A stretch of DNA of 64,000 bases from Pseudoalteromonas nigrifaciens (GTDB lineage: Bacteria > Pseudomonadota > Gammaproteobacteria > Enterobacterales > Alteromonadaceae), in the NCBI RefSeq assembly GCF_002221505.1, contig NZ_CP011036.1, positions 1,488,001 through 1,552,000 on the forward strand, in the 5' to 3' direction. Below the pieces are notes generated by a model that made no database searches, was not told where the DNA came from, and saw nothing but the letters and a program-made list of their open reading frames with translations. Shown here in pieces: positions 1 to 64,000 of this stretch (its first letter is position 1; each line of letters begins with the position of its first letter). A program made the position numbers and the translations under genes.

Positions 1-903
1 GTAAAAACCCGCTCGTTAAGTGAAACAGCAAGGCAGCTTTATTTAACGCAACCTACTGTTTCACTTCAAATAAAGCGCTTACAAGAAGAAATAGGAGAGC
101 CACTAATAACTATGCAACAGCAAAAGTTACAGGTAACCGAGGCTGGCCTTGAGCTATTTAGAACCTGCAAGCAGGTGTTTGCTCATTTTGAAGATTACCA
201 AGATTTTTTAGCCGAATTACGTGGAGGCGAGCGAGGGCGGTGTAAAATTGCCATGGTAAATACGGCGCAATATATTTTGCCTAAATTACTCGGCCCATAT
301 AGTAATTTGCATCCGCATGTAGAGTTACCGCTGGAAATAGGCAATCGCGAAGAGGTATTAGCTCGCTTTGAGCGTGGAGAAGACGATATTTACGTTTTTA
401 GCCACCCACCATCGTTAGAGCAAGCCCAAGCAGCTCGGTTTTTACATAATCCATTAGAATTTATAGTGCCTAATAATCATCCTCTATTGAATAAAAAAAA
501 CGTAACGTTGGCGGACTTAATGCCATATCGATTTTTACTGCGTGAAAATGGTTCTGCCACACGTATGCTATTTGAAAGTGAGCTACAAAGTAGGGGCTTA
601 GTACTTAGCGACGGCGTTAAAATGGCGAGTAACGAAGCCATACGGGTTGCAGTGTCGTCGGGTATGGGAATTAGCTTGCTGTCGCATCATGTTTTACCAA
701 AAGGTGATAATAGCTATACAAAACTGCATGTGATCGACACCGATATAGCCAGCCAATGGTACTTTGTAATGCGTACCGACAGACACATTTCGCACGCAGC
801 GCGCAGCTTTTTAAAGTTTGCCCAAGCTAATTTAGAGCATTACCTCGATACAAAATGGGTGCGTAATGAACTCCATAGATTACATTTAGAACCTAAAACT
901 TAA
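1..903 (+). CDS. LysR-family transcriptional regulator, 5' end outside window
   Basis: The reading frame is open from base 1, so the start codon lies upstream of the window. The first ~35 visible residues are the end of a LysR winged helix-turn-helix (SLSETARQLYLTQPTVSLQI, then a KRLQEE recognition-helix tail). An effector-binding domain of about 210 residues follows, with the typical segment MASNEAIRVAVSSGMGISLL near the end. The family normally has ~300 residues, so only the first ~15 are missing. An internal ATG at 112 falls inside the helix-turn-helix and is not a credible start. Target genes and ligand cannot be told; the neighbour that might be divergently controlled is outside the window. 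Confidence 0.93.
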   Translation, partial: VKTRSLSETARQLYLTQPTVSLQIKRLQEEIGEPLITMQQQKLQVTEAGLELFRTCKQVFAHFEDYQDFLAELRGGERGRCKIAMVNTAQYILPKLLGPYSNLHPHVELPLEIGNREEVLARFERGEDDIYVFSHPPSLEQAQAARFLHNPLEFIVPNNHPLLNKKNVTLADLMPYRFLLRENGSATRMLFESELQSRGLVLSDGVKMASNEAIRVAVSSGMGISLLSHHVLPKGDNSYTKLHVIDTDIASQWYFVMRTDRHISHAARSFLKFAQANLEHYLDTKWVRNELHRLHLEPKT

Positions 904-926
904 ATTAAATAAGCAGTCGTTATGTT

Positions 927-957
927 GCAATATAACTACTTATAATAGTTATATTGC
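927..957. other. perfect 12-bp inverted repeat after the LysR gene
   Basis: GCAATATAACTA (927-938) and TAGTTATATTGC (946-957) are exact reverse complements around a 7-nt loop. It lies 24 nt past the LysR stop. No T-run follows directly, so it is not a classical intrinsic terminator. It could be a weak terminator, an RNA 3'-end stabiliser or a protein-binding palindrome. Confidence 0.6.
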
Positions 958-1091
958 TATCAATACATGGTTATAAAAAGACCCATAATACTTAGCTCTA
1001 ACTATTTATTATTTTGGTTTTATTTTAAATAAAGCTAAGTAAGGTTTAAGTTTAGATTTTGTTAGGGCTTTTTTACTTAGTTGGAACTAAA

Positions 1092-1119
1092 ATTGCTGCA
1101 TAGCTTGTAACGCAGCAAT
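1092..1119 (+). promoter_or_regulatory. 5'-leader hairpin before the coiled-coil gene
   Basis: ATTGCTGC (1092-1099) pairs perfectly with GCAGCAAT (1112-1119) across a 12-nt loop. It ends 12 nt before the ATG at 1132, so the hairpin would abut the ribosome-binding region and could affect translation. The function is inferred only from position. Confidence 0.4.
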
Positions 1120-1131
1120 GGGTTTGAGCTA

Positions 1132-1539
1132 ATGACAACAATAACGTTTAAAAATCAATACAGTAACTATAACTCCTCTAGTGTAACTAAAGCGGCAAGC
1201 CCAAGCGAAGTTGCGGCAATCAATCCCCCCATTGATGAAAAAGCAGGTGATGTTAAAGGCATAAACTCAGCCCCTAAAGAGCAATCATTTTTAGAAAAAG
1301 CTCAAGAAGCGCTTGTTTATCAGCGTTTAGGTGTAAATAAAGACAAAATAGACGAGCTAAAAGCGGCAATAGAGGAGCTGACTAAAGAGTTACAAGCGCA
1401 AGGCGCTGATCTTGATGTAATTGCAGATAAAATTAACGAACTTGAAAAAATGCTTGAGCAAGAATACCAACAAGGGCGCGATCGAATGGATATGAAACCT
1501 CAGCATGAGCCGGGTAAAATAATTTCTGCACTTGTTTAA
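1132..1539 (+). CDS. hypothetical acidic coiled-coil protein (135 aa)
   Basis: I do not recognise the family. The first ~45 residues are low-complexity and rich in Ser, Asn and Thr (ITFKNQYSNYNSSSVTKAAS), probably disordered. Residues ~50-115 are charged with heptad-like spacing (DKIDELKAAIEELTKEL, then DKINELEKMLEQEY), suggesting a helical coiled coil. There is no signal peptide or membrane segment, so it is probably cytoplasmic. It appears monocistronic: 230 bp separate it from the LysR gene and 87 bp from the next start. The ribosome site is weak and a hairpin sits just upstream. Confidence 0.7.
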   Translation: MTTITFKNQYSNYNSSSVTKAASPSEVAAINPPIDEKAGDVKGINSAPKEQSFLEKAQEALVYQRLGVNKDKIDELKAAIEELTKELQAQGADLDVIADKINELEKMLEQEYQQGRDRMDMKPQHEPGKIISALV

Positions 1540-1626
1540 TTTACATAATATTGAATAGTTTGCATTGTTATTGTGCTTACTTTTGCTAAGGTAAAAACTT
1601 ATAACAAAAATAAACAAGGATTACTA

Positions 1627-2130
1627 ATGAAAACCCTGCAGCAGCAACTAGGTAACTACGGGCTTTATCACCGCTCAAAACGCAATGTACTCACCCACCT
1701 GTTAGGTATTCCGCTCATTGTATTTGCCGTATTGTGTTTATTGGCGCGCATTCAGATCCCGTTGGGAGGCCTTGTTATAGATGGCGGACAACTTATTGTA
1801 TTTGTATCAGTTGTGTATTATTTAATGTTGAGTGTGTCGTTGGGTCTTATTATGGCTGTGCTATTAACTATATTACTTGTGGGCGCGCAACCTATTGCAG
1901 CTATGGCATTTACTCCTTGGTTAACGATTAGTATAGGACTGTTTGTATTTGGTTGGATTTTACAGTTTGCTGGCCACTATTTTGAAGGTAAAAAACCCGC
2001 GTTTATAGATGATATATCGGGGCTTATTATTGGCCCTTTGTATGTAACTGCAGAGCTATTATTTATGTTGGGCTGTTATAAAAAGCTAGAGCAGCAAGTA
2101 ACCGACATTGCTGGCCCGACCAAGCCATAA
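1627..2130 (+). CDS. Mpo1-like membrane protein (DUF962 family)
   Basis: A 167-aa integral membrane protein of the Mpo1/YGL010w (DUF962) family. Visible marks are HRSKRNVLTHLLGIPL near the N-terminus and the conserved GHYFEGKKPAFIDDISGLIIGP segment, split here as GHYFEGKKPAF plus IDDISGLIIGP, in the second half. About four hydrophobic helices lie between and after them. The fungal founder member is an Fe(II)-dependent dioxygenase of 2-hydroxy fatty acids; whether bacterial members do this is not established. The ATG at 1627 is chosen because AAGGA sits 7 nt upstream; an in-frame start at 1573 lacks such a site. A second family member lies at 11150-11458. Confidence 0.85.
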   Translation: MKTLQQQLGNYGLYHRSKRNVLTHLLGIPLIVFAVLCLLARIQIPLGGLVIDGGQLIVFVSVVYYLMLSVSLGLIMAVLLTILLVGAQPIAAMAFTPWLTISIGLFVFGWILQFAGHYFEGKKPAFIDDISGLIIGPLYVTAELLFMLGCYKKLEQQVTDIAGPTKP

Positions 2131-2181
2131 ACACAATAACTAACGTGCTGTAACTAAAGCATAAAAATACGGTAACAAAGT

Positions 2182-2973
2182 ATGAATTATAATAATAAAA
2201 CAGTGTGGATCACCGGTGCGTCATCGGGCATAGGTAAGGAGCTGGCAATACAGTTTGCAGAGCTAGGTGCTAGCGTTATTTTATCGGCGCGTAATGTTGA
2301 AAAACTGACAGCGCTTAAGGCTGAACTAAAAGGAGAAGGGCATTTAATATTGCCACTCGATTTAGCAAAGCCCGAAGAAGTATTAAGTAAAGTTACCGCG
2401 GCAATAAATGAGTTGCCCGCAATCGATATTTTAATTAATAACGGTGGCATATCGCAGCGTAGCTTATTTTTAGAAAACGACTTTAAAGTGTACCGCCAAT
2501 TAATGGAGGTTAACTATTTTGGTTTAGTGGCATTAACTAAAGCGGTACTGCCCTCTATGGTTGCAAGAAAAAGTGGCTCGGTTGTGGCTATAAGTAGTGT
2601 GGCAGGAAAGGTAGGCTCTAAACTAAGAACCGGTTACTCAGGCACTAAATTTGCTGTGGTGGGGTTTATGGATTGCCTGCGCGCAGAAGTAAAAGAGCAT
2701 AACATTCATTGTTTAACAATTTGCCCAGGTTTTATAAAAACCGCGATTGCGCACAACTCATTAAACCCGCAAGGTGTTGCACAAAATAAATCTGAGCAAG
2801 CTATAGAAAATGGCATGGATGTTAAAGTAGCCGCATCAAAAATGATTAACGCTATTAATAGCAAAAAAGATGAAGTGATTGTTGGCCAAGGCTTAAGTGG
2901 TTGGGCTCCTACCATTAAACGCTTTTTTCCGCGTTTATTTAACCGTTTAACAGCTAAAGTTAACTTTAAATAA
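2182..2973 (+). CDS. short-chain dehydrogenase/reductase (SDR)
   Basis: Classical SDR of 263 aa. The Rossmann nucleotide-binding motif TGASSGIG is at residues ~11-18, NNGG (a variant of NNAG) at ~87-90, the catalytic Ser in AISSVAGKVG at ~139, and the YSGTK catalytic Tyr/Lys pair at ~153-157. ICPGFIKT follows the active site as usual. It resembles the DHRS7-like membrane-associated group; a basic C-terminus (TIKRFFPRLFNRLTAKVNFK) could contact membrane. The substrate is unknown, probably a lipid or small hydroxy/keto compound. It is downstream of the Mpo1-like gene (51 bp gap), so a shared lipid role is possible but only inferred. Confidence 0.9.
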   Translation: MNYNNKTVWITGASSGIGKELAIQFAELGASVILSARNVEKLTALKAELKGEGHLILPLDLAKPEEVLSKVTAAINELPAIDILINNGGISQRSLFLENDFKVYRQLMEVNYFGLVALTKAVLPSMVARKSGSVVAISSVAGKVGSKLRTGYSGTKFAVVGFMDCLRAEVKEHNIHCLTICPGFIKTAIAHNSLNPQGVAQNKSEQAIENGMDVKVAASKMINAINSKKDEVIVGQGLSGWAPTIKRFFPRLFNRLTAKVNFK

Positions 2974-2997
2974 TACCAAAATTCAAGAAAGCTATAG

Positions 2998-3609
2998 TTG
3001 AGTATAAAAATGATAATAAAGTATATATGGCTCGGATTATTTTTTAGCGTGCTGATCTGGTCGGGCATAAACCCAAAAGATCAATTTACTTGGTTTTTAG
3101 AAGTGCTACCAGCCATTATTGGTGTGGTAATTATGCTTGGTACCTATAAACAATTTAAGTTAACCCCTATTTTATATTGGTTTATTCTAGCGCATTGTAT
3201 TGTGTTGATGGTAGGCGGCCATTACACCTATGCTGAAGTACCGCTATTCGATAATTTATTTGGCAGTGAGCGCAATAACTACGACAAAGTAGGGCACTTT
3301 TTTCAGGGCTTTGTACCTGCATTACTAGCACGCGAAATTTTACTGCGTAAAAATGTAGTTAATGGCTAAGGGTGGCTCATTACGTTTATTATTTCGATAT
3401 GCTTAGCCTTTAGTGCTTTTTATGAGCTACTAGAGTGGTGGGTGGCATTGTTGAGCGGCGAAAATGCCGAAGCATTTTTAGGCACTCAGGGTTATATTTG
3501 GGATACCCAATCAGATATGGGATTAGCACTATTAGGTGCTATTTGCTCGCTATTAGTGCTTTCTAAAGTACACGACAAGCAGCTAAAAAGCGTTAAAGAT
3601 TATGGATGA
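2998..3609 (+). pseudogene. DUF2238 (YjdF-like) membrane protein gene interrupted by one in-frame TAA
   Basis: The frame from TTG 2998 (ATG alternative at 3010) encodes 123 residues of a polytopic membrane protein and stops at TAA 3367-3369. The same frame then continues without a gap to TGA 3607-3609. It carries the conserved C-terminal half of DUF2238: YELLEWWVALL and EAFLGTQGYIWDTQSDMG. Upstream the N-terminal half ends with DKVGHFFQGFVPALLAREILL, also typical. A single substitution (for example CAA, GAA or AAA to TAA) explains the break. The total would be ~203 aa, the family's usual size. An alternative is a recent sequencing error or stop-codon readthrough. Confidence 0.85.
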
Positions 3610-3638
3610 GTTATTATGCTTAGGCTTTATAGCGCTTG

Positions 3639-4061
3639 TTAATAGATCTTTCGTGACATATAGAAAAACCGGTCTTCTTCTTTGTCTATTACGAAGCCAT
3701 TTCTCGTATACAGATGATACGCAGGGCTAATTTTAAAAACTCGTAGTCTAAGTAAATTAACACCAGCTTTAATCGCTAATCGTTCGCACTCTGCTAGAGC
3801 AGCTGCCCCAATTCCCTTATTTTGAAATTTCTCACTAACCTGTATATCTCGGATATAACATCCTTCATTATCAAAGGCTAAACGAATTGCGCCAACGAGC
3901 GAAGTATTATAAAGAATATCCCAATTTTCTAAGTCTACAATTTGCTCTTGTATATTAGATTGTTCCCAGCAAACCGAATAATATTCATAGTATGAACGCA
4001 TATTTTTATATGTAATATCTACCGATGCATAAAGATCGACTGTTGCTTGATATGAAATCAC
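3639..4061 (-). CDS. GNAT-family N-acetyltransferase
   Basis: 140-aa single-domain GNAT protein. The acetyl-CoA binding loop is visible as QNKGIGAAALAECERLA (motif A, R/Q-x-x-G-x-G/A) at residues ~80-97, preceded by the beta-strand GCYIRDIQVSEKF and followed by LRLRVFKISPAYHLYTRNGF (motif B). The start is GTG at 4061 with GGGAG about 7 nt upstream. The substrate cannot be read from sequence; this subgroup includes amino-acid, peptide and antibiotic acetyltransferases. The gene is convergent with the broken DUF2238 gene, leaving only ~29 bp between their ends. Confidence 0.85.
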   Translation of the reverse strand: MISYQATVDLYASVDITYKNMRSYYEYYSVCWEQSNIQEQIVDLENWDILYNTSLVGAIRLAFDNEGCYIRDIQVSEKFQNKGIGAAALAECERLAIKAGVNLLRLRVFKISPAYHLYTRNGFVIDKEEDRFFYMSRKIY

Positions 4062-4219
4062 TGCAAATCTCCCTGCTTTAATTACTTATATGGATAATGA
4101 GTCCCACTTTTTGAGTTATCACACCCCAAAATAGCGTGTATTATATTGTTCAATAATTTCACTTAAAAACGTCTATGTAAACAATTGTTTATGCGGGGTA
4201 TAAAATAAGTTTTACTGTT

Positions 4220-4444
4220 ATGCCTAAAACAACTTTTAATAAGGTTATAGGGCAAAATATAAATACGGTTTTAATGCGCAGTAGTTGTCGCTTAATAATT
4301 TATTTGGTTTTATTGAGTGGGATTTATTTAGTAGTTAAGTTTTTAAGTGGTTTTTTTGGGGTGGGGAGGCTGATTAATACTTATTTGCTGCTTTTACTTG
4401 AAAGTAATCAGAAAATACCACAGCGGTATAAAAAGAAAGTTTAA
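4220..4444 (+). CDS. possible small one-helix membrane protein (74 aa)
   Basis: An open frame with one strongly hydrophobic stretch (residues ~24-46, LIIYLVLLSGIYLVVKFLSG) and a basic tail. No convincing ribosome-binding site precedes the ATG and no family is recognised. It could be a fortuitous frame in an AT-rich intergenic region. Confidence 0.25.
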   Translation: MPKTTFNKVIGQNINTVLMRSSCRLIIYLVLLSGIYLVVKFLSGFFGVGRLINTYLLLLLESNQKIPQRYKKKV

Positions 4445-4514
4445 ATTTATGAGTTATTTTACTAAACGCTGCCCGGTGTTTTTAATGCAAAGAGCCGCGT
4501 TTAACTATATGCAT

Positions 4515-4694
4515 TTACTTAGCTTTTTTAGCCTCAAGAGTTTCTATTTCACTCCAAATTTTTTCGGCCTCGGCGCTTAACATAGCGTAGCTTTTAATAT
4601 CGCCTTTACGCTGTGCCTGCATGCCTTGCTCTAATTTTGCGTCGTACTCTTTGCGTAGTTTTTTGCTTGGATCTGATTTAAATATCGAAAACAT
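4515..4694 (-). CDS. DUF6435-type small protein (59 aa)
   Basis: Short gene on the minus strand starting with ATG at 4694 behind an AGAGAG ribosome site. The protein begins MFSIFKSDPSKKLRKEYDAK and continues with QAQRKGDIKSYAMLSAEAEK, matching my memory of the small DUF6435 family of gammaproteobacteria (FKSDP-x-KKL start, QAQR-x-GDIK middle). It is hydrophilic, helical and probably cytoplasmic. Function is unknown. Its start is 221 bp from the divergent reductase gene. Confidence 0.75.
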   Translation of the reverse strand: MFSIFKSDPSKKLRKEYDAKLEQGMQAQRKGDIKSYAMLSAEAEKIWSEIETLEAKKAK

Positions 4695-4821
4695 GCTTAC
4701 TCTCTTAATTACTTTTAATGTATTTGCTTGATTGAGTATACATACGATGCCGCGTGGAAAATCGATTATTAAAGTATAAATTAGTCCTGCAGCTAAATAT
4801 TGAATAATTACTCTAACAGGG

Positions 4822-4883
4822 TTGAAATCACAAATATTGAGCGTACACTTGTGCGCTGAAAGTTTGGGCGCACACGTGTAAGC
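4822..4883 (+). promoter_or_regulatory. promoter with two FabR-like palindromes before the desaturase operon
   Basis: A sigma70-like promoter TTGAAA (4822-4827), 16 nt, TACACT (4844-4849) is covered at its -10 by the imperfect palindrome AGCGTACACTTGTGCGCT (4840-4857). A second, GCGCACACGTGTAAGC (4868-4883), is centred 27 bp further on. Both fit GCGYACAnnTGTRMGC, close to the site bound by FabR, the TetR-family regulator of unsaturated fatty-acid genes (fabA, fabB) in enterobacteria, as I recall it. The position over the -10 and start region implies repression. Regulator identity is inference. Confidence 0.6.
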
Positions 4884-4915
4884 CTAAAGTGTTTTGAATC
4901 GCAATAGAGAATTAA

Positions 4916-5965
4916 GTGCTTATGATCACGCAAATATTAGATCAATTTTCAAAATGGTTTTTACACCATCAAAGTTTTGCCAGTTATATAGAGCCAATTA
5001 TGCAGGTGTTTAAACCCGCATGGCGCGCTGGGCAATATAGAGCGCAAGTAGTTGACGCAGTTAGCCTTAATGGGAGTTTTTTAAGTGTGCAACTTAAGCC
5101 AAGTAAACAATGGCCTAAGCATACTGCTGGGCAGCATATAAGTTTAACCCTTGAAATTAACGGGCGATTATTAACGCGTGTTTTTACTGTTGCTTCAAGC
5201 GCTCAGCAATTTAAAAACACAGGCTTAGTGCGTTTACTAATCAAAACGAATGCACAAGGGCGCTTTACAGGCTTACTAAATAACACCTTAAAAGCGGGTT
5301 TGTGGTGCAGTATTTCTGCGCCAAACGGCGACTTTGTATTTAAAAGCACACATACACCGGCCACTTTTATTGCTGGTGGGTCGGGCATTACTCCCATGCT
5401 GGCTATGCTTGATGATTACCTAAGCCAAACAACGCAAAAGGTGTTGTTAGTGTATTACGCAAAAGTAACTGAGCATCAATGTGTTGATGAGTTGGGTGAA
5501 CTGGCTGCACGGTTTGCGCATTTTTCGTTTTTATTATTAACGCGCGAGCAATCAAGCGATATAACCTGCAATATTAAACCATGGGAAAACCCCGATATTT
5601 ATTGCTGTGGCCCTGCAGCCTTTATGCAAACGGTGAGTGACTTTGCTATAAAGCATGATTTAAATTACTACCAAGAGGCATTTGGTTTAGCGTTGCCGCG
5701 CTTAAAAGACGACAGCCAATTTAATGTAAAAATTAACAGTGGCGCGCATGTGGTGTTGGGCAACGATGTTTTGCTGACTCAGTTTGAAGAAAAAAAGCTA
5801 CCCGTTAAACGCGGTTGCGGCATTGGTATTTGCCATCAGTGCCAATGTATTAAAAAGTCAGGCGTGGTACGCAATTTAAAAACCGGTGAATTAAGTGATA
5901 GCGGCGAGCAGTTAATTCAACTTTGCGTAAGCCAAGCGGTAAGTGATTTGGAGCTACAATTATGA
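4916..5965 (+). CDS. flavodoxin/ferredoxin reductase with C-terminal 2Fe-2S domain (desaturase partner)
   Basis: 349-aa electron-transfer protein. Order: FAD-binding barrel with RVFTVASSAQ (~residues 82-91), NAD(P)-binding domain with FIAGGSGITPMLAML (~152-166) and YCCGPAAFM near 225, then a plant-type ferredoxin domain with the cluster ligands in CGIGICHQCQC and a fourth Cys in IQLCVSQA. It should pass electrons from NAD(P)H to the desaturase encoded next, whose start overlaps this stop (ATGA). The same pairing is known in Pseudomonas (DesC with DesB). A GTG at 4916 (AGAGA 5 nt upstream) is used; ATG 4922 is equally possible. Confidence 0.9.
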   Translation: MLMITQILDQFSKWFLHHQSFASYIEPIMQVFKPAWRAGQYRAQVVDAVSLNGSFLSVQLKPSKQWPKHTAGQHISLTLEINGRLLTRVFTVASSAQQFKNTGLVRLLIKTNAQGRFTGLLNNTLKAGLWCSISAPNGDFVFKSTHTPATFIAGGSGITPMLAMLDDYLSQTTQKVLLVYYAKVTEHQCVDELGELAARFAHFSFLLLTREQSSDITCNIKPWENPDIYCCGPAAFMQTVSDFAIKHDLNYYQEAFGLALPRLKDDSQFNVKINSGAHVVLGNDVLLTQFEEKKLPVKRGCGIGICHQCQCIKKSGVVRNLKTGELSDSGEQLIQLCVSQAVSDLELQL

Positions 5966-7014
5966 AAACCATTAACTTTGAGCAATTAGAAAAAGAATTA
6001 AATGCCATAAAAATGGATACCCTTGGCAAAGTAGGCCAGCAAGATGCTGATTATATTCGCGCTGTTGTACGTAAACAGCGAGTATGCGAATGGAGCGGGC
6101 GTATTTTACTTATGCTTGGTTTTATTGTGCCATTACTGTGGGTTGTGGGTGTGCTGTTACTCGCCCTTGCTAAAATTTTAGATAATATGGAAATTGGCCA
6201 CAATGTAATGCATGGCCAGTACGATTGGATGAACGACAAGCAACTTAATTCACAAAACTATGAATGGGACATAGCCTGCGATGGACAAAGTTGGCACCGA
6301 GTGCATAACTTTGAGCACCACACATACACCAATATTATAGGTAAAGACCGCGATTTTGGTTATGGCTTATTAAGGTTAAGTGACGATTTTAAATGGCGTT
6401 TAAAAAACACGTGGCAATTTATAACCTATTTAAATTTAAGTGTGTTGTTTCAATGGGGAGTGTCGTATCACGAACTGGCAGGCGAGCGCGTGTTTATAGG
6501 TAAAAAGAAGCCACACCGCGATGGTGCCGTATTGCATAGCACCTTAAAACAGCGCTTTTTTAGTAAAGGCGCGCGCCAATTAATTAAAGATTATGTGATA
6601 TTTCCGTTACTTGCTGGGCCATTATTTTTGTGGGTATTAGCGGGTAACTTAGTAGCAAATTTAATTCGTAACTTATGGACGTCGACCATAATATTTTGTG
6701 GTCACTTTACTGAGCAAACCCATACTTTTAAAGAACAAGACTGTGTAAACGAAAGCCAAGGGCAGTGGTATTACCGCCAAGTATTGGGCTCGTCAAATAT
6801 TAAAGGGCCGCGTTGGTTTCATGTATTAACCGGGCATTTGAGTTTTCAAATTGAGCATCACTTGTTTCCAGATATGCCTTCGTCGCGTTATCAAGAAGTG
6901 GCACCGCAAGTACAAGCAGTATTGCAAAAACAAGGCATTGCCTACAATACTGGTGGGTTTTTTAGTCAATATGCCTCGGTGTTAAAGCGTATATTTCGGT
7001 ATTCTTTTAAATAA
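5962..7014 (+). CDS. fatty-acid desaturase (DesA/COG3239 type)
   Basis: 350-aa membrane di-iron desaturase. The three histidine boxes are HNVMH (~residue 80), HNFEHH (~115) and QIEHH (~295, in SFQIEHHLFPDMP). The Gln replacing the first His of box 3 is typical of the front-end/linoleoyl-CoA desaturase branch. Hydrophobic segments at ~35-62 and ~205-240 anchor it in the inner membrane. It inserts a double bond into membrane acyl chains using electrons from the overlapping upstream reductase. Regiospecificity cannot be read here. Control by the upstream palindromes would link it to membrane fluidity. Confidence 0.92.
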   Translation: MKTINFEQLEKELNAIKMDTLGKVGQQDADYIRAVVRKQRVCEWSGRILLMLGFIVPLLWVVGVLLLALAKILDNMEIGHNVMHGQYDWMNDKQLNSQNYEWDIACDGQSWHRVHNFEHHTYTNIIGKDRDFGYGLLRLSDDFKWRLKNTWQFITYLNLSVLFQWGVSYHELAGERVFIGKKKPHRDGAVLHSTLKQRFFSKGARQLIKDYVIFPLLAGPLFLWVLAGNLVANLIRNLWTSTIIFCGHFTEQTHTFKEQDCVNESQGQWYYRQVLGSSNIKGPRWFHVLTGHLSFQIEHHLFPDMPSSRYQEVAPQVQAVLQKQGIAYNTGGFFSQYASVLKRIFRYSFK

Positions 7015-7052
7015 TGATTAATAAAGTAGCTGTAACGGTAATGCCTGCATTA

Positions 7053-7088
7053 AATAATCGGTTAGCGTAAAGGCGTTAGCTGATTATT
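7053..7088 (+). other. RNA hairpin downstream of the desaturase operon
   Basis: AATAATCGGTTAGC (7053-7066) pairs with GTTAGCTGATTATT (7075-7088) over all 14 positions if three G-U pairs are allowed. The wobbles favour the plus-strand transcript. It lies 38 nt after the desaturase stop and lacks a U-tract, so it may be a Rho-dependent 3' end or mRNA-stabilising structure. Confidence 0.5.
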
Positions 7089-7244
7089 GCATTAAAGTGT
7101 TGAAAATGGCTTTTTTGATTAAATAACCATCACTACATGCAAAAAATTCTTCTAATTAATTAAAAAACAGGCTGTTTTGCTATGGTTAAGTAGTAGTTGG
7201 TTGTCATACAATGGAGAAAAATAGACCACACAAGAGAGATTAAA

Positions 7245-8240
7245 ATGGCCGCATTTGGTACTGTGTTTATGCCGCAGATGATTCAAGCTCGTTTTTCTGA
7301 TAATAAATGGAGCGAAAGCTCAATTGTCCCTTCTGATAAGCTTGAACTGCATCCTGGCGCTCACGTTTTACATTATTCAAGCACATGTTTTGAAGGCTTA
7401 AAAGCCTTTCGCCATGAAGATGGCTCAGTCTATATTTTTAGAATGGATGCAAACATTGCGCGCATGCAGCAGAGTTCTGAATTGCTTAGTTTACCAAGTG
7501 TTGATGGCGAGATGCTAAAAACCATGATTATTGATATTGTGCGCCAATATGCAGATGAAACGCCTTTACCACCGGGCTCTATGTATATTCGCCCAACGCA
7601 TATTGGTACTGAGGCCGCAATTGGTAAAGCCGCTGCGCCTTCAATGAGCTCATTGCTATATACCTTGTTATCGCCAGTAGGAGATTACTTTAGTGGCGGT
7701 GCAACGGCACTGCGCGTATTACTTGAAGAAGATGGTATGCGCTGTGCGCCGCACATGGGCATGATAAAAAGTGGTGGCAACTACGCCAGTGCACTAGGAC
7801 CAATTTCAGCAGCACGTACTAAGCATCAGGCAGATCAAATTTTATTTTGTCCAGGTGGCGACGTACAAGAAACCGGTGCAGCTAACTTTATTTTAATTGA
7901 TGGCAACGAAATTATTACTAAAGCGCTCGATAGCACGTTTTTACATGGCGTTACCCGTAATAGTATTTTAACCATAGCTAAAGACTTAGGTATGACGGTA
8001 AGCGAGCGTGACTTTAGCGTTACTGAGCTTTTAGAGCGCGCAGCTAAACCGGGCACTGAAGCAGCACTTTCGGGTACTGCGGCAGTATTAACACCAGTGG
8101 GCACGTTTATTCATAATGATAAAGAATACCAAGTTGGTAACGGCGAAGCTGGCCCAACTACGGCACGCCTGCGCCAAGCATTGAACGATATTCAATGGGG
8201 TAAAACTGCAGATACACACGGTTGGTTAACTAAAATTTAG
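7245..8240 (+). CDS. ilvE: branched-chain amino-acid aminotransferase
   Basis: 331-aa fold-type IV PLP enzyme that transaminates Leu, Ile and Val with 2-oxoglutarate. The PLP lysine lies in GMIKSGGNYASALG; other family marks are HVLHYSSTCFEGLKAFR near the N-terminus, the substrate segment MYIRPTHIGTE, and GGDVQETGAANFIL followed by FLHGVTRNSIL. The length and the pattern fit the type II group (ilvE of BCAT2/eukaryote-like branch) rather than E. coli IlvE. The ATG at 7245 (MAAFGTVF) with GAGAG upstream is chosen over the in-frame upstream start at 7197. It stands alone, and a strong terminator follows. Confidence 0.93.
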   Translation: MAAFGTVFMPQMIQARFSDNKWSESSIVPSDKLELHPGAHVLHYSSTCFEGLKAFRHEDGSVYIFRMDANIARMQQSSELLSLPSVDGEMLKTMIIDIVRQYADETPLPPGSMYIRPTHIGTEAAIGKAAAPSMSSLLYTLLSPVGDYFSGGATALRVLLEEDGMRCAPHMGMIKSGGNYASALGPISAARTKHQADQILFCPGGDVQETGAANFILIDGNEIITKALDSTFLHGVTRNSILTIAKDLGMTVSERDFSVTELLERAAKPGTEAALSGTAAVLTPVGTFIHNDKEYQVGNGEAGPTTARLRQALNDIQWGKTADTHGWLTKI

Positions 8241-8259
8241 TTTTTAATTTAACCCACTA

Positions 8260-8295
8260 AAAAGCCACCTAATTAACTTTAATTAGGTGGCTTTT
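8260..8295. terminator. bidirectional terminator between ilvE and the TonB receptor gene
   Basis: A perfect 16-bp stem AAAAGCCACCTAATTA / TAATTAGGTGGCTTTT with a 4-nt loop (8276-8279). A-run on one side and T-run on the other serve both converging genes. Confidence 0.93.
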
Positions 8296-8349
8296 GTATT
8301 TTTGCTATTTAATTAGCGCTTAGGTTAAATAGCTTTACACCTTAGCGGA

Positions 8350-10932
8350 TTAAAATCTCATTTCTATTTTGCCGTAAACGTAGCGGCCATTAAAACCAAA
8401 TGGCGAAAAGCTTGAGTACGAAAATAAGCGTGAGAATGTAGTTACGTCATCAACTAGGTCGCGGGTTGGATCTGGGTATACATCAAAAATATTATTAGCA
8501 CCTAAGCTTACCGATACATTGTCAGTTACTGCGTAGGCTACATCTAAATCGGTGATCCATTTAGGTTTTAAAACCTCGTTACGCTGTGCAATATCCGATG
8601 GATCTTGGGTTTCGCCGTAGCGAGTGTTTCGTAGGGTGGCACGCCAATCATCCATAGTCCAAACCGCGCTTAAGTTATATTTATTACGCGGGGTACTTAC
8701 TTCAAAGCGACGTAGTTCGTTACCAGAAAATAAGTTGTCTTGATCAAACCCAGCGCCTTGCAGCTCTGCAGGTGGGGCAATAATGTCTGTTACTTGGTTT
8801 TTGCCATAGTTAAAGCCTAAATTAAATGCTACATCGCCGTAGTTATCTGTAATTAGGTTATATGAAGCAACCACATCAACACCGCGAGTTTTACTATCAA
8901 TAGCGTTTAAGAAAAATCGTCCTTGATTAGCCCCTGTACCTTCGAGTAAATCGGCAATAGCAGCGCCAGATAAGTTATTCGACAGTACAATACGGTCATC
9001 AATAAGTATTTGATAGTAATCTACCGATAAGCTGAAATTAAAGTCGGTTGACCAAGTAAAGCCTATTCCATAGTTGGTGGCTTCTTCGGCATCTAGGCCA
9101 GGTGATCCGAGTGCTTTTGCAACGTTACTGCTGGGTGCAAAAGTACCGGTTTGTGTGGGTTCACCATCAACAAATACAGTAGCAACTGAAGTAAAATGTT
9201 GTTGCTGTAGCGAAGGCGCTCTAAAACCGGTTGATACTGAGGCGCGCAGCGCTAAATCTTCGGTTAGTGTATAACGTGTGGCAATTTTACCGTTTAAGGT
9301 ATCACCAAAGTCAGAGTAATCTTCGTAACGCGCTGCAACGGTTAAGTTCCAGTTGTCGGTAATGTAGGCTTCTAAATCTACGTATAAGCTTACATTATGG
9401 CGGCTGTTATCGCTTGCCGATTCAGGGGTAAAGCCAGGGAACACTTGCGAGCCTGCTGAACCAAATGGGCCGTTCACTGGATCGGTTACTGCACCACCAG
9501 GGCCAAATGTACCTTGGGCATAAGAGGCTTCTTCGCCTGCTTGAATTTCGTAGCCTTCGCGGCGGTACTCAGCACCTACAGCAATGTTTAAGCCGCTGGC
9601 TAAAAAGTCGACATCAACCTCGCGGCTAAAATCAACATTAAGCGTAAGTTGGTCGTAGGTAAGTGTACCGGCATCAAAACGTGTTTGGCTGCTTGGCCCA
9701 TACGAGGTATTTACGCTATCTATTACACCAAATTCAAAGTCATCTAGCCCGTATACGGCAGATACATCGTAATTCCACTCACTCACAAAGCCTTTAACGC
9801 CCAATGCGAGAGAAAAGTCATTTATATCAGAGGTGATAACCGGTAAAAAGCCGTCGGGGTAAATTTCGGTGACGTTACGATCATCTTGCGCGCGGCGGTA
9901 AAAACCTCCACCTTCGCCTTCACGTTTACTATAAGAGCCAAAAGAATACAGTTCAGCGTTATTTGTTAGCTCATATCCTGCGTTATAAAAAACAGAAAAG
10001 TCTTCTACATTACCATTACCAAAATTATGATTGTAGCGATCCCAGGTTAACTCGCGTGGATCGAGTGCGCCATTTACGGAGCCATCATCTAAACGAGCGT
10101 AGTTTTCACGTTGGTCGTAGTCAGAGCGATTGGTTGAATGACGATCGCGATATTCGGTAGATATATTTAAAAAACCGTTATCGCCTAGCTCAAATCCCAT
10201 ATTGCCTTGCAGTGTTAACGTTTGACCATCGGTTAATGAACGGTCGCTCCCTTCGTTAAAGGCTAAATTACCATTGGCATCTTCTGATACCGATTTAAGT
10301 TCAGGCACGCCATCCATTTCGGTCATGTTTGCGCCATATATAGCCGATACAGAACCGCCACTACTGGCACTTTTAAGTACAATATTAATAACACCGGCTA
10401 TTGCGTCGGATCCATATTGTGCAGCAGCGCCATCACGCAGTACCTCAATTCGGGCAATAGCATTGGCCGGAATAGCATTTAAATCAACCGATGATGAGCC
10501 TCGACCCGTTGAGCCATTTAAATTAAGTAGCGCATTACTATGACGGCGCTTACCATTAACAAGGACTAAGGTATGATCGGGTGCTAAACCACGCAGTTGA
10601 GCTGGGCGTACATGGTCACTACCATCGGTAAGTGATGCTTGCGGAAAGTTAAAGCTAGGCAGTAAGCTACTAAGCAGGGCGTTGGTTTCGGTTTGGCCTG
10701 AGTTTTTAAGCGAATCGGCACCAATAATATCAATTGGAACTGGGCTGTCCTCTAGAGTTCGGCCTAGTCGGCGCGAGCCAATAACACTAATTTTTTCAAT
10801 ATTTGCCTCGGCTTGGGTGTCTTGCTCAGCAGCAGATGCGTACATAGAGCCCAGTAATGCCGCCGATACGCTTAGCGCGCACACAGTGAGTGGCGTTGAT
10901 TTTTGCAGTTTTAATAATAATTTATTATTCAT
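8350..10932 (-). CDS. TonB-dependent outer-membrane receptor
   Basis: 860-aa receptor. A signal peptide (LTVCALSVSAALLGSMYASA) is followed by a TonB-box-like stretch IEKISVIGSR, a plug domain (~residues 55-180: LRGLAPDHTLVLVNGKRRH, IPANAIARIEVLRDGAAAQY, GVINIVLK) and a ~680-residue beta-barrel ending in aromatic Phe (YVYGKIEMRF). It imports a large substrate with TonB/ExbBD energy. Asp/Asn-rich loops and the VNGKRRH plug are common in marine carbohydrate or peptide receptors, but the substrate is not determinable. ATG 10932 is preferred because GAGGG lies 7 nt upstream; the longer frame begins at TTG. Confidence 0.93.
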   Translation of the reverse strand: MNNKLLLKLQKSTPLTVCALSVSAALLGSMYASAAEQDTQAEANIEKISVIGSRRLGRTLEDSPVPIDIIGADSLKNSGQTETNALLSSLLPSFNFPQASLTDGSDHVRPAQLRGLAPDHTLVLVNGKRRHSNALLNLNGSTGRGSSSVDLNAIPANAIARIEVLRDGAAAQYGSDAIAGVINIVLKSASSGGSVSAIYGANMTEMDGVPELKSVSEDANGNLAFNEGSDRSLTDGQTLTLQGNMGFELGDNGFLNISTEYRDRHSTNRSDYDQRENYARLDDGSVNGALDPRELTWDRYNHNFGNGNVEDFSVFYNAGYELTNNAELYSFGSYSKREGEGGGFYRRAQDDRNVTEIYPDGFLPVITSDINDFSLALGVKGFVSEWNYDVSAVYGLDDFEFGVIDSVNTSYGPSSQTRFDAGTLTYDQLTLNVDFSREVDVDFLASGLNIAVGAEYRREGYEIQAGEEASYAQGTFGPGGAVTDPVNGPFGSAGSQVFPGFTPESASDNSRHNVSLYVDLEAYITDNWNLTVAARYEDYSDFGDTLNGKIATRYTLTEDLALRASVSTGFRAPSLQQQHFTSVATVFVDGEPTQTGTFAPSSNVAKALGSPGLDAEEATNYGIGFTWSTDFNFSLSVDYYQILIDDRIVLSNNLSGAAIADLLEGTGANQGRFFLNAIDSKTRGVDVVASYNLITDNYGDVAFNLGFNYGKNQVTDIIAPPAELQGAGFDQDNLFSGNELRRFEVSTPRNKYNLSAVWTMDDWRATLRNTRYGETQDPSDIAQRNEVLKPKWITDLDVAYAVTDNVSVSLGANNIFDVYPDPTRDLVDDVTTFSRLFSYSSFSPFGFNGRYVYGKIEMRF

Positions 10933-11016
10933 GTTGATTCCCTCATTCAAAAACGCAGTAAATTAGTTCAGTTAAATTGCAGTAACAATTGAGCTAATTA
11001 AAATTACAGCTTTTAA

Positions 11017-11060
11017 CATATACCCAAGCAGCAAAGGCAGTCAATTGAATAACATTCAAT
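11017..11060 (-). promoter_or_regulatory. promoter and operator-like palindrome of the TonB receptor
   Basis: On the minus strand TTGACT (11039-11044) is followed after 16 nt by TATATG (11017-11022), about 85 bp before the receptor start. Abutting the -35 is the perfect inverted repeat ATTGAAT-AAC-ATTCAAT (11044-11060). The location just upstream of the -35 suggests an activator or repressor site; the protein is unknown. Confidence 0.45.
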
Positions 11061-11149
11061 AAACATAATGTTTACTTGAAAGTGAGGGGGTTAATGATAG
11101 AAATTTATTTTATTAGCTATAACTCACTACATTGTTTACTAGATATAAC

Positions 11150-11458
11150 TCACCACTTTATTTTTCCAATGAGCATATCTTTAAACATAACCCAGTCGCC
11201 CCACAAACTGTAAAAAGGGTGCTTGAAGGTAGCGGGTCTGTTTTTTTCAAAAAAGAAATGCCCAACCCAGGCAAAACCATAGCCAATTACTGGTAACAAC
11301 CACAATAAAGGGTATTGCGATTTAAGCACCGCTACGCCAATAACAAAAAGCACTAAAGTGCTGCCAATAAAGTGCAAGCGTCGGCACGTAATGTTGCGGT
11401 GCTCTGTTAAGTAGTAGGGGTAAAATGCTTTAAAGCTATTAAATTTAGGGCTGGGCAT
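11150..11458 (-). CDS. small Mpo1-like protein (DUF962)
   Basis: 102-aa protein with the complete short-form DUF962 pattern: YYLTEHRNITCRRLHFIGST, two hydrophobic helices, then GHFFFEKNRPATFKHPFYSL and GD near the C-terminus. His residues in the HRN, RLHFIG and GHFFFEKNRP segments are the likely metal ligands by comparison with fungal Mpo1. It is a shorter and more typical member than the one at 1627-2130. It is transcribed divergently from the prolyl oligopeptidase gene and is probably monocistronic. Function in bacteria is unproven. Confidence 0.9.
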   Translation of the reverse strand: MPSPKFNSFKAFYPYYLTEHRNITCRRLHFIGSTLVLFVIGVAVLKSQYPLLWLLPVIGYGFAWVGHFFFEKNRPATFKHPFYSLWGDWVMFKDMLIGKIKW

Positions 11459-11616
11459 GTATTGCTCTTATTTATTTATGCTGCGTAATCTTATTAAAGC
11501 CTAAATTTACACTTGTTTACAGCGACAAGTGGTATTGAACGTATCTAGGTAGACAAACTTGCTTAAAGTTAATAACTTAGGCCTACTATTAAAAATCAAT
11601 AATAATGGAACGATAA

Positions 11617-13773
11617 ATGTTTAAACAAACCCTAGCATGTGCTGTTCTTGTAGCACTTAGTGGCTGTTCAGAGCCAGCTAATACCGCAACTAATAAAGAA
11701 GCTAAAGCACCCATGAGCCAAGCAAATTCAGTAAACTACCCTGTAACTAAAAAGGGTAATGTAGTAGATAACTACTTTGGCGAAACACTGGCCGACCCAT
11801 ATCGCTGGTTAGAAGATGATATGAGCGCAGAGACTGCCAGCTGGGTTAAAGCACAAAACAAGGTAACCTTTTCGTATTTAGAGCAAATTCCTTATCGCGA
11901 TAAGTTAAAGCAGCGTCTTGAAAAGTTAATGAACTACGAAAAAATAGGCGCTCCCTTTACCGAGGGCGATTACACCTACTTTTATAAAAACGATGGCCTG
12001 CAAAACCAGTATGTTTTATATCGCAGTAAAGAGGGTGGTGACGTTGAGGTGTTTTTAGATCCAAACACGTTTAGCGACGATGGCACTACGTCTATGTCGG
12101 GGTTGTCGTTTTCAAAAGATGGCTCATTACTCGCGTATCAAATATCTCAAGGTGGCAGTGATTGGCGCAAAATTATTATTATAGACACGCAAACTAAAGA
12201 GCAAGTGGAGCAGGCTTTAGTTGATGTGAAATTTAGTGGCATAGACTGGTTAGGCAACGAGGGTTTTTATTATTCTAGCTACGATAAACCTGAAGGCAGT
12301 GAGTTGTCGGCTAAAACCGATCAACATAAAGTGTACTATCACACCTTAGGATCTGATCAAGCAACCGATAAGCTGGTATTTGGCGCAACCGATGAGCAAA
12401 AGCATCGTTATGTAGGAGCAGATGTAACGCATGATGGCCGTTATTTACTTATTTCTGCCAGTACTTCTACTTCGGGTAATAAGCTATTTATTAAAGACTT
12501 AACTCAAAAAGACAGCGAGTTTGTGACTATTGTAGGAAACACTGACTCAGATACATCGGTTATTGATAACGAAGGTAGCAAGCTGTTTTTAGTGACTAAC
12601 TTAAATGCCCCAAATCAAAAAGTAGTGACGGTAGATGCAGCTGATCCTGGCCCGCAAAACTGGCAAGACTTTATTCCCGAAACCGAAAATGTATTAAAGC
12701 TTACTAAAGGCGGTGATACCTTTTTTGCAAATTACATGGTTGATGCTATTTCAAAAGTGAAACAGTACAACAAAAAGGGTGAGCTAATTCGCGATATTAC
12801 CTTACCGGGTGTGGGCACTGCGGGTGGCTTTAGTGGCAAAAAAGAGCAAACAACGCTGTATTACTCTTTTACCAATTATAAAACCCCAGGAACGACTTAT
12901 ACGTTTGATGTAACTACGGGAGAGTCGGGTGTTTATCGTAAATCTGGGGTTGATTTTAATAGTGACGATTACACCTCTGAGCAAGTGTTTTATAACTCAA
13001 AAGACGGCACTAAAGTACCTATGATAATTACCTACAAAAACGGTATAAAGTTAGATGGTTCAAACCCAACTATTTTATATGGTTATGGTGGTTTTAATAT
13101 TAGCTTAACGCCAAGCTTTAGCCCAACCACTGCCGCTTGGCTTGAACAAGGCGGTGTGTATGCGGTCGCCAATATTCGCGGTGGTGGTGAGTACGGGAAA
13201 GAGTGGCACAATGCGGGCACTAAATTACAAAAACAAAATGTATTTGATGACTTTATTGCCGCAGCTGAGTATTTACAAAGCAAAAAGTACACATCTAAAC
13301 AGCGCTTAGCTCTGCGTGGCGGCTCAAATGGTGGCTTATTGGTAGGCGCAGTTATGACCCAGCGACCTGATTTATTTCAAGTGGCGCTGCCGGCTGTAGG
13401 CGTACTCGATATGCTGCGTTACCATACATTTACTGCAGGCGCAGGCTGGGCGTACGATTATGGAACCAGTGAGCAAAGCAAAGAAATGTTTACTTACATA
13501 AAAAACTACTCACCGCTGCATAATGTAAAAGCGGGCATAGAATACCCTGCAACTATGATAACAACAGGGGATCATGACGATAGAGTAGTGCCTTCGCACT
13601 CATTTAAATTTGCTGCGCAGTTACAAGCTAAACAAGCGGGTACAAACCCTACGCTTATTCGTATTGAAACAAACGCCGGACATGGTGCAGGCACACCAAC
13701 GAGTAAAATTATTGATTTGTACGCCGATATGTATGGCTTTACGCTTTATAACATGGGAGTTAAGTCTCTTTAA
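11617..13773 (+). CDS. prolyl oligopeptidase-family lipoprotein (S9A)
   Basis: 718-aa serine peptidase cutting after proline in short peptides. A lipoprotein signal ends at the lipobox LSGC (Cys17), so it is likely tethered in the periplasm. Residues ~80-440 form the seven-bladed propeller (opening DPYRWLED). The alpha/beta hydrolase domain has the nucleophile Ser in [12 protein letters not shown], the Asp in [13 protein letters not shown] and the His in [20 protein letters not shown] and [10 protein letters not shown] are S9A hallmarks. The gene has its own promoter region and ends at a strong terminator. Confidence 0.95.
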
Positions 13774-13803
13774 TTACGACTTTTTCAAAGTGAAGTAACC
13801 ACA

Positions 13804-13837
13804 AAAAAACCGAGTAAATAAACTTACTCGGTTTTTT
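13804..13837. terminator. bidirectional terminator between the peptidase and dGTPase-like genes
   Basis: AAAAAACCGAGTAA (13804-13817) pairs perfectly with TTACTCGGTTTTTT (13824-13837); 14-bp stem, 6-nt loop, with poly-A and poly-T flanks, between converging genes. Confidence 0.93.
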
Positions 13838-13860
13838 ATTAATCGTTTATAAGCCACTCA

Positions 13861-15153
13861 TTATTGAACAGGTGAAAACAGCCGTTGATAGGTTTTATAG
13901 GCGTATTCATCACTCATACCACTGAGGTAATCGCAAATAATACGCATACCTTGGTTTTGTTTTTGCGCCTCTATGTACTGGGCTTGCGTGGTTTCGGGTA
14001 ATAACCGCAGCGGATCGCTTGCAAAAGCGGTAAATAATTCAATCAGTAGATTTTGCCCTTTAAACTCAATTTGTTGCATTTTAGGGTTGCGAATTAAGCG
14101 CTGAAACACAAAGTGTTTAAGTATTTGCAGTACACTTTCGTACTGAGTTTCTAGCTTGGCTGTGTATTTTAAAATAGGGCATTCGAACGCTTCGTTTTGC
14201 ACATCTAAATGAATATGAATGATAAAGGTATTAACCAGCTCGCCTATGGCATCTTTGCGCTCAAAATCATGCTTTGAAAACAGTCGTAAAGTGAGTGATT
14301 CAAGCATATCGTTTAACCAGCTAAAGTTAAGCGCCTGCAGTTGTGGTAAAGCATGGGTTTGCCAATCATCAAGAGTAAGTACTTTGGTGGCTATGGCATC
14401 TTCTAGGTCGTGTACCGCATAGGCTATATCGTCGGCGTGCTCCATTATGGCGCTATCGAGCGACTTATAGCTGGTTTTAGCGCGGTACTTATCTATTGCC
14501 GTGTGGTTACTTAACAAGCTTTTATCGTTTTGACTCAAGGGCTCTACTATCCAATTGAATATAGCCGCATCGTCGTTATATAAGCCTTTAGCTGGTCGCC
14601 AATCGTCTGCTTTAATAAATGCACGCTCAGGGTTTGCTTTAGGGATAGTGTGCCAAAGCTTATTTATAAATGCAGGGTATTTTATAAAGCCCAATAAGGT
14701 GCGGCGGGTAAGGTTCATACCATGGCCGTCGCTGTATGGTTCAAGCTTGGCAACAATACGCAGCGTTTGCGCGTTGCCTTCAAAACCACCGTGATCGCGC
14801 ATCATATAATTAAGTGCAATTTCGCCGCCATGACCAAACGGCGGGTGGCCAATGTCGTGGGCTAAGCATAGGGTTTCTAGTAATCCGGTTGACGGAAAAT
14901 GGCTAAAGTCGCTGTGTTGTACTTTTAAATGGCGCAGTATGCCGGTGCCAATTTGCGACACTTCTAATGAGTGAGTAAGGCGAGTACGGTAAAAGTCGTT
15001 TAAGCCAATACCCATAATTTGGGTTTTAGCTTGCAGACGCCTAAACGCAGCAGCATGAATAATACGTGAGCGATCAACCTGCCACGGTGAGCGATTATCA
15101 TTAGGGCGGTGTTTATATTGTTCTATAATTCGGCTTTGCCACTGTTTGTCCAT
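13861..15153 (-). CDS. dGTP triphosphohydrolase-like HD-domain protein
   Basis: 430-aa HD-superfamily protein of the deoxyguanosinetriphosphate triphosphohydrolase (dGTPase) group, hydrolysing dNTPs to deoxynucleoside and tripolyphosphate. Signatures are DRSRIIHAAAFRRLQAKTQI, the metal-site His in RTRLTHSLEVSQIG, the HD pair in LAHDIGHPPFGHGGE, and a later MEHADDIAYAVHDLED that supplies the last Asp. It matches the shorter (~430-450 aa) anti-phosphatase subgroup rather than E. coli Dgt (505 aa). Likely cytosolic nucleotide-pool control. It is a single gene, divergent from the Bax-like operon. Confidence 0.92.
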   Translation of the reverse strand: MDKQWQSRIIEQYKHRPNDNRSPWQVDRSRIIHAAAFRRLQAKTQIMGIGLNDFYRTRLTHSLEVSQIGTGILRHLKVQHSDFSHFPSTGLLETLCLAHDIGHPPFGHGGEIALNYMMRDHGGFEGNAQTLRIVAKLEPYSDGHGMNLTRRTLLGFIKYPAFINKLWHTIPKANPERAFIKADDWRPAKGLYNDDAAIFNWIVEPLSQNDKSLLSNHTAIDKYRAKTSYKSLDSAIMEHADDIAYAVHDLEDAIATKVLTLDDWQTHALPQLQALNFSWLNDMLESLTLRLFSKHDFERKDAIGELVNTFIIHIHLDVQNEAFECPILKYTAKLETQYESVLQILKHFVFQRLIRNPKMQQIEFKGQNLLIELFTAFASDPLRLLPETTQAQYIEAQKQNQGMRIICDYLSGMSDEYAYKTYQRLFSPVQ

Positions 15154-15339
15154 ACTACTGACTCGTAATTAGTTAATAACGTTAGAATATACCCATGAAC
15201 TATAAATTGCGAGTGCACACGTTGTACGGTATTTGCGCAGTTAGTGAAAGTTCGCCTTTATAAAGTGGCTTAGGTATAATAACGCTTCGTATGTATGTGC
15301 ATTACCCATACATAATTTAAAGTTTTATTGAGAGAGTAC

Positions 15340-16149
15340 ATGTTAAAAAACATTATAAAGTTTATATTAGCCGCACTTTTTATTTGGGCACTGGCGTTTC
15401 CTTTTTTACAAAGTGACGAGAGTGGTTCAGATGAACAAACAAGTTCAGAGCAATCTAAAAAGCAAAAGAAAAAAGAAAAACCGCTGCACAGTGTAACGCT
15501 ACCAAAGTTTTCTGAGTTTGCGGATGTAAAAGATAAAAAGCGGGCATTTTTTAACTTTATTAAACCGCATGTAGAAGCCGAAAATAAAAAGATTTTACAA
15601 CAACGCGCTAATTTAGAAATTGCTCGAATGATGCTTGAAAACGACTTACCGTTAGATGAAAAACAAAGCAATGATATTGTTAAAATATTAAAGTCGTACG
15701 ACCTACCCACAACAATAGATAGCTTTACGCTTAAACAAGCACTTCGCCGTGTAGACGTGATCCCTAAAGAACTAGCCCTAATGCAAGCTGCTAATGAGTC
15801 TGCGTGGGGAACATCGCGATTTGCACGTATTGGCCTGAACTTTTTTGGCCAGTGGTGTTATTCAAAAGGCTGCGGTATGGTCCCTGGTAGACGCGATACC
15901 GGTGCTGCACATGAAGTGGCTGCGTTTAAGTCAGTGCGTGCTGCGGTTAGTTCTTACTTTAAAAATATAAACACCCATAATGCTTATAAAGAGCTGCGAT
16001 CTATTCGCGAAAACCTACGCTTAGAACAACAACCCATAGCAGCAACATTATTAACTCAGGGTTTAATGTCGTATTCAGAGCGTGGTGAAGCGTATATAGA
16101 AGAGCTAAACACTATGATTAACCAAAATAGAGCCTACTTTGATGAATAA
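15340..16149 (+). CDS. Bax-like glucosaminidase-domain protein
   Basis: 269-aa protein with an N-terminal signal anchor (LKNIIKFILAALFIWALAFP), a charged linker (SEQSKKQKKKEK) and a glucosaminidase (GH73-like) domain from ~residue 120. The catalytic Glu is in LMQAANESAWGTSRFA; further family motifs are NFFGQWCYSKGCG and AAFKSVRAAVSSYFKNINTH. It should act on peptidoglycan glycan strands in the periplasm. ATG 15340 is used, with GAGAG 6-7 nt upstream. It overlaps the next gene by 8 bp, indicating an operon. Confidence 0.9.
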   Translation: MLKNIIKFILAALFIWALAFPFLQSDESGSDEQTSSEQSKKQKKKEKPLHSVTLPKFSEFADVKDKKRAFFNFIKPHVEAENKKILQQRANLEIARMMLENDLPLDEKQSNDIVKILKSYDLPTTIDSFTLKQALRRVDVIPKELALMQAANESAWGTSRFARIGLNFFGQWCYSKGCGMVPGRRDTGAAHEVAAFKSVRAAVSSYFKNINTHNAYKELRSIRENLRLEQQPIAATLLTQGLMSYSERGEAYIEELNTMINQNRAYFDE

Positions 16150-16810
16150 AAGTGTATTAAATATAATGACAGCACTGTCGTTAACACTACTGAGTGTTAC
16201 CGCATTAAATGCCTCTGCTAGAGAGTTTGTAATGTCGTACGATGGCTTTTACGATCGCTTAAAAGTGGTTAATAAAGGTGATTTTCAATATGCGCGAGTT
16301 AATTTTTATATTAGCGATATTGGCACTAACGAAGCCTGTGCAATTAAAAGTGGCACAATTTTAACCGAAAATAACGAATACCCGCTCAATTACACCGAAC
16401 AAGCGCAATTATTACTGCCTTTTGATAAGCAACTTGATACAGATAAAGCGGTTATTGTGGTGCAACCGCAAAATCCGGTACATGACTGTCAGTTAAAATT
16501 ACAAATAGAAGCGAATGAACTTGAAGGTTTAAGCTTTACTAAACAGTCGTTATTTACTATACACACTGAACTTGACGAACTGTTGGCTGATTTATCGGGA
16601 TTTTTTGTTAGCAAATTAATGTGGTTTTTATTACCAGAACAAAAAGGCGTAGTTGTTACCTTTAAAAAGCCAATGCATTTTGATGATGAAAGCATTGAGT
16701 GTAAAAAATCAGTGTGCTATTTCGCTGTTGCAGACAATTGGCAAGACGATACCAAAGAATTAGCTGATATAGCAGATGTTATAAAAGTAACACCTTGGAT
16801 AACTAAATAA
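16142..16810 (+). CDS. DUF2987 exported protein
   Basis: 222-aa protein with a Sec signal peptide (LNIMTALSLTLLSVTALNASA). The mature part begins REFVMSYDGFYDRLKVVNKG, the pattern of DUF2987, a family of periplasmic proteins in Vibrio, Shewanella and relatives. Four cysteines, at ACAIKS, VHDCQL, ECKKS and VCYFAV, may form two disulfides. The start overlaps the Bax-like gene by 8 bp, so translation is probably coupled and both may act in the envelope. No enzymatic motif is seen. The gene ends before a terminator. Confidence 0.85.
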   Translation: MNKSVLNIMTALSLTLLSVTALNASAREFVMSYDGFYDRLKVVNKGDFQYARVNFYISDIGTNEACAIKSGTILTENNEYPLNYTEQAQLLLPFDKQLDTDKAVIVVQPQNPVHDCQLKLQIEANELEGLSFTKQSLFTIHTELDELLADLSGFFVSKLMWFLLPEQKGVVVTFKKPMHFDDESIECKKSVCYFAVADNWQDDTKELADIADVIKVTPWITK

Positions 16811-16834
16811 ATATAATTTTATAAAAAATTATTT

Positions 16835-16857
16835 AAAGCGGCTTTTGCCGCTTTTTT
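16835..16857 (+). terminator. intrinsic terminator of the bax-like operon
   Basis: AAAGCGGC (16835-16842), loop TTTT, GCCGCTTT (16847-16854) followed by further Ts, 24 nt after the DUF2987 stop. Confidence 0.9.
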
Positions 16858-17040
16858 ATTTAGTAACCTTAACTCTGGTTAAGAGATTTACTAACGTATT
16901 GAATCATAGTTATATTTAGCTTTATTTTCTCTAGCCAGAGATTTTCAGTGAATTCAACGCAGTTAGCGCTGAAAATAGCTGCTTGAGATAGGTTTATTAT
17001 CCGCAGTTGAGGTTATTTAGTAACCTTAACTCTGGTTAAG
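16856..17040. repeat. 28-bp direct repeats flanking a palindromic 129-bp core
   Basis: An identical 28-nt block (TTATTTAGTAACC, then TTAACTCTGGTTAAG) occurs at 16856-16883 and 17013-17040. The core holds the inverted pair ATTTTCAGTG (16941-16950) / CGCTGAAAAT (16967-16976), and the right copy can fold back on CCGCAGTTGAGGTTA (17001-17015) with 12 of 15 positions matched. The right copy supplies the stop codon of the diguanylate cyclase gene (17036-17038). A small non-autonomous element or interspersed repeat is the simplest reading. A related sequence, TAACCTGAACTCAGATTA, occurs in the hairpin at 37211-37242. Confidence 0.65.
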
Positions 17041-18220
17041 TATTATATTGCGGACGTGTTGGCTTGCGAGAAGAGGTGTGATCGTATTGGCTAACTACTT
17101 TGTCGCGGCCTGTTTCTTTTGCAAGGTATAGGTGTTTGTCGGCGTGTAATAGTAGCTCTTTTAAATTTAGCTGGTTAATAGTGGTACTACTAACACCGGC
17201 ACTAACAGACAGAGGAATGGATTGATCATTACAATAAAATGGTTGCTGACGAATATTAAAGCTTAATTGCTCTGCCAAGGTATTTGCTTGCTCAAGCGTA
17301 TAACCATTAAGCAATACTGCAAACTCTTCTCCCCCAATTCGCGCTGTTATGCCAATATTCATAAATAATTGGCTGATATGTTGCGCTATCCATTTTAATG
17401 CTTGGTCGCCTACATCATGGCCATATTTATCGTTTACACGTTTAAAAAAATCTATATCTAACATAATTAAAGCAAGGGTATGATTTTTATCGGCTGTATT
17501 GGCTTTAATGTTTTTACAGGTAGAGAAAAATCCGCGGCGATTTAATAATTGCGTTAACGAATCATTGTTTGCCAAGTTAATCAGCTTAGATTCTGAATTT
17601 GCAAAAATAATAAAAGGCAAAATTAAAGCGCAGAGTGTGGTAATAAAAAGGTGCGCTATTAATAGTATGTGTAACTGGGGCTTAAAGTCATCATTATTTG
17701 AGGTTATAAAGGGGAGCAACAATAAAATAACTTGTCCTAACATCACTAAGCTATGTGTTACTAAGCCTATTATAAGTAATCGTTGCTGTAATTTAGCAAC
17801 GCAGTGTGTTTTTAATAAAATAAAAGCGCCGTATAAAAATAAAATGGCAACAATAAAGCTTGTTAATATTTGGCTTAAAACATGATTGTATACAAACACG
17901 AGTAATAAAGCGCACAAGCCATAAAGGTAAGCCAAAGGCGTTAAGTTTATTACAGCTTTGTTGTTAAACTTATTTAAGCCGATTACAAGTAATAGTGGGC
18001 TCAGTATAATAAATAGGTTTGCAAGGTAGTGAGTTAGGCATGGGAGGTTTAGCTCTTCTTTAAAGCTCACAAGTAAAATAGCAGTGGCAAACGAGATACA
18101 AGCACCACCAAATAACAAAAAGCTAGTTGTTTTTTTGTGCAGGTAAAAAGAAGTAAACAGTATACCTATCAGTAAGTTGAAAATAAAAGATAGGCTAGTT
18201 ATAGTTGGTAAGTGCAGCAT
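17036..18220 (-). CDS. membrane diguanylate cyclase (GGDEF)
   Basis: 394-aa protein with about six N-terminal transmembrane helices (~residues 5-215) and a C-terminal GGDEF domain (~residues 225-385). The active-site loop reads ARIGGEEFAVLL, and MLDIDFFKRVNDKYGHDVGD supplies the metal- and substrate-binding residues, so it should make c-di-GMP from GTP. No RxxD inhibitory site precedes the GGEEF. ATG 18220 is taken; the longer frame begins at TTG. The C-terminal tail (TSSRKPTRPQYNT) runs into the repeat element at 16856-17040, whose bases provide the stop, so the original C-terminus may have been altered. Confidence 0.92.
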   Translation of the reverse strand: MLHLPTITSLSFIFNLLIGILFTSFYLHKKTTSFLLFGGACISFATAILLVSFKEELNLPCLTHYLANLFIILSPLLLVIGLNKFNNKAVINLTPLAYLYGLCALLLVFVYNHVLSQILTSFIVAILFLYGAFILLKTHCVAKLQQRLLIIGLVTHSLVMLGQVILLLLPFITSNNDDFKPQLHILLIAHLFITTLCALILPFIIFANSESKLINLANNDSLTQLLNRRGFFSTCKNIKANTADKNHTLALIMLDIDFFKRVNDKYGHDVGDQALKWIAQHISQLFMNIGITARIGGEEFAVLLNGYTLEQANTLAEQLSFNIRQQPFYCNDQSIPLSVSAGVSSTTINQLNLKELLLHADKHLYLAKETGRDKVVSQYDHTSSRKPTRPQYNT

Positions 18221-18360
18221 GTTGTAAGTACTCTTAAATATAAAGTGGCAGAGCAATTCGCTGCGTCCGTGTATTATATACTGTTATAAAATTTAAAAAA
18301 TCGTTGTAAAGCATTGTATTTATAACTAAATAAGTATTTATAAATGCTGAATGACTGTGC

Positions 18361-19251
18361 TTATACTAAACTCTCTAATGCCGAATCAATATCAGAAAAA
18401 TGAAATCGGTAGTTATGCTCTAATGCTTTTTGGGGGAAAACATATTGTCCGGTAATGAGCAGATCAGCCATTTCGCCCATTAACAGCTTTAACACAAGCG
18501 CTGGCATAGGAATTAGAGCTGGTCGAGATAACGCCTTACCTAAACTTTTGCTAAATACTTTACTACTTACAGGGTTTGGTGCCGTTGCATTAATAGGCCC
18601 AGTCATATTTTTATGTTTTATAATAAATAATATTAACTGCGTCATATCGTCAATATGGATCCACGACATACCTTGCTCGCCATTGGCAATAGGGCCGCCT
18701 AAACAGAGCTTAAACGCCGGTAGCATTTTGCTCAAAGCACCGCCTTTTTTTGCTAATACTATACCTGTGCGCAGTAAACACACCCGGGTACTAGTTGATT
18801 GAGCTGCTAATGCTGCGTTTTCCCAGTCTTTACAAAGCTGGTGGCTAAACTCATCGTGGGGTTTATTATTTTCTTCATCAATTGGGGTAATGCCTTGGCG
18901 ACCATAAAAACCAACAGCGCTGCCTGATATAAACGTATGCGGTGGGGTATTGGATGCAGCGATTGCTGCAGATATTTGTTTTGTTAGCTCAATGCGGCTA
19001 TCGCGAATAATCGATTTTTGCTTATCACTCCAGCGTTTATTTACAATGGGCTCACCTGCGAGGTTAATTACTACATCAATATTATTAAAATCAACCGCTT
19101 CTATGTTAGTAACTGCATTTATTTTATGCCCTAAAAGTACGTTTGCTTTTGTGGGGTTACGGCTTAGCACAGTAACACTATGATGATGGGTTAAAAAAGG
19201 ACAAAGGTGTTGGCCAATTAAGCCAGTAGCTCCAGTAATAAAAATATGCAT
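18361..19251 (-). CDS. TIGR01777-family epimerase-like protein (YfcH type)
   Basis: 296-aa extended-SDR protein. The NAD(P) motif GATGLIGQHL is at residues ~7-16, followed by VINLAGEPIVNKRWSDKQK and FISGSAVGFYGRQG, both diagnostic of the YfcH/TIGR01777 group. The C-terminal part includes a DUF1731-like segment (FSKSLGKALSRPALIPMPAL, LLITGQYVFPQKALEHNYRF). Natural substrate is unknown; members are cytosolic oxidoreductase/epimerase homologues. It lies 141 bp from the start of the diguanylate cyclase gene and appears to be independently transcribed. Confidence 0.92.
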   Translation of the reverse strand: MHIFITGATGLIGQHLCPFLTHHHSVTVLSRNPTKANVLLGHKINAVTNIEAVDFNNIDVVINLAGEPIVNKRWSDKQKSIIRDSRIELTKQISAAIAASNTPPHTFISGSAVGFYGRQGITPIDEENNKPHDEFSHQLCKDWENAALAAQSTSTRVCLLRTGIVLAKKGGALSKMLPAFKLCLGGPIANGEQGMSWIHIDDMTQLILFIIKHKNMTGPINATAPNPVSSKVFSKSLGKALSRPALIPMPALVLKLLMGEMADLLITGQYVFPQKALEHNYRFHFSDIDSALESLV

Positions 19252-19423
19252 AACACAGCCTTATTTTTTAATTGCTAGCAAGTGTTTAAAATTTATACTC
19301 GCTAGTGCTTGGTTTTGCAAATTTATACGTGTAATGCAGTTTTATGATCACTTAGTAAATATTTCATTTTATTAGCTTTTGCCTTACACTAAAGCCTAAT
19401 AAAAAATAATAAGGATCATAATA

Positions 19424-20458
19424 TTGGCAAGTTTAACAGGGGTAAATAAAAGCTTAATTATTTTTGCTGCACTAGTTATTGTGCTCGCAGGGATCAAGTC
19501 GGCCAGCGCTATTATTATTCCCTTTATTTTAGCGGCATTTATTGCAATTATTTGCAGCCCGCTAATTAAATTTTTTGCTCGCTATCGTATTCCTAAAGGC
19601 ATTGCTGTTATTTTTGTGGTGCTTATTATTGTAGGGCTAGGAGTCAGCCTTGGCGGCTTGGTAGGGCAGTCAGTTAACGATTTTTCGCAGCAACTTCCGC
19701 AGTTTAAAGTTAAATTAAAAGAAGAGTTTGTTTGGCTGGTTGATATAGCGTCGCAGTACAATATTTTAATTAATAAAGACCAAATATTATCTATGTTTGA
19801 TCCTGGTAAAATGGTTGATGTCGCCACCAATATGCTCACCGGCTTAGGTGGAGTAATGGCGAATATGTTTTTAATTATTTTAACCGTGGTTTTTATGCTA
19901 TTTGAAGGGCCGTCACTTAATCATAAAATACATTCGGCGCTTAACGATCCTGATAAAAAAATGAAACAAATTAATCGCTTTTTAGACTCAATTAACTCTT
20001 ATTTAGCCATTAAAACCTTAGTAAGCTTAGGAACGGGTATATTAGCTGCTTCTTTACTGTGGTTTTTAGATGTCGATTATTTTGTATTGTGGGGTGTATT
20101 AGCCTTTATGTTTAATTACATTCCAAATATCGGTTCAATTATTGCTGCTGTACCTGCGGTATTATTGGCACTTATAACGCAAGGCCCTTTAGTTGCTGGT
20201 TTAGTGGGAGCCGGATATTTAGTTATTAATACTGTGATGGGTAATATAGTAGAGCCTAAATTTTTAGGTAAAGGGCTGGGGCTTTCTACCTTAGTGGTGT
20301 TTTTGTCTTTGATATTTTGGGGCTGGTTATTAGGCTCTGTAGGTATGTTGCTGTCGGTACCTTTAACTATGATAGTTAAAATAGGGCTTGAGGCAAGTGA
20401 CGAAGGCCGCTGGGTGGCAACATTACTAGGTACAGGCGAAGAGCTTACTGAAAACTAA
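19424..20458 (+). CDS. AI-2E family permease (PerM-like)
   Basis: 344-aa inner-membrane protein with about eight helices in the AI-2E transporter arrangement: N-terminal pair of helices (IIFAALVIVLAGIKSASAII), a soluble insert (~residues 85-135), and the conserved C-terminal part FNYIPNIGSIIAAVPAVLLAL, NIVEPKFLGKGLGLSTLVVF and LLSVPLTMIVKIGLE. Members export autoinducer-2 or act as Na+/H+ antiporters or other permeases, so the substrate is open. Translation starts at TTG 19424 with AAGGA upstream. It converges on the amine oxidase gene. Confidence 0.9.
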   Translation: MASLTGVNKSLIIFAALVIVLAGIKSASAIIIPFILAAFIAIICSPLIKFFARYRIPKGIAVIFVVLIIVGLGVSLGGLVGQSVNDFSQQLPQFKVKLKEEFVWLVDIASQYNILINKDQILSMFDPGKMVDVATNMLTGLGGVMANMFLIILTVVFMLFEGPSLNHKIHSALNDPDKKMKQINRFLDSINSYLAIKTLVSLGTGILAASLLWFLDVDYFVLWGVLAFMFNYIPNIGSIIAAVPAVLLALITQGPLVAGLVGAGYLVINTVMGNIVEPKFLGKGLGLSTLVVFLSLIFWGWLLGSVGMLLSVPLTMIVKIGLEASDEGRWVATLLGTGEELTEN

Positions 20459-20459
20459 T

Positions 20460-20491
20460 TTATAGCAAAGTAGTATATTACTTTGCTATAA
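20460..20491. terminator. hairpin between converging permease and amine-oxidase genes
   Basis: TTATAGCAAAGTA (20460-20472) and TACTTTGCTATAA (20479-20491) form a perfect 13-bp stem with a 6-nt loop directly after the permease stop. T-runs are weak, so it may work only partly as a terminator. Confidence 0.6.
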
Positions 20492-20508
20492 GCATAACTT
20501 TACGGCTA

Positions 20509-21603
20509 TTAAACTTTTAAAGCATTAATAGCCGTATCTGCTGCGTTTATTGCACCTTCTAAATATCCAGCCTCTTGCTGCGCAAATTCACTGCCAACAA
20601 AATGAATATTTAAGTTAGCTAACTGTGAGCTTAGCCCCGAGTAGTTAAACTCTGGGTGTTGTGAAGGCCCTGTTTTATCATTTTCATTTGCTACATAGGG
20701 GTCAGCTGCCCAGTCTTTAATAAAATACCCCGTTGCCGCGTATACTTCATCGCCATAAAAATAAGCAAGTTGCTTTATACACGCTTGTTTTAATTGCTCA
20801 GTGCTTACTGTACTGCGCGTTGAATAAGGTACACCAATAAAGCCAAATAGGGCGGGGTGGCCATTATGACTGGCGCTTGCATCGTGAACTTCTACTAATG
20901 GCCCAACACGGCTAAAGCATTGCCCAGATAAGTTTTTATCACGCCAAAAAGCATGTTCAAAAGTTGCTATAAATTTAGCTTGGCCTGCCATCCATGTAGG
21001 CACTGCAGTTAAGCGATTTATAAGTGTTTGGTCAGCCCAAAGATCAGGAGTTAAGTGTTGGGTTATCATACGTGGGGGGAGCGCTGCAATTAGTTGCTTT
21101 GCGCTAAATTGCTTAACTTTGCCATTGTGGTTAGCGGTTATATGCCAGGTATTTTGTTGTTTATGTAATTTAACGACGTGATGCTCTGTTAGGATTGAAG
21201 CCGGATTAAGCTGCTCATACAAGGCTTTAATTAAGCTGTACATGCCGCCTGTTAATCTTAGTAGGTGCATTTCGCCTGCACCTGCTATTTGTTGTGGCTT
21301 TAGCGTTTGCGCTGCCTGATATAACACATCGCCTTGTGTATATTGTGCAAATACAGGTAAGCATAATAACGAGATAAGTTGTTGAATTTTAGGTTGATGA
21401 TCAAAAATCCAAGTAGGGCCTAAATCAAAGCTAATAGCACTATTGTGAGTGTCATGTGCTGCTTCAATTCGCCCGCCTAACTGTGGTTTTGCTTCTAATA
21501 ATAGGTAGGGAATATTGCGTTGCTGTAGCAGGTATGCACTATATAACCCAGCTAAGCCGCCGCCAATAATAATAACGGGTTCATTTGTAGTGGATTTGCT
21601 CAT
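20509..21603 (-). CDS. flavin-dependent amine oxidase
   Basis: 364-aa FAD enzyme of the monoamine-oxidase/polyamine-oxidase family. The dinucleotide-binding motif is IIIGGGLAGLYSAYLL (residues ~11-26), followed by LLEAKPQLGGRIEA, the GGRI(E) marker. The C-terminal FAD segment is FVGSEFAQQEAGYLEGAINAADTA. GPSQHPEFNYSGLSSQL occupies the region that lines the substrate cavity. No signal peptide is seen. It oxidises an amine to an imine with H2O2 release; the substrate is unknown. Confidence 0.9.
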   Translation of the reverse strand: MSKSTTNEPVIIIGGGLAGLYSAYLLQQRNIPYLLLEAKPQLGGRIEAAHDTHNSAISFDLGPTWIFDHQPKIQQLISLLCLPVFAQYTQGDVLYQAAQTLKPQQIAGAGEMHLLRLTGGMYSLIKALYEQLNPASILTEHHVVKLHKQQNTWHITANHNGKVKQFSAKQLIAALPPRMITQHLTPDLWADQTLINRLTAVPTWMAGQAKFIATFEHAFWRDKNLSGQCFSRVGPLVEVHDASASHNGHPALFGFIGVPYSTRSTVSTEQLKQACIKQLAYFYGDEVYAATGYFIKDWAADPYVANENDKTGPSQHPEFNYSGLSSQLANLNIHFVGSEFAQQEAGYLEGAINAADTAINALKV

Positions 21604-21705
21604 AGTAAGCTTTTATACCTTTGTGGTTTGCATTGTAAGGCGCTGGACTATTTATTAGTATCGCTACTTATGTCGATATCAATAGCGCAGCACTTATTTT
21701 GAATA

Positions 21706-22116
21706 TTAAAGAGGCCGCTTTAAGTCTAAAGTAAATTGCTCTACTAGTGATAGCTCGCAGGTTTTATAGGTTATTGCGGCGCTCAAAGCGTTAGGTAACT
21801 TTAATGAGTAGCGCCACTGGCAACTATGCTTAATATAATTTTCGTTACTGGCAATGCTTTTTATAAACAGCTGTAAAATTTGCGTATTGCCAGTTTCAAA
21901 TTCTAATTTGTTTAACTCAAATTTGCGCTTTTGGATCCAAGTATTTTGTAGTTGTTTAGCTGTATTTAACTGATCATCTAGGCACTGAATGTAACGCTTA
22001 GTAACCTCTGGTGTTGCTTGAGCAGGTAATTTGCATGTTTGCTGGGCAAAGCTTACCGAGCTAAAAAATAATAAAGTTAAGCTTAATAAATAAATTATAA
22101 GGTTACTTTTTTTCAT
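21706..22116 (-). CDS. exported LprI-like small protein
   Basis: 136-aa protein with a Sec signal peptide (LIIYLLSLTLLFFSSVSFAQ). The mature region has four cysteines and the order CLDDQLN, NTWIQKRKFELNKLE, KHSCQWRYSLKL, YKTCELSLVEQF. This resembles the LprI lysozyme-inhibitor-like family (C-L-x3-L, W-x-KYR, C, T-C/R-x-L), though weakly. It overlaps the upstream histidine-kinase gene by 14 bp, so it is the last gene of that two-component operon and may be an accessory periplasmic factor. The family call is tentative. Confidence 0.6.
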   Translation of the reverse strand: MKKSNLIIYLLSLTLLFFSSVSFAQQTCKLPAQATPEVTKRYIQCLDDQLNTAKQLQNTWIQKRKFELNKLEFETGNTQILQLFIKSIASNENYIKHSCQWRYSLKLPNALSAAITYKTCELSLVEQFTLDLKRPL

Positions 22117-23440
22117 GGTAATTAAACTCTAGCATAAACTTGGCTCCGCCTAATTGCTCAGACTTAGAAATTGTGAGTAAGCCACGATACGACTTAACTA
22201 AGTCAGATACGATTGCCATACCCACACCATGGCCGCTTTCGTAGGTATCTAAGCGTGTGCCTCTGGTAAGCAGAGATTCGCGTTTGTCTTGTGGTACACC
22301 TGGGCCGTCGTCGCTAATACTAATACACAGGGTTTTACCTTGCGCTACTTTAATGGTTACTTGCGAGCGACATGCTTTACAGGCGTTATCAATTAAATTA
22401 CCAAGTAATTCCATTAGGTCGGTTTTATCACCTAAAAAGTAATCTTTTTTACCTACTTTACAGTCAAAAATAATATCTTTATCGCGGTATACTTTACCCA
22501 TTGCGCTTAAAATAGAGTCTAAAACAGGTTTAATAACGGTTTGTTTTTTCCAAGTGTCGGAAGCACCTGTAGCAGCACGCTTTAATTGATGCTCGATCAT
22601 CACATTGATGCGATCTAGTTGTTCTTGTGCATCGGCATCATTTGCCAATGGACTCGACTTTAGTACTGCCAATGGTGTTTTAAGTGCGTGGGCTAAGTCG
22701 CTTAATGACGCTCTGTAGCGCTCTTTTTGGCGTTGTTGCGACTCAAGTAATAAGTTTAAATCAGCTTTTATTGTTTGTAACTCTACTGGGTACAAGCCTT
22801 TTATTTCTTGTATATCACCAGACTCTATCGCTTTAATTTCTTTATCTAGGCGCTGTAGTGGGCGGGCACTCCAAATAAAACCAATTGCCATTAACCCAGC
22901 AATTGCTATTCCCATTATAAACATCCAGTCAACCAGTGTTTGTTTAAAGCCATCCATAAGCTTTACTAACGCGTCGTTACGTTTGAGTAAAATAAAGCGT
23001 GCTTGCTCAGACTGATCAATATTATTGAGAATAACGGTTAAGCTTAATTGCCAATAGCTGGTGTTATTATACTCCACACGCCTAAAGTCAGCGGCGCCGG
23101 CTTTGGGCTCAATATATTCTGGCGTAAAATTAACATTCACCGCCGACTCAGAATACCAAATAGGTACATCATCGCGGTATATCATTGCGTAGGTATCTGA
23201 ATTTAAATTATTAAGCTCGGGGGTTAAAATAGTGCTGGGCATAATAATGCCGCGCTCTGTAAAGTCGACTTCAGAAATTAGGGAGTACAGATGGGCTTCG
23301 AGGTTTTTTTCTGTTGCATCAACCAAAGAGGCATAATAAGCGGTGCCTATAGAGTAAAACAAAATAGGCAGAGCGACTAACAAAACAAAGACAAGGATAA
23401 ATCCTTGCCTTATTTTTAACGATATTTGCGGTGCTACCAC
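22103..23440 (-). CDS. sensor histidine kinase (PhoQ-like)
   Basis: 445-aa inner-membrane kinase. Two transmembrane helices (~residues 12-34 and ~170-190) bracket a periplasmic sensor domain. The cytoplasmic part has a HAMP-like linker, the phospho-accepting His in SDLAHALKTPLAVL (~residue 250), and an ATPase with N box ELLGNLIDNACKAC and G boxes SDDGPGVPQ and GHGVGMAIV. The ALKTPL form of the H box occurs in PhoQ-type kinases. Translation begins at GTG 23440, overlapping the regulator gene by 7 bp. The signal sensed is unknown; PhoQ itself senses Mg2+, pH and cationic peptides. Confidence 0.9.
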   Translation of the reverse strand: MVAPQISLKIRQGFILVFVLLVALPILFYSIGTAYYASLVDATEKNLEAHLYSLISEVDFTERGIIMPSTILTPELNNLNSDTYAMIYRDDVPIWYSESAVNVNFTPEYIEPKAGAADFRRVEYNNTSYWQLSLTVILNNIDQSEQARFILLKRNDALVKLMDGFKQTLVDWMFIMGIAIAGLMAIGFIWSARPLQRLDKEIKAIESGDIQEIKGLYPVELQTIKADLNLLLESQQRQKERYRASLSDLAHALKTPLAVLKSSPLANDADAQEQLDRINVMIEHQLKRAATGASDTWKKQTVIKPVLDSILSAMGKVYRDKDIIFDCKVGKKDYFLGDKTDLMELLGNLIDNACKACRSQVTIKVAQGKTLCISISDDGPGVPQDKRESLLTRGTRLDTYESGHGVGMAIVSDLVKSYRGLLTISKSEQLGGAKFMLEFNYHEKK

Positions 23441-24108
23441 TGGCTTTTAAGCCTGTAGCCGCGTCCTCGTAGTGTTTCTACAGGATTTAGTACGCCTTCA
23501 GGATCTAATTTTTTACGTAAACGCAGTACAAATACTTCAATTACGTTCGAATCAAGGTCAAAGTCTTGGTCGTAAATATGCTCAGTAAGCTCTGATTTAG
23601 AAATTACCTTTTGCGGATTAACCATGAGGTATTCTAGTACTTTGTATTCGTATGCAGTTAAGCTTAACTCTTTATCGTCAACCCACACTTGCTGCGAGCG
23701 AGTATGAATTTTAATTGGTCCTGCTGTCATTTCTGGGTTTGCTTTACCTGCGCTGCGGCGAATTAGTGCATTACAACGGGCAATTAGCTCCTCAACATGA
23801 AATGGTTTTGTTAGGTAGTCATCTGCACCGGCATCTAAGCCTTCTACTTTGTCTTGCCAACGATCGCGCGCTGTTAGTATTAAAATAGGAATGGTAATGC
23901 CTTGGGCACGGGCTTTATTAATAAGCTCAATCCCGTCTATTTTAGGTAAACCTAAGTCAACCACAGCCATGTCTAAAGGGTACTCAGTGATATGAAAAAG
24001 ACCCGCTTCACCATCGTGGCATAAATCTACGCTGTAACGTTCTTTTTCTAGAGCATTACGCAGGTTATCTGCTAAGTGTAAATCATCTTCTATAACTAAA
24101 ATTCGCAT
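23434..24108 (-). CDS. OmpR-family response regulator (PhoP-like)
   Basis: 224-aa regulator. The receiver domain (1-~115) has the acidic pair in VIEDDLHLADNL, phospho-acceptor Asp51 in AVVDLGLPKIDG, the Thr in LILTARDRWQDK and the Lys in DDYLTKPF. A winged-helix DNA-binding domain follows (~130-224: LTAYEYKVLEYLM, SNVIEVFVLRLRKKLD, TLRGRGYRLKS). ATG 24108 has AAGGA upstream. It is preceded by the PepSY gene (3-bp gap) and followed by the overlapping kinase, so the three are an operon. DxVEGLDAGADDYL and RDRWQDKV are PhoP-like. Confidence 0.93.
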   Translation of the reverse strand: MRILVIEDDLHLADNLRNALEKERYSVDLCHDGEAGLFHITEYPLDMAVVDLGLPKIDGIELINKARAQGITIPILILTARDRWQDKVEGLDAGADDYLTKPFHVEELIARCNALIRRSAGKANPEMTAGPIKIHTRSQQVWVDDKELSLTAYEYKVLEYLMVNPQKVISKSELTEHIYDQDFDLDSNVIEVFVLRLRKKLDPEGVLNPVETLRGRGYRLKSQW

Positions 24109-24111
24109 CAA

Positions 24112-24369
24112 TCAATCCTTTTTCACTTCGCCAGTTTTTTTATTTATTTTTAAATCTACGACGTGGCCGTCAGATTTTAAAATTCGTACAGTATAAAAAT
24201 TTATTTTTTCGGTAATTTTTAATGTCGTACCGTCAGTGGTTTCTTTTGCAAGTACTACCGCTTTCTTTTTGCTTATCTCAACGCTATTAACCTTGGTTAT
24301 TGTATTAGCTTGCAGCGTATTAGCAAAACAAATACAAGCGAAAAAGTTGAGGGTTAATAATACGCGCAT
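24112..24369 (-). CDS. small exported PepSY-like protein
   Basis: 85-aa protein with a signal peptide (LLTLNFFACICFANTLQA) and one PepSY-like unit: KKAVVLAKETTDGTTLKITE, then YTVRILKSDGHVVDLKINKK and TGEV at the end. PepSY modules bind or inhibit peptidases and occur as periplasmic partners of two-component systems. It is the first gene of the operon with the response regulator and kinase, so a role in sensing or feedback is likely but inferred. AGGAG lies 7 nt before the ATG. Confidence 0.82.
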   Translation of the reverse strand: MRVLLTLNFFACICFANTLQANTITKVNSVEISKKKAVVLAKETTDGTTLKITEKINFYTVRILKSDGHVVDLKINKKTGEVKKD

Positions 24370-24392
24370 GACGGGACTCCTAGATCAGACCT

Positions 24393-24413
24393 ACTCAGTT
24401 TAATAAACTGAGT
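24393..24413 (-). promoter_or_regulatory. 21-bp palindrome upstream of the two-component operon
   Basis: ACTCAGTTTA (24393-24402) and TAAACTGAGT (24404-24413) are perfect complements around one base. It is centred ~34 bp before the PepSY start codon. Each half carries GTTTA, the half-site known for PhoP boxes, but here inverted rather than as the usual direct repeat. An autoregulatory operator is possible; a transcript hairpin is the alternative. Confidence 0.5.
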
Positions 24414-24528
24414 TACCAAAATTCAATTAAATACTTAATAAGAATTTTACGGCAACAGTTTAATAATTAACGAGTGAACAAACCCTGAATTTTATAGTGA
24501 GATCATTCAAGGTTAAGTACATGTGTTA

Positions 24529-24831
24529 TTAAGCAGGGAATACTTTTTTATATGGTTTAACAATTGAGTTTTCATATACGCCAGCCGCAACATAAGGGTC
24601 GGCTGCTGCCCATTCTCGGGCGGCCTCTAAAGAGTCAAACTGAGCAATTACTAGTGAACCGGTAAAACCTGCATCACTTGGGTCTTCATTATCGATAGCC
24701 GGAAGCGGGCCTGCAGTCAGTAAACGGTTTTGCGAATCAAGTTCACTTAAGCGTGCAAGGTGCGCTGGTCGGGCCTCTTTACGCAGTGCTAAGCTGTTTT
24801 CAACATCGATTGAATAAATCATGTACAACAT
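24529..24831 (-). CDS. yciI: YciI-family protein
   Basis: 100-aa ferredoxin-fold (dimeric alpha-beta barrel) protein. It has the typical start [20 protein letters not shown], then [11 protein letters not shown] with the conserved Arg-x2-His, and [30 protein letters not shown], split here as [14 protein letters not shown] plus [16 protein letters not shown]. The catalytic function is unknown; His and Asp residues form a putative active site in structures of the family. ATG 24831 is preferred over 24843 because homologues begin MLY. It is monocistronic, divergent from the symporter gene. Confidence 0.9.
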
Positions 24832-25019
24832 AAAGAATCTCATAAAATTTGTTAAATTTAGTTAAGTGTATACTAGCATAGCGTTGAAAAATGGTGAATT
24901 AAAAGTGTTTACAGCTTTGTTTACAGTGAGAATATTTTTTTACTGTGTAATTGCTTGAAAAGCGCTGTGTAACACTGTTAGAGTCCCATGGATAAGATAA
25001 ATAATAACAAGGTTTATAC

Positions 25020-26444
25020 ATGAGTGAAAATAGAGAGCACTTTAGCTCCCGCCTAGGGTTTATATTAGCAGCGGCGGGCTCTGCTGTGGGCATTGGTAAT
25101 TTAGTGGGCTTTCCTGTTTCTGCAACAAAAAACGGTGGTGGCGCATTTTTGCTCGTCTATGCCTTGTTTGTCGCATTTATTTGTTTACCCGTAATGATGG
25201 CTGAAATGGCCATGGGCCGTAAAGCGCAAAAAGATCCCCTAGGTTCATACAAAATATTGGGTAACAATGACACAAAATGGAAGTTGGCTGGCTTTTTAGC
25301 TGTATTTACTCCTTTTATGATAGCGGTTTTTTATATGGTTATTACCGTATGGATTTTTGGCTATTTAACGCAAACCGCACTTGGTAATTTAGATTCGTTG
25401 GCAAACCCTGGACACTTTGGGTTGTTTATTAATAGCTACACAGTATTTGCTTATATGGCAGCTGTGGTACTTGTTGTTAACTTAATTTTGTTAGGTGGCG
25501 TAAAGCAAGGAATAGAAAAAGCGGCTAAATTTTTAATGCCGGCATTATTCGTCATGTTAATTGTGTTAGTGGGTTATGTATTAACGCTAGATAACGCGAT
25601 GGCAGGTGTTAAGTATTATATTATTCCTGATTTTTCTAAAATGAATGCCAGTGTGTTAAATGGTGCGTTAGCGCAAGCATTTTTCTCATTATCGCTTGGT
25701 ATGGGTATTTTAATGACGTATGCGTCTTATATATCTAAAAAGGACGACATTGTAGGCAGTGCAAAAATGGTCGCGATTACCGACTCATTAGTTGCGTTTG
25801 TTGCAGGTTTAATGGTGTTACCGGCTATTTTTAGCTTTGATCCAAATACAGACCCAGCAACGCTTTCTGATTCATCAGTATCGATGATATTTGTATACCT
25901 TCCTAAAATATTGTTAGCACTGCAACATGATATTGGTTACTTTGGTGCATCGGCAGTGGCATTCTTATTCTTTTTATTAGTATTTTTTGCTGCAATTACA
26001 TCACTCGTTTCTATTGTAGAAGTACCTACAGCAACATTAAGCGATCGCAAAGGCATAAGCCGTAAAAAAGCATTGGGTATTTTAACCTTAGCCACAGGCG
26101 TACTTACAATCTTATGTACTATGTCGTTTGGTATGGTAGATAGCTTAACGTCGTTTACGGGTTACGGCGGTGAAAGTAAAAGCTTTTTTGATGTAGTTTA
26201 CGATGTATTTTACGACACCATTTTACCGCTTAACGGTTTAATGGTGTGTTTATTTGTAATGTACCGCTGGAAAAAAGCAAATTTAAGTAAAGAGTTGAGC
26301 ATAGGCTCGCCTAATTATGCAGGCAGCTTTATGGAAAAATATGTTAACTTTTCGCTTTCAACGTTTATTCCAATTATTTTAGCGACTATATTTATAAACA
26401 CAGTTGCAACTAAGTTTTTTGGATTGAAATTATTTGGTTTTTAA
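25020..26444 (+). CDS. sodium-dependent transporter (SNF/NSS family)
   Basis: 474-aa LeuT-fold symporter with about eleven to twelve helices. Helix 1 has the Na+/substrate unwound motif FILAAAGSAVGIGNLVGFP, and NGGGAFLLVYALF begins helix 2. LSLGMGILMTYASYISKKDD in the middle of the protein is the TM6-7 motif of bacterial NSS proteins. It should import an amino acid or related solute with Na+. The substrate is not readable. It starts at ATG 25020, with AAGG upstream, and is followed by a terminator. Confidence 0.93.
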   Translation: MSENREHFSSRLGFILAAAGSAVGIGNLVGFPVSATKNGGGAFLLVYALFVAFICLPVMMAEMAMGRKAQKDPLGSYKILGNNDTKWKLAGFLAVFTPFMIAVFYMVITVWIFGYLTQTALGNLDSLANPGHFGLFINSYTVFAYMAAVVLVVNLILLGGVKQGIEKAAKFLMPALFVMLIVLVGYVLTLDNAMAGVKYYIIPDFSKMNASVLNGALAQAFFSLSLGMGILMTYASYISKKDDIVGSAKMVAITDSLVAFVAGLMVLPAIFSFDPNTDPATLSDSSVSMIFVYLPKILLALQHDIGYFGASAVAFLFFLLVFFAAITSLVSIVEVPTATLSDRKGISRKKALGILTLATGVLTILCTMSFGMVDSLTSFTGYGGESKSFFDVVYDVFYDTILPLNGLMVCLFVMYRWKKANLSKELSIGSPNYAGSFMEKYVNFSLSTFIPIILATIFINTVATKFFGLKLFGF

Positions 26445-26463
26445 AAACTGATTAATATTAATT

Positions 26464-26488
26464 AAGCCGCGTATTTCGCGGCTTTTTT
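26464..26488 (+). terminator. intrinsic terminator of the symporter gene
   Basis: AAGCCGCG (26464-26471), loop TATTT, CGCGGCTT (26477-26484) and a T-run. Confidence 0.9.
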
Positions 26489-26643
26489 ATGTCTGAAATA
26501 AATGTACAGCGAATATTAATTGTATTAACGCTGCAGGGTTGACTTGCGTCCTTGTAAGCCTTAGCCTCCCTGACTTTATTTTATATTATGGTTAAATTCC
26601 CACGCTTAATTAATTTCATTATGCGTGTATTTAGGAGTATTCA

Positions 26644-26913
26644 ATGAATAAAGCACAACTAGTTACCGCTATGGCTCAAAAAAGTGAGTTAACTAAAAAA
26701 GACGCACAAGCAGCACTTACCAGTTTACAAAAAGTAATTACTAAGTCGCTAGCAGAAGGGGATCAAGTTCAAATAAACGGTTTTGGTACTTTTGCATTAA
26801 GCTATTACCCAGCACGCACTGGGCGTAATCCACAAACCGGTGCTAGTATTGAAATTGAAGGGGCTAATAAAGCGGTGTTTAAGGCTTCTAAAACGTTAAA
26901 AGATGTTCTTTAA
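26644..26913 (+). CDS. HU-family nucleoid protein
   Basis: 89-aa HU/IHF protein. It begins MNKAQLVTAMAQKSELTKKD and has the beta-arm signature GFGTFALSYYPARTGRNPQT, with Arg/Asn-Pro at the arm tip that intercalates DNA. It binds and bends DNA without strong sequence specificity, as a homo- or heterodimer. The ribosome site AGGAG is 7 nt before the ATG. It stands alone; a TATTAT -10-like box lies near 26585. It could be HU-alpha or HU-beta; the sequence alone does not decide. Confidence 0.93.
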   Translation: MNKAQLVTAMAQKSELTKKDAQAALTSLQKVITKSLAEGDQVQINGFGTFALSYYPARTGRNPQTGASIEIEGANKAVFKASKTLKDVL

Positions 26914-26948
26914 TTTTATTCTCCATTAAACACTTTATTTATAAAAAC

Positions 26949-26979
26949 AAAAAAGGGCATTTTAAAAATGCCCTTTTTT
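26949..26979. terminator. bidirectional terminator between HU gene and trp operon
   Basis: AAAAAAGGGCATTT (26949-26962) pairs perfectly with AAATGCCCTTTTTT (26966-26979). It ends both the HU transcript and the oncoming trp operon. Confidence 0.93.
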
Positions 26980-26997
26980 AATTTCCGTTGTAGTTTA

Positions 26998-27819
26998 TTA
27001 AAGCGCTGTAGCAGCTTTCATTTTAGTTACAAAGGCTTTTAATTGTGTGGTCATGGTGGGTAAATCATCAAGGTTTGCTTCGATAATTTTAACCACTGCC
27101 GAGCCCGAAATAGCCCCCGCAGCACCGGCATTTAATGCGGCTTTTACATCATCAGGCGTTGAAATACCAAAACCTAATAGTGCTGGTGCGCTATGGTATT
27201 CTTTTAATTTAGTTACAATGTTGCCCGCTGGCATTTGCGCTTTTTCGTCAGTGCCGGTAACTCCCGCACGCGACAGTAAATAGGTGTAACCTCTGCCATA
27301 CGATGCGCATGCACGAAGCGTGTCGTCATCAGCATTAGGGGTGGCAATAAAGATAGGGTCTACACCGTTTGCCATGGCTGCCTTTCTAAATGTTTTTGAC
27401 TCATGCAGTGGCACATCGGCCACTAAAATAGAGTCTACGCCGGCGGCTTTAGCATCTTTATAAAAGGTGTCTATACCGCGCTTAAAAACTAAGTTTGAAT
27501 ACAGTAATAAACCAATTGGAATATCTGCATTGTACTGGCGTATTTGTTTAATAATATCAAAGCAGTCTTGGGTGTTAATGTGTACATTAAGGGCGCGAAT
27601 ATTTGCTTTTTGAATGACTGGTCCATCTGCGATTGGATCTGAAAACGGAATACCTAACTCTAGGGCGTCGGCGCCACCATCAATTAAACTTTTAATAATA
27701 GCAATACTTTGCTCTTTACCGGGGTCGCCAATAGTTACAAAGGGTACAAATGCCCCGTGTTTTTGCTCATTTAGGGCTGCAAACATTTTACCGTAGCGAT
27801 CTGTTTTTACTTGGCTCAT
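26998..27819 (-). CDS. trpA: tryptophan synthase alpha chain
   Basis: 273-aa TIM barrel that cleaves indole-3-glycerol phosphate to indole and glyceraldehyde-3-phosphate. The catalytic Glu is in [19 protein letters not shown] (residues ~47-65, also holding the catalytic Asp), with VADVPLHES on the flexible loop and [14 protein letters not shown] on loop 6. [10 protein letters not shown] and [12 protein letters not shown] bind phosphate. Length is normal. It overlaps trpB by 4 bp and is the last gene of the operon, 18 bp before the terminator. Confidence 0.96.
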
Positions 27820-29000
27820 ATTTGACCTCCTTGCGACAATACATTGTGAACGTGGGCTAAGTCTTTATCGCCTCGGCCACTTAAATTAACCACTATAATG
27901 CTTTCATCAGTTAGCGCTTCTGCATATTTAAGTGCATAAGCGAGGGCGTGGCTAGATTCGAGCGCCGGAATAATACCTTCATTTTTGGCAAGCGACTGAA
28001 AAGCGTCTAGTGCTTCGGTGTCGGTAATGGCTACATATTGTGCACGACCTGTTTCGTGTAAAAATGCATGTTGCGGCCCAACAGCTGGGTAATCAAGGCC
28101 GGCAGATACAGAATACGACTCTTCTATTTGGCCGTCGTCATTTTGCATAATATAGGTGTAAGTACCGTGCAATATACCTTTAGTGCCTTTACAAATAGTA
28201 GCACCGTGCTCGTGTGTATCTAAACCTTTACCAGCAGGCTCAACACCAATGAGCTTTACACTTGGCTCGTTAATAAAATCACTAAACATACCAATGGCAT
28301 TAGAACCGCCGCCAACACAGGCAATAACGGCATCAGGTAGGCGACCTTCAGCTTTTAGCACTTGTTGTTTTGCTTCTTCACCAATAATTTTTTGGTATTC
28401 ACGCACAATAGTTGGGAATGGGTGTGGGCCCGCTGCAGTACCAAGTAGGTAGTGCGCATCTTGATAATTTGCTGACCAGTCACGTAGTGCTTCGTTTACA
28501 GCATCTTTTAATGTGCCTGAACCCGCTGTTACCGGAATCACAGTCGCGCCCATTAGCTCCATTCTAAATACGTTTGGTTGCTGGCGTTCAACGTCTTTTG
28601 CACCCATGTAAATACGGCATTTTAAACCCAGCAGAGCACAAGCAAGTGCTGTAGCAACACCATGTTGGCCTGCACCTGTTTCGGCAATAACCTCTGTTTT
28701 ACCCATACGTTTAGTTAATAACGCTTGGCCAAGTACTTGGTTAGTTTTGTGCGCGCCACCGTGCAGTAAATCTTCACGCTTTAAATACAGTTTAACCTTT
28801 GGGTTTTTAATTAAATTACGCGTTAAAGTAAGTGGCGTAGGGCGACCCGCATACTCGTTAAGTAATTTTGAAAGCTCAGCCTGAAACTGTGGATCTTTTT
28901 GTGCTTTGTTAAATTCGTTTTCTAACTGCTTAAGCGCAGGGACAAGTAGCTCGGGTACAAACATACCGCCAAACTCGCCAAAATAAGCTGGATTTTTCAT
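27816..29000 (-). CDS. trpB: tryptophan synthase beta chain
   Basis: 394-aa PLP enzyme that joins indole and serine to tryptophan in the alpha2beta2 complex with TrpA. The PLP lysine lies in [20 protein letters not shown], the phosphate-binding loop is [12 protein letters not shown], and [15 protein letters not shown] is the conserved catalytic Glu region. [13 protein letters not shown] is at the N-terminus. All are intact and the length is as in E. coli (397). It starts 8 nt after the trpCF stop. Confidence 0.96.
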
Positions 29001-29007
29001 TTTAACC

Positions 29008-30372
29008 TCAATAATTTCTAATACTTGTAAATGCGTTTTGTAATTTGTTAGGGCACTTTTTACCCGGAGACTGTTCCACTCCAGAATTAAGGTCTAGCCC
29101 TAAGGCGCCTTGAAAAAGTGCCTCTTTAATGTTCTCAGGATTTAAGCCTCCAGCAAGCATAAAGGGGGTGGTGGCATCACGTAGCACCGACCAATCAAAT
29201 GTTTTACCTGTACCGCCAGCTTGGGTGTTGCTGTGGGTGTCGTACAAAATGCGATCAACACCATGTACTGGAGTCGGCAATGCATCTTTTATTGCCTGTG
29301 CTTTCCAAATTTCGCAGTCGCTAGGTAGTTGTGTACGCAAGGTGGTAATGTAATCGTCACTTTCTTGACCGTGTAATTGCACTGCCGCCAATTTTAACAC
29401 ACTTGCGTACTGGGCTACTTGCTCTATAGGCGCATCTACAAATACCCCAACAAAGTTAAGCGGTGCACTTTGGCTAAGCTCTATGGCGCAGTCTAAGTCG
29501 ACATAACGAGGCGACTTAGAATGAAAAATTAACCCGCCATATACGGCGCCACTTTCATACGCTGCAAGCGCATCTTGGCTGCGCGTTAAGCCACATACTT
29601 TGTTATCGCCTAATATAACTCTTTTGCAGGCTTGTTCTAAATCGCGTTCGCTCATAAGTGAGCTGCCAATTAAAAAGCCATCGCAAAGTGGCGCTAATCG
29701 TTTTACGTCTTGGTGGGTGTAAATACCCGACTCCGAAATAACGACTTTATTAGCCGGAATAAGTTTACGTAGCTTTTCGGTGGTGGCTAAATCTGTACTT
29801 AAATCGCGTAAGTCTCGGTTGTTAATGCCAATTATTTTAGCATCAAGGGCAAGCGCACGGTGTACTTCTGCTTCGTTACTTACCTCAGTTAGCACCGACA
29901 TATTTAACGAGTCAGCAACGCTATGCAATGCTTTATAGCTTTCATCGTCAAGTACTGAGAGCATTAATAATATAGCGTCGCCGCCATAAATACGCGCCAT
30001 ATATACTTGATACTCGTCTATAAAAAAATCTTTGCAAATAAGAGGTTGCTCTACTTGGCTACGTACAAACTCTAAGTAATCAAAGCTACCTTGAAAATAC
30101 TTGGTGTCGGTTAGCACGCTCATACAGCTGGCATACTTTTTATAAACCGAGGTTATTTCTGTTAAATTAAAAGGTTCTCTAATAAGCCCTTTAGACGGCG
30201 ATGCTTTTTTACATTCTAAAATAAACTGAATGCCAGGGGCTGCAAGTGCTTTATAAAAGCTGCGAGTTGTTGGCACCGCAAGGTGCTTAAAGCTATCTAG
30301 TGGGCGAGCGGCTTTGCGCTCAATTAGTTCTAATTTTTTATCAGCAACAATTTTGTCTAATACATTAGCCAT
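29008..30372 (-). CDS. trpCF: indole-3-glycerol-phosphate synthase / phosphoribosylanthranilate isomerase
   Basis: 454-aa bifunctional enzyme. Residues 1-~255 are TrpC ([15 protein letters not shown] with catalytic Lys and Glu, [34 protein letters not shown]). Residues ~256-454 are TrpF ([19 protein letters not shown] with the catalytic Cys, [26 protein letters not shown]). The two perform successive steps from phosphoribosylanthranilate. The fusion is usual in gammaproteobacteria. The start overlaps trpD by 8 bp. Confidence 0.96.
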
Positions 30373-31432
30373 TACTTACCTCAATAATTGCATTTAGTGT
30401 GTTCATGGCTTGCCCTGAACTTAATAACGTGTGTACTTGTTGTGCGCCGTCTTTTAGCGATTGCGCTTTACCACTTAGGTATAACAGTGCGGCCACATTA
30501 ACAATAATAGCGGCATTATGCGCTTCATCACCCTTACCTTGCAAAATAGCAAGAGAGACATTAGCGTTGTATTGTGGGCCTTCACCGGTTAGTTGTTCAA
30601 GTGAATAGTTTGCAAGGTCAAAGTCACTTGGGTTAAGCGTATACTCGCTAATGTTGCCATTATTTAGCTCAACCACAGTAGTTGGGCCGTGCAGAGCAAT
30701 TTCGTCGGTGCCAGAGCCATGTACTATCATTGCGCGCTTGGTGCCTAGGGTTCTTAATGTTTGTGCCATAGGTAGGCATAAATTGGGGTTGTATACCCCG
30801 AGTAACTGTACTTCAGGCGCCGCTGGATTTACCAAAGGCCCTAAAATATTAAAAATAGTGCGTGTTTTAAGGGCAGTACGTACTCCCATTGCGTGGCGTA
30901 CGCCTGGGTGGTACTGAGGTGCAAACAAAAAAGTAAAGCCTGTTTGTTCTAAGCAATTTGCCGCTTGTGCTGGCGTCATTTCAATATTGATGCCCAATGC
31001 TTTGAGCAAATCGGCAGAGCCTGAGTTACTCGAGACACTGCGATTACCGTGTTTTACCATATTAATACCTGCCGCGGCTGCAACAATAGCAGCGGTAGTG
31101 CTAATATTAATTGTATTAGAGCCATCGCCACCGGTGCCGCAGCAATCAGCAAGTTGGTTACGGGTAGTATTAAAGGCGAGCGCATTTTCTCGCATAGACG
31201 CCGCAGCGCCAGCTATTTCATCGCTGATTTCGCCTTTTGATTTTAACGCTATAAGCAGTGCGCTAAGCTCAATATCACTCATGTTACCTTGCATTATTTC
31301 ATCAAACAGCGCTTTAGATTGCGTGTAGCTTAATGATTGGTTGCTTATCAGTTGCTCAATTGCAGTTTGAATGCTCGCATTGTGCATATTAGCACTGAGA
31401 ACATTAATGTTTTGCTTGGTTTGTATACTCAT
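30365..31432 (-). CDS. trpD: anthranilate phosphoribosyltransferase
   Basis: 355-aa enzyme transferring phosphoribose from PRPP to anthranilate. The PRPP glycine-rich loop is CCGTGGDGSNTINIST (~residue 97-112), with KHGNRSVSSNSGSADLLKALG after it and NILGPLVNPA and VHGSGTDEI in the C-terminal lobe. It is monofunctional, not fused to trpG as in E. coli. The N-terminus carries ~18 residues more than the core family. AGGAG precedes the ATG. Confidence 0.96.
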   Translation of the reverse strand: MSIQTKQNINVLSANMHNASIQTAIEQLISNQSLSYTQSKALFDEIMQGNMSDIELSALLIALKSKGEISDEIAGAAASMRENALAFNTTRNQLADCCGTGGDGSNTINISTTAAIVAAAAGINMVKHGNRSVSSNSGSADLLKALGINIEMTPAQAANCLEQTGFTFLFAPQYHPGVRHAMGVRTALKTRTIFNILGPLVNPAAPEVQLLGVYNPNLCLPMAQTLRTLGTKRAMIVHGSGTDEIALHGPTTVVELNNGNISEYTLNPSDFDLANYSLEQLTGEGPQYNANVSLAILQGKGDEAHNAAIIVNVAALLYLSGKAQSLKDGAQQVHTLLSSGQAMNTLNAIIEVSNG

Positions 31433-31443
31433 TATGTTCTCCT

Positions 31444-32046
31444 TTATTGGCTAGCGGTTAAGTAGGCAATGCTTTGCTGTAATAGCTGCGCGCCGTTTGG
31501 GGTTAAAATAGACTCAGGATGAAACTGATACCCTAAAACATTGTCATCATGATGATAAATAGCCATAGGAATATCTTGGTATTGGGCAATTACTGCAATA
31601 TTATCAGGCACTTTAGTGGCCATTAAAGAGTGATAACGCGCTACGGGCATAGTGCTGCCCATACCGTTAAATACTGGGTGTTCACCTAAATCAATTATTG
31701 ACGATTTGCCGTGTACGGTTTCCCCAGCATGGCCAATTACGCCGCCATAACTTTGGGTTAAAGCTTGCTGGCCTAAACAAATACCCAGCATAGGGAAGTG
31801 ACCTTTGGTAAGCGCTATTAAATCCATTAAGCAGCCTGCATTACTTGGTGTGCCAGGGCCTGGGGAAAGTACTAATAGCACTTGGCCTTGTTCTTGGCGC
31901 ATTTTATTAAAAATAACCTCAGCGCTAATATTGTTTCTGTAAACAACCAGTTCACAGCCAAGCATAGTTAGCTCGTCAACTAAGTTATAGGTAAACGAGT
32001 CAAAGTTATCTAAAAAGTAAATTTTAATTGGGTGTTGCTGGCTCAT
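31444..32046 (-). CDS. trpG: anthranilate synthase glutamine amidotransferase subunit
   Basis: 200-aa class I amidotransferase giving ammonia to TrpE. The nucleophile Cys is in LGICLGQQAL, the His/Glu in YQFHPESILT, and FLDNFDSFTYNLVDEL is at the N-terminus. ATG 32046 is chosen: the longer open frame runs back into trpE, and here the start comes 1 nt after the trpE TAA (32048-32050), which fits translational coupling. It is a stand-alone TrpG. RVNMSQQHPIK in the longer reading shows the true Met. Confidence 0.95.
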   Translation of the reverse strand: MSQQHPIKIYFLDNFDSFTYNLVDELTMLGCELVVYRNNISAEVIFNKMRQEQGQVLLVLSPGPGTPSNAGCLMDLIALTKGHFPMLGICLGQQALTQSYGGVIGHAGETVHGKSSIIDLGEHPVFNGMGSTMPVARYHSLMATKVPDNIAVIAQYQDIPMAIYHHDDNVLGYQFHPESILTPNGAQLLQQSIAYLTASQ

Positions 32047-32047
32047 G

Positions 32048-33616
32048 TTAACCCGCCTCGAAAGTAGATTTAATAGCGGTAATAACCGCTTGTGCTTTAG
32101 CACGGGTTTCGTTTGCTTCTGACTGCGGATCTGAATCAAATACCACTCCGGCTCCGGCTTGCACGTAAGCAATATTATTTTTTACAAAAGCTGAGCGAAT
32201 AACAATGCAGGTATCCATAGCGCCATCACCGGTTAAATAACCTACAGCGCCACCGTAGCTACCACGGCGTTTACCTTCGGTTTGGCGCACAAGTTCTGCA
32301 GCGCGTACTTTTGGTGCACCAACTAAGGTTCCCATGTTCATACATGCTTGGTATGCGTGTAGTGCATCAAGCTCTGGCTTTAGCGTGCCGACAACGCGCG
32401 ACACTAAATGCATTACTTGAGAGTAGCGGTCTACTTTTAATAGCTCTTTTGCAAAGCGCGTACCGGCTACGCTAATACGGGCAACATCGTTACGGGCTAA
32501 ATCAACTAGCATTAAATGCTCAGCGCGCTCTTTTTGATCGTTTCTCAGCTCAAGCTCGATGCGGCTATCTAAGTCTAGATTTATTTGACCATTCGCAAAT
32601 TTGCCACGCGCTCGAGTACCTGCAATTGGATACACTTCGACCTGTTTTGATGCCACAGTGTATTTAAGTGCTGACTCGGGTGATGCACCAAATAAAGCAA
32701 AGTCTTCGTCGCGCATATAAAACATATACGGGCTGGGGTTTTGCTGTTTAAGTTTGCTGTAAGCATGAAGTGGATCGGGGCAAGGCAGCGAGAAAGTACG
32801 CGAAGGCACAACCTGAAATATATCGCCATCTACAATATTCTTTTTAAGCTTAATTACTTGTTCGCAGTAAGTTTCGTCGCTTATATCAATAGCAACATCG
32901 CATTCGCCGCTTTGCATCTTGGCGCTAAATTGTGCAGCGTTATCGCATAAGGTATTTAAGCGCTCTAACTCTTTACCTACTTCAAAGCAGTTTGCATGTA
33001 CGTCGGGGCCATTAAATACATTACCAATAAGTTCTGTGGTTTGTTTTTGATGATCAATTACCACTAGTGTTTCGGCTAAATAAAATACGTAATCGGGGCA
33101 GGTGTTTTCGCCGTCTGGCACATCACTTAACTGTTCAAAATTGGCTACCATATCGTAGGCAAATACACCGCCTAAAAAAACCGAAAAAGGATTGTTGGTG
33201 GTGCTTTTAATACTGTTAATACAGGTGCGCAGTGCACTGAATGCATTATCGGCAACCAACTTACTCGCTTCGTCAATATCATTGTTTGAGCTTAAGTACG
33301 CAAGCGTTAATGTTGTCTCGTTTAGAGTGGCTTCGCAGCTTTTTACATTGGTTTGTAAATAGCTTAGTAGCTGTTGCCCATTATTTGATTGCGCTGTAAT
33401 CGTTACGGTTTTACCCTGGCATACAATACGCAGTGCGCAATCAACTAAAATTAAACTTTTAACACTGTCTTTAGACTCAATTTCAGCCGACTCAAGCAGT
33501 AGCGAATTTGGCTTATCAAGTGCGCTATATAGTGCAAGCGGGCTACTAATATAGTCGCGTACTTGCGTAATGCTGGTTACTTCACCTGGTGTGGTAGTTA
33601 TGTGACTAAAAATCAA
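32048..33616 (-). CDS. trpE: anthranilate synthase component I
   Basis: 522-aa chorismate-binding enzyme making anthranilate with TrpG. LLLESAEIESKD near residue 40 is the conserved LLES tryptophan feedback-inhibition site. The catalytic C-terminal half has GDIFQVVPSRTFSLP, ARGKFANGQINLDLDSRIEL, split here as AGTRARGKF and DLDSRIELELRNDQKERAEH, and GKRRGSYGGAVGYLTGDG. It starts at TTG 33616, with GAGGG about 8 nt upstream; no ATG lies nearby in frame. It is first in the operon, directly after the second attenuator. Confidence 0.95.
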   Translation of the reverse strand: MIFSHITTTPGEVTSITQVRDYISSPLALYSALDKPNSLLLESAEIESKDSVKSLILVDCALRIVCQGKTVTITAQSNNGQQLLSYLQTNVKSCEATLNETTLTLAYLSSNNDIDEASKLVADNAFSALRTCINSIKSTTNNPFSVFLGGVFAYDMVANFEQLSDVPDGENTCPDYVFYLAETLVVIDHQKQTTELIGNVFNGPDVHANCFEVGKELERLNTLCDNAAQFSAKMQSGECDVAIDISDETYCEQVIKLKKNIVDGDIFQVVPSRTFSLPCPDPLHAYSKLKQQNPSPYMFYMRDEDFALFGASPESALKYTVASKQVEVYPIAGTRARGKFANGQINLDLDSRIELELRNDQKERAEHLMLVDLARNDVARISVAGTRFAKELLKVDRYSQVMHLVSRVVGTLKPELDALHAYQACMNMGTLVGAPKVRAAELVRQTEGKRRGSYGGAVGYLTGDGAMDTCIVIRSAFVKNNIAYVQAGAGVVFDSDPQSEANETRAKAQAVITAIKSTFEAG

Positions 33617-33630
33617 ACCTCATTCCCTCA

Positions 33631-33712
33631 AAAAAATAAAACCCCGCAATGCTGTGCAATGCGGGGTTTAAATAACGATATCTAAATTACAAACAGATCA
33701 TTACCGTCCCGC
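33631..33712 (-). promoter_or_regulatory. second (proximal) trp attenuator: antiterminator and terminator
   Basis: Terminator: on the minus strand a 10-bp stem AAACCCCGCA / TGCGGGGTTT (33660-33669 and 33639-33648) followed by a T-rich run to 33631, 15 nt before trpE. Alternative antiterminator: GCGGG (33708-33712) and GTAATGAT (33697-33704) pair with CCCGC (33661-33665) and ATCGTTAT (33672-33679), which sequesters the left arm of the terminator. Ribosome stalling on the TGG TGG codons of the preceding leader (33712-33759) would favour it. Confidence 0.88.
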
Positions 33713-33759
33713 TAAATTAAGCGCCACCAACGATGTGTAAGAGTAAGATTGTTATTCAT
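33712..33759 (-). CDS. second trp leader peptide
   Basis: 15-codon open frame, ATG 33759 to TAG 33712, peptide MNNNLTLTHRWWRLI with two adjacent Trp codons. AGAGG lies 9 nt upstream. It sits directly in front of the second antiterminator/terminator pair. A CGCT-6nt-AGCG hairpin spans the codons after the Trp pair and its stop, fitting the 1:2 pause structure. Classic attenuation logic applies: scarce Trp-tRNA stalls the ribosome and allows trpE transcription. Confidence 0.88.
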   Translation of the reverse strand: MNNNLTLTHRWWRLI

Positions 33760-33845
33760 GTTTTTTAGCCTCTAATGCTTTTTATTTTTTCCAGTCGTTA
33801 CTGGTTAAAAAGATACGTTTAAATAATAATTATAAAATTTAGTGA

Positions 33846-33906
33846 TAAAAAAACCCGCACAGTTGCGGGTTTTGAATATTTGTTAGACACGACAATTCAT
33901 CACCCG
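33846..33906 (-). promoter_or_regulatory. first (distal) trp attenuator: antiterminator and terminator
   Basis: Terminator: a 10-bp stem AAAACCCGCA / TGCGGGTTTT (33864-33873 with 33850-33859) and a T-run reaching 33846. Antiterminator: CGGGT (33902-33906) and TGAAT (33895-33899) pair with ACCCG (33866-33870) and ATTCA (33873-33877), with a symmetric 2-nt internal loop. It follows the WWW leader and precedes the second leader by ~87 nt, so the two attenuators act in series. Confidence 0.88.
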
Positions 33907-33910
33907 GAAA

Positions 33911-33955
33911 TTACGAGTGCCACCACCAAATAGTGTTTAAAGTAGAATTGTTCAT
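33911..33955 (-). CDS. trpL: first trp leader peptide
   Basis: 14-codon leader, ATG 33955 to TAA 33911, peptide MNNSTLNTIWWWHS with three consecutive Trp codons near the end. It begins ~36 nt after the -10 box. The stop codon is 4 nt before the antiterminator's first arm. It matches the usual trpL design of Vibrio and related bacteria. The ribosome-binding site is weak. Confidence 0.92.
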   Translation of the reverse strand: MNNSTLNTIWWWHS

Positions 33956-33990
33956 TATTGTTAATGCTTATAGTGTCTTTAAGTGGCTAC

Positions 33991-34020
33991 AGTAAAACGT
34001 ATCATATGCTTTGATGTCAA
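33991..34020 (-). promoter_or_regulatory. trp operon promoter
   Basis: Minus strand TTGACA (34015-34020), an 18-nt spacer, and TTTACT (33991-33996). The -35 is perfect consensus. I could not identify a clear TrpR operator (GNACT-AGTTNNACT type) over it, so attenuation may be the main control. Confidence 0.75.
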
Positions 34021-34104
34021 GTGTTTATTTAAAAACAATTTAGTTAAAAAACTTGTTATACTAATTACCGATACTTTCCACACTTAATTTTAAGTAGTTT
34101 TCTT

Positions 34105-34959
34105 TTGATAAAATATGATTTACATAGCCATACAACACATTCCGATGGGCAGCTAAGCGTTGCAGAGCTATTGCATCGTGCTGTTGATAAAAATATAGAT
34201 GTGTTTGCTATTACAGATCACGATACTGTGGCTGCCATAAAGCCTGCTCAGCATATTATTGATACCGAAAACCTACCATTATCGCTGATCACTGGAGTTG
34301 AAATATCAACCCGCTGGGAAAGCTTTGAAATTCATATTGTGGGGTTAAATATTGATACTGAAAATTCAGACCTAACGGCTTTATTGCTAGAGCAACAGCA
34401 AAAACGCGAAACTCGCGCGTTAGAAATAGGTACACGCCTAGCTAAAAATGGCTTTGATGATATTTACGAGCAAGCAAAAGAGCTTGCAAAAGATGCGCAA
34501 ATTACTCGCGCGCATTTTGCTCGCGCTTTAATAGCACGCGGTGTTGCAAAAAACTTTCCCGGGGTATTTAAAAAATACTTAGGGCGCGGAAAAACCGGTT
34601 ATGTACCAAGTAGTTGGTGCGATATGAAAACGGCTATTAAGGCGATTCATGCCGCTGGTGGAGTGGCGGTTTTAGCTCACCCTAGCAGTTATCAAATGTC
34701 TAATAAATGGCTACGCAAATTATTGGTTGAGTTTAAATCTGTTGGCGGAGACGCAATGGAAGTTGCTCAGCCTCAGCAAGCACCAAGTGATCGTCAATTT
34801 TTAGGCGAGTTGAGCCGTGAGTATGATTTGTTGTGTTCACAAGGGTCTGATTTTCATTTTCCGACAAGCTACTTAGAGCTTGGTAAAAATCTATACTTAC
34901 CTAAGGATTGCCGCGGCGTTTGGCAAGCTTGGGAAAAGCAAGAAGGAGCAGCAACATGA
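34105..34959 (+). CDS. rnm: PHP-domain 5'-3' exoribonuclease (RNase AM, TrpH/YciV)
   Basis: 284-aa PHP phosphoesterase. Metal ligands appear in order: DLHSHTTHSDG (residues 5-15), FAITDHDT (~36), GVEIST (~65), an ADP-like insertion, VAVLAHPS (~190) and GSDFHFP (~250). E. coli RNase AM (YciV) matures the 5' ends of 23S, 16S and 5S rRNA. The gene is divergent from trp, a conserved placement that gave the older name trpH. It starts at TTG 34105; a TATACT -10-like box lies at 34057-34062. Its stop overlaps the next start (ATGA). Confidence 0.92.
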   Translation: MIKYDLHSHTTHSDGQLSVAELLHRAVDKNIDVFAITDHDTVAAIKPAQHIIDTENLPLSLITGVEISTRWESFEIHIVGLNIDTENSDLTALLLEQQQKRETRALEIGTRLAKNGFDDIYEQAKELAKDAQITRAHFARALIARGVAKNFPGVFKKYLGRGKTGYVPSSWCDMKTAIKAIHAAGGVAVLAHPSSYQMSNKWLRKLLVEFKSVGGDAMEVAQPQQAPSDRQFLGELSREYDLLCSQGSDFHFPTSYLELGKNLYLPKDCRGVWQAWEKQEGAAT

Positions 34960-35576
34960 GTCAACTATTTCATATTCATCCAGAGAATCCACAATCAAGG
35001 TTAATTCAACAAGCTGCCGATATAATTAAGCAAGGCGGCGTTGTTGTTTACCCTACAGATTCGGGGTACGCCATAGGGTGTAATATTGGTAATAAACAAG
35101 CAAAAGAGCGTATTGAGCGTATTCGTGGCATAGAAAAACACCATAACTTTACCTTAGTGTGCCGCGATTTATCTGAGCTTTCTACGTATGCACGCGTAGA
35201 TAATCAAACCTTTAGATTAATAAAAAACAATACTCCTGGGCCTTATACTTTTATTTTTAAAGGCACTAAAGAAGTACCAAAACGTTTATTAAACGACAAG
35301 AAAAAAACCATAGGTATACGCGTTATAGCGCATCCTATTGCGTGTGCATTGCTAGAGGAACTTGGCGAGCCACTCATGTCGTGTTCACTTATTTTGCCAG
35401 GTGAAGAATACACTGAGTCAGATCCAGATGAAATTATTGAGCGATTAGATAAACACGTAGATTTAATTATCCATGGTGGTTATTTAGCAGAGCAAGCAAC
35501 CACAGTGGTTGATTTATCTGAAGATGAAGTGCAAATTTTGCGTGTTGGCTGTGGTGATACTAGTCCGTTTGAGTAA
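34956..35576 (+). CDS. yciO: Sua5/YciO/YrdC-family protein (YciO branch)
   Basis: 206-aa protein of the threonylcarbamoyl-AMP synthase fold. IIKQGGVVVYPTDSGYAIGC at residues ~25-44 and ERIRGIEKHHNFTLVCRDL carry the KRxK-like basic pocket. It also has NTPGPYTFIFKGTKEVPKRL and KKTIGIRVIAHP. The YciO branch has no proven role in t6A synthesis, unlike YrdC. ATG 34956 overlaps the rnm stop, with AAGGAG 8 nt upstream; the longer open frame starts inside rnm and is rejected. Cytosolic. Confidence 0.92.
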   Translation: MSQLFHIHPENPQSRLIQQAADIIKQGGVVVYPTDSGYAIGCNIGNKQAKERIERIRGIEKHHNFTLVCRDLSELSTYARVDNQTFRLIKNNTPGPYTFIFKGTKEVPKRLLNDKKKTIGIRVIAHPIACALLEELGEPLMSCSLILPGEEYTESDPDEIIERLDKHVDLIIHGGYLAEQATTVVDLSEDEVQILRVGCGDTSPFE

Positions 35577-35582
35577 AAAATA

Positions 35583-36425
35583 GTGAACGAAGAAAACACC
35601 AAACCAATAAGCACCCCCATTGAAAAGCCAGTGCAGCAAAAGCTGCCACTGGCTTTTTTACATGGTAAAGCCATGGTCGATAAACCGTCTGATTTATATA
35701 TTCCGCCAGATGCGCTGGAAATTATTTTAGAAACGTTTGAAGGGCCGCTCGATTTATTGCTGTATTTAATAAAAAAACACAAGCTTGATGTTCTCGAATT
35801 GTCTATTTTTAGTATTACAGAGCAATACATGAGTTATGTTGAAATGATGACTGAGTTTCAACTCGAACTTGCGGGCGAGTATTTAGTGATGGCAGCCTTA
35901 TTGGCGCAAATAAAATCTCGTTTACTGTTGCCCGTACACAAAGAGCTAGAAGAAGAGGAAGATCCTCGTGCAGAGCTTATTAAACGTTTGCAAGAATACG
36001 AGCAATTTAAAAAAGCCGCCGAAAACTTAGACGAAATTCCGCGGGTGGGTCGTGATATTTTTGTAGCCCATGCTGCTATGCCGGTGGCTGAAAATATCAC
36101 TGAGCAGCTTCCTGAAGTGCAACTTAAAGATTTACTTTTTGCCCTGAGCGATATAATGGCGCGCGCTAAAACACTAGAACATCACTTAATTAGCGCCGAA
36201 GTACTTTCTACCCGTGAACGCATGAGCCAAATATTGCAGCAGTTATCACATACTCAATCGGCTTTACCATTTAGTGCGCTTTTTACTGTTAATGAAGGGC
36301 GAAGCGGTGCAGTGGTGAGCTTTATCGCTATACTTGAGCTGGTAAAAGAAGGGTTAATTACCTGCTTGCAAGTCACATCAGATAGCCTTATTTATGTGAG
36401 CCTCAGTAAAAAATCGACTCAATAG
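35583..36425 (+). CDS. scpA: segregation and condensation protein A
   Basis: 280-aa kleisin subunit of SMC-ScpAB. After a ~45-residue Pro/Lys-rich extension comes the core FEGPLDLLLYLIKKHKLDVL, followed by the helical middle (QYMSYVEMMTEFQLELAGEYLVMAALLAQIKSRLLLPV, given in parts: QYMSYVEMM, LAGEYLVMAALL, IKSRLLLPV) and a C-terminal winged helix (VVSFIAILELVKEGLITCLQ). It starts at GTG 35583. It follows yciO by 6 bp, so it is operonic. scpB, its usual downstream partner, is absent here. Confidence 0.93.
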   Translation: MNEENTKPISTPIEKPVQQKLPLAFLHGKAMVDKPSDLYIPPDALEIILETFEGPLDLLLYLIKKHKLDVLELSIFSITEQYMSYVEMMTEFQLELAGEYLVMAALLAQIKSRLLLPVHKELEEEEDPRAELIKRLQEYEQFKKAAENLDEIPRVGRDIFVAHAAMPVAENITEQLPEVQLKDLLFALSDIMARAKTLEHHLISAEVLSTRERMSQILQQLSHTQSALPFSALFTVNEGRSGAVVSFIAILELVKEGLITCLQVTSDSLIYVSLSKKSTQ

Positions 36426-36453
36426 TTATTAATAAGCACTCAAAAACAACCTC

Positions 36454-36490
36454 TTTTAATAACGATTACAATTAACAATAGTTATTAAAA
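36454..36490 (+). other. inverted repeat after scpA
   Basis: TTTTAATAAC (36454-36463) and GTTATTAAAA (36481-36490), a perfect 10-bp stem with a 17-nt loop, 29 nt past the scpA stop. It may be a weak terminator. The rest of 36426-36658 shows no gene. Confidence 0.45.
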
Positions 36491-36658
36491 AGCTCCGCAT
36501 GCAAGTCTTATAATTCTCTACTTATTACCTACTAGTTAATAAAATTGGCTGCGTAAACATACTTCTGTGCGTATATGCACGTAAAGTGTTTGTAAATGTT
36601 ATTCCTATTTATGCTCTTGCGCGATATTGTAGGTGTAATAACATAAAGGAATAAAGAC

Positions 36659-37213
36659 ATGTTTAAAAACTCGCCTGCATCTTACGGGCTTATTGCGATT
36701 ATTTTACATTGGCTAATGGCATTAACTATCTTTGGTTTATTTGGCCTTGGCTTGTACATGGTAGAACTTACCTACTACGATAGTTGGTATAAAGGCTCAT
36801 TAGACTTGCATAAAAGCATAGGTTTGACTTTAGCTGCGGTGTTTTTGTTTAGAATTTTATGGCGCTCTTTTTCGACTCAACCTAAGCCACTGGGTACTAA
36901 CAAAACAATGAACCAAATAGCGCACACTGCCCATATTATTATGTACATTATTTTGGCGGTTATTGTTGTAGCAGGCTATTTAATTTCTACCGCAGATGGG
37001 CGAGCTATCGAAGTGTTTACGTTATTCGATGTGCCAGCAATAAACTTTACATTTGACGGACAAGCCGATATTGCTGGGGAAGTGCATTATTACGCAGCCT
37101 GCACTTTAATTGGTTTTGCTGTACTGCATGCACTAGGTGCATTAAAACACCATTTTATAGATAAAGATAAAACATTAATTCGAATGATTAAACCAATTAA
37201 CGCTAAAAATTAA
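36659..37213 (+). CDS. cytochrome b561-family protein
   Basis: 184-aa four-helix di-haem cytochrome b of the CybB type. Likely haem-ligand histidines are in IILHWLMALT (helix 1), DLHKSIGLTL (helix 2), EVHYYAACTLIG (helix 3 region) and VLHALGALKHHF (helix 4). It transfers electrons in the inner membrane, perhaps from quinol. It precedes a YceI gene with a 66-bp gap, a pairing known in E. coli (yceJ-yceI), so the two probably form an operon. Confidence 0.92.
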   Translation: MFKNSPASYGLIAIILHWLMALTIFGLFGLGLYMVELTYYDSWYKGSLDLHKSIGLTLAAVFLFRILWRSFSTQPKPLGTNKTMNQIAHTAHIIMYIILAVIVVAGYLISTADGRAIEVFTLFDVPAINFTFDGQADIAGEVHYYAACTLIGFAVLHALGALKHHFIDKDKTLIRMIKPINAKN

Positions 37214-37242
37214 TAGCTAACCTGAACTCAGATTAGCTATTA
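37211..37242 (+). other. hairpin between cytochrome b561 and YceI genes
   Basis: TAATAGCTAA (37211-37220) pairs perfectly with TTAGCTATTA (37233-37242); the stem includes the stop codon of the cytochrome gene. The loop CCTGAACTCAGA resembles part of the repeat at 16856-17040. It might process or stabilise the dicistronic mRNA. Confidence 0.5.
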
Positions 37243-37279
37243 ATGTTAACGGGTATTTACCAATAAAAGGATGATTACA

Positions 37280-37858
37280 ATGAAAAAACTACTATTAAGT
37301 ACCGCGGTATCAGGCGCTATGCTGCTATCGGCAAGTGCTGTAAACGCTGCTGATTATGTGATTGATACACAAGGCGCACACGCGTTTGTAAATTTTAAAA
37401 TAAAGCATTTAGGCTATAGTTGGTTACATGGTCGCTTTAATACCTTTGACGGTACATTTAGTTATGATGCAAAAACACCAAACGCATCACAGATCACGGT
37501 AAACATTGATACCACGAGTTTAGATTCTAACCATGCAGAGCGCGATAAGCACTTACGAGGTAAAGATTTTTTAAATGTTAGTAAATACCCAACGGCAACG
37601 TTTAAAAGTACCAGCGTAAAGTTTGATGACGACGATTCTGGTGAAGTGACGGGTGAGTTTACTTTGCATGGCGTTACTAAAACCATTACCTTTGAAATAG
37701 ATAAAGTAGGCGAAGGTAAAGATCCATGGGGTGGTCATCGTGTAGGTTTTGAAGGCGAAACTAGCCTTAAGTTAGCTGATTATGGCATTGACTACAATTT
37801 AGGCCCTGCATCAACTCATGTTGATATTGGTTTATCTATTGAAGGTATTCGTCAGTAA
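37280..37858 (+). CDS. yceI: YceI-family periplasmic isoprenoid-binding protein
   Basis: 192-aa lipocalin-like protein. A signal peptide (KLLLSTAVSGAMLLSASAVNA) is followed by DYVIDTQGAHAFVNFKIKHL, a VNIDTTSLDSNHAERDKHLR strand-loop pair, and FTLHGVTKTITFEI, all typical of YceI. The barrel binds polyisoprenoids such as ubiquinone precursors in known structures. Being beside cytochrome b561 suggests a periplasmic quinone or redox role. ATG 37280 lies 8 nt after AAAGGA; an ATG at 37271 overlaps that site and is less likely. Confidence 0.93.
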   Translation: MKKLLLSTAVSGAMLLSASAVNAADYVIDTQGAHAFVNFKIKHLGYSWLHGRFNTFDGTFSYDAKTPNASQITVNIDTTSLDSNHAERDKHLRGKDFLNVSKYPTATFKSTSVKFDDDDSGEVTGEFTLHGVTKTITFEIDKVGEGKDPWGGHRVGFEGETSLKLADYGIDYNLGPASTHVDIGLSIEGIRQ

Positions 37859-37880
37859 TATCTGAAGTAAGCACTTCGAT

Positions 37881-37907
37881 AAAAACGCCACATTATGTGG
37901 CGTTTTT
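37881..37907. terminator. bidirectional terminator, partly coding
   Basis: AAAAACGCCACA (37881-37892) and TGTGGCGTTTTT (37896-37907) form a 12-bp stem with a 3-nt loop. The loop TTA (37893-37895) is the TAA stop of the minus-strand solute-binding protein, so that gene's last codons form one arm. Confidence 0.92.
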
Positions 37908-38744
37908 TGTTTCTGCTATGCGTGTTTTAAGCTTTATTTTTAAATGCGCAGGTAACCAGCGCATTAATATTTGCGTATAAGCTTGGGTTTGTTTAATTAT
38001 TTTTAGTTGTTCATTTAACAAAGCAATGTGTTTGGCACCTTGCTGGTTTTTAGTGCAACCTATATAGCCATAACTTAACTCAGGTGACTCTAGAAGGGGT
38101 CGCTGTGTTAGGTTTTTATCAAAATTCATAGATTTAGCTAAATAGTAGTGCTCGCTTGGGTAACCTAATAACAAATCAATGCGTTTTAAATTAAGCATAT
38201 AAGTAAGGCTTGCTAAGCTATCTCGGGTAGGTCTAATAATTAAATTTATATCGGGTGTGGTATTAATAAGTGTGTCTATTTCGTTACCGTAAGAGCGGCT
38301 CATAGAAATACCTAAAGTTAACTTATCAGCCGTAATTAAAGAGGCTAACGACACCGCTTTATCAGCAGGTAGCTTAAGTGCTCTACTGAGCTTAATATGC
38401 ATAGCTACTGCAGGAGAAAGGCCAGTAGTAGAGCTTTCATCAGTAAAGTAAATGCGCTCTTCTCTAAAACTATTTTTATACAGTGACAAAGCACACGTAT
38501 TGGCTGAGGTATTGGAGAGTTCTTGGATAACTCTGCCCGAAGGAATGAGTATTCTATTAAAAGTAATATTGGGGAGTTGTTTTTCGAGTAAAGAAATAAT
38601 GCTTTCGTCGCGACCTTGGTGTTTGTTTTCTCCATTTAAAATGTAGTAGGGTGCAAAGTCATGCGTTAACCAGTTAATGGTGTTAGCAATAACTGGTGAG
38701 CTGAATAAGCTAAGTATAAAAACAACTAAAAATGCGCGGAGCAT
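37893..38744 (-). CDS. periplasmic solute-binding protein (family 3-like)
   Basis: 283-aa exported protein with a signal peptide (LRAFLVVFILSLFSSPVIAN). The remainder has the two-lobe architecture of amino-acid-type binding proteins: an opening strand INWLTHDFAPYYILNGENKH, a hinge near KLTLGISMSRSYGNEIDTLI, and a final amphipathic segment. It resembles the TIGR02285 group of marine Gammaproteobacteria more than true ABC transporter components. No permease is adjacent, so it could act as an orphan sensor rather than in transport. The ligand is unknown. Confidence 0.8.
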   Translation of the reverse strand: MLRAFLVVFILSLFSSPVIANTINWLTHDFAPYYILNGENKHQGRDESIISLLEKQLPNITFNRILIPSGRVIQELSNTSANTCALSLYKNSFREERIYFTDESSTTGLSPAVAMHIKLSRALKLPADKAVSLASLITADKLTLGISMSRSYGNEIDTLINTTPDINLIIRPTRDSLASLTYMLNLKRIDLLLGYPSEHYYLAKSMNFDKNLTQRPLLESPELSYGYIGCTKNQQGAKHIALLNEQLKIIKQTQAYTQILMRWLPAHLKIKLKTRIAETKNAT

Positions 38745-38807
38745 TACAAAAATTACCTACTATTATTCTATTAACCTTAAGTGTAGCTAATAAAGTGATA
38801 AAAAGTA

Positions 38808-38833
38808 AAATGCCAGCAACAAGGCTGGCATTT
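38808..38833 (-). terminator. terminator of the 55-aa protein gene
   Basis: AAATGCCAGC (38808-38817), 6-nt loop, GCTGGCATTT (38824-38833); on the minus strand a T-rich tail follows the stem. Confidence 0.8.
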
Positions 38834-38881
38834 AATTTTGATTATTGCGCTAATAAGTAGGCAAATTATAATCAGTGTAGG

Positions 38882-39049
38882 TTAGCTGGCTTTTAGCCAT
38901 TTAACAAATTGACGCGCATCGCTTGCTTTTTGAAACAATGCATTTTTTAAACCTTGTGTATCACTAAAAATTACACGATGTTTGTTTACTGAAATTGACT
39001 GCACTGGATGTGCAATTTGGATCATAGACCCGTTATATTTATAAGACAT
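38882..39049 (-). CDS. hypothetical 55-aa protein
   Basis: A short gene with ATG 39049, GTGAG 8 nt upstream and its own terminator downstream, which argues that it is real. The peptide starts MSYKYNGSMIQIAHPVQSIS and ends with a helical, basic part (ALFQKASDARQFVKWLKAS). There is no signal peptide or membrane segment. I do not recognise the family. Confidence 0.65.
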   Translation of the reverse strand: MSYKYNGSMIQIAHPVQSISVNKHRVIFSDTQGLKNALFQKASDARQFVKWLKAS

Positions 39050-39390
39050 AATAAAACTCACTTTATTCTTGTTATTTATTCTGCGCTATTTTTTATAGCT
39101 ATATGCAGTTAATAAATTAACGATGTTGTGTTTAGCTTCATTACAGTGTTGACGATCTTTATGACACTTTTGCGATGATAATAAAATCATCTCGGTATTA
39201 TTTAAGGGGTTCTCGCCGTACAATAACTTAGCTTTTGAATATACGTTTTGCGGGGCTTACTGGATCAGGGTAAATGGTTAACCGCGGTGGTTTATTTAAA
39301 CCAGAGAGGGAAGGTAACCCAGTTGTATTTTATATGCAAGCTTTTTGTTATATTATTTATGACAGCCACTATCAATAACTTAAAAGGGAA
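39050..39390. other. 341-bp intergenic region with possible RNA structure
   Basis: No convincing gene on either strand. Around 39270-39320 the sequence is more G-rich than its surroundings and folds: TGGTTT-ATTT-AAACCA (39288-39303) is nested between GGGTAA and GTAACCC. It lies ~75 bp before the hydrolase gene at 39394. It does not match a riboswitch that I recognise. A 34-codon frame at 39274 exists but lacks support. Confidence 0.4.
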
Positions 39391-39393
39391 ATG

Positions 39394-39954
39394 ATGCAAT
39401 ACCTAGTTATCAGCGATATTTACGGTAAAACACCTTGTTTACAGCAATTAGCTAAGCACTTTAATGCTGAAAACCAAATAGTTGATCCCTATAATGGAGT
39501 TCATCAAGCCCTTGAAAATGAAGAGGAATACTATAAGTTATTTATTAAACACTGTGGCCATGACGAATATGCAGCCAAGCTCGAAGAATATTTTAATAAA
39601 TTAAGCAAACCCACTATTTGTATTGCATTTAGTGCCGGTGCTAGCGCTGCATGGCGGGCACAAGCGAGTACTACAACTACACATCTTAAAAAAGTAATTG
39701 CTTTTTATCCTACGCAAATACGTAATTATTTAAATATAGATGCTATTCATCCATGTGAATTCATTTTCCCTGGGTTTGAACCGCACTTTAATGTAGATGA
39801 ATTAATAACTAATTTATCGGCCAAAAACAATGTGCGCTGTTTAAAAACACTATACCTGCATGGCTTTATGAATCAGCAGTCACAAAATTTTAGTGAATAT
39901 GGTTACCAATATTTTTATAAAGTTATAAAAACAGCGAATAGCGAAGCGCATTAA
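39394..39954 (+). CDS. alpha/beta-hydrolase fold protein (dienelactone-hydrolase-like)
   Basis: 186-aa protein. It begins MQYLVISDIYGKTPCLQQLA, and ICIAFSAGASAAWRAQ (~residue 77) looks like a nucleophile elbow with Ser-x-Gly-x-Ser in place of Gly-x-Ser-x-Gly. FIFPGFEPHFNVDELI (Asp) and LYLHGFMNQQSQNF (His) could complete the triad. This layout resembles dienelactone hydrolase-type esterases. The odd elbow leaves activity uncertain. ATG 39394 fits AAGGG at 5 nt better than the adjacent ATG at 39391. Confidence 0.65.
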   Translation: MQYLVISDIYGKTPCLQQLAKHFNAENQIVDPYNGVHQALENEEEYYKLFIKHCGHDEYAAKLEEYFNKLSKPTICIAFSAGASAAWRAQASTTTTHLKKVIAFYPTQIRNYLNIDAIHPCEFIFPGFEPHFNVDELITNLSAKNNVRCLKTLYLHGFMNQQSQNFSEYGYQYFYKVIKTANSEAH

Positions 39955-40170
39955 AAATGCCCGGCTGCAAATAATAAGTGCGTATAAAAACCACTAAGAT
40001 TACTTTTACAGTTTTAATTATTATAAGCTGCGCCAATTCAAAAACTCATTTATTAACAGCTATAAAATGGCAAGTTCTGACTATTCATTACTGTAATAGT
40101 CGCTATAAAAAGCAACTGCAGACACGCTTAATTTAACATGCTTTAATCGAGGGTAATGTACTTTTGATGG

Positions 40171-41430
40171 ATGTTAGCTTTGCAGTATCAACATATTAAT
40201 GTGCCCGAACAGGGGCAAAGCATAAAAATAGCAAAAAATGGCCAATGGCAAATTCCGTTGCAACCTATTATTGCTTACATTGATGGTGATGGTGTAGGCC
40301 AAGATGTGATGCCTGTAATGCGAAAAGTGGTTGATAGCGCGATAGCGCATTGTTACCAAGCAAAGCGAAAAATTCATTGGATGCAGGTATACAATGGTGA
40401 GCAAGCAGCCAAACTATATGATGGTGATTGGTTTCCACAAGAAACAATAAATGCAGTAAGAGAATGTAAAATAGCGATTAAGGGGCCATTAACGACTCCT
40501 TTGGGTGGTGGTTTTCGCTCGCTTAACGTTGCACTTAGACAAGAAATGGATTTATTTGTCAATATGCGCACTATAAAAGGCTTTAGTGCATTGCCATCGC
40601 CGTTAAAAAATCCTTATTTAACTAATATCACTGTGTTGCGCGATAGCAGTGAGGATGTTTACTCGGGTATAGAGTGGCAAGCTGGTAGTGTTGAAAGCGA
40701 AAAAGTACTCGATTTTTTATGCGAAGAAATGGGGGTTACGCGTTTAAGGTTTACCCAAGAATGCGGAATTGGCATTAAAAACATTTCTAAAGAAGGCTCA
40801 GAGCGCCTAGTACGTTACGCAATTAATTACGCGCTAAAAAATAACAGCGAATCGCTGACTTTAGTGCACAAAGGTAATGTGCTTAAATTTACTGATGGTG
40901 CATTTAAACGCTGGGGCTTTGCACTCGCTAAGCGTGAATACCAAGCCATTGATGATGAAAACGGCCGTTGGTTACATATTCCACGACAAGGGCAGCCACC
41001 ACTTATAATTAAAGAAGTTATAGCCGATAACATGTTACAGCAGTGTTTAATGCACCCAGAGCAATTTGATGTAGTTGCAACGACTAATCAAAATGGTGAC
41101 TTTTTAGCAGATATGCTTAGCGCACAAGTAGGTGGAGTAGGCATAATGCCGGCGGCTAATTTAAATAATGAGGTAGCATTTTTTGAACCCACGCACGGTA
41201 CATTTGCGCGTATTGCTGGGCAAAATAAAGCGAATCCGAGCAGCAGCATTTTAAGTGCGGTATTAATGCTTAAGTTTATGCAGTGGCATGAGGCGGCTAA
41301 TTTAATAGAAAATGCCTTAGAGCGCACGTTAGCGGCGGGAGAGGTTACGTTTGATTTACTATCTGAGCCTCATAACTCGATGCCCTTAAGTTGTACAGAT
41401 TTTGCACTTAGGGTCATCGAGCACTTTTAA
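40171..41430 (+). CDS. icd: isocitrate dehydrogenase, divergent coenzyme site
   Basis: 419-aa homodimeric-type isocitrate dehydrogenase. Catalytic and isocitrate residues of E. coli Icd are kept: the phosphorylatable Ser in GGGFRSLNVALRQ (Ser113), Arg in VNMRT, Arg/Tyr in VLRDSSEDVYSGIEW, Lys in LVHKGNVLKFT, and Asp in NGDFLADML. The NADP-determining positions differ: Lys344 to Arg, Tyr345 to Ile, Val351 to Ala, Tyr391 to Phe, Arg395 to Ser (E. coli numbering, in HGTFARIAGQNKANP and TFDLLSEP). Ile, Ala and Ser are the residues found in NAD-using enzymes. aceK lies 2.3 kb downstream on the same strand. Confidence 0.9.
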   Translation: MLALQYQHINVPEQGQSIKIAKNGQWQIPLQPIIAYIDGDGVGQDVMPVMRKVVDSAIAHCYQAKRKIHWMQVYNGEQAAKLYDGDWFPQETINAVRECKIAIKGPLTTPLGGGFRSLNVALRQEMDLFVNMRTIKGFSALPSPLKNPYLTNITVLRDSSEDVYSGIEWQAGSVESEKVLDFLCEEMGVTRLRFTQECGIGIKNISKEGSERLVRYAINYALKNNSESLTLVHKGNVLKFTDGAFKRWGFALAKREYQAIDDENGRWLHIPRQGQPPLIIKEVIADNMLQQCLMHPEQFDVVATTNQNGDFLADMLSAQVGGVGIMPAANLNNEVAFFEPTHGTFARIAGQNKANPSSSILSAVLMLKFMQWHEAANLIENALERTLAAGEVTFDLLSEPHNSMPLSCTDFALRVIEHF

Positions 41431-41442
41431 ACAACACCATTA

Positions 41443-41889
41443 TTAGGCTGCAGATACGTTAACAAGGTTTACGCGATGCGTACATGCACGATTAGTTAAC
41501 TGCGCAGCACGATGATAAATAGCATGTGCATCTTGGTCGGTATTAAATGTGCCGCTAAGCGTATCCATTAACGCAACTACAATAATGGCTGGAACTTGGC
41601 AGCAATGCTCATCCAGAACAGCTTCTGTTGTTTGCGAGTCTACATTGCAATAAGGGTGGTTATTATGCTGATAAGCATTAAGCAATGTTTGCACATCTAA
41701 AACATCATCCGCATTATGTTTAGTTTTACGACAAGTACAGCCAAATTCATCTACTAAAGTGGCAAGTACCTGATAAATATCATCGCTTGGCATCGCCGCT
41801 AGTGGTGCTAACTGCTGCTCAATAAATTGATGAAAATGGCTATTAATAAACAATCCGTCTTGTTGGGTGAAGCTTGATGAAGTTTGCAT
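41443..41889 (-). CDS. hypothetical Cys/His-containing protein (148 aa)
   Basis: Unrecognised cytoplasmic protein. It has seven cysteines and many histidines, including FGCTCRKTKHN, HNNHPYCNVD, LDEHCCQVP and ACTHRVN. This could bind a metal or a cluster, but no known motif fits. There is no signal peptide. It is convergent with icd (12 bp between their stops). It reads away from the mliC gene across a 314-bp region that holds a palindrome. Confidence 0.7.
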   Translation of the reverse strand: MQTSSSFTQQDGLFINSHFHQFIEQQLAPLAAMPSDDIYQVLATLVDEFGCTCRKTKHNADDVLDVQTLLNAYQHNNHPYCNVDSQTTEAVLDEHCCQVPAIIVVALMDTLSGTFNTDQDAHAIYHRAAQLTNRACTHRVNLVNVSAA

Positions 41890-42203
41890 AATTATTACTC
41901 TTAGTTAGTTGGCTTAACTTCACTCTAGCGCTAACTCTAGTATTAATAAAATTGTTGTTTTCAATAACTGATATTGATTATATCAATACTGTTAAATTAC
42001 GACGAATTTTAGTGTGTTTAGCAAGGCTACATTAAGCCTAATTAGCTTACAGTAGCCACAGTTGTTAATTTTACAAACTAGATACAGAGGCTTAACCACA
42101 CTGGTATAAGTATCTATTATTAGTAAGTTAACAGATAACACTTAACAATAACCTTGTTACACAGGCAATGGTTTAACCACTAACTAACAATAAAGAGACT
42201 GCT
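41890..42203. other. divergent promoter region with palindrome
   Basis: 314 bp between the Cys/His protein gene and mliC. It contains the perfect inverted repeat TATTGAT-TAT-ATCAATA (41972-41988), about 83 bp before the minus-strand start, a good operator candidate. AT-rich sequence elsewhere offers several promoter-like boxes. No further gene was seen. Confidence 0.45.
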
Positions 42204-42572
42204 ATGAAAATTTTTGCTCCTGCTATTATTATCACCACATTAATGCTTTCGGCTTGTGGTAATGAGCCACAAGACAACAGCCACACCGACGTAAAAAACA
42301 CGGCACAAACAGCGGTAATAGTGCATAACTATCAGTGTGAAAGTGGTAATACAATGGCGGTAACTTACCCCTCTACAGACACTGCAACAGTTGACTATTT
42401 AGGTACAGAATACGAAATGAAGATTGCTGTGTCGGCCAGTGGTGCGCGCTATATGAATGACAAGTACGAGTTTTGGACTAAAGCATCAGGTACTGGCTCT
42501 GAAGGCACGCTGTTTAGCCATATGCAAGATGGTAGCACGGGTGATGCAATTGAAACATGTACAGCGCTATAA
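42204..42572 (+). CDS. mliC: MliC-family lysozyme-inhibitor lipoprotein
   Basis: 122-aa lipoprotein. The lipobox is LSAC (Cys18), followed by a linker and the MliC domain: VHNYQCESGNTMAVTYPS, EYEMKIAVSASGARYMND (the SASGARY loop that enters the lysozyme active site) and FWTKASGTGSEGTLF, with a C-terminal Cys pairing with the first. It blocks c-type lysozyme in the periplasm or at the outer membrane. It appears monocistronic. Confidence 0.9.
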   Translation: MKIFAPAIIITTLMLSACGNEPQDNSHTDVKNTAQTAVIVHNYQCESGNTMAVTYPSTDTATVDYLGTEYEMKIAVSASGARYMNDKYEFWTKASGTGSEGTLFSHMQDGSTGDAIETCTAL

Positions 42573-42684
42573 GCCTTATTAATACGCATTAAAGCCTAAG
42601 TTTAGGCGAATTTAACGAGTAATTTGCAACACCTACTGTGCAAGTTACTCGTTGTAAATTTTATATACCTTTGCACTAGTATTA

Positions 42685-43632
42685 CTACCTGTCGGCAATT
42701 GTTTTTGCAAATTCCAGTAGTTCTCTGCGTAACCATTGGTGCGCCGATGCATGATGCAACAATGGGCTCCAGATCATTTTTACCTCAATAGGTACAATTT
42801 GAAAAGGTACTGGGCTGATAACCAAGTTAGTATGCGTAGTTAACAGCTTAGCTTGGCGACGTGGTAATGTAGCAATTAACTTATCTGACTGGCACAGTAA
42901 ACTGGCAATCATGTAATGGCGTGTAAAAACGCGTATTTTTCGAGTTTGTTCTAATTGCCACAGTGCTTCGTCTACCCATCCTAACTTTTGCTTACCAGAT
43001 TTATTAGTAACAGCGGGCTCAGGCCCCCAACCTGCACGGTTTACCCAAATATGTTCGCTTTTTAAGTAATCTTCTAGGCTCGACTGTTGTAAAAATTGAT
43101 TATTGGGGTGCGTTAAACAACAATAGTTATCGCGCCAAACCGTAGCTTGGTGAAACGATCGTGGTAGGCCATTAAAGCGGTTAATTGCTAAATCTATGGT
43201 GCCTTTTTCCATATCTTGCAGATTTACATCACTTGGGCTGAGTATATCAAAGTTTATTCCTGGGTTTTTACTCAACTGCTCAGTTATAAAAGGGGCGATT
43301 AACGTCGACTCTAAATAATCGTTTGCCATAATTCTAAACGTTACTTTGGCACTTGTCGGATCGAATAGCTCAGTGGGCTGAGTAATTTCTTCAGCCATTT
43401 TAAGTAATAACTCTATTTCGGGCTTTAGTGCCAGCGCTTTTGCTGTGGGCGCCATAGAGCCTGAAGCCCGCACCAAAAGCGGGTCGTCAAATAAGTCACG
43501 CAGCCGCTTTAACGCATTACTCATAGCAGGTTGGGTAAGTGCGAGTTTATTAGCCGCTTTAGAAACACTTTTTTCGTCTATTAGTACGTTTAGGTACACA
43601 AGCAAGTTGAGATCGACATTTCTTATATTCAT
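42685..43632 (-). CDS. LysR-family transcriptional regulator
   Basis: 315-aa full-length LysR protein. The helix-turn-helix is at residues ~7-65 (VDLNLLVYLNVLIDEKSVSK, AANKLALTQPAMSNALKRLR), followed by the linker DPLLVRASGSMAPTAKALAL and an effector domain (TFRIMANDYLESTLIAPFI onward). The pattern resembles the NodD/LeuO-like group. It is transcribed divergently from aceK (102 bp between starts), so aceK is the obvious candidate target. The ligand is unknown. Confidence 0.92.
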   Translation of the reverse strand: MNIRNVDLNLLVYLNVLIDEKSVSKAANKLALTQPAMSNALKRLRDLFDDPLLVRASGSMAPTAKALALKPEIELLLKMAEEITQPTELFDPTSAKVTFRIMANDYLESTLIAPFITEQLSKNPGINFDILSPSDVNLQDMEKGTIDLAINRFNGLPRSFHQATVWRDNYCCLTHPNNQFLQQSSLEDYLKSEHIWVNRAGWGPEPAVTNKSGKQKLGWVDEALWQLEQTRKIRVFTRHYMIASLLCQSDKLIATLPRRQAKLLTTHTNLVISPVPFQIVPIEVKMIWSPLLHHASAHQWLRRELLEFAKTIADR

Positions 43633-43734
43633 TTAATCAATCTTATTTATTTACTGTATTAATTATCTAAATTAAAGCCTGCTTGCTAAGGTGTAAACAA
43701 CTAAAAAATAATAGCCGTAATAAGCCTAGTAAAT

Positions 43735-45513
43735 ATGCCAGATACAATAACGAATAAACTGCAAAATAGTACAGTGCAAGATGTGATTGCGACTAAGTTA
43801 GCGCGCGCCGTTTTTGCTGGGTTTGAAGCTATGTTTGCCACCTTTTTAAATATAACCTTAGGCGCACAAAGCCGCTTTGAACAGCGACAATATCACGAGG
43901 TACAAAGTGCTATGCGCGAGCGTTTACAAGTGTATGAGCGCCAAGTTAAAAGTGTAAGTGAAGCGGTAAAGGTTATTGCCTACGCGGAGTTAAGTTGTCC
44001 ACAGACCTGGCAATTAGCTAAAAATATTTATGGCAACATGGTAAAAAATCATGAAAACGAGCCAATAGCGCATACTTTTTTTAATTCTACCTTTGGTGCT
44101 ATTTGGGACGATAAAAAAATACGTACTGTGCATTTATTTGTATTAAAAGCTAAATATCGTACTCAACCTCGACCATACGACAGCTTAGTTAAACGTATTT
44201 CATTGCAGCATGGCTTTAATAGCGCAATAAAAACGCTGATCACTAATCAGGTTTTTAGAGTGCCATTTAGTAATTTAAACCAAGATGTTGCCACCCTGCA
44301 GGCTACTTTAACGCAAGGTGCTAAGCAACAATGTCGACAAGTTTATGAGTTAATAAACTTAAACGACGGCTATATAGAATATGCATATTCACATTTTTAT
44401 AGAAACAAAGCCTGTTACTTAATAGGCCGATGCATTGCTAAAAATGGCGATAATATGCCCTTTGCTATTGCCATTTTAAATACCCCCAAGGGGCTTAAAA
44501 TTGATGCGGTAATGATGGGCGCCGACCAACTAAGTTTACTATTTGGATTTGCGCGCACGTATTTTATGGTCGATACCGACCAACCAGCGCGTTATGTAGA
44601 TTACTTAAGTGTACTTATGCCGCATAAACAGCGCTTTGAGCTATTTAATGCGATTGGCTTTATAAAACATGCCAAAACAGAGTTTTATCGTTATAAAGTA
44701 GATACCACTAAAAATAGCCCCGCGAGCTTTAAGTATGTGGCTGCGCCAGGTACACCGGGTATGGTAATGCTAGTGTTTACTATTGCTGGCTCAGACCATG
44801 TTTATAAAGTAATTAAAGATAAATTTAGCGCACCAAAAACCGCCACTAAAGCGCAAGTAAAAGAAAAATACAACTTTGTAAAACAAGCCGATAGAGTAGG
44901 GCGACTGGTAGATACGCATGAGTTTAGGTATTTAGCGTTTGATTTGAGCCGCTTTAGCGAGCAGTTGCTGCAACAAATGAAAGAGCACATTGGGTCCAGT
45001 TTAATTATTTCGGGCAAGGCGCTTATTTTAAAACATGTTTATGTTGAGCGAAAAATGACCCCGCTTAATTTATATATAAATGATTGCGACAGCAAAGCAC
45101 TTGCACAAGTGATGCTAGATTACGGCAGAGCAATTAAAGACTTAGCCGGTGCTAATATTTTCCCTGGGGATATGCTGATGAAAAACTTTGGTGTTACGCG
45201 CTGGGGGCGGGTAGTATTTTATGATTATGACGAAATTTGCCCACTTACCGATTGCAACTTTAGAGAAGTGCCGCAAACGCAAAATGCGCTAGAAGAGCTA
45301 AGTTCAGACTCGTATTTTGATATAGAGCCAAATGATATTTTTCCGAGTCAATTTAAAGTGTTTTTTAGTGCTAATGAATTGGCATTTAATGCTTTTAATA
45401 GTCATCACAGCGATTTATTTAACGCCCAGTTTTGGCAAACGTGCCAACAACAGGTACAACAAGGCTATTTACCCGACGTGTATCCATATAAACAAAGTTG
45501 GCGCTTTAAATAA
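43735..45513 (+). CDS. aceK: isocitrate dehydrogenase kinase/phosphatase
   Basis: 592-aa bifunctional enzyme that phosphorylates and dephosphorylates Ser113 of isocitrate dehydrogenase, switching carbon between the TCA cycle and the glyoxylate bypass. Length matches the family (~570-600). The N-terminal regulatory part holds YAELSCPQTWQLAKNIYGNM and FFNSTFGAIWDDKKI. The kinase core has APGTPGMVMLVFTIAGSDHV (P-loop-like) with VYKVIKDKFSAPK, YGRAIKDLAGANIFPGDML (catalytic Asp) and VVFYDYDEICPL (metal Asp). It is not next to aceBA but near icd. Confidence 0.95.
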   Translation: MPDTITNKLQNSTVQDVIATKLARAVFAGFEAMFATFLNITLGAQSRFEQRQYHEVQSAMRERLQVYERQVKSVSEAVKVIAYAELSCPQTWQLAKNIYGNMVKNHENEPIAHTFFNSTFGAIWDDKKIRTVHLFVLKAKYRTQPRPYDSLVKRISLQHGFNSAIKTLITNQVFRVPFSNLNQDVATLQATLTQGAKQQCRQVYELINLNDGYIEYAYSHFYRNKACYLIGRCIAKNGDNMPFAIAILNTPKGLKIDAVMMGADQLSLLFGFARTYFMVDTDQPARYVDYLSVLMPHKQRFELFNAIGFIKHAKTEFYRYKVDTTKNSPASFKYVAAPGTPGMVMLVFTIAGSDHVYKVIKDKFSAPKTATKAQVKEKYNFVKQADRVGRLVDTHEFRYLAFDLSRFSEQLLQQMKEHIGSSLIISGKALILKHVYVERKMTPLNLYINDCDSKALAQVMLDYGRAIKDLAGANIFPGDMLMKNFGVTRWGRVVFYDYDEICPLTDCNFREVPQTQNALEELSSDSYFDIEPNDIFPSQFKVFFSANELAFNAFNSHHSDLFNAQFWQTCQQQVQQGYLPDVYPYKQSWRFK

Positions 45514-45602
45514 GGTGTTTTGATCCCCATATATAAATTACATTAATTTAGTTATGCAACGTTTAGTAATAGCGTTTAGTTATATAAAGCTTAGGAGTGG
45601 CA

Positions 45603-46565
45603 ATGAAATACATTTCTCATGAAGATGGCATACTTGCATTTAGTGAAACCAATAAACCGGTTTTAAAGAGCCATGAAGTACTGGTAAAAGTAGCCGCCAT
45701 TGGTGTAAATCGCGCCGATTGTATGCAACGCCAAGGTAAGTATCCGGCGCCAAAAGATGACAGCCAAATATTAGGATTAGAGTGCGCAGGCATCGTTTGC
45801 GATATTGGTGGTAAAGTTGATAAAATTTGGCTTAATAAACGCGTTTTTGCTTTATGTGCTGGTGGTGCTTACAGTGAATATGTTGCGGTTGATGCCAAAC
45901 AGCTAATGGAGTTACCAGATGGCGTGTCTATGAGAGAGGGCGCTGCAATAAGTGAAGTATATTTAACAGCATTTGGTGCTTTGTTTGAATTAGGTAAATT
46001 ACAAGCTGGGCAAACGGCGTTAATTCATGCAGGTGCAAGCGGTGTGGGTGGTGCTGCAATTCAAATGGCTAAAAGCGCAGGGGCAACTGTGGTTATAACC
46101 GCAGGTTCAGATGAAAAATGTGCACATGCCAAAGCACTGGGCGCCGATCATGCTATAAACTATAAAACCACTGATTTTGTAGAATATATGAAGGCTAATA
46201 ACCTAACGGCTAACACAATTGTAGATCCTGTTTCGGGTAGTTATTTAAACAAAAATGCGGCTGTTGCGGCTATGGATTGCCAAATTGTAATGCTGGCATT
46301 TTTAGATGGTCGTTTTGCTGAAGTTGATTTTGCCCGTTTACTGCAAAAACGTATCTCGTTTCATGCATCAACACTTAGAAACCGTAGTATAGAGTTTAAA
46401 CGCGCATTAAGAGATGATTTTGTAGCGCGTTTTTATAGCGATATTGCAAGTAAAAGCTACGATTTTAATTTATATAAAGTGCTACCTTGGAGCCAAGCAA
46501 GCGAGGCTCATGCTATTTTAGAGCGCAATGAAAACGCCGGTAAAGTAGTGTTAAGTGTAGAATAA
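45603..46565 (+). CDS. NAD(P)H:quinone oxidoreductase-like zinc-free MDR protein
   Basis: 320-aa medium-chain reductase of the quinone oxidoreductase/PIG3 branch. Features are AAIGVNRADCMQRQGKYPAP, GLECAGIV, the NADPH-binding Rossmann ALIHAGASGVGGAAIQMAKS and a C-terminal SEAHAILERNENAGKVVL. The catalytic-zinc Cys/His of alcohol dehydrogenases are missing, as expected. It probably reduces quinones or enones. ATG 45603 is used because AGGAG sits 6 nt upstream; an in-frame GTG at 45597 overlaps that site. Confidence 0.92.
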   Translation: MKYISHEDGILAFSETNKPVLKSHEVLVKVAAIGVNRADCMQRQGKYPAPKDDSQILGLECAGIVCDIGGKVDKIWLNKRVFALCAGGAYSEYVAVDAKQLMELPDGVSMREGAAISEVYLTAFGALFELGKLQAGQTALIHAGASGVGGAAIQMAKSAGATVVITAGSDEKCAHAKALGADHAINYKTTDFVEYMKANNLTANTIVDPVSGSYLNKNAAVAAMDCQIVMLAFLDGRFAEVDFARLLQKRISFHASTLRNRSIEFKRALRDDFVARFYSDIASKSYDFNLYKVLPWSQASEAHAILERNENAGKVVLSVE

Positions 46566-46647
46566 ACCAGTAGTGTAATGTATAGGCATTGTTTATGTCT
46601 CTGGTAGTCAATATAATTTAGTTATAACACACATAATAAGGTTAATA

Positions 46648-46899
46648 ATGAATCCAATTATCGCCACTTTAAAAGATCATAATGTTAGCGACGAGCAAAT
46701 AGCCGAGCTATTTGAAGCATTAACGCAAAACCCAATGATGGCAATGGCCATGGTGCAACAACTTGGTATACCACCTGAAAAACTACAGCAACTAATGGCA
46801 GTAGTGATGACTCAACCGCACTTAATTAAAGAAGCGACAGACGAGTTAGGTTTAGACTTTTCGAAAGTACAAGCCGCAAAAGATAAGTTAAATCAGTAA
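46648..46899 (+). CDS. DUF2999 protein
   Basis: 83-aa helical protein: MNPIIATLKDHNVSDEQIAE at the start, NPMMAMAMVQQLGIPPEKLQ in the middle and IKEATDELGLDFSKVQAAKD at the end. This fits DUF2999, a small cytosolic family of Vibrio/Shewanella/Pseudoalteromonas, as I recall it. The function is unknown. The gene is monocistronic, with a palindromic hairpin after it. Confidence 0.82.
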   Translation: MNPIIATLKDHNVSDEQIAELFEALTQNPMMAMAMVQQLGIPPEKLQQLMAVVMTQPHLIKEATDELGLDFSKVQAAKDKLNQ

Positions 46900-46915
46900 T
46901 CCCTCCGCACTTTTA

Positions 46916-46941
46916 ACCAAGGTATAACCTTATACCTTGGT
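46916..46941 (+). other. palindromic hairpin after the DUF2999 gene
   Basis: ACCAAGGTATAA (46916-46927) and TTATACCTTGGT (46930-46941), a 12-bp perfect inverted repeat with a 2-nt centre. No T-run follows, so termination would be inefficient. Confidence 0.5.
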
Positions 46942-47040
46942 ACTTTAGCCCACCTTAAACATGTTTTGTTACATTAGCAATTGAACTGCTATTGATTTTT
47001 AGCGTCTTAGTTTTAGTCGATAAAATGGTGGGAATATTGT

Positions 47041-47691
47041 ATGAAAACACTGATTAAATTTTGGAAAAATAACCGTTCATTAATCATATTTATAGCGTTA
47101 ATGAGCGTATTTAGAAGTGCAGTTGCCGATTGGTACGAAGTACCTACAGGCTCTATGCGGCCCACCATTGAAGTAGGCGACAGAGTTTTAACAAATAAAA
47201 TGGCTTACGATTTACGCTTACCCTTTACGCATATACCACTAATGAAGTTAGGCGACCCACAAGCAGGTGATATCATAGTATTTGATTCAAAAAAAGCTGA
47301 TAACCGCTTAATAAAGCGGGTAATAGGCGTACCTGGCGATACTGTGTCGCTTGAGCATAACGAGCTTATTATTAATGGTAAAAAGCTTAACTATGCTCGT
47401 TTGCACAGTAATTTAGGTTCACTTGATAAAATTGAAAACTTAAACGGTCATAAACACTCAATAAGAGTAGCCAATAGAGCGTCGCGATTAGCAGGGTTTG
47501 ATAAAATCACAATCCCGAATAATTACTATTTAGCCATGGGGGATAACCGCGATAACAGTGCCGATTCTCGCGTAATAGGCTTGATCCCGCGTAGCGAAAT
47601 GTTAGGTAAAGCAGAGCGAGTAATTGTATCGCTTGATTACGATAACTATTATTTACCGCGAACTGATCGATTATTAAAAGCGCTTGAATAA
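47041..47691 (+). CDS. lepB: signal peptidase I
   Basis: 216-aa type I signal peptidase with one N-terminal transmembrane helix (IIFIALMSVFRSAVADWY). The nucleophile is Ser38 in VPTGSMRPTIEVGD and the general-base Lys is in NRLIKRVIGVPGDTV; YLAMGDNRDNSADSR is box E. It removes Sec signal peptides on the periplasmic face. It is shorter than E. coli LepB (two helices) and lies away from any lepA-rnc cluster, so it may be a second, accessory peptidase. Confidence 0.93.
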   Translation: MKTLIKFWKNNRSLIIFIALMSVFRSAVADWYEVPTGSMRPTIEVGDRVLTNKMAYDLRLPFTHIPLMKLGDPQAGDIIVFDSKKADNRLIKRVIGVPGDTVSLEHNELIINGKKLNYARLHSNLGSLDKIENLNGHKHSIRVANRASRLAGFDKITIPNNYYLAMGDNRDNSADSRVIGLIPRSEMLGKAERVIVSLDYDNYYLPRTDRLLKALE

Positions 47692-47842
47692 GCGTGTTTG
47701 TATTTTAGCAGCTAAATAAAAACCCGGGTTATACCCATTGAGTTGTATTGCATAAAGTAATAAAACGAATGTAAATTGATGGTAATTATAGTAGCTTGAT
47801 ATTCCTGTTATTTTTTAACACCTGTTCAGCAGAGTCAATAAT

Positions 47843-48259
47843 ATGAGCTTAAAGACTAAAAAATCGCCTATATTACTGTTCGATGGCGTATGCAATTTAT
47901 GCACAGGCTCGGTACGCTTCGTGATTGAGCATGATCCATATAAAAAATTTCGCTTTGCGTCATTGCAGTCAACTGTAGCAAAAAACTTACTTAAGCAGCA
48001 GGGAAGTGAAGCTACAAGTAAGCTGGGTTCTGTGGTGCTTATTGACGATAGTGGCATTTGGTTTAAGTCAACAGCGGCACTTCGTACTGCAGGGCAGTTA
48101 TCGGGTTTATGGCCGTTGTTGCAAGTGTTACTCATAATACCTCGGCCATTACGAGATTGGGGTTATGATTTTATTGGTGCTAGACGTTATAAGTGGTTTG
48201 GGCGTACAAATGCTTGTTGGTTGCCAGCAGAGGACATAAGTGATCGCTTTTTAGATTAA
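47843..48259 (+). CDS. DCC-family thiol-disulfide oxidoreductase-like protein (DUF393)
   Basis: 138-aa protein with the DCC signature LLFDGVCNLCTGSVRFVIEH (Asp, then Cys-x2-Cys) near the N-terminus, FRFASLQS, a middle part VVLIDDSGIWFKSTAALRTA and an end YKWFGRTNACWLPAEDISDR. The family is predicted to be thioredoxin-like and redox-active through the Cys pair; the substrate is unknown. It likely precedes the DUF2937 gene in a transcript (52-bp gap). Confidence 0.88.
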   Translation: MSLKTKKSPILLFDGVCNLCTGSVRFVIEHDPYKKFRFASLQSTVAKNLLKQQGSEATSKLGSVVLIDDSGIWFKSTAALRTAGQLSGLWPLLQVLLIIPRPLRDWGYDFIGARRYKWFGRTNACWLPAEDISDRFLD

Positions 48260-48311
48260 ATTTATAAATAGACTTTTAACTTTAATACGCAAATGCTAAG
48301 GGGAATTAATC

Positions 48312-48836
48312 ATGATAGTAAGAATATTTGATAAGCTAACCTTTGCTGTTGCGTTAATTATAGCGTTGCAAGTACCGCAACTTACGGATCATTATCAGCA
48401 ACATTTAGCGGGCTTGTATCAGGCAACAAAATGGCAAGTTGATGGTTATAAAGCCACCGCCCAAATGCATGCATTTCCCAGTGTTAAAGCAATGATTGAT
48501 AGACACTTACGCAATAGCGAGCCAAGTGTTAAAACTGATGCACAACAAAAGCTGTTAACCCTTGATTTATTTGCAGATTTAGAAGGTGGAATGACTATAT
48601 TTAAACAGGGTAACTTTTTTGAAAAACTAATTTATATGTTTACTCCCACCCGTTTCGATATATTAAAAAATACTATTGATAACTTTAAATTAGGCATACC
48701 GCTTACTTTTACCGGTATTGCGTTTGGGCTAGTATTTGGTTTTTTATTAAATCAATTAATTATGCTACCTTTTACAATTTACTCAGTTAAAAAAAGGGCA
48801 AGTAAAGTTAACACTATCGAGAAACCAGCCCAATAA
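48312..48836 (+). CDS. DUF2937 membrane protein
   Basis: 174-aa protein with an N-terminal hydrophobic segment (KLTFAVALIIALQVPQLTDH) and a C-terminal pair of helices (IPLTFTGIAFGLVFGFLLNQ, LIMLPFTIYSV). A helical region rich in charged residues lies between them, probably in the periplasm. QVPQLTDHYQQHL and ANGF-type sequence around residue 100 resemble DUF2937. Function is unknown. Confidence 0.75.
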   Translation: MIVRIFDKLTFAVALIIALQVPQLTDHYQQHLAGLYQATKWQVDGYKATAQMHAFPSVKAMIDRHLRNSEPSVKTDAQQKLLTLDLFADLEGGMTIFKQGNFFEKLIYMFTPTRFDILKNTIDNFKLGIPLTFTGIAFGLVFGFLLNQLIMLPFTIYSVKKRASKVNTIEKPAQ

Positions 48837-48899
48837 TAGTATAATCATTTAAATCACCTATATAACTAGGCTCACATATTATGAGAACTGATAGCATTT

Positions 48900-50504
48900 A
48901 TGCGATATTTATCGGCAATTTCCCTTTGTTTATTTATGGTTATAAGCATGCTTTTTGGCTGCGCTAGTTATCCTAAGGTTCAAGCCGAACCTAGCTCTGC
49001 ATTTAGCAAAACGCAAAATACTAGCTTAGCTAAAGGCATAGCATTAGAGGCGAGTAAACACCCTGCGAGCTCAGGGTTCTATCTACTTGGTGATGGCCTT
49101 GATGCATTTGCAACTAGGCTGTTATTAATAGAAAAAGCCGAAATGTCTATTGATGTGCAGTATTACTTATTTCATAACGATACTACGGCCAAAATATTCA
49201 CTCATTACTTACTTCGTGCAGCCGATAGAGGCGTGCGGGTACGCATGTTACTAGATGACTTTGGCCACGAAAGCCAAGACGCTTTATTTAGTGCCTTGGT
49301 GCAACACCCTAATGTGTCAGTACGGTTATTTAATCCGTTTTCAAATCGCACTTTACCTTATGTTGATTTTTTAACTAATTTTAAACAGATCAATAGGCGC
49401 ATGCATAACAAGTCGTTTATTGTTGATAATCAGGCGGCTATTATTGGTGGCCGTAATATTGGAGATACTTATTTTTCTGCCAATATTTACACTAACTTTT
49501 CTGATTTAGATGTACTTGGCGTGGGGGAATTTGCCCCGCGTGTGGCCACTGCATTTGATTTATATTGGAATCATTCACTCTCGGTAGCGATTAAATATAT
49601 AGCGCCTGCATCGAGTGCAGCTAAACTAGAACAAGTACGAAAACAACTCGCTAAAATATATACTAGTGAGCAAAGTAAAGCCTATCTACGGCGTTTAGAG
49701 TCACTGGATATTATTGATAATTTGCTACGCGGACAGCTAGCACTTTACTGGGCAAACTCTGAATTAGTATACGATCATCCTGATAAAATAATGAATGTGA
49801 GTGATGATAATACCGGTTATATGGCCCCAGCATTAAGTAATTTACTTAATGATGCACATAGTGAAGCATTAATTGTTTCACCTTATTTTATTCCCGGTGA
49901 TGCAGGCGTTGCAAGCTTAAAACGTTGGATTAATACCGGTGCTAATGTGACCATTTTAACCAATTCGCTCTCGGCCAACGACGTACCCGTTGTGCACGCC
50001 GGCTATGCAAACTATCGTGAGTCACTTATAGAGGCGGGCGTTAAATTATGGGAGTTACGCGCTACAGTAAAACCTAAGTCTAAGCCTAAAATTAAATCTA
50101 AAGATAAAGCAAAACATAAAAAAATCACCGATTTAGCTGGTTCATCAAAAGCGAGCTTACATGCTAAAACAATGATTTTTGATCGTAATACGCTTTTTGT
50201 TGGCTCAATGAACTTAGACCCACGTTCAATTAATTTAAATACCGAAATAGGTGTTGTAATTTACAGTGACAAAATGGCAAGCACAGCAGCAGATATATTT
50301 TTAGAAGAGTTACCTCGCCATGCATGGCGATTAGATGTCACTAAAACTGAGAATTGGTGGGGTTTTAATCACGACTTACTGTGGTTAGATGAATCAATTA
50401 CACCCACTAAAGTGGTAAGTAAAAACTCTGAGCCAGAGGCCAGCACCTGGGTACGTTTTCAGGCTTGGTTATTTGGCTACCTGCCTGTAGAACACTTACT
50501 TTAA
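48900..50504 (+). CDS. clsC: phospholipase D-family lipoprotein (ClsC-like)
   Basis: 534-aa protein with two HKD motifs: HNKSFIVDNQAAIIGGRNIG (~residue 177) and HAKTMIFDRNTLFVGSMNLD (~residue 425). A lipobox LFGC (Cys21) replaces the usual E. coli ClsC N-terminus, so it is probably a periplasm-facing lipoprotein. SIDVQYYLFHNDTTAKIF and VSPYFIPGDAGVASLK also match cardiolipin synthase C. It makes or remodels cardiolipin, perhaps using phosphatidylethanolamine. An unusual Lys-rich insert (PKSKPKIKSKDKAKHKK) lies near 395. Confidence 0.9.
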   Translation: MRYLSAISLCLFMVISMLFGCASYPKVQAEPSSAFSKTQNTSLAKGIALEASKHPASSGFYLLGDGLDAFATRLLLIEKAEMSIDVQYYLFHNDTTAKIFTHYLLRAADRGVRVRMLLDDFGHESQDALFSALVQHPNVSVRLFNPFSNRTLPYVDFLTNFKQINRRMHNKSFIVDNQAAIIGGRNIGDTYFSANIYTNFSDLDVLGVGEFAPRVATAFDLYWNHSLSVAIKYIAPASSAAKLEQVRKQLAKIYTSEQSKAYLRRLESLDIIDNLLRGQLALYWANSELVYDHPDKIMNVSDDNTGYMAPALSNLLNDAHSEALIVSPYFIPGDAGVASLKRWINTGANVTILTNSLSANDVPVVHAGYANYRESLIEAGVKLWELRATVKPKSKPKIKSKDKAKHKKITDLAGSSKASLHAKTMIFDRNTLFVGSMNLDPRSINLNTEIGVVIYSDKMASTAADIFLEELPRHAWRLDVTKTENWWGFNHDLLWLDESITPTKVVSKNSEPEASTWVRFQAWLFGYLPVEHLL

Positions 50505-50591
50505 TATGTGTTAAATAAGGCGGTAACCCCAATATTAATACTTAATCAGCACTCAGGGTAAGAGGTTTAACAGTTTGAATAATAATAGTAT

Positions 50592-51128
50592 TTAAGGGTG
50601 CTTTTTTACAACAAAAGCGCCTCGTATATCGCCCAAATTAAAACCAGTCGCTTTATCGCTTGGATAAAGCTCAGTTAATTTGTTTTTTACTTCAGGCTTT
50701 AATTCACTACCATGGCAGGCTAAGCAAGCCTGCCCAGTAGGAATTGCTTTGACTAAATACCAAGCATCGGCTTTTTGTTCTTGATGTTCAATATTTGCTA
50801 TAGGTTCGCCATTTTCTTTACGCTGCTCAAAATCGATCAGTATTGAATTTAACCACTCGTTAGCTTGGTTATTAGGATTGCGCACTTTTAATGATGTACG
50901 ACTAATTTCCCACTCTTTAGCACTGTGTTGTAGTGCAATAGCTGGCGCACTGATATTACATACTTCAATTGCTGCAACAGGCCCGCTCGCTTTCATGGTA
51001 CTTACTAAAACATTTTTTAAATCAGTTGAAAATGCTTTAACAGTGCTGCGAGCAAAGTATGCATCGTCGCTATTAGCTAATACGCTTGATGAAACAACCA
51101 AGCTGGTAAATAATAAAATAGAGCGCAT
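50592..51128 (-). CDS. DUF3365-type c-haem protein
   Basis: 178-aa exported protein with a signal peptide (RSILLFTSLVVSSSVLANS) and a Tll0287-like fold ending with a c-type haem site, CLACHG (~residue 143). It also has IEVCNISAPAIALQHSAKEW (Cys) and ISRTSLKVRNPNNQANEW, all marks of DUF3365. It probably senses or carries electrons in the periplasm. ATG 51128 (AAAGGTG upstream) is used; 19 preceding codons in the longer frame are not supported. Confidence 0.88.
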   Translation of the reverse strand: MRSILLFTSLVVSSSVLANSDDAYFARSTVKAFSTDLKNVLVSTMKASGPVAAIEVCNISAPAIALQHSAKEWEISRTSLKVRNPNNQANEWLNSILIDFEQRKENGEPIANIEHQEQKADAWYLVKAIPTGQACLACHGSELKPEVKNKLTELYPSDKATGFNLGDIRGAFVVKKHP

Positions 51129-51308
51129 AATACACCTTTGTACATTAGAGGATTCTAATGTACAGCTGAGCAATAATTTATTCAAGCTTTTCTATCGCTA
51201 ATTATCCGGATATCTGGTTAATTTAAGTACTGTATAAATTATAGCTGCAAAGAGCTTAGCTAAATGATGATAAACCCAAAATATAAATTACATAAAAGGT
51301 AGCTAATA

Positions 51309-51491
51309 ATGACAACTAAAAATGATGACAGTGCTAAATATGCATTATCGCAGCAAAGTAAACCGCTTGATGATCCGCTAGAAGCAATTAAAAGCATGCG
51401 TTTAGAGCAGTTGGCCGTATGTAAGCTAAAAGCAGAAAAAGAGATGCAAACTATGAAAGCAGAATCTACCCCTGACAAAAATAAACAATAA
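51309..51491 (+). CDS. hypothetical small hydrophilic protein (60 aa)
   Basis: Short protein with MTTKNDDSAKYALSQQSKPL, then a helical charged stretch (LEAIKSMRLEQLAVCKLKAE) and Lys-rich tail. AAAGGTAG lies 7-8 nt before the ATG. It ends 27 nt before the disrupted membrane-protein gene, so the two may have been cotranscribed. No family is recognised. Confidence 0.5.
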   Translation: MTTKNDDSAKYALSQQSKPLDDPLEAIKSMRLEQLAVCKLKAEKEMQTMKAESTPDKNKQ

Positions 51492-51678
51492 CGTAAAGCA
51501 ACTTAGTGGATTTGTTTTATGAATAAACACATTACGCTTTCGTTTTTAGCTTGGTTAGCGGCTCTTTTTGTGGGAGCTGCAGGTATATATGGTTTATGGC
51601 CTTCACCACAGAGTAAAGTGCTTTTAGCTATTGAAATAATAACCTTAATTATTTTGTTATTTAATAGCGCCAGTATTA

Positions 51679-51688
51679 CCTGCTGGGT
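51679..51688. repeat. left 10-bp target-site duplication
   Basis: CCTGCTGGGT immediately before the left inverted repeat; exact match to 52912-52921. Confidence 0.95.
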
Positions 51689-52911
51689 CACGGCAAGATC
51701 ATTATAAATTGAACTTATAGAGCAAGTAGTGATCAGATCAAGGCATAATAATTACTTGGTCGCATAAATATGAGCACTACTTTTCTGAAACATTTTAATT
51801 CAATTACAGATCCTCGCATTGAACGTTGTAAAAAGCATGAACTTATCGATATTCTTCTCCTTGCTATTAGCGCTGTACTCTCTGGTGCAGAAGGATGGGA
51901 AGATATTGAAGACTTTGGGCACCTAAAGCTTGATTGGTTAAAAAAATACGGTACGTTCAACGCAGGAATTCCAAAACATGACACGATTGCTCGCGTCATG
52001 TGTCGGTTAAAAGCAAATGAAATAGAAAGGGCATTTCAATCTTGGATATCATCACTGATTGAAACTACAGGTGCAGATATCATCGCTATCGATGGCAAAA
52101 CCGCACGGCGTTCATTTACCACAAAAGACAGAAAAAGTGCCTTACACACGGTCAGTGCATGGAGTTGCCAACACCAGTTAGTGCTTGGGCAGACGGCTGT
52201 TGATAATAAAACAAATGAAATCACCGCAATACCAGAATTACTCACCCTGCTCGATATTGAAAACAGTATCATTACGTTAGATGCGATGGGATGCCAACAA
52301 GAAATAGCAAAACAAATCATCCAACAAAAAGCAGATTATATTCTTGCACTTAAAGGTAATCATTCAGGCATGCAAAAGGAACTAGAAGCGTGGTGGCACA
52401 AGTGCGAGCGTGAAAGGTTAACTAAGCATAATTGTGATGAACATACCGAAATAAGCTCAGGACATGGGCGTGTTGAAACACGTACATGCCAGCAGTTACT
52501 TATAGATAAAAGCTGGCTAGGCAAGGATTATCGTTGGCCTGGCTTAACGAGTATTATTAAGGTCAGGGCTGAAGTTCATGATAAGTCGGCAGGGTCGGAT
52601 ACCACTGAAACACGCTGGTATATAAGTTCATTAGACTTAAATGCAGCGCAAGTACTCAATGCGGTACGCAGTCACTGGCAGGTTGAAAGCATGCATTGGA
52701 TGCTTGATATGAACTTCAGAGAAGATGAATCGAGAATACGCAAACTTCAAGGGCCATTAATGTTTAATGTAATGCGAAAGATAGCCATGGCGCTTTTTAA
52801 ACAAGATGCATCTAAGTCAGCAAGTATGGCGAGGAAAAAGAAAATGGCAGGGCTAGACGATGATTACCGCTCAACCCTGCTAGAGTCTGGGATTAAAATG
52901 CGCTAGCCGTG
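51689..52911 (+). mobile_element. complete ISAs1-family insertion sequence (1223 bp)
   Basis: Ends are imperfect inverted repeats: left CACGGCAAGATCATTATAA, right (reverse complement) CACGGCTAGCGCATTTTAA, with 15 of 19 identical. It is flanked by the exact 10-bp direct repeat CCTGCTGGGT, and one transposase gene fills it. The length, duplication and DDE gene fit ISAs1. An intact transposase and perfect duplication suggest recent insertion. Confidence 0.95.
51770..52906 (+). CDS. ISAs1-family DDE transposase
   Basis: 378-aa transposase of the ISAs1/H-repeat family. The DDE triad is visible as AIDGKTARRS (Asp ~residue 107), TLDAMGCQQEIAKQ (Asp ~169) and HWQVESMHWMLDMNFREDES (Glu ~ 305). An N-terminal segment LIDILLLAISAVLSGAEGWE is the conserved associated domain. 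The stop lies 5 bp inside the right end of the element. No frameshift or stop was seen, so it is probably active. Confidence 0.95.
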   Translation: MSTTFLKHFNSITDPRIERCKKHELIDILLLAISAVLSGAEGWEDIEDFGHLKLDWLKKYGTFNAGIPKHDTIARVMCRLKANEIERAFQSWISSLIETTGADIIAIDGKTARRSFTTKDRKSALHTVSAWSCQHQLVLGQTAVDNKTNEITAIPELLTLLDIENSIITLDAMGCQQEIAKQIIQQKADYILALKGNHSGMQKELEAWWHKCERERLTKHNCDEHTEISSGHGRVETRTCQQLLIDKSWLGKDYRWPGLTSIIKVRAEVHDKSAGSDTTETRWYISSLDLNAAQVLNAVRSHWQVESMHWMLDMNFREDESRIRKLQGPLMFNVMRKIAMALFKQDASKSASMARKKKMAGLDDDYRSTLLESGIKMR

Positions 52912-52921
52912 CCTGCTGGGT
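52912..52921. repeat. right 10-bp target-site duplication
   Basis: CCTGCTGGGT directly after the right inverted repeat, identical to 51679-51688. Confidence 0.95.
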
Positions 52922-53542
52922 ATATAAACACACTAAAAACAAACAACAACGTTATATTGCCTTATTATGTATAGCCTCCTTAGTGCTATGCATTTGTGGA
53001 GACGTGGTAAATTTTAATTTAAATAATCAATATTACCGTTATAACGAGGTAATTAAGCACGACTATTTAGCTGACTCTGTATGGTTTTTTGTACCCGGAT
53101 ACAGCTTACTCTTTATTGCTGTGTTGTTGGCGAGCCGTAGTTTAGTTATGTATCCATTATATTATGTGGCTGCTTATTTAGGGGGCACGCTATTAATATC
53201 GCTGCTTTGTTTTTATTTTATGCATATTCCAGAGGCAGGTTATTATGTACTGCTATTAACCGGGCTTCATAGTTTTGTTATAACCAGTGTGGGATTAATG
53301 AGTTTAGTGCTGCTTAATACATATTGCGGGTTAAACGCACCTTTGGGAGTATGGCTGGTTAGTTTAGGGTTAGTATTAGCGGCAATTGCCGATGCATTAA
53401 TTGGTTTATATTGGATTTATGGGAACAGCGGTGAAGGGTACTTTCCACAAATTAGGTATATAAATTGGATAATTTATATTAGCTCGCAATGCTTAGTTAT
53501 TCATTTAGCTAAAATAAATATAACCTACAAGCTGGGTTAATA

Positions 53543-53573
53543 AAAAAGCCGCTAATAAATTCAGCGGCTTTTT
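53543..53573. terminator. bidirectional terminator before metG
   Basis: AAAAAGCCGCT (53543-53553), 9-nt loop, AGCGGCTTTTT (53563-53573), directly after the disrupted gene and shared with converging metG. Confidence 0.92.
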
Positions 53574-53618
53574 ACATTAACAAAAATATTAACGCAAATA
53601 TAAATTTATAAGCAAAGC

Positions 53619-55640
53619 TTACATTACACGCATGCCAGGCTCTGAGCCGTCGTCTGGGTTAAGAATGTAAATCTCTTTACCGCCAGGCCCTGCAGCTAAT
53701 ACCATGCCTTCTGACATACCAAAACGCATTTTTCGTGGTTTAAGGTTAGCAACCATAACAGTAAGCTTACCTTCAATATCCTCTGGAGCGTAAGCCGATT
53801 TGATACCCGCAAACACTTGGCGCGTTTCGCCGCCTAAATCAAGTGTTAGCTTAAGTAGTTTATCGGCGCCTTCTACGTGCTCAGCTTTAGCAATTTTTGC
53901 TACGCGTAAGTCTACTTTTGCAAAGTCGTCAAATTCAATTTCATCACAAATTGGCTCTTTAGCCAGTGGGCTATTAGGGTCAATGGTCACTTTTGATTCT
54001 AAGCTTTCTTTTGACTCCTCAACCATTTTATTTACTTTGTCCATTTCTACACGTTGCATTAACGGTTTAAATTTATTGATTGGGTGGCTTACTAATGCAT
54101 TTTGCACGCCGTCCCATGCAAGGTCGTCATTTAAGAATGCTTCTACGTTATCGGCCATTTCAGGCAGTACAGGCTTTAAGTAGGTAATTAACACGCGGAA
54201 TAAGTTAAGCCCTAATGAGCAAACTTCGTGCGCTTCTTGTTGTTTAGTTTCGTCTTTAATGAGTACCCAAGGTGCTGCGGCATCTATAAATTGGTTTGCT
54301 TTGTCGGCAAGCGCCATTATTTCACGAATTGCACGGCTAAACTCACGGTTTTCGTAATGGGCTGTAATGCTTGGTGCAGCTGCTTGAAATTCTTTAAGCA
54401 ACTGGGGTTGCATAACGGTTGCGCTTAGCTTGCCATCAAACTTTTTAGTAATAAAGCCTGCACAACGGCTTGCTATATTTACTACTTTACCTACTAGGTC
54501 TGAGTTTACGCGTTGCGCAAAGTCCTCTAGGTTTAAATCAAGATCAACAATGCCGCCGCTTAATTTTGCCGCGTAATAGTAACGTAAATATTCTGGGTTT
54601 AAATTATCTAAATAAGTACGTGCTTTAATAAACGTGCCTTTCGATTTAGACATTTTTTCGCCATTTACGGTAACAAAACCGTGGGCAAATACGTTAGTTG
54701 GCTTTCTAAAGTTAGCGCCTTCTAACATTGCTGGCCAAAATAAACTATGAAAATAAATAATGTCTTTACCAATAAAGTGGTAAAGCTCAGCGTCTGAATC
54801 TGCAGCCCAAAAAGCATCAAAGTCGATACCTTTTTTATCACACAGGTTTTTAAAGCTGGCCATATAACCAATAGGCGCATCTAACCAAACGTAGAAGTAT
54901 TTACCTGGTGCGTTTGGTATTTCAAAACCAAAGTAAGGCGCATCACGGCTAATATCCCACTGTTGCAGGCCATCAGTAAACCATTCATCAAGCTTGTTAG
55001 CCATTTCTTGCTGAATAGTACCCGAGTGTAACCACTCTTTTAACATGCCTTCAAATGCTGGCAGATCAAAAAAGTAATGCTCAGAGTCTTTTAAAATAGG
55101 CTCAGCACCAGACATAACCGAGCGCGGGTTAATTAAATCTGTAGGACTATATGTTGCACCACATGAGTCGCAGTTGTCGCCATTTTGATTTTCAGACTTA
55201 CAGGTTGGGCACGTACCGGTTACAAAGCGATCGGGTAAAAATATGCCTTTTTCTGGGTCGAATAACTGCGAAATAGTGTGCCTTTTAATATGCCCTGCAT
55301 CGTTTAGGCGATTATAAATAAGCTCACTCAGCTCTTTGTTTTCTTGGCTGTGGGTACTGTGATAATTATCAAACTTAATATTAAAGTCGGCAAAGTCGCG
55401 TTGACGCTCAATACTTACTTTTTCTACCGCTTCTTCAGGCGTGATCCCTTGCTTTTGCGCGTTAAGCATAATAGGCGTGCCATGGGCATCGTCGGCGCAA
55501 ACATAATAGGCTTCGTGGCCTTGTAGTTTTTGAAAACGTGACCAAATATCAGTTTGAATATATTCCAATAAATGACCTAAGTGAGTAGGGCCATTTGCAT
55601 AAGGTAATGCGCTGGTAATCAGGATCTTTCGCTGTGCCAT
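53619..55640 (-). CDS. metG: methionyl-tRNA synthetase
   Basis: 673-aa class I synthetase. The HIGH motif is HLGH in [17 protein letters not shown], the zinc knuckle is [17 protein letters not shown], and KMSKS appears in [12 protein letters not shown] (~residue 335). The C-terminal OB-fold tRNA-binding domain starts at [20 protein letters not shown] (~575). It charges initiator and elongator tRNA-Met. ATG 55640 ([17 protein letters not shown]) is preferred to the in-frame ATG six bases upstream. It is divergent from apbC, the arrangement seen in many gammaproteobacteria (metG-mrp). Confidence 0.96.
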
Positions 55641-55816
55641 AATCATTCCGAATTGACGGTTCCTATTAAGGAACGGATGAAAATCATTAATTTATTTACA
55701 AGCTGAGCGCTAACAACGCAACAGCTTGTGGATTTGTATTAATTGACTGGTGTTAATGCCCTGAATGTTACATAATTCCGAGGCACTTTTCATCAAAGAA
55801 ACGTTATTTAATTACT

Positions 55817-56893
55817 ATGTTTGGACTGTCGAAACTATTCTCTTCTAAATCGGTGCAAAAACAACCGATCTTTGCTGCTTTAGCCGCGTATCGTAGTGCC
55901 GCTTTTGCTGTGGGTATTGATGAAAGCTTCATTAAGAATATCACCCAAAACGACGATAAATCGCTCACTATTACTTTAATTTTGCCATTTGCTGCACAGT
56001 CAGAAATGCCAATGGTGGCAGAGCATGTTACTAACGCTCTCAAGGTGGCAGTAACTGTGTCGGCCACGGTAGAGCTTAAAGAGCCTGCAAAATTTAAAAC
56101 AATTAAACATATTGTGCTTATTGCTTCAGGTAAAGGCGGGGTGGGTAAATCGACTACTGCTGTTAATTTAGCAGGCGCGCTGCACAGCGAAGGCGCAAAA
56201 GTTGGTATTTTAGATGCCGACATTTATGGCCCGTCAATCCCTATGCTTTTAGGCTTGGTAGGCGCAGAGCCCATCACTAAAGATAACAAACAGTTACAGC
56301 CTTTTGATGCAAACGGTATTAAAGCACAATCAATCGGCTTTTTAGTACCCAGCGATGACGCCACTGTATGGCGCGGGCCTATGGCATCGGGGGCGCTTAG
56401 CCAGCTACTAAATGAAACTGATTGGGGCGAGCTTGACTACCTTATTGTTGATATGCCACCAGGTACGGGTGACATTCAACTTACTATGAGCCAAAAAGTA
56501 CCGGCAAGTGGCACAGTAATTGTTACCACACCCCAAGATTTAGCCTTAGCCGATGCGCAAAAAGGCATCGCCATGTTTAATAAAGTAAACGTGCCAGTGC
56601 TGGGCTTAATTGAAAATATGAGCCATTACATTTGCAGCCACTGCGGCGAGGCAAACCACGTATTTGGTAAAGATGGCGCACAAAAACTAGCACACAAGCA
56701 CGGCGTTCCTGTGCTATCACATATTCCGCTTGCAATAGATATTCGAGAATACTCTGAGCAGGGCAAACTTATTGCTTGCGATAACACTGCAGCAATAAGC
56801 AAAACTTACAGCGCAGCAGCGCGGCTTATAGCCAGCACGCTTTACTATCAACAGCATCACAACTCGGTAGAGATTGTGATTACGGATGATTAA
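55817..56893 (+). CDS. apbC: Mrp/ApbC iron-sulfur cluster carrier
   Basis: 358-aa P-loop NTPase. The Walker A deviant motif is SGKGGVGKSTTAVNLA (~residue 103-118), with ILDADIYGPSIPMLLG and DMPPGTGDIQLTMSQ (Walker B and switch). The cluster-binding CxxC is HYICSHCGEANHVFG (~275). An N-terminal MIP18-like part (1-~90) is retained. It binds a [4Fe-4S] cluster as a dimer and transfers it to apoproteins. It is followed by dcd with a 6-bp gap, so they are probably cotranscribed. Confidence 0.95.
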   Translation: MFGLSKLFSSKSVQKQPIFAALAAYRSAAFAVGIDESFIKNITQNDDKSLTITLILPFAAQSEMPMVAEHVTNALKVAVTVSATVELKEPAKFKTIKHIVLIASGKGGVGKSTTAVNLAGALHSEGAKVGILDADIYGPSIPMLLGLVGAEPITKDNKQLQPFDANGIKAQSIGFLVPSDDATVWRGPMASGALSQLLNETDWGELDYLIVDMPPGTGDIQLTMSQKVPASGTVIVTTPQDLALADAQKGIAMFNKVNVPVLGLIENMSHYICSHCGEANHVFGKDGAQKLAHKHGVPVLSHIPLAIDIREYSEQGKLIACDNTAAISKTYSAAARLIASTLYYQQHHNSVEIVITDD

Positions 56894-56899
56894 TACACC

Positions 56900-57484
56900 A
56901 TGAGACTTTCAGATACACATATTAAAGAATACCTAAACGATGGCCGTATTGTTATTGAGCCTGCACCTACAGATGAGATGATTTCGGGTGTTACTGCCGA
57001 CTTACGCTTAGGTAATAAATTTAGAACTTTTCATGCACATACAGCAGCATATGTAGATTTAAGTGGCCCTAAAGATCAGCTCAATAAAGCCATGGAGTCA
57101 ATCATGAGCGACGAAATTGTGCTAGATGAAGGCGAAGCATTTTTTTTACACCCAGGCGAGCTTGCACTGGCTATTACCTATGAAAAAGTAACACTGCCAG
57201 CAGACATTGTAGGCTGGCTAGATGGACGTTCATCGCTGGCACGATTAGGTTTAATGGTGCATGTAACCGCGCATCGAATTGATCCCGGTTGGAGTGGTAA
57301 TATTGTTTTAGAGTTTTATAACTCAGGTAAACTCCCTTTAGCACTAAGACCTATGATGAAAATTGGTGCTATGAGTTTTGAAACACTTACAGGCCCTTGT
57401 GCTAATCCTTACAATACGCGTAAAGATGCTAAGTACAAAGATCAAAACAGTGCCGTAGCAAGTCGTATTAGCGATGACAGGTAA
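56900..57484 (+). CDS. dcd: dCTP deaminase
   Basis: 194-aa trimeric enzyme that deaminates dCTP to dUTP, supplying dTMP synthesis. Length equals E. coli Dcd (193). Motifs: [20 protein letters not shown] (catalytic Glu/Ser region with Arg-Ser-Ser), [20 protein letters not shown] and [12 protein letters not shown]. It starts at ATG 56900, just after apbC, matching the usual mrp-dcd linkage. Confidence 0.96.
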
Positions 57485-57501
57485 TGATTAAATAAAGCAC
57501 T

Positions 57502-58299
57502 TTACTCATCTAACTTATGAAGCGCATAACCCAGTAATTCAAAATATTGGTTAAGCGCTTTATTTGCAGCGTTAATGTGCTCATCATCTGGGTATATTAA
57601 ATCACTACTTTTTAGCCCACTGACTAAAAAGCTATTTTTTATATGCGGGTGGCTGGCTATACAGGCTTCAAAGCAACGCGCTGCTAGCTCCTCGGGCATA
57701 CTCATGTAATTCATATTTTTTGCTTTATCGTATTCAATGCACGTTTGTACAAATCGGTTTGCAGTAATGCCCTGTGCATCTAAAAACACGTTTTTGTAAA
57801 AGTCATTAAGCGTATTATTGAGCGGATGCGATAAATTAGGCGTGTTTGATAACCACAGTTTAGACGCAAAACCAAAGCGTGGTTTTGCTGCAAATAAATG
57901 CTCACTTATATGATGATCAAAAGCATGAAACCATTCATGGGCGAGCGCACCACCGCCGGCATTTTTTGCAAGTGTAAGCGTTTGGCTAGCTGCATTATAA
58001 TGCGCTTGTACATGCTTTTGTCCGCCAGCACCAAACGCAAAATTGAGTTTACCGCGCAGGCCAATTGCTTTAGGTGGTAAGTGCAGTATTTGTGCTAAGT
58101 CGGCAAGCGCATCATAAATTAAATTTGCACTAATGTAGCGCTCTTCTTTGTTTACCCATTTACCTACCACCATAGATCTAAAACCGAAAGTGTCTCTTAT
58201 ATCGCAAAAATCAACTTGATCGTCAAAACGATAATCGGGACCTTGACGGCTAAAGCCGCGTTTTAATCTATTTTGATAGTTACGCATCGCTAATATCAT
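57502..58299 (-). CDS. CLCA_X-family protein with HExxH metal motif
   Basis: 265-aa cytoplasmic protein. The segment LRGKLNFAFGAGGQKHVQAH plus LTLAKNAGGGALAHEWFHAF (HEWFH, then DHH) is a gluzincin-like zinc site. It resembles the LPD1 polyvalent-protein domain and the CLCA_X annotation used for Alteromonadales. No signal peptide. It could be a peptidase or a metal-dependent hydrolase; activity is unproven. It is convergent with dcd (17 bp). ATG 58299 has no clear ribosome site; ATG 58287 is an alternative. Confidence 0.78.
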   Translation of the reverse strand: MILAMRNYQNRLKRGFSRQGPDYRFDDQVDFCDIRDTFGFRSMVVGKWVNKEERYISANLIYDALADLAQILHLPPKAIGLRGKLNFAFGAGGQKHVQAHYNAASQTLTLAKNAGGGALAHEWFHAFDHHISEHLFAAKPRFGFASKLWLSNTPNLSHPLNNTLNDFYKNVFLDAQGITANRFVQTCIEYDKAKNMNYMSMPEELAARCFEACIASHPHIKNSFLVSGLKSSDLIYPDDEHINAANKALNQYFELLGYALHKLDE

Positions 58300-58319
58300 T
58301 TATAAAAACTAATCATAAA

Positions 58320-58913
58320 TTATAAGTAACGTGCTTTTACGTGAGCAGGCATGTGATGGGTTTGTTTTTGTATTAATTCATCAAGTAAATTATAAAGTGG
58401 GGCAGGGTTTAACTGTTCAATAAGCTGTAAGCTATGTGCAACGGCCTCAAGCGTTGACAAGCTATCTGCGCGGGGAGCTTTACGTATTGTGTAACGATTT
58501 TTAGGTAAATTAGCAAAGCTTACAGTTTGAAACCGTTGCAGTAGCGAGCTTAGCTGTAAAATTTTATAGGCTTTTTTCCATGTACCATCAATAACAATTA
58601 AATGCGTAATAGGTAGTAGTGTGTTTAGCGCGTCGTTATTATCTAAATTTATAGCCTGCTCATTAGGGTAAAGTAAAACGGTTGAGCTGACAGGTAGGGC
58701 ACGAAGCTGCGCAAAGTCGTTATTACTTTCGCCTTTGATTATTTGGCAATCAGCTAGGCATAAATTTAATAGTTTAGCCGTGTTTTTTGTTACTTTTTCT
58801 TCACTAGGGTGCTGTAAAATAATTACTTTTACTTTATTGTTAATAGAGGTTACAGCACTGCAAATACAAGTATTAAGTGCGAACAAACAAAAATTACACA
58901 GTGAGCGAGCCAT
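58320..58913 (-). CDS. DTW-domain tRNA-uridine aminocarboxypropyltransferase
   Basis: 197-aa protein. An N-terminal Cys cluster, CNFCLFALNTCICSAV, binds zinc. It is followed by VKVIILQHPSEEKVTKNTAK, the DTW-like motif IVIDGTWKKAYKIL (~residue 105) and LPKNRYTIRKAPRADSLSTL, all typical of the DTW family that makes acp3U in tRNA using SAM (E. coli TapT). The motif reads DGTW rather than DTW, as in many members. It is a monocistronic gene or co-transcribed with the CLCA_X gene (20-bp gap). Confidence 0.92.
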   Translation of the reverse strand: MARSLCNFCLFALNTCICSAVTSINNKVKVIILQHPSEEKVTKNTAKLLNLCLADCQIIKGESNNDFAQLRALPVSSTVLLYPNEQAINLDNNDALNTLLPITHLIVIDGTWKKAYKILQLSSLLQRFQTVSFANLPKNRYTIRKAPRADSLSTLEAVAHSLQLIEQLNPAPLYNLLDELIQKQTHHMPAHVKARYL

Positions 58914-59050
58914 TTAAACTACTTTTGGTGAAGGTACATTATGAGTAATTATACATTTATAAGGTAATTAAGTTGGATTTTTTTACGCTTAGCTATAGAG
59001 TGTTATAGATTAAGGTTAATTAAGTATAGATTGTTTTTAAGGGTTAAAAT

Positions 59051-59395
59051 ATGACAGAAGTAAGTATTAACGAAGCAGCATTAGAGAGTATGGAATCGTT
59101 ATTAGGTGAGCAATTTGCAGCTACTCTCGACTTTTGTTGTGTGGAATTTGAGCGCTTAGGCTCAGAAGTGTTGGCCACAATTGGGCAAGATAAAGAAGCG
59201 TCGGTGCGCCACGCTCATAGTTTAAAGTCGAATGCGGCTCAATTTGGTGCCGATAGCTTGGCCGCGGTAGCGGGTGAAATTGAACAAAGTTTAAATAACG
59301 ATAACTTAGCTCAAGCCACTGCTGCATCAGCGCAGTTAATGACGCAAGTGACGCAATCTCAAACGCTATTAAATAACTGGTTGGCATCACGTTAA
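59051..59395 (+). CDS. Hpt-domain phosphotransfer protein
   Basis: 114-aa four-helix histidine phosphotransferase. The phosphorylated His lies in SVRHAHSLKSNAAQFGADSL (~residue 56, H-S-L-K-S). It passes phosphate between a hybrid histidine kinase and a response regulator in the cytoplasm. No partner is adjacent, so it is an orphan phosphorelay protein. The gene is alone between the DTW gene and alaA. Confidence 0.9.
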   Translation: MTEVSINEAALESMESLLGEQFAATLDFCCVEFERLGSEVLATIGQDKEASVRHAHSLKSNAAQFGADSLAAVAGEIEQSLNNDNLAQATAASAQLMTQVTQSQTLLNNWLASR

Positions 59396-59525
59396 GCAGA
59401 TAAGTAAAGGCGTAGGTTTAGGCATTAAACATGAATTTATTTCAGTATTAAGTTACTAAATTGACTAGTGTTTTACGTCTTTACTAAGTTATTCTAAGGG
59501 TTATTCGTGCCCTTTAGAGGTAGTA

Positions 59526-60743
59526 ATGTCAGAAATTAAAATGAGTCATAAATTAGACGGTGTCTGTTATGACATTCGCGGCCCTGTTTTAGTCCAAGCT
59601 AAAAAAATGGAAGACGAAGGCCAAAAAGTTTTAAAGCTAAACATTGGTAATCCGGCTGCGTTTGGCTTTGATATGCCAGAAGATATGCACCGCGATATTA
59701 TTCGCAATTTATATTCAGCCCAAGGTTATTGTGATTCTAAAGGGCTTTATTCGGCGCGGGTGGCTATTTATCAGCATTATCAACAACGCGGTTTATATAA
59801 TTTAGATGTAGATAACATTTATATTGGCAATGGCGTTAGCGAACTGATTCAAATGGTTACGCAGGCATTGTTAAATAATGACGATGAAGTGCTGATCCCC
59901 GCTCCCGATTACCCTCTGTGGACCGCTGCAGTAAAGCTCTCTGGTGGCAATCCGGTGCATTATTTATGTGATGAAGAGCAAGATTGGTTTCCGGATATTG
60001 CTGATATAAAAAGTAAAATCACCTCTAAAACCAAAGCATTAGTATTGATCAATCCAAATAACCCGACAGGGGCTGTGTATAGCGATGATTTACTGCAGCA
60101 GTTAATTGACATAGCGCGTGAGCACAAGTTACTACTGTTAAGTGATGAAATTTACGAAAAGATTTTATACGACGGCATTACGCATAGCTCAATTGGTGCA
60201 CTGTGCGACGATGTGCCTATTATTACCTTTAACGGTTTAGCAAAAACGTACCGTGCTGCTGGCCTAAGAATGGGCTGGATGGTGTTAAGTGGGCGTACGT
60301 CGGTTATGAGTGACTTACGCAAAGGCCTAGAAATTTTATCATCTATGCGTTTGTGCGCTAACGTACCTGCTCAATATGCCATTCAACAAGCATTGGGCGG
60401 AGTACAATCAATCGACAACCTAATTAATCCAGGCGGGCGTTTGTATGTACAGCGTGATATAGCGTGGCGCGGGCTCAATGCAATAGAGGGTATTAGCTGC
60501 GTAAAACCAAAAGGTGCCTTATATGCTTTTGCTAAAGTAGATACCGCGCGCTTTAATATTAAAAGCGATGAGCAAATGATGTTTGATTTACTCAAAGCCG
60601 AAAAAATATTACTGGTGCATGGGCGTGCATTTAACTGGCCTGAGCCTGATCATTTTAGATTGGTGTTTTTACCCAACAAAGATGATTTAACGGATGCGAT
60701 GACTAAAATGCAGCGCTTTTTTAAAGATTACCGACAAGGCTAA
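59526..60743 (+). CDS. alaA: glutamate-pyruvate aminotransferase
   Basis: 405-aa class I PLP aminotransferase of the AlaA (YfbQ) group. The PLP lysine is in TFNGLAKTYRAAGLRMGWMV (~residue 240). LVLINPNNPTGAVYSDDLLQ, LSDEIYEKILYDG and RLVFLPNKDDL (Arg) complete the fold-type I marks. It converts pyruvate and glutamate to alanine and 2-oxoglutarate. The start has GAGG upstream. A strong terminator follows. Confidence 0.95.
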   Translation: MSEIKMSHKLDGVCYDIRGPVLVQAKKMEDEGQKVLKLNIGNPAAFGFDMPEDMHRDIIRNLYSAQGYCDSKGLYSARVAIYQHYQQRGLYNLDVDNIYIGNGVSELIQMVTQALLNNDDEVLIPAPDYPLWTAAVKLSGGNPVHYLCDEEQDWFPDIADIKSKITSKTKALVLINPNNPTGAVYSDDLLQQLIDIAREHKLLLLSDEIYEKILYDGITHSSIGALCDDVPIITFNGLAKTYRAAGLRMGWMVLSGRTSVMSDLRKGLEILSSMRLCANVPAQYAIQQALGGVQSIDNLINPGGRLYVQRDIAWRGLNAIEGISCVKPKGALYAFAKVDTARFNIKSDEQMMFDLLKAEKILLVHGRAFNWPEPDHFRLVFLPNKDDLTDAMTKMQRFFKDYRQG

Positions 60744-60758
60744 CTTTTAAAACACACA

Positions 60759-60786
60759 AAAAACGAGCCAATTTAGGCTCGTTTTT
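60759..60786. terminator. terminator after alaA
   Basis: AAAAACGAGCC (60759-60769), 6-nt loop, GGCTCGTTTTT (60776-60786), usable from both sides. Confidence 0.92.
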
Positions 60787-60814
60787 ACTTATGCTAAAGT
60801 TAATATAATTGCTA

Positions 60815-61282
60815 TTAATAGGCTTTATCAACACGTACGCTGTTATCGTTTAAATACACCAGCCTTACACTATCGCCTTTGCTAAAGCGCATTGATTGGT
60901 CTTGATTTTGAACCACCATAAATTGATCGCCATTTTCAACTTGTATTAATAACTCTACTAAACGAGTTTGTTGGTAATGGCTTTTTTGCTGTTGATTATG
61001 CGCTACATTGCCGCCTATCACTGAGCCCAAAATAGTAGCAACAGTACGCCCGCTGCCACCGCCAAACTGATTACCAACAACGCCGCCAAGCAAAGCGCCG
61101 CCAAATGTTTTCCAACCACTACTTTGATCTTGTACTAGCTCTTGCTCAGTAATATTACGCACTGATTGCACATCGCCAAATAGCACTTGTTGTACTGCTA
61201 CTGCTTTATTGCGCTCGTAATTAGCCAATGCAGGTGCGCTAATTGTAAGTAATGTACACATTAATACAGTAATCGCTTTCAT
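60815..61282 (-). CDS. glycine-zipper 2TM exported protein
   Basis: 155-aa protein with a Sec signal peptide (ITVLMCTLLTISAPALAN). A glycine-zipper pair, FGGALLGGVVGNQFGGGSGR and ATILGSVIGGNVAH, lies at ~62-95 and is followed by VELLIQVENGDQFMVVQNQD, as in SlyB/PcP-like outer-membrane proteins. It lacks a lipobox, so it is probably a periplasmic or outer-membrane protein. It is last in the minus-strand run of envelope genes, 16 bp after lpoB, and is likely cotranscribed. Confidence 0.85.
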   Translation of the reverse strand: MKAITVLMCTLLTISAPALANYERNKAVAVQQVLFGDVQSVRNITEQELVQDQSSGWKTFGGALLGGVVGNQFGGGSGRTVATILGSVIGGNVAHNQQQKSHYQQTRLVELLIQVENGDQFMVVQNQDQSMRFSKGDSVRLVYLNDNSVRVDKAY

Positions 61283-61298
61283 AATTAACTCCTATTGA

Positions 61299-61919
61299 CT
61301 ACCAGCCAAAGGTTGATTTTTCTTTCGTTTTACGAATTTCTGTTTCGTCAGCCCATTCAACTAAGCCACTTTCCATATCCATTAAACGCATGGTAAATTT
61401 ATAGTATACGTCTGATTTGTCAGCATTGGATTTAACTATGCTTGATAAGTTGCCGTACAGCATATACTGCGCACCAATTTGTTTACCAAATGCCACAGCA
61501 GTCGTGGGGTTAACTAATGCATCTTCGTTTTGAAATTTAAGCTGCTCACGTATAGCTTCAACTCGGGTCATATCAACAAATCTAAATTTTCCGCTACGCA
61601 GTAACTGAGTTGAAATAGAGTCGGTGATTGATTCGGTATCAATGTGCTCGCTGGTTTTGTTTTTAATTCTTTCAACAAATACCACAGGGCGTTTATTGGC
61701 GGTCATGGTGCCAACAACCGGAGAGCTTAATAGTGAATCGGTCATTTGGCTGGCTACTTTTTGTAAATCGGTAGAGCCAAAGTTAATGTCAGTGGTTTCT
61801 ACGGCTTGTGCGTCGCCATAACTAACTACCGCTTTATTTGCACAACCACTTAATACTAATGCACTTAAACCAATAAGCGCGTAAGTTGAAGCTGTTTTGA
61901 TTTTTTTACGTATGATCAT
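61299..61919 (-). CDS. lpoB: LpoB, outer-membrane activator of PBP1b
   Basis: 206-aa lipoprotein, lipobox LSGC (Cys26). It continues with FGSTDLQKVASQMTDSLLSS, ERIKNKTSEHIDTESITDSI and LRSGKFRFVDMTRVEAIREQ, matching LpoB of enterics. It reaches through peptidoglycan to stimulate the glycan polymerase PBP1b. It starts 11 bp after the YcfL gene and 16 bp before the glycine-zipper gene. Confidence 0.92.
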   Translation of the reverse strand: MIIRKKIKTASTYALIGLSALVLSGCANKAVVSYGDAQAVETTDINFGSTDLQKVASQMTDSLLSSPVVGTMTANKRPVVFVERIKNKTSEHIDTESITDSISTQLLRSGKFRFVDMTRVEAIREQLKFQNEDALVNPTTAVAFGKQIGAQYMLYGNLSSIVKSNADKSDVYYKFTMRLMDMESGLVEWADETEIRKTKEKSTFGW

Positions 61920-61930
61920 TGTTATTTCCT

Positions 61931-62356
61931 TTATTCTTTAAATTCTTGCGCATCGGTAGACACTTCTCTTACTGCTAATGAGAAGGTAACTGCATCTGGG
62001 CTGGGTGCTAGCCCTGGTAATTGTGTTTGTGCAAAGCCAAATAAGGTAATTGCTTGCCAAGGGGAGTGATTACCCTTAATAACAAAGCCGTCTTTGTCGT
62101 ACCAATTAAATTGATACTGTAAGTATTGCGACTTTTTATATTGGCTTGCTAAGGTAACTACCACGTCAGTTAATTGGTTTGTTTGACGTGTTTTTACGTC
62201 ACTAATAGCTAGTTTCTCACCAAGCTCTGGGTTATCAACACGTAGTTGCTGATTAAATGTTTTATTACCTTGCTCAATTACTATACCCGATGTGTCTGGT
62301 TTGCCAGCACAGGCACTGAGTATTAAAACCGCAAATAATGGCATTATGTATCTCAT
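61931..62356 (-). CDS. ycfL: YcfL-family lipoprotein (DUF1425)
   Basis: 141-aa lipoprotein, lipobox LSAC (Cys16). It continues GKPDTSGIVIEQGNKTFNQQ and QYLQYQFNWYDKDGFVIKGN, the YcfL pattern, and APSPDAVTFSLAVRE near the end. In E. coli ycfL lies beside lpoB, as here. Function is unknown; it probably helps peptidoglycan assembly. It is 8 bp after the COG3014 gene. Confidence 0.9.
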   Translation of the reverse strand: MRYIMPLFAVLILSACAGKPDTSGIVIEQGNKTFNQQLRVDNPELGEKLAISDVKTRQTNQLTDVVVTLASQYKKSQYLQYQFNWYDKDGFVIKGNHSPWQAITLFGFAQTQLPGLAPSPDAVTFSLAVREVSTDAQEFKE

Positions 62357-62364
62357 AATCGCTC

Positions 62365-63729
62365 CTAGAGTTGTACTACATGATAATTAAAGTAGTTATT
62401 TATAGAGGTTAGATAAATTAAGGTTAACCTTTGCTTACTAACGGTAAAATTTATTGGCGCTTGCGTGCCTATGGTTAATGAATGCGCGCCGCTGTTTAAG
62501 CTACTTCGCGCCACACTTATTTGATTTGGTAGCGTGAGCCAACTGCGTGTATCGGCTTGCTCAGAGGCTAAGTTATAAATGTTCGCAATTATATTCCCTA
62601 CGTCTCCGGTGCTACGAGCCAGTTCGGCTCGTACTTTTTCTTTGGCGACTAAACGCAGTATTTGCCGCGCTATTCTGGCAGGTATTTGATCTTCTAACGT
62701 TTTAGCAGCCAGTGATTCTATGTGCACTAGCGGGCTTAATACTAAGTTTTGGGCATTAATACTGATGTTATTAATGCTACGAACATAGGCGTTGTCTTTA
62801 TAAACTGGCATAGCTAAGCTATAAAAACGTGCATTACCGCCAGAGGTAAAAATAGGTAAACGTAATTTAAATTCGTGTTGCTTAGGCACTAAGCCTTGTT
62901 CAAATAATATAACTACTTCGCCTTGTTCAGACGGTATATTTGCTGCCTCACCAAAGCGCTTTTTAAACTCACTTAGGTCTTGATCAAAGCCTTGTTTTTT
63001 AGCAAGGCGAAGTACATCACGTTGCAAATAAATATTGTTGGGTTGTATTTCGAGTGCTTTTTTATAGTCAATGTAGGCATCATCATACTGTTTACTGCTT
63101 TGGTACAATAAAGCGGATAAATAAAAAGTATAAGCATTTTGAAAGCCATTTTTAACGTCTCGGGTAACCTTACTCATACTTGGATAATGCTGCTGCGCTT
63201 CTTTTGTAGCGGAATCTAGCGCTGCCTGATTTTGAATAAGTGCGTCTACTTGTACTTTATTAGCCCGCCTAACTTCAACTAATGCACCTTCAACATCATT
63301 TTTATATACGTAATTAAGCGCTTTATAACTATGCAGCATGCTCATTTCATAAGGGGCGGGTATATAAGTAATAGCCGAGTCGTTGGTAAATAAAGCATTA
63401 CTTTGTTCAAGCCCACTACTGAGCTGAACTTTGGCAGCCTCGCGCTTGTTTTGTACTTGTTGATAAACGTTTTCAAATTGGCTTTGCGCATCGGTTTGCA
63501 TATTAGCTAAGTCGGCAAGGCGCGCTTGCTCTAATTGATTAAGTAAGTAGCTACTGTGCATACTACTATTTTTAGCAATAAGCGACTGCGCTTGCGCTAT
63601 GTTGTTACTCTCTATTGCTTGTCTTACAGGGGATACTTGAGTCGCATAGTCATTAAATAGATCGCTAAATCCTATGGTACTACAACCACTTAAAATAAAA
63701 CAAAAACTAAATATTAAGCTACGGCGCAC
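62365..63729 (-). CDS. COG3014-family lipoprotein with TPR-like repeats
   Basis: 454-aa lipoprotein, lipobox LSGC (Cys16). It has a helical region 30-250 with tetratricopeptide-like units (AYTFYLSALLYQSSKQYDDA, YIDYKKALEIQPNNIYLQRD) and a C-terminal beta-rich domain (VVILFEQGLVPKQHEFKLRL, RTWLTLPNQI-type end). It is the first gene of the run with ycfL, lpoB and the glycine-zipper gene, all of them envelope proteins, so a cell-wall link is likely. It starts at ATG 63729. Confidence 0.88.
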   Translation of the reverse strand: MRRSLIFSFCFILSGCSTIGFSDLFNDYATQVSPVRQAIESNNIAQAQSLIAKNSSMHSSYLLNQLEQARLADLANMQTDAQSQFENVYQQVQNKREAAKVQLSSGLEQSNALFTNDSAITYIPAPYEMSMLHSYKALNYVYKNDVEGALVEVRRANKVQVDALIQNQAALDSATKEAQQHYPSMSKVTRDVKNGFQNAYTFYLSALLYQSSKQYDDAYIDYKKALEIQPNNIYLQRDVLRLAKKQGFDQDLSEFKKRFGEAANIPSEQGEVVILFEQGLVPKQHEFKLRLPIFTSGGNARFYSLAMPVYKDNAYVRSINNISINAQNLVLSPLVHIESLAAKTLEDQIPARIARQILRLVAKEKVRAELARSTGDVGNIIANIYNLASEQADTRSWLTLPNQISVARSSLNSGAHSLTIGTQAPINFTVSKQRLTLIYLTSINNYFNYHVVQL

Positions 63730-63933
63730 TGAGCACTCCTTTAAATTTACTTAATAAGATTAACATACACTCATTAAAAAAATATGTGAAATATTGTAAA
63801 AAAGCGTAGCATAACTGCCGAGCAGTGAACGAAGCGTTAATCGTATTAATATTGTAATGTTATTATAATAACTAAATCTAAAAATCATTAAATTAGCAGT
63901 GTTAACTGTACTTATTTTAGCTAAGGATTGTTT

Positions 63934-64000
63934 TTGAAAACAACGTTGTACACTTTAAGTGCTTTAATTGCGTTTGCCGCTAACTCTTTATTGTGCAGAA
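63934..64000 (+). CDS. EamA-family (DMT) transporter, start only
   Basis: TTG start at 63934 with AAGGA 6 nt upstream; the frame is open to the window end (22 codons). The peptide KTTLYTLSALIAFAANSLLC has the hydrophobic helix with AFAANSLLC that opens some EamA/RhaT drug/metabolite transporters, as I recall. Most of the gene is outside, so the family call is tentative. Confidence 0.5.
   Translation, partial: MKTTLYTLSALIAFAANSLLCR

Follow-up and report, generated by a model that had tools for sequence, protein, structure and literature searches.

Two predicted trp-type attenuator units conserved in series ahead of trpE in Pseudoalteromonas

Introduction

The trp leader of Escherichia coli, trpL, carries tandem Trp codons, four RNA segments that form 1:2, 2:3 and 3:4 pairings, and an intrinsic terminator before trpE. 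In Gram-positive bacteria, tandem T-boxes precede trp operons; these also repeat the sensing of tRNA-Trp ahead of the trp genes, but they bind uncharged tRNA directly and are an RNA unrelated to the one described here. Surveys of attenuators were reportedly made by Vitreschak et al. in 2004 and by the Lyubetsky group.

In Salmonella, the mgtCBR leader contains two small open reading frames (ORFs) that act as tandem attenuators, with ATP and proline as their signals (PMC3641672). The portion of that article covered here states that a biosynthetic operon is normally under a single attenuator and calls the two-signal mgtCBR case singular. It contrasts mgtCBR with metE, a leader with two predicted intrinsic terminators, and gives metE of B. 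clausii as a tandem riboswitch (PMC3641672). Tandem glycine riboswitches are treated in a study that also counted Trp leader elements, and the portion of it covered here mentions tandems for glycine riboswitches only (PMC3766115). Leader ORFs near genes are discussed in a further article, which states that a stall at regulatory codons reduces reinitiation (PMC4833913). Our literature search, with older subscription papers outside its reach, found no description of a tandem trp attenuator, and such a tandem is likely to be undescribed, while the mechanism type itself is known.

Here we analysed a stretch of 64,000 nt from Pseudoalteromonas nigrifaciens (the window; assembly GCF_002221505.1, contig NZ_CP011036.1, positions 1,488,001 to 1,552,000). 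Like the E. coli trp attenuator, its trp leader combines a Trp-codon leader peptide, the same segment pairings (predicted) and a terminator ahead of trpE; unlike in E. coli, where there is one unit, two full units are present, and no TrpR was found. The locus resembles mgtCBR, as far as the covered portion of that source describes it, in having two small ORFs in one leader, but the mgtCBR signals differ whereas the two trp units share a signal codon and have a terminator each. Tandem riboswitches also place two serial sensing units in one leader, but there the sensor is a ligand-binding RNA and here a translated leader peptide would take that role.

Results

Layout of the trp leader

The window contains a trpE-G-D-CF-B-A operon on the minus strand (26998-33616). 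TrpE, TrpD, TrpCF, TrpB and TrpA exceeded the cut-offs of their NCBIfam models, and TrpG that of a subfamily model. Beyond the trp leader lies a divergent gene for RNase RNM (PHP; 34105-34959). On the minus strand the parts follow one another as promoter motif, unit 1, unit 2, trpE Shine-Dalgarno (SD) sequence and a TTG start at 33616:

33991-34020, minus strand: promoter, with -35 TTGACA at 34020-34015, an 18-nt spacer and -10 TTTACT at 33996-33991; assigned by consensus
33911-33955, minus strand: leader peptide 1, MNNSTLNTIWWWHS, with WWW; read from the sequence, Trp codons invariant in 49/49 unique segments
33901-33919, minus strand: segments 1 and 2 of unit 1, CACTCG (33919-33914) being complementary to CGGGTG (33906-33901); predicted pairing
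33866-33906, minus strand: antiterminator of unit 1, CGGGT (33906-33902) with ACCCG (33870-33866) plus an inner helix; predicted, -12.3 kcal/mol
33847-33873, minus strand: terminator 1, AAAACCCGC...GCGGGTTTT and a U-run; predicted hairpin, the plus-strand version of which is also in the default scan
33712-33759, minus strand: leader peptide 2, MNNNLTLTHRWWRLI, with WW; from sequence and conservation, with an SD-like AGAGG in front
33661-33712, minus strand: antiterminator of unit 2, GCGGG (33712-33708) with CCCGC (33665-33661) plus an inner helix; predicted, -14.2 kcal/mol
33631-33669, minus strand: terminator 2, AAACCCCGCATTGCACAGCATTGCGGGGTTT and a T-rich tail; predicted hairpin, arm paired in 64/64 unique unit-2 sequences
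32048-33616, minus strand: trpE, first gene of the operon, with a TTG start; over the cut-off of the NCBIfam TrpE model

The antiterminator strand GCGGG of unit 2 begins at the final base of the leader 2 stop codon. The trpE start codon occupies 33614-33616 and, by eye, is TTG in most of 30 genus loci and GTG or ATG in the others. The gap between the units also holds an inverted repeat, CCAGT-AACG-ACTGG (33791-33804, minus strand), with T and A runs on either side, which was seen in the window genome and in locus L002.

Two leader ORFs with conserved Trp codons

A preliminary description of this DNA had reported two leader peptides with consecutive Trp codons, and we confirmed both ORFs, at 33955-33911 and 33759-33712. 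When the 400 nt before trpE were shuffled 3000 times with dinucleotide composition kept, one small ORF with WW arose in 41 shuffles and two arose in none; the real sequence has two.

Across the genus, WWW was present in all 49 unique aligned segments of leader 1. In leader 2, the first two Trp codons were invariant in 43/43 unique aligned segments and the third was Arg in 2 of them, the aligned segments of both leaders omitting rows with W-G-W or with fewer than 8 codons ahead of the Trp run. Leader 2 reads W-G-W, and so departs from consecutive Trp codons, in L026 and in a named P. lipolytica locus (L034), and in the window its count of Trp codons is one below that of most others. The codons preceding the Trp run are highly variable. 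After the run of leader 1, Ser is kept in 49/49 and His in 43/49 unique segments, which would be because the CACTCG codons are segment 1, pairing with CGGGTG. By a crude motif search, an SD was absent at leader 1 in 89 and at leader 2 in 30 of the 95 tandem genomes, and the translation efficiency of both leaders is therefore uncertain.

Predicted competing hairpins behind each leader

Each leader had been proposed to be followed by its own antiterminator and terminator, and folding predicted both structures for both units at the positions listed above. In the predicted folds, the terminator arm pairs downstream in 60/63 unique unit-1 and 64/64 unique unit-2 sequences; with the 3' arm not yet made, it pairs upstream as an antiterminator in 57/63 and 55/64, respectively. 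In both units, the predicted antiterminator and terminator are mutually exclusive. Where the antiterminator failed to form, a 1:2-type hairpin appeared instead in 6/6 cases for unit 1 and, for unit 2, in 7 of the 8 cases printed out of 9. Compared with shuffled sequences, the terminators had median z values of -4.3 (unit 1) and -5.2 (unit 2), and the antiterminators of -2.35 (unit 1) and -0.83 (unit 2, only slightly stabler than shuffles). A terminator hairpin stands behind each leader in 95/95 tandem loci, and a stricter scan found both in 93 of these.

Pairs were then counted with an anchor-based script, without a shuffle control; a MAFFT alignment of unit 2 that put the terminators out of register was excluded from the counts. 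The third pair inside the unit-1 terminator core was A-T in 15, T-A in 14, G-C in 19 and T-G in 1 of 63 sequences, and unpaired in 14. Just outside the unit-2 terminator core, the pair was A-T in 55, G-C in 7 and G-T in 2 of 64. The antiterminator cores were near-invariant (for unit 2, C-G in 63/63 and G-C in 61/63). Within these sequences, covariation backs the predicted terminators and not the predicted antiterminators. Seen by eye, the inner antiterminator helix changes in step; run on the unit-1 alignment, RNAalifold returned the outer helix only.

Covariance and Rfam searches

The covariance search suggested earlier was run across Pseudoalteromonas trp upstream regions with a model built from 25 unit-1 sequences only. 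In the 98 genus loci it gave 191 matches at E<=0.01, which were unit 1 in 98/98 loci and unit 2 in 93/95 tandem loci, L024 and L026 being the two in which unit 2 was missed. At this threshold, no match fell outside the two units in 194,840 bases of genus loci. Against the whole genome, with 150 of 2286 candidates scored, the model gave at least 25 matches at E<=1, and unit 2 was not among the matches listed. The 24.7 bits of the window's unit 2 lie inside the range of the other genome-wide matches, and because many of these reach its score we rejected the model alone as an identifier of unit 2.

The Rfam Trp_leader model (RF00513) scored unit 1 at 32.4 bits and unit 2 at 26.4 bits, both below its gathering score of 41, and neither is counted as a member of that family. 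Genome-wide it gave at least 58 matches at E<=1 with 150 of 566 candidates scored; unit 1 was second among the matches listed and unit 2 was not among them. The best listed match, at 41.4 bits, lacks a Trp leader ORF and is apparently the ordinary terminator of a gene that by eye resembles a TonB receptor gene. This score is unspecific in the source genome and was rejected as proof of the units. A His_leader search of the genome returned seven weak matches, none over the cut-off. Four of these were the two faces of two places, where a look for small ORFs found none with a His run, and one was unit 2 itself. What carries weight is the pair of Trp ORFs together with the competing pairings, the position and the conservation; taken by themselves, structure scores prove little.

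A conserved promoter motif only upstream of unit 1

The motif TTGAC(A/T/C)-N16-19-TTTACT lies ahead of leader 1 in 93 of the 95 tandem genomes, with a spacer of 18 in 86 and of 17 in 7. It is the only conserved promoter motif of the leader. The default promoter scan lacks it, as that scan requires A at the second -10 position.

If unit 2 were instead transcribed mainly from its own promoter between the units, the locus would hold two switches in parallel on two transcripts, a reading that we consider quite improbable. The window genome offers it the most room, its AT-rich gap of 87 nt between U-run and second start codon being the longest seen. The best promoter-like score in that gap was 8 of 12, which is shuffle level, and the default scan finds no promoter between the window's units, though it also misses the upstream one. 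More generally, the best inter-unit scores do not exceed those of mononucleotide shuffles, which were drawn from one in three of the 95 rows (60/640 draws being too short to score) and from a stretch slightly different from the scored one (30 nt past the leader-1 stop to leader 2); this agrees with the earlier remark that no good promoter separates the units. The gap ranges from 2 to 87 nt with a median of 24, and is at most 35 nt in 68/95 tandem genomes, where such a promoter would need to lie within terminator 1. We thus prefer a single transcript that carries both units.

Conservation of the tandem in the genus

The anatomy of two complete attenuators in series, as first proposed for the window, is supported and conserved in the genus. 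Both Trp leader ORFs occur in 96/99 Pseudoalteromonas genomes, namely in 95 of the 98 with a trpE match at threshold and in the 99th, G060. The trpE frame of the latter (G060:C2:1770224-1771783) is broken by stops, through an assembly error or as a pseudogene. One Trp leader ORF was found in 3/98 loci, and four of the 95 tandem loci add an unrelated ORF far upstream. Among the named Pseudoalteromonas loci, mostly repeats of the same species, 39/40 have both leaders and L062 has one. In L143, an extra 265 nt separates both units from trpE when compared with close relatives (L142, for example), likely through an insertion in the stretch that joins terminator 2 to trpE.

It might be argued that unit 1 regulates alone, unit 2 being a decaying relic or a mere back-up terminator with a leader that has ceased to respond to Trp. 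The missing Trp codon in the window's leader 2 would fit this, as would the NBT06-2 clade (Pseudoalteromonas sp.; L165, L167 and L168, 3/98 loci), in which leader 2 is lost and two terminators stand back to back behind leader 1. We give this explanation little credence, as unit 2 has retained its Trp codons and its predicted terminator and antiterminator even though TrpE identity falls to 70% in the genus. A unit 2 that senses Trp-tRNA itself is the reading we favour.

For the NBT06-2 clade we also considered a relay between the free 3' arm of terminator 1 and the 5' arm of terminator 2. The two are complementary, but with the antiterminator held their pairing was computed to be weaker than the second terminator by 1.6-4.0 kcal/mol. 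The relay is not claimed, because such complementarity arises between any two like terminators.

Relatives and the origin of unit 2

Outside the genus, 113 family genomes had a trpE match and the leaders of 81 were taken. These comprised 49 loci with one Trp leader (WWWH in 40, as in unit 1), 18 with two such ORFs and 14 with none; in 40 named loci from outside the genus, one leader was found in 31 (27 WWWH) and two in 9. As most single leaders are WWWH like unit 1, unit 2 is probably the addition, inserted downstream of the old attenuator and ahead of trpE. In a TrpE tree that omits 12 near-copies, Pseudoalteromonas forms one group of 28 rows with support 99, of which 27 are tandem and one has lost leader 2. 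Two labels in this tree are wrong: L261 is marked S (its TrpE is identical to that of L078, marked U), and L107 is marked U with a second terminator present.

Duplication and independent origin had both been left open for the second unit. Duplication is favoured in the T1lg-like clade, where the two units of 3/4 loci are 82-85% identical over 34 nt past the Trp run (median over 95 loci, 32%), suggesting that unit 2 is likely a duplicate of unit 1 there. In the other tandem loci the origin is too old for the two to be told apart.

Full tandems were also recognized by eye in the Algicola-like loci L070, L180 and L181, of which L070 and L181, on contigs of equal length, are probably one genome, and in the Rheinheimera mesophila-like loci L103, L107 and L218. 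The strict terminator threshold misses terminators that are plain by eye in L218, L041, L055 and L081. At L203, L212, L217, L220, L229, L234, L239 and L241, a DAHP-synthase-like frame (by eye) ends right before trpE, so any Trp leader of those loci would sit further upstream.

Second upstream ORFs in other lineages

Thirteen loci that we call Colwellia-like by resemblance (L215, L216, L231, L236, L240, L242, L243, L247, L248, L252, L255, L258 and L259) carry a Trp-rich upstream ORF (uORF) before trpE, WF(I/L/M)WWL(L/Q)P(I/L)YAG, and no terminator was found behind it in any of them. Because the codons for Pro, Leu, Tyr, Ala and Gly show synonymous variation, selection seems to act on the peptide itself, perhaps as an arrest peptide that responds to Trp and affects the translation of trpE. 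A second uORF with WRW and no clear terminator precedes trpE in other families of the order, in 5/6 loci of f11, 3/3 of f12 and 5/5 of f25 (L265-L267, L275, L280, L282-L285, L292, L293, L299 and L300). Some Rheinheimera loci have a uORF reading ISWRWWQFS...GP.

These second Trp-rich uORFs without a clear terminator, and the position of unit 2 next to the trpE start, would suit a unit 2 that controls the translation of trpE instead of its transcription. In Pseudoalteromonas, however, a U-run closes off the second hairpin and the trpE SD lies outside that hairpin, and we regard translational control by unit 2 as highly improbable; transcription attenuation remains our reading of it.

TrpR in the family

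The TrpR model PF01371 had no match in the source genome. Over the cut-off it matched 0/118 sampled family genomes, with 6 weak matches below, and 39/119 genomes of the order. The suggestion that the tandem compensates for a missing TrpR operator is weakened by these results, since TrpR was also not found in single-attenuator genera of the family. Missing TrpR as a sufficient cause of the tandem was rejected: TrpR was over the cut-off in 0/118 family genomes, yet 49/81 family loci are single-leader.

Discussion

We consider it very probable that a single promoter yields one transcript on which two transcription attenuators follow each other, both ribosome-mediated and of the E. coli trp type. 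From the sequence we infer that both leaders would be translated and that termination would occur at both sites, coupled to that translation, with multiplied effect. When Trp-tRNA is plentiful, the ribosome would complete leader 1, the 1:2 hairpin would form and terminator 1 would halt most polymerases. Polymerases that pass terminator 1 would reach leader 2, where a new ribosome would make the same check, now for terminator 2. Under a shortage of Trp-tRNA, ribosomes would stall at the Trp codons in both leaders, the antiterminators would form and polymerase would pass both sites. The two readthrough probabilities would then multiply to set the expression of trpE, and their logarithmic sensitivities to Trp-tRNA would add.

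A wider proposal, which we put forward as doubtful but possible, is that a two-stage Trp-tRNA checkpoint extends through the order. It would consist of a recurrent second Trp-rich uORF that lies past the ordinary attenuator and before trpE, perhaps encoding an arrest peptide in the Colwellia-like genera and belonging to a full transcription attenuator in Pseudoalteromonas and in the Algicola-like and Rheinheimera mesophila-like genomes.

Textbooks present the trp attenuator as a single switch for its operon, and this genus keeps two that would read one amino acid. Single units, tandems, tandems that have lost leader 2 and second uORFs without a terminator together form a natural series of variants. 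The tandem may widen the regulatory range in a lineage without TrpR, and Pseudoalteromonas offers a direct test of whether serial attenuators multiply and sharpen the response, and of how a family with no TrpR found gains range.
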